Of a stretch of 5,676 bases of DNA, positions 1 through 5,676 are shown one piece after another. Origin of the DNA: Clostridia bacterium (GTDB lineage Bacteria > CBDUZB01 > JAGLHV01); assembly GCA_030595925.1 (NCBI GenBank), contig JAUVLC010000139.1, positions 1 through 5,676 of the forward strand, in the 5' to 3' direction. The position numbers and the translations under genes are program-made. The notes beneath the pieces were generated by a model. That model searched no databases. It worked only from the letters and a program-made list of their open reading frames with translations, and had not been told where the DNA came from. Every line of letters starts with the position of its first letter. Within the stretch, counting starts at the first letter, position 1.

Positions 1-689
1 CTCTGGGGACAGACTGGGGACAGACTGGGGACAATTTTTGTTTTATGTTTAATTTTACCAATACTTTTTTTTCTTCTAAAAATTACTACAAAGTTCCCGG
101 ATACTTCTTCATATTTCGGAATAGAAAGTCCTTGTTTTTTCATTAAATTATTCATCTTATCTATTCCACTGCCCCAACGTTCAACATATCCCGCTAAAAA
201 TAAAACCTCTGCTATAGTAGAATTTCTTAATACCGATTTATGTTTTTTAAAAAGGTCTTTCATCTTTATCCCCACAGGTAATTCTCCTGCTGACCAAACC
301 TCTACTCTATCATCAAAAATTGCCACATCAATATGGCTGTGGATCCTGTAATCCCGGTGTACTACTGCATTTGCTATTGCTTCCCGAATAGCAAGATATG
401 GAAGTTAGTATTTTTCTTTCCTGCGACCTGTTTGTGGATTTATCCAAGCAGACTTGCGAATATTTCGAAGTATAAAATTTTCTGCATAATCTATTTGATT
501 AAAAATATTATCTTTTATTTCAATATGGTCAAGGATTCTGCCTGTTTTATCTATCCCTTCAAATAGGGCACATTTGATAGTTTCCGGAAAATACTTTTGA
601 ATTTCTCTACCAAAAGCCATAAATCCTGCATTTAATATATAAACTTTTTCTTCTATTGTAAAGTGAAAAAAACAGAGAAGTTCGTCTTT
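1..689 (-). pseudogene. ATP-binding (AlbA_2/HATPase_c_4, COG2865-type) regulator, 5'-truncated and interrupted
   Basis: The minus strand encodes two parts of one protein in the same reading frame, separated by a single TAA at 405-407. The upstream part (689 to 408) includes NAGFMAFGREIQKYFPETIK, typical of the middle of the 'putative DNA-binding domain / ATP-binding protein' family. The downstream part (404 to the edge) holds the GHKL-type ATPase signatures: AIREAIANAVVHRDY (N box), IFDDRVEVWSAGELP (G1-like box) and LAGYVERWGSGIDKM. The N-terminal AlbA_2 domain is absent, since a stop at 690-692 closes the frame and nothing similar is visible further upstream. The frame stays open through the tandem repeat at 3-33 and leaves the window, so the true C-terminus is unseen. 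Full-length relatives are thought to be regulators or accessory ATPases. This copy is probably dead, unless the TAA is a sequencing error or is read through; even then its N-terminus would be missing. Confidence 0.8.
3..33. repeat. 11-bp tandem repeat, unit CTGGGGACAGA, 2.8 copies
   Basis: The units occupy 3-13, 14-24 and 25-33 and are identical, the last lacking its final two bases. The array may continue left of the window. It lies inside the open frame of the pseudogene. Because 11 is not a multiple of three, each unit changes phase, so the predicted C-terminus here is probably not ancestral. The shorter word GGGGACAGA recurs in the same orientation at 937-945. Confidence 0.85.
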
Positions 690-995
690 TTAAATGGAAG
701 GTGTATTTAATAGGGTGGGAATAATTCTGATTTAGTATTGCAAAATATTTTATGAAAGGAGACGAAAGAGGGTAACTGATTGTCGCAGTGAAATGTTTTG
801 CAATCCTAAAGCCGAGTGCGGGGATTTTTCTTCCTGGTGATTTGAATGTCGCAACAAAGAGAGACTAATGAATGAGCCGAACGAAAAACAACAGTAACGA
901 ACCCCGAAAGGTTGGTCGTTCCTGTTGCCAGAACGAGGGGACAGAATTACGGGGAAGGTAGGGGAGTTAAAATTTTTTTTCATTGGCGTCTTTTT
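690..995. other. Intergenic, G+C-richer non-coding patch with inverted repeats
   Basis: No convincing gene is present. Over 781-960 I count 84 G or C in 180 bases (about 47%), while coding stretches to the right are often near 25-30%. Frames on both strands give protein-like strings of odd composition (rich in S, R, F and L on the minus strand), as interspersed non-coding repeats often do. It contains the inverted repeat at 737-804, a small hairpin TCGTTC/GAACGA at 916-936 and a GGGGACAGA word at 937-945. The most likely explanation is a dispersed repeat or a MITE-like insertion between two decayed regions, but its ends cannot be fixed from one copy. Confidence 0.4.
737..804. repeat. Imperfect inverted repeat, 16-bp arms with 36-bp loop
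   Basis: The arms are ATTGCAAAATATTTTA (737-752) and TGAAATGTTTTGCAAT (789-804). They are complementary at 14 of 16 positions, and the two differences become G.U pairs in plus-strand RNA. No T-run follows, so it is not an ordinary terminator. It may be the end of a small mobile repeat or a structured RNA. Confidence 0.55.
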
Positions 996-1139
996 CTATT
1001 TCCATATCCGAAAAGACTTATTCACTAAGGGAAGGAGTTTTTCTACTTGTTTTTTGTGTTCTTTAATCTCTCCCTTTGTTGGTTTTTTCGGTTTGTGTAC
1101 GGAAAACCAGGGTGGCTTTTTTGAGTTTTTGGATGACAT
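996..1139 (-). CDS. Small basic protein, 47 aa, unknown function
   Basis: This short ORF starts MSSKNSKKPPWFSVHKPKKP and ends SFRIWK. It is lysine- and proline-rich, with a helical second half (about residues 23-40: EIKEHKKQVEKLLPLVNK). An AAAAGGAGAAAAC leader puts an AGGAG ribosome site six bases before the ATG, and two stop codons close the frame just upstream (TAA TGA), so the start is well defined. It lies 97 bases beyond the stop of the 89-aa ORF and overlaps the 3' part of the -1 frame described at 1043-1269. The high charge suggests binding to nucleic acid or acidic partners, but that is only inference. I recognise no family. Confidence 0.5.
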   Translation of the reverse strand: MSSKNSKKPPWFSVHKPKKPTKGEIKEHKKQVEKLLPLVNKSFRIWK

Positions 1140-1269
1140 GTTTTCTCCTTTTCATTATCTTGTCCTAATCTCTTTGCATTTGGAAATAGTTTCTCTAGTA
1201 GGGGGCGCATTTTTTCCAGTAATTCCTTTCGTCTTTTTATTGCTTCTTGTGATGGGCGTCTTTGCCGTT
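1043..1269 (-). other. Open -1 frame extending the 89-aa ORF (74 codons), frameshift product or decay
   Basis: From the codon overlapping 1267 the -1 frame reads RQRRPSQEAIKRRKELLEKM, then RPLLEKLFPNAKRLGQDNEK, and stops with TAG at 1043-1045. The first ~45 residues look like a true amphipathic helix-rich protein, whereas the zero frame stops after only nine more residues (GKDAHHKKQ). Joining residues 1-80 of the zero frame to this frame gives a 154-aa product. The join lies at a T TTA AAC heptamer. Either expression uses a -1 shift, or the gene suffered a single-base frameshift mutation. The last ~30 codons, overlapping the 47-aa ORF, look less protein-like. Confidence 0.4.
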
Positions 1270-1506
1270 TAAAAGGTTAAAAAATACCTGTTCGTTGATT
1301 GCTTGATCATCCTTTAGTTCCATTATATTACAGAGTTTGCCGTTTACTTGGACATGGTCAAGGATTTCTTCTGAAATGATTTTAAGTCCTTTATCTCTTA
1401 GTACATCGGCAAGCCCTTCGGCTTGTTTGAAGTAATAATTTTCTTGGTGGATGTGGTATTCAACAAGTCCTTGCGGATCACCTAATAATTTCATTGTGGT
1501 TAACAT
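1237..1506 (-). CDS. 89-aa protein, possible N-terminal fragment of a MobF/TrwC-type relaxase
   Basis: The protein begins MLTTMKLLGDPQGLVEYHIH, has QENYYFKQAEGLADVL, and ends with QAINEQVFFNLLNGKDAHHK. The opening, the ENYYFK segment and the late 'INEQVFFNLLNGKD' resemble by eye the first 90 residues of TrwC relaxases (start, then a YY-rich strand, then a 'V..e.F..LL.GrdP' motif). The catalytic tyrosines and the three-histidine metal site of a full relaxase cannot be shown, and a full TrwC is many hundreds of residues longer, so this would be a truncated remnant or a small related protein. A near-consensus promoter lies about 100 bases upstream, and an AGG ribosome site of modest strength sits about eight bases before the ATG. 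The frame may continue by a -1 shift near 1267-1273. The family call is tentative. Confidence 0.5.
   Translation of the reverse strand: MLTTMKLLGDPQGLVEYHIHQENYYFKQAEGLADVLRDKGLKIISEEILDHVQVNGKLCNIMELKDDQAINEQVFFNLLNGKDAHHKKQ
1267..1273 (-). promoter_or_regulatory. T TTA AAC slippery heptamer, candidate -1 frameshift site
   Basis: On the minus strand the zero frame reads CTT TTA AAC GGC, so the heptamer T TTA AAC is in the exact phase needed for simultaneous -1 slippage. The -1 frame after it is open for 74 codons, while the zero frame stops after nine. A small GGC/GCC hairpin could form just downstream, but it is weak. This heptamer is used by some viruses and is less typical of bacteria, where A-rich heptamers dominate. 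Confidence 0.35.
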
Positions 1507-1603
1507 AAGGTTACCTGATTTTTATTATGGTTTTTAAAACTACTAAACTTGTAGAATGGCACATAGGTAAAAAGAAAGCACAAAATAATTACTCTACTTG
1601 GTT

Positions 1604-1632
1604 TTTATAACAAATATTATTTGTTCTGTCAA
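1604..1632 (-). promoter_or_regulatory. Sigma-70 promoter with palindrome in spacer
   Basis: Minus strand: TTGACA (1627-1632, perfect -35), 17-bp spacer, TATAAA (1604-1609, 5 of 6 to consensus), preceded by a T-tract that would serve as an UP element. Initiation is expected near 1597, giving a leader of about 90 bases to the ATG at 1506. The spacer is mostly filled by the perfect inverted repeat at 1609-1625. Confidence 0.7.
1609..1625. promoter_or_regulatory. Perfect inverted repeat AACAAAT-ATT-ATTTGTT, candidate operator
   Basis: Two 7-bp arms with a 3-bp centre occupy the spacer and the edge of the -10 box of the promoter at 1604-1632. This placement is typical of a repressor site that blocks RNA polymerase. 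The regulator is unknown; none is encoded next to it in this window. Confidence 0.5.
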
Positions 1633-1690
1633 AAAAAAAATTAGTTAAAATTTGGGGATGTTATAGTATTGGGTGGTTAAAAATAATGGT

Positions 1691-1724
1691 TAATTTTGGA
1701 TTGTAGGGGGTGAAAATTTTTGGG
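1691..1724. repeat. 34-bp direct repeat, left copy
   Basis: It matches 3470-3503 at 33 of 34 positions in the same orientation; the single difference is G at 1712 versus A at 3491. It starts TAATTTTGGATTGTAGGGGG and continues T(G/A)AAAATTTTTGGG. It lies 25 bases beyond the stop codon of the nuclease gene, and with the other copy it brackets the nuclease-lipoprotein cassette. Confidence 0.9.
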
Positions 1725-1749
1725 AAGTTTGGGATTTTGGGGAAATTTA

Positions 1750-2655
1750 TCATCCCATTGAGAAACAGGTGATAATGTCCTTTACTCTTTTTTTCTCTTC
1801 TTCTGTAGTAAACCGTAAAACCTTTTGAGCCAAAGATAAAAAAATTTTTCTCTCTTTTTCATAAGATTCTTCCCTATTATAAATAGTACGCCCATCTTTG
1901 ATTTGATTTGTTATTGAAAAAATACAACGCAAATATTCTACTGGAATCACTAAGTCTGATATATCATGCCATCCATTATAAGAGAACCCTTTTTCTATCG
2001 CCCCTGCTTTCAATTTTCTATCGCATTCGCCTTTACACGCACAATACACATCTTCTATATATAACTTTCCATCATTAAGGTTCCCACAACGCACAAAATT
2101 AGCTTGATAACTTTCTGTAAATAATGCCCTTAATAGGTCTTTTCCGCAACAATCACATTTTAAGGGAAGGTATTCGTTTACAATTTGATGCAAGGGTCTA
2201 ATTGCTTTATACGATAATGGGAAATATCTCAATAAAAGCTCAGAATATCCGACAGTCACAAGATAATTTTCAATCAATTTCCCATCAAAAATTCTATAAT
2301 CAGCTATCTTTTCTTGCTCTTTTAGTTGCCTTAGACGACTATTCAAACCAGAACTAGGAAGTGTAGAATATATTCCCATAAATCCTTGTGCTTTAAAACT
2401 CGAAAGTCTTTCTATAATGTTTGGTTCATCCCCTTCACTAACAGCTTTTCCACTTTTTGCAAACTGTTTACAACTTACAAGCCACTTTATATGTCCTTTA
2501 TATATTGTTCCTTTAACATTTTCTCTAATTAAAATATCCTTTCCTCCATCCGGTCCACGATCAGGAGAAATTTCAATTGTAAATCCCATCTCATTTAAAA
2601 AATCTCTAGTAAAAAGTTCCCAATGTTCTGGCGTTATTTCTTGATAATTAATCAT
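1750..2655 (-). CDS. Mrr-type restriction endonuclease with cysteine cluster
   Basis: The 301-aa protein has an Mrr_cat-like PD-(D/E)XK nuclease fold at about residues 8-130. ITPEHWELFTRDFLNEMGF gives the first helix, DRGPDGGKDILI (32-43) supplies the candidate catalytic Asp (D36/D40), and WLVSCKQFAKSGKAV (59-73) the catalytic Lys K63. The family's usual Gln or Glu two before that Lys is Ser61 here. Residues 167-211 hold C167, C169, C170, C190, C205, C207 and C211, consistent with a zinc-binding module. Such proteins cut foreign or modified DNA in the cytoplasm. No methyltransferase is visible, so a type IV or stand-alone defence nuclease is likelier than a classical restriction-modification pair. 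An AGGAAG ribosome site sits eight bases before the ATG. It follows the lipoprotein gene by 52 bases and may share its promoter. Confidence 0.85.
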   Translation of the reverse strand: MINYQEITPEHWELFTRDFLNEMGFTIEISPDRGPDGGKDILIRENVKGTIYKGHIKWLVSCKQFAKSGKAVSEGDEPNIIERLSSFKAQGFMGIYSTLPSSGLNSRLRQLKEQEKIADYRIFDGKLIENYLVTVGYSELLLRYFPLSYKAIRPLHQIVNEYLPLKCDCCGKDLLRALFTESYQANFVRCGNLNDGKLYIEDVYCACKGECDRKLKAGAIEKGFSYNGWHDISDLVIPVEYLRCIFSITNQIKDGRTIYNREESYEKERKIFLSLAQKVLRFTTEEEKKRVKDIITCFSMG

Positions 2656-2694
2656 TTCATCTTCCTTTTTAATAAAAATTTTTACATAATTATT

Positions 2695-2709
2695 GGGGGT
2701 AAAAATTTT
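2695..2709. repeat. 15-bp core of the 34-bp repeat, internal copy
   Basis: GGGGGTAAAAATTTT is identical to 3485-3499 and differs by one base from 1706-1720. It overlaps the stop codon of the lipoprotein gene and extends into the 52-base gap before the nuclease gene. The outer parts of the long repeat are not conserved here. Confidence 0.65.
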
Positions 2710-3361
2710 AAGGTTGAAATACTACTGTCCGCTCATTTGATTTTCCGGTTTTTACAGGAAATTCACCCAATACTTCATCCATTAAATAAGGTGCAACCAC
2801 ACGAATATCGGAATTTGAACCACCACTATAGACTTCACCTTGCCAGATTACTTCAACTTTTTTTGACTTTATTAATTCACGATAATCCACAAAATAAATC
2901 TTAATATCTCTGTAGTAAGAAGTAGCTGTATATCCTCCAGTTGTATGTGGTTTGCTCTCATATTTACCTGGTGAATACTCTGTTCCGTAAACATAGGTAC
3001 TACCTATAGAACCCGTATATGTTTTGGTCTCACCAGGAACATAGTGAGGAAGGTATATAGTTGTGGGCGGAACATAGTACTGAAATGGACCACAATAAAA
3101 ACTAATAGTAATCAAAAAGTCTGGATTTTCATCGTCGTAGATATATCCTTTTTGAATAAGGCGTTCCTTAACCATAAAAAGTAATTCCTTTTCTAATAAA
3201 GGGTTTTCTTTATCGACTGGGAATAATGTAAAATGTTTAGCCTGTAAGAGTTTTTTTTCGGGGTCGGAGTAAGTTTTAACATTCATCTTAATTGTTGCAC
3301 ATGCTGTCAAAATTAAACAAGTTATACCCAGAAAAGACAAATAATAATGTTTTTTGGTCAT
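2708..3361 (-). CDS. DUF4136-like outer-envelope lipoprotein
   Basis: The 217-aa protein starts MTKKHYYLSFLGITCLILTA, then C21. This is a lipoprotein signal peptide with basic n-region, hydrophobic core and lipobox L-T-A-C, so export by Sec, lipidation at C21 and membrane anchoring are expected. The mature part follows the DUF4136 pattern: a KHFTLFPVD strand (42-50), helix LEKELLFMVKERLIQKGYI (56-74), then ENPDFLITISF (78-88). A low-complexity Tyr/Thr/Gly/Pro-rich stretch (about 89-150) interrupts the domain and may be a surface-exposed insert. The C-terminal part (151-217) has alternating strands and the VIWQGEVYSG motif. The molecular role of the family is unknown. A GAGGGAG ribosome site lies about five bases before the ATG, and a good promoter at 3420-3448 precedes it. 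The nuclease gene lies downstream. Confidence 0.8.
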   Translation of the reverse strand: MTKKHYYLSFLGITCLILTACATIKMNVKTYSDPEKKLLQAKHFTLFPVDKENPLLEKELLFMVKERLIQKGYIYDDENPDFLITISFYCGPFQYYVPPTTIYLPHYVPGETKTYTGSIGSTYVYGTEYSPGKYESKPHTTGGYTATSYYRDIKIYFVDYRELIKSKKVEVIWQGEVYSGGSNSDIRVVAPYLMDEVLGEFPVKTGKSNERTVVFQP

Positions 3362-3419
3362 TTTCTCCCTCTTGGTTAAGGGTATAGGAATTTTTCTTAT
3401 TATGTTTTCTGCTTTAATA

Positions 3420-3448
3420 AATGTATCTCACCTTTATTTGTTTGTCAA
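3420..3448 (-). promoter_or_regulatory. Sigma-70 promoter of the lipoprotein-nuclease cassette
   Basis: Minus strand: TTGACA (3443-3448, perfect), 17-bp spacer, TACATT (3420-3425, 4 of 6 to consensus). Initiation is expected near 3412, leaving a leader of about 50 bases to the ATG at 3361. It lies inside the span bounded by the 34-bp repeats, so the cassette carries its own promoter. Confidence 0.6.
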
Positions 3449-3469
3449 GAGGTAAGTCGTAAGGAAAAG

Positions 3470-3503
3470 TAATTTTGGATTGTAGGGGGTAAAAATTTTT
3501 GGG
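3470..3503. repeat. 34-bp direct repeat, right copy
   Basis: It is the partner of 1691-1724, with one mismatch in 34, about 1.78 kb apart. It begins 22 bases beyond the stop codon of the 86-aa gene and lies upstream of the lipoprotein promoter. Both full copies therefore sit at nearly the same distance from the 3' end of a minus-strand gene. Confidence 0.9.
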
Positions 3504-3525
3504 GACTAAGAGTTTTTAGAGAATT

Positions 3526-3786
3526 TTATCTTCCTATTGTAATACCGTAAAATCCACCATCGATTGGGGAAAGAATATCTGTTACATCTTTTATATTTAA
3601 ATTTAAATCATTAGCAATCTTCCAATACTCAAAGCTCTTGTCTTTTTCTTTACATTCTTCCATTTTTTTATTGAGATATTTTTCAATTTTATTGGCTATT
3701 TCAATTTTTAAATTACATCTAATTATTTTGCTTTCATCTGAACCTCTATAAATTTTTATATTTATCTTAATAGGATATTCCCTCAT
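3526..3786 (-). CDS. 86-aa protein with helix-turn-helix-like C-terminus, unknown function
   Basis: I place the start at the ATG at 3786 (MREYPIKINIKIYRGSDESK) because a GGAGG ribosome site lies five bases upstream (3792-3796). A longer frame from 3831 would add 15 residues but has no such site. Residues 1-27 look like beta strands (alternating IKINIKIYR, KIIRCNLKI). Residues 28-47 form a charged helix (NKIEKYLNKKMEECKEKDK). The tail KIANDLNLNIKDVTDILSPI with GGFYGITI resembles a small winged helix-turn-helix (helix, turn, recognition helix, wing), so DNA binding or a regulatory role is possible. It is the last gene of the three-gene unit, 72 bases after its neighbour. I recognise no named family. 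Confidence 0.7.
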   Translation of the reverse strand: MREYPIKINIKIYRGSDESKIIRCNLKIEIANKIEKYLNKKMEECKEKDKSFEYWKIANDLNLNIKDVTDILSPIDGGFYGITIGR

Positions 3787-3790
3787 TTTT

Positions 3791-3796
3791 ACCTCC
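3791..3796 (-). promoter_or_regulatory. Ribosome binding site GGAGGT deciding the start at 3786
   Basis: The GGAGG core is five bases (TAAAA) before the ATG of MREYPIK. The alternative in-frame ATG at 3829-3831 lies within or next to a CGGAA/TTCCG hairpin (3814-3828) and has no comparable site. Confidence 0.7.
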
Positions 3797-3812
3797 AATT
3801 TTATTTTAACAT

Positions 3813-3829
3813 CCGGAATTTTTTTCCGC
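3813..3829. repeat. Small CGGAA/TTCCG hairpin between two genes
   Basis: A 5-bp stem with an A-rich 5-base loop lies in the 72-base gap between the second and third genes of the unit. No T-run follows on the minus strand, so it is not a standard terminator. It could tune processing or expression of the last gene. Confidence 0.35.
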
Positions 3830-3858
3830 AATAGTTGTTTTTTTAAACTCTACTATTT

Positions 3859-4353
3859 TTACCAATGAGATTTCTTTTTTTCAGAAAGAGAATCCCAAAC
3901 TGTTTTTCCCGCGATTACAGAAGAAGCAAAAGCAGCAGTTTCCAGATTTTCTGCAGCCTTAGCGGCGACTACAGCAGAATTTTCAGCTATTTGTCGAGTT
4001 TCCTCAACACCTAATTTGATACTTTCAATATTCCTTTCAAGACGATTAAACCTTTCTTCTTTTTCAATTTCTTTCTTCTTTTTTTTCTCTTCTTCAAGGG
4101 CTTTTTGTTCTTCCGATTTTCGTTGTTTTTTAAATTCTTCAATTTCTTGTTTGTAATATTTATCAAAAACCTTTTTCAATTCCAAATTTTTTTCAAAAAA
4201 TAGGGCTAAAACTTCTTCTATTCGATCCAAAATTCTCCCGCCTTCCCAGAAAGAAACATTTTCGATAAATTTTTTTCCAATTGCAACATCACTTTTCCTA
4301 CACTCAATAGCAATCCAATTAAATAATTCTTTCTCGACATCAGTATTTATCAT
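3859..4353 (-). CDS. 164-aa coiled-coil, alanine-rich protein, unknown function
   Basis: I prefer the start at 4353 (MINTDVEKELFNWIAIECRK) because GGGGAGG precedes it by nine bases. The other in-frame ATG at 4413 gives 184 aa, has an AAGGA site five bases upstream and lies only 15 bases after the previous gene, so it stays possible. In the 164-aa numbering, residues 1-55 look globular and helical (VSFWEGGRILDRIEEVLALF). Residues 56-120 are a highly charged Lys/Glu coiled coil (QKALEEEKKKKKEIEKEERF). Residues 122-149 form an alanine-rich, fairly hydrophobic helix (ENSAVVAAKAAENLETAAFA) that could pack into a bundle or touch a membrane. The end, SEKKKSHW, is basic. There is no signal peptide. 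The coiled coil suggests it pairs with itself or with the long coiled-coil protein encoded just upstream. Confidence 0.7.
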   Translation of the reverse strand: MINTDVEKELFNWIAIECRKSDVAIGKKFIENVSFWEGGRILDRIEEVLALFFEKNLELKKVFDKYYKQEIEEFKKQRKSEEQKALEEEKKKKKEIEKEERFNRLERNIESIKLGVEETRQIAENSAVVAAKAAENLETAAFASSVIAGKTVWDSLSEKKKSHW

Positions 4354-4362
4354 TCTTTTTGT

Positions 4363-4369
4363 CCTCCCC
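4363..4369 (-). promoter_or_regulatory. Ribosome binding site GGGGAGG favouring the start at 4353
   Basis: A seven-base G-rich purine run is rare in such A/T-rich DNA. It lies nine bases before ATG 4353 and inside the extra 20 codons of the longer reading frame, which argues that those codons are leader rather than protein. Confidence 0.5.
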
Positions 4370-4428
4370 TTTTGGCTTGTAACCCTACAACTTTCATCCT
4401 TTTTAATCCTCATAAAGATCCTTATCTC

Positions 4429-5631
4429 TTAAAATTTTTCGTGCTTTGCTATTGCCTTCATACTATCAATCAATTTCGCAGCTCTTATATAACCAATTCC
4501 TAATCTTCGTTGAAGAAAAGCAGTAGACGCTTGCCCTTCATCAGCCACCAATTTAACAGCCTCTAAAAACAAGGGATCTTTTTCTGTTTCCGTTTGCAAG
4601 GTTTGTATATCTGGTTTTGTATCTTCCTTTATTGGTTCTACTATTTTTTTATTTTCGTTTAATAAAGAATTAATCCTAAGAATGTTCTTTATTTCATTAT
4701 TATCGGGTTCATTTTTAATTCTTTCTTTATACATTGAAATGATTTCTGCTTTAAATGCTTCGGTTAATATAAATTCTTTTAGATATCTTTCGCAAAACCC
4801 TCCTATTTTAAGGGGAGAAATACTGTCTACTTTTCTTTTTATTTCGGATAACCCTTTAACTGTTTTTATAGATTTAAGTTTTTCCCTTATTTCATTTAAT
4901 TGTTCTAAAACTTCCTTAAATTTTTTTATTAAAATAACACGGTTTCCCTCTATAGTCTGTTTTCGTTGTTCCATTCGTTTTTTTTCTTTCCAATGTATTT
5001 TTTCTTTCTTTTCATTCTGCTTTTTAATCCTTTCTCTCTTCGTTTTCAAAAAAAACTTACTAAATAACGAAAATTTTTCTAACTGTAAAGGTTCTATTTT
5101 CTCTTGAAATTCATAGCTAGAAATCTTCTGAATCAATTGATAAATTATTTTATAGCGTCCTTGTAAATCAATATCTGCAGATTGCTTTGTTTTTTCCACT
5201 ATATCTTGAAAGTATGCCCTCGTTTTTATATAAGAAAAAAATATATCTTTATCTCTTTTCTCTAACTCCTCTAAATCTTTTTTTAACGCAATATTAAAAT
5301 TATCAAAAATATTTTGGTTTGGTTCGTTGATAAAAATCTGGCGAAATAAGCGGTTTCTTTTTTTATAATACTCGCGATTTACTAATCGATCTTCGCCATA
5401 TGTTTCTCTAATACTAATAACACTATTTATTAATTTAAGAAATACCTCTGATTTTTCCTTAATATATTCATAAAACTCATTCAATTTATCATAATATTCT
5501 TCACTATCAACAAGATACTTTTCGAATTCTTTTAACACTTTCTCTTTATATTTCAACATATTCTGACTGTCATTTTCAAATTCTTTGCTAAAGTCACAAA
5601 TTTTATTTAAATAATCTTCAAAAAAAAACAT
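4429..5631 (-). CDS. 400-aa coiled-coil protein with C-terminal FtsK gamma domain, no motor
   Basis: The C-terminal ~49 residues (352-400) match the FtsK/SpoIIIE gamma winged helix: DPLFLEAVKLVADEGQAST, then FLQRRLGIGYIRAAKLID (372-389). In FtsK this domain reads the polar KOPS sequences and contacts XerD. The rest is not FtsK: no Walker A or B motif and no membrane segments are seen. Residues 1-195 are mostly long charged helices (KEKVLKEFEKYLVDSEEYYD), 196-226 form a strongly basic patch (KRERIKKQNEKKEKIHWKEK), and 230-330 again are helical, followed by an acidic/Thr-rich linker (331-351). An AGGAGG site sits seven bases before the ATG at 5631. It is the first visible gene of the unit and is followed 15 or 75 bases later by the next. 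A sequence-specific DNA-binding scaffold is my inference; the partner protein is unknown. Confidence 0.85.
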   Translation of the reverse strand: MFFFEDYLNKICDFSKEFENDSQNMLKYKEKVLKEFEKYLVDSEEYYDKLNEFYEYIKEKSEVFLKLINSVISIRETYGEDRLVNREYYKKRNRLFRQIFINEPNQNIFDNFNIALKKDLEELEKRDKDIFFSYIKTRAYFQDIVEKTKQSADIDLQGRYKIIYQLIQKISSYEFQEKIEPLQLEKFSLFSKFFLKTKRERIKKQNEKKEKIHWKEKKRMEQRKQTIEGNRVILIKKFKEVLEQLNEIREKLKSIKTVKGLSEIKRKVDSISPLKIGGFCERYLKEFILTEAFKAEIISMYKERIKNEPDNNEIKNILRINSLLNENKKIVEPIKEDTKPDIQTLQTETEKDPLFLEAVKLVADEGQASTAFLQRRLGIGYIRAAKLIDSMKAIAKHEKF

Positions 5632-5676
5632 AATTTAGCCTCCTTTTTTTAGAAAAACTACACCTTTATTAATATT

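Follow-up and report, generated by a model that had tools for sequence, protein, structure and literature searches.

In Escherichia coli, the gamma domain of FtsK contacts XerD through the ends of helices 2 and 3 together with their connecting loop, with R1289 as the key residue (PMC5052618), and recognition of KOPS involves R1300, E1303 and E1306 (PMC2680272). Gamma domains on proteins without the FtsK motor are already documented. The small terminase (TerS) of Bacillus phages Sam46 and Sam112 has an N-terminal FtsK_gamma (PMC8190038); as in the locus described here, gamma has moved from host FtsK onto a non-motor protein, although in the phages this is a packaging protein with a complete gamma at its N-terminus. 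A Chromobacterium phragmitis plasmid encodes a motorless protein of 399 aa with a C-terminal gamma (WP_168191987.1), again similar to our case but with a known N-terminal family (RdgC) and a complete gamma; its gene (L163:1508-2707) lies ~1.9 kb upstream of a tyrosine recombinase gene. A further precedent is XafT of the TLC satellite phage, which a citing paper describes as a phage-encoded, FtsK-independent Xer activation factor (Midonet 2019, cited in PMC9765430); XafT is a phage gene with a tested function, and we liken a possible adaptor role of our locus to it by that description, not by sequence.

Here we examine a 400-residue ORF in a 5,676-nt stretch of clostridial DNA, the whole of which we call the window. 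Like FtsK/SpoIIIE (PF09397; PDB 2ve8, 2j5o and 5dcf), its product has a homologous helix-turn-helix core with the DNA/XerD-contact loop kept, whereas it has no motor, its wing is deleted and frameshifted, and its N-terminus is unrelated. The initial annotation knew of no characterised protein of this architecture, which holds for the exact N-terminus but not for motorless gamma fusions (PMC8190038) or for Xer activators other than FtsK, such as XafT; the present case differs from the documented fusions by its N-terminus of no recognised family and its incomplete gamma.

Results

The window lies in G000, a bin totalling 2.6 Mb in 193 contigs, and was compared with a congener, G001 (JAGLHV01). 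The ftsK of G001 is ordinary, encodes 721 aa and sits between genes that, from our own reading of the sequences, we take to be uppP and lolA. The FtsK origin, motor remnant, deletion, out-of-frame wing end and coding signal are read from the sequence in the following features:

5639-5646, minus strand: Shine-Dalgarno-like AAAGGAGG, 7 bases 5' of the ATG, from sequence
4429-5631, minus strand: chimeric ORF of 400 aa, a helical N-terminus of no recognised family followed by an FtsK-derived C-terminus (ORF call, Pfam, codon use)
4672-5631, minus strand: residues 1-320, charged, with a basic stretch and heptads in residues 1-77 (codon use, composition, searches without relatives)
~4403-4666, minus strand: nucleotide similarity to the 3' end of G001 ftsK (JAGLHV010000003.1), as far as the ftsK stop (nucleotide alignment)
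4612-4656, minus strand: residues 326-340, ENKKIVEPIKEDTKP, remnant of the last FtsK motor helix (ETKQIVEFIKEGRKP in G001); 1 of 2000 shuffles scored as high
4453-4587, minus strand: FtsK gamma helix-turn-helix core, residues 349-393; FLQRRLGIGYIRAAKLIDSM is the same in G001 FtsK (Pfam, phmmer, alignment, model)
4453-4454, minus strand: approximate junction of a frameshifting deletion, 28 nt long by comparison with G001 ftsK (nucleotide alignment)
4403-4456, minus strand: remnant of the gamma wing end in the -1 frame, GNSKARKILRDKDLYED then a stop; none of 5000 shuffles and none of 5000 same-genome windows scored as high
3859-4413, minus strand: next ORF, 184 aa, starting 15 nt downstream with an 11-nt overlap with the out-of-frame ftsK remnant; no relatives found

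The ORF runs through 400 codons from an ATG at 5631 to a stop at 4429-4431. Residues 1-320 give a codon signal of 0.161 in this frame, against at most 0.001 in the other frames, and are strongly supported as coding in it. An earlier description of the region before gamma as a charged coiled coil with a basic patch is borne out in its composition, as 40% of residues 1-320 are charged and residues 186-220 form a basic stretch with a net charge of +11. The coiled coil itself is confined to residues 1-77, where the heptad excess was reached by none of 2000 shuffles, while the other stretches were at or below shuffles. The 400-aa protein contains no P-loop, and Pfam found no match in it to the RecA-like FtsK motor (PF01580). 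A search for homologues sharing the N-terminal region, as the initial annotation had proposed, came back empty: residues 1-340 had no relatives in genome contigs, in phages and plasmids (gamma matches only) or in 290 genomes, and the whole protein as query found no relative of the N-terminal part among viral contigs. Nor do residues 1-320 have a convincing similarity to FtsK. A weak PADLOC match to PDC-M35B was dismissed as compositional, and matches to PHROGs 6576 and 36563 that extend upstream to residues 246-341 were not taken as homology, as their signal should come mostly from gamma. The N-terminal part thus comes, as far as could be searched within these databases, from a gene specific to the lineage.

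The assignment of the tail to FtsK gamma on a motorless ORF, proposed at the outset, is confirmed. Pfam FtsK_gamma matches residues 350-393 with an E-value of 4.9e-16 (58.6 bits, cut-off 30.6), and every phmmer match in the PDB is an FtsK gamma entry or an FtsK or XerD-FtsK chain, reached in each case via gamma. The window gamma is closest to that of G001 FtsK (64% identity, 55 bits; the next best among 41 genomes has 37 bits). The window and G001 FtsK share the I of GYIR and an AAKLIDSM stretch, which no other aligned FtsK has, and GYIRAAKLIDSM occurs, among the aligned FtsKs, in G001 FtsK only. A model of the tail, with an FtsK alignment as input, has three confident helices (pLDDT 86-95) and no strand; its first 13 fold matches are FtsK gamma, the XerD complex 5dcf among them, a result that serves as a consistency check only and adds little alone, since the model was built on an alignment of FtsKs. 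The suggested structural check places the tail nearest to FtsK gamma; for the whole protein, a single-sequence AlphaFold prediction (pLDDT 41) was too poor for use. The three-helix helix-turn-helix core and the XerD-contact loop are both present.

The beta wing that should follow the recognition helix is mostly deleted, and its remainder is out of frame. Compared with G001 ftsK, 28 nt are absent between the recognition helix and the wing end. As this number is not divisible by three, the ORF terminates just past AIAKHEKF, and it is the -1 frame, reading GNSKARKILRDKDLYED, that clearly matches the end of the G001 FtsK wing. Through this deletion and frameshift the winged helix is incomplete in either frame. 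The Pfam match covers profile positions 2-45 of 63, and adding the out-of-frame wing end to the query raises the score from 61.2 to just 61.7 bits, from which we conclude that the deletion weighs more than the frame. The gamma signature had been annotated as continuing to residue 400 with the recognition helix included; this stands for the core, and beyond it the wing is either missing or out of frame.

The nucleotide alignment with G001 ftsK covers the last motor helix, the linker, gamma and the ftsK stop. This continuity from motor helix to stop indicates that the tail is a captured ftsK 3' end that did not arise as a separate domain. As residues 1-320 do not come from ftsK, the gene is a chimera and more than a broken ftsK; only ~4403-4666 has the character of ftsK-derived, disabled sequence expected of a pseudogene fragment. 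The concern, raised initially, that the gene might be a piece of a broken ftsK is thus justified for the tail with its motor-helix remnant and not for the remainder.

Between the tail and G001 ftsK, dS is 0.59, estimated from 41 codons, a short stretch with a wide error. It is similar to the dS of the G001/G002 ftsK pair (0.66) and of the G000/G001 topA pair (0.79), which suggests that the fragment is about as old as the species splits in the genus. The tail also has a higher dN (0.20, against 0.14 for ftsK and 0.11 for topA), with changes mostly in and around helix 1, and this is consistent with somewhat relaxed constraint.

Discussion

Our findings are best accommodated, at about even confidence, by a recent lineage-specific chimera in which the gamma tail is a passenger in decay. 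The final ~260 bases of an ftsK of this genus, most likely that of the lineage itself, would have been fused in frame to a lineage-specific gene; a 28-nt deletion would later have taken out the greater part of the wing and put the remainder out of frame. The product would be mostly helical and probably self-associating, with a gamma helix-turn-helix core at its C-terminus, and at present the tail would most likely be a decaying passenger on a protein whose activity rests on the N-terminal part. The order of these events, the oligomerisation and the loss of gamma function are what we infer. An HATPase_c_4 gene nearby is also broken, by an in-frame TAA at 405-407, and we count this in favor of decay. 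Counted against decay are the 400 codons that remain open and the XerD-contact/DNA-reading loop, in which 20 of 20 residues equal those of G001 FtsK with mostly identical codons; this perfect retention could reflect selection or merely recency. There is one known copy of the chimeric gene.

The alternative that survives best is a working adaptor, possible though unlikely in our estimate, in which gamma cores, multimerised by the N-terminal coil, dock on the host's Xer recombinase or have a weak affinity for KOPS, and so activate or titrate Xer for a mobile element. In acting on Xer for such an element it would resemble XafT, a non-FtsK Xer activator described for the TLC phage. The adaptor is favored by R375, which corresponds to the key XerD contact R1289 of E. 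coli (PMC5052618), by the whole RRLGIGYIR loop, kept as in G001 FtsK, by the confidently modelled core with FtsK gamma, 5dcf included, as its nearest folds, and by the other motorless gamma fusions that phages and plasmids carry. Furthermore, nine residues of the FtsK loop fused to XerC suffice for stimulating XerCD recombination (PMC5052618), so the loss of the wing need not abolish every gamma function. The deleted and frameshifted wing nevertheless stands against it, as does K392, a charge reversal of E. coli E1306, one of the three residues altered in a KOPS-blind mutant (PMC2680272). By alignment, the KOPS positions in the window are K386, D389 and K392, of which the first two are as in G001 and the third has the reversed charge, G001 keeping E. 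Docking on Xer is thus conceivable from the sequence and ordinary KOPS reading less so, and the suggestion that the tail might read KOPS or dif is not supported for an ftsK fragment with its wing deleted and frameshifted. Also against the adaptor, no E. coli-type dif site was found in the 5.7 kb window, though the lineage may have a dif of another type; the contig showed no recognisable integrase or phage gene, and Pfam finds an almost complete gamma in the other motorless proteins examined with it. In G000, a Xer recombinase gene lies after topA on contig C53. A fuller version strikes us as decidedly doubtful: a lineage-specific protein would have captured its own host's FtsK gamma, pared it down to the helix-turn-helix that contacts Xer, and would now present it on a multimerising coil so that the host Xer recombinase is recruited or titrated without a motor. 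A decaying passenger tail is more likely than a working adaptor because of the deletion, the broken neighbor and the lack of a second copy.

It is also rather unlikely that the tail is no copy at all but the 3' end of the genome's own disrupted ftsK, moved by rearrangement. The FtsK motor is indeed absent throughout the 2.6 Mb assembly, which is 97% complete, and the divergence from G001 ftsK resembles that of orthologues. However, uppP, lolA, rodZ and recA, which surround ftsK in G001, are also without a match in the assembly; the absence of ftsK is therefore most simply explained by an assembly gap, and the flanks of the fragment are on both sides unlike the G001 ftsK locus. The tail was accordingly compared with the ftsK of a congener, its own assembly being without ftsK and these neighbors.

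An assembly artefact, whether an ftsK fragment joined to unrelated sequence in the bin or a deletion that is a sequence error, seems very unlikely. The contig is short (5.7 kb), the bin is divided into 193 contigs and a second copy is absent, but the reading frame and codon use are maintained on both sides of the junction, a 28-nt gap is untypical of base-calling error, and a rare repeat is common to this contig and two others of the bin. The chance that the tail is an unrelated helix-turn-helix merely resembling gamma is vanishingly small in view of the Pfam E-value, the restriction of PDB sequence matches to FtsK gamma, the nucleotide similarity to ftsK and the 13 top folds, and we found no support for it, nor any Pfam profile outscoring FtsK gamma on residues 340-400, an outcome the initial annotation had named as decisive against its own reading.

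The locus offers a reasonably clear view of a regulatory domain shortly after its transfer from a housekeeping gene onto a protein unrelated to it; the gene of origin, the stretch of motor brought along and the subsequent deletion can all still be read. A second gamma match was found in 7 of the 290 genomes surveyed; the motor is absent from those of G285 (110 aa), G284 (145 aa) and G195 (367 aa), whereas those of G042 and G272 have motor sequence, so that at least 3 of the 290 cellular genomes have motorless gamma proteins, a feature that the window ORF shares. The 110-aa protein of G285 and PHROG 13700 resemble our ORF in having a C-terminal gamma without a motor, behind a short N-terminal region, and differ in their complete wing, much shorter length and dissimilar N-terminus; the genome of the 110-aa protein (L178:1103-1435, minus strand) also has a 732-aa gamma-bearing frame. 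PHROG families matching the gamma part only were found among phage families, and several phage-collection matches were dropped as motorless candidates because they were ordinary FtsK genes with motors. Rhodobacter phage RcKemmy gp60 (L161:2507-3841) has two gamma domains and a GapR-like DNA-binding domain. Gordonia phage Bowser gp53 (L162:1817-2863) has one annotation as RusA-like and another as FtsK-like, and Pfam finds in it a C-terminal gamma only. The RdgC-gamma protein has a better claim than the window ORF to being a functional gamma protein without a motor. Motorless gamma is rare in cellular genomes yet recurs on differing partners (RdgC, GapR-like, small terminase), and this recurrence makes a general test of Xer/KOPS targeting by gamma fusions worthwhile.

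Searches for tRNAs and Rfam families gave no match. Elsewhere in the window, all on the minus strand, are the HATPase_c_4 gene (3-620; RecG C-terminal-like), which is cut by the contig end, a gene for a 301-aa protein (1750-2655) with a weak Mrr-type restriction endonuclease domain and a 39% identical relative in another genome (G271), and a probable DUF4136 lipoprotein gene (2708-3361). A repeat of 70 to ~150 nt occurs at 1691-1760 and 3470-3539, with a weaker third copy at 2689-2709, and on two other contigs of G000 (C11:9354-9377 and C48:2009-2032). Its copies lie at or just past gene stop codons, in a single orientation relative to the genes in the window, and those at 1691, on C11 and on C48 contain TTGACA-N17-TATAAA; in this arrangement the repeat recalls a gene-cassette boundary.
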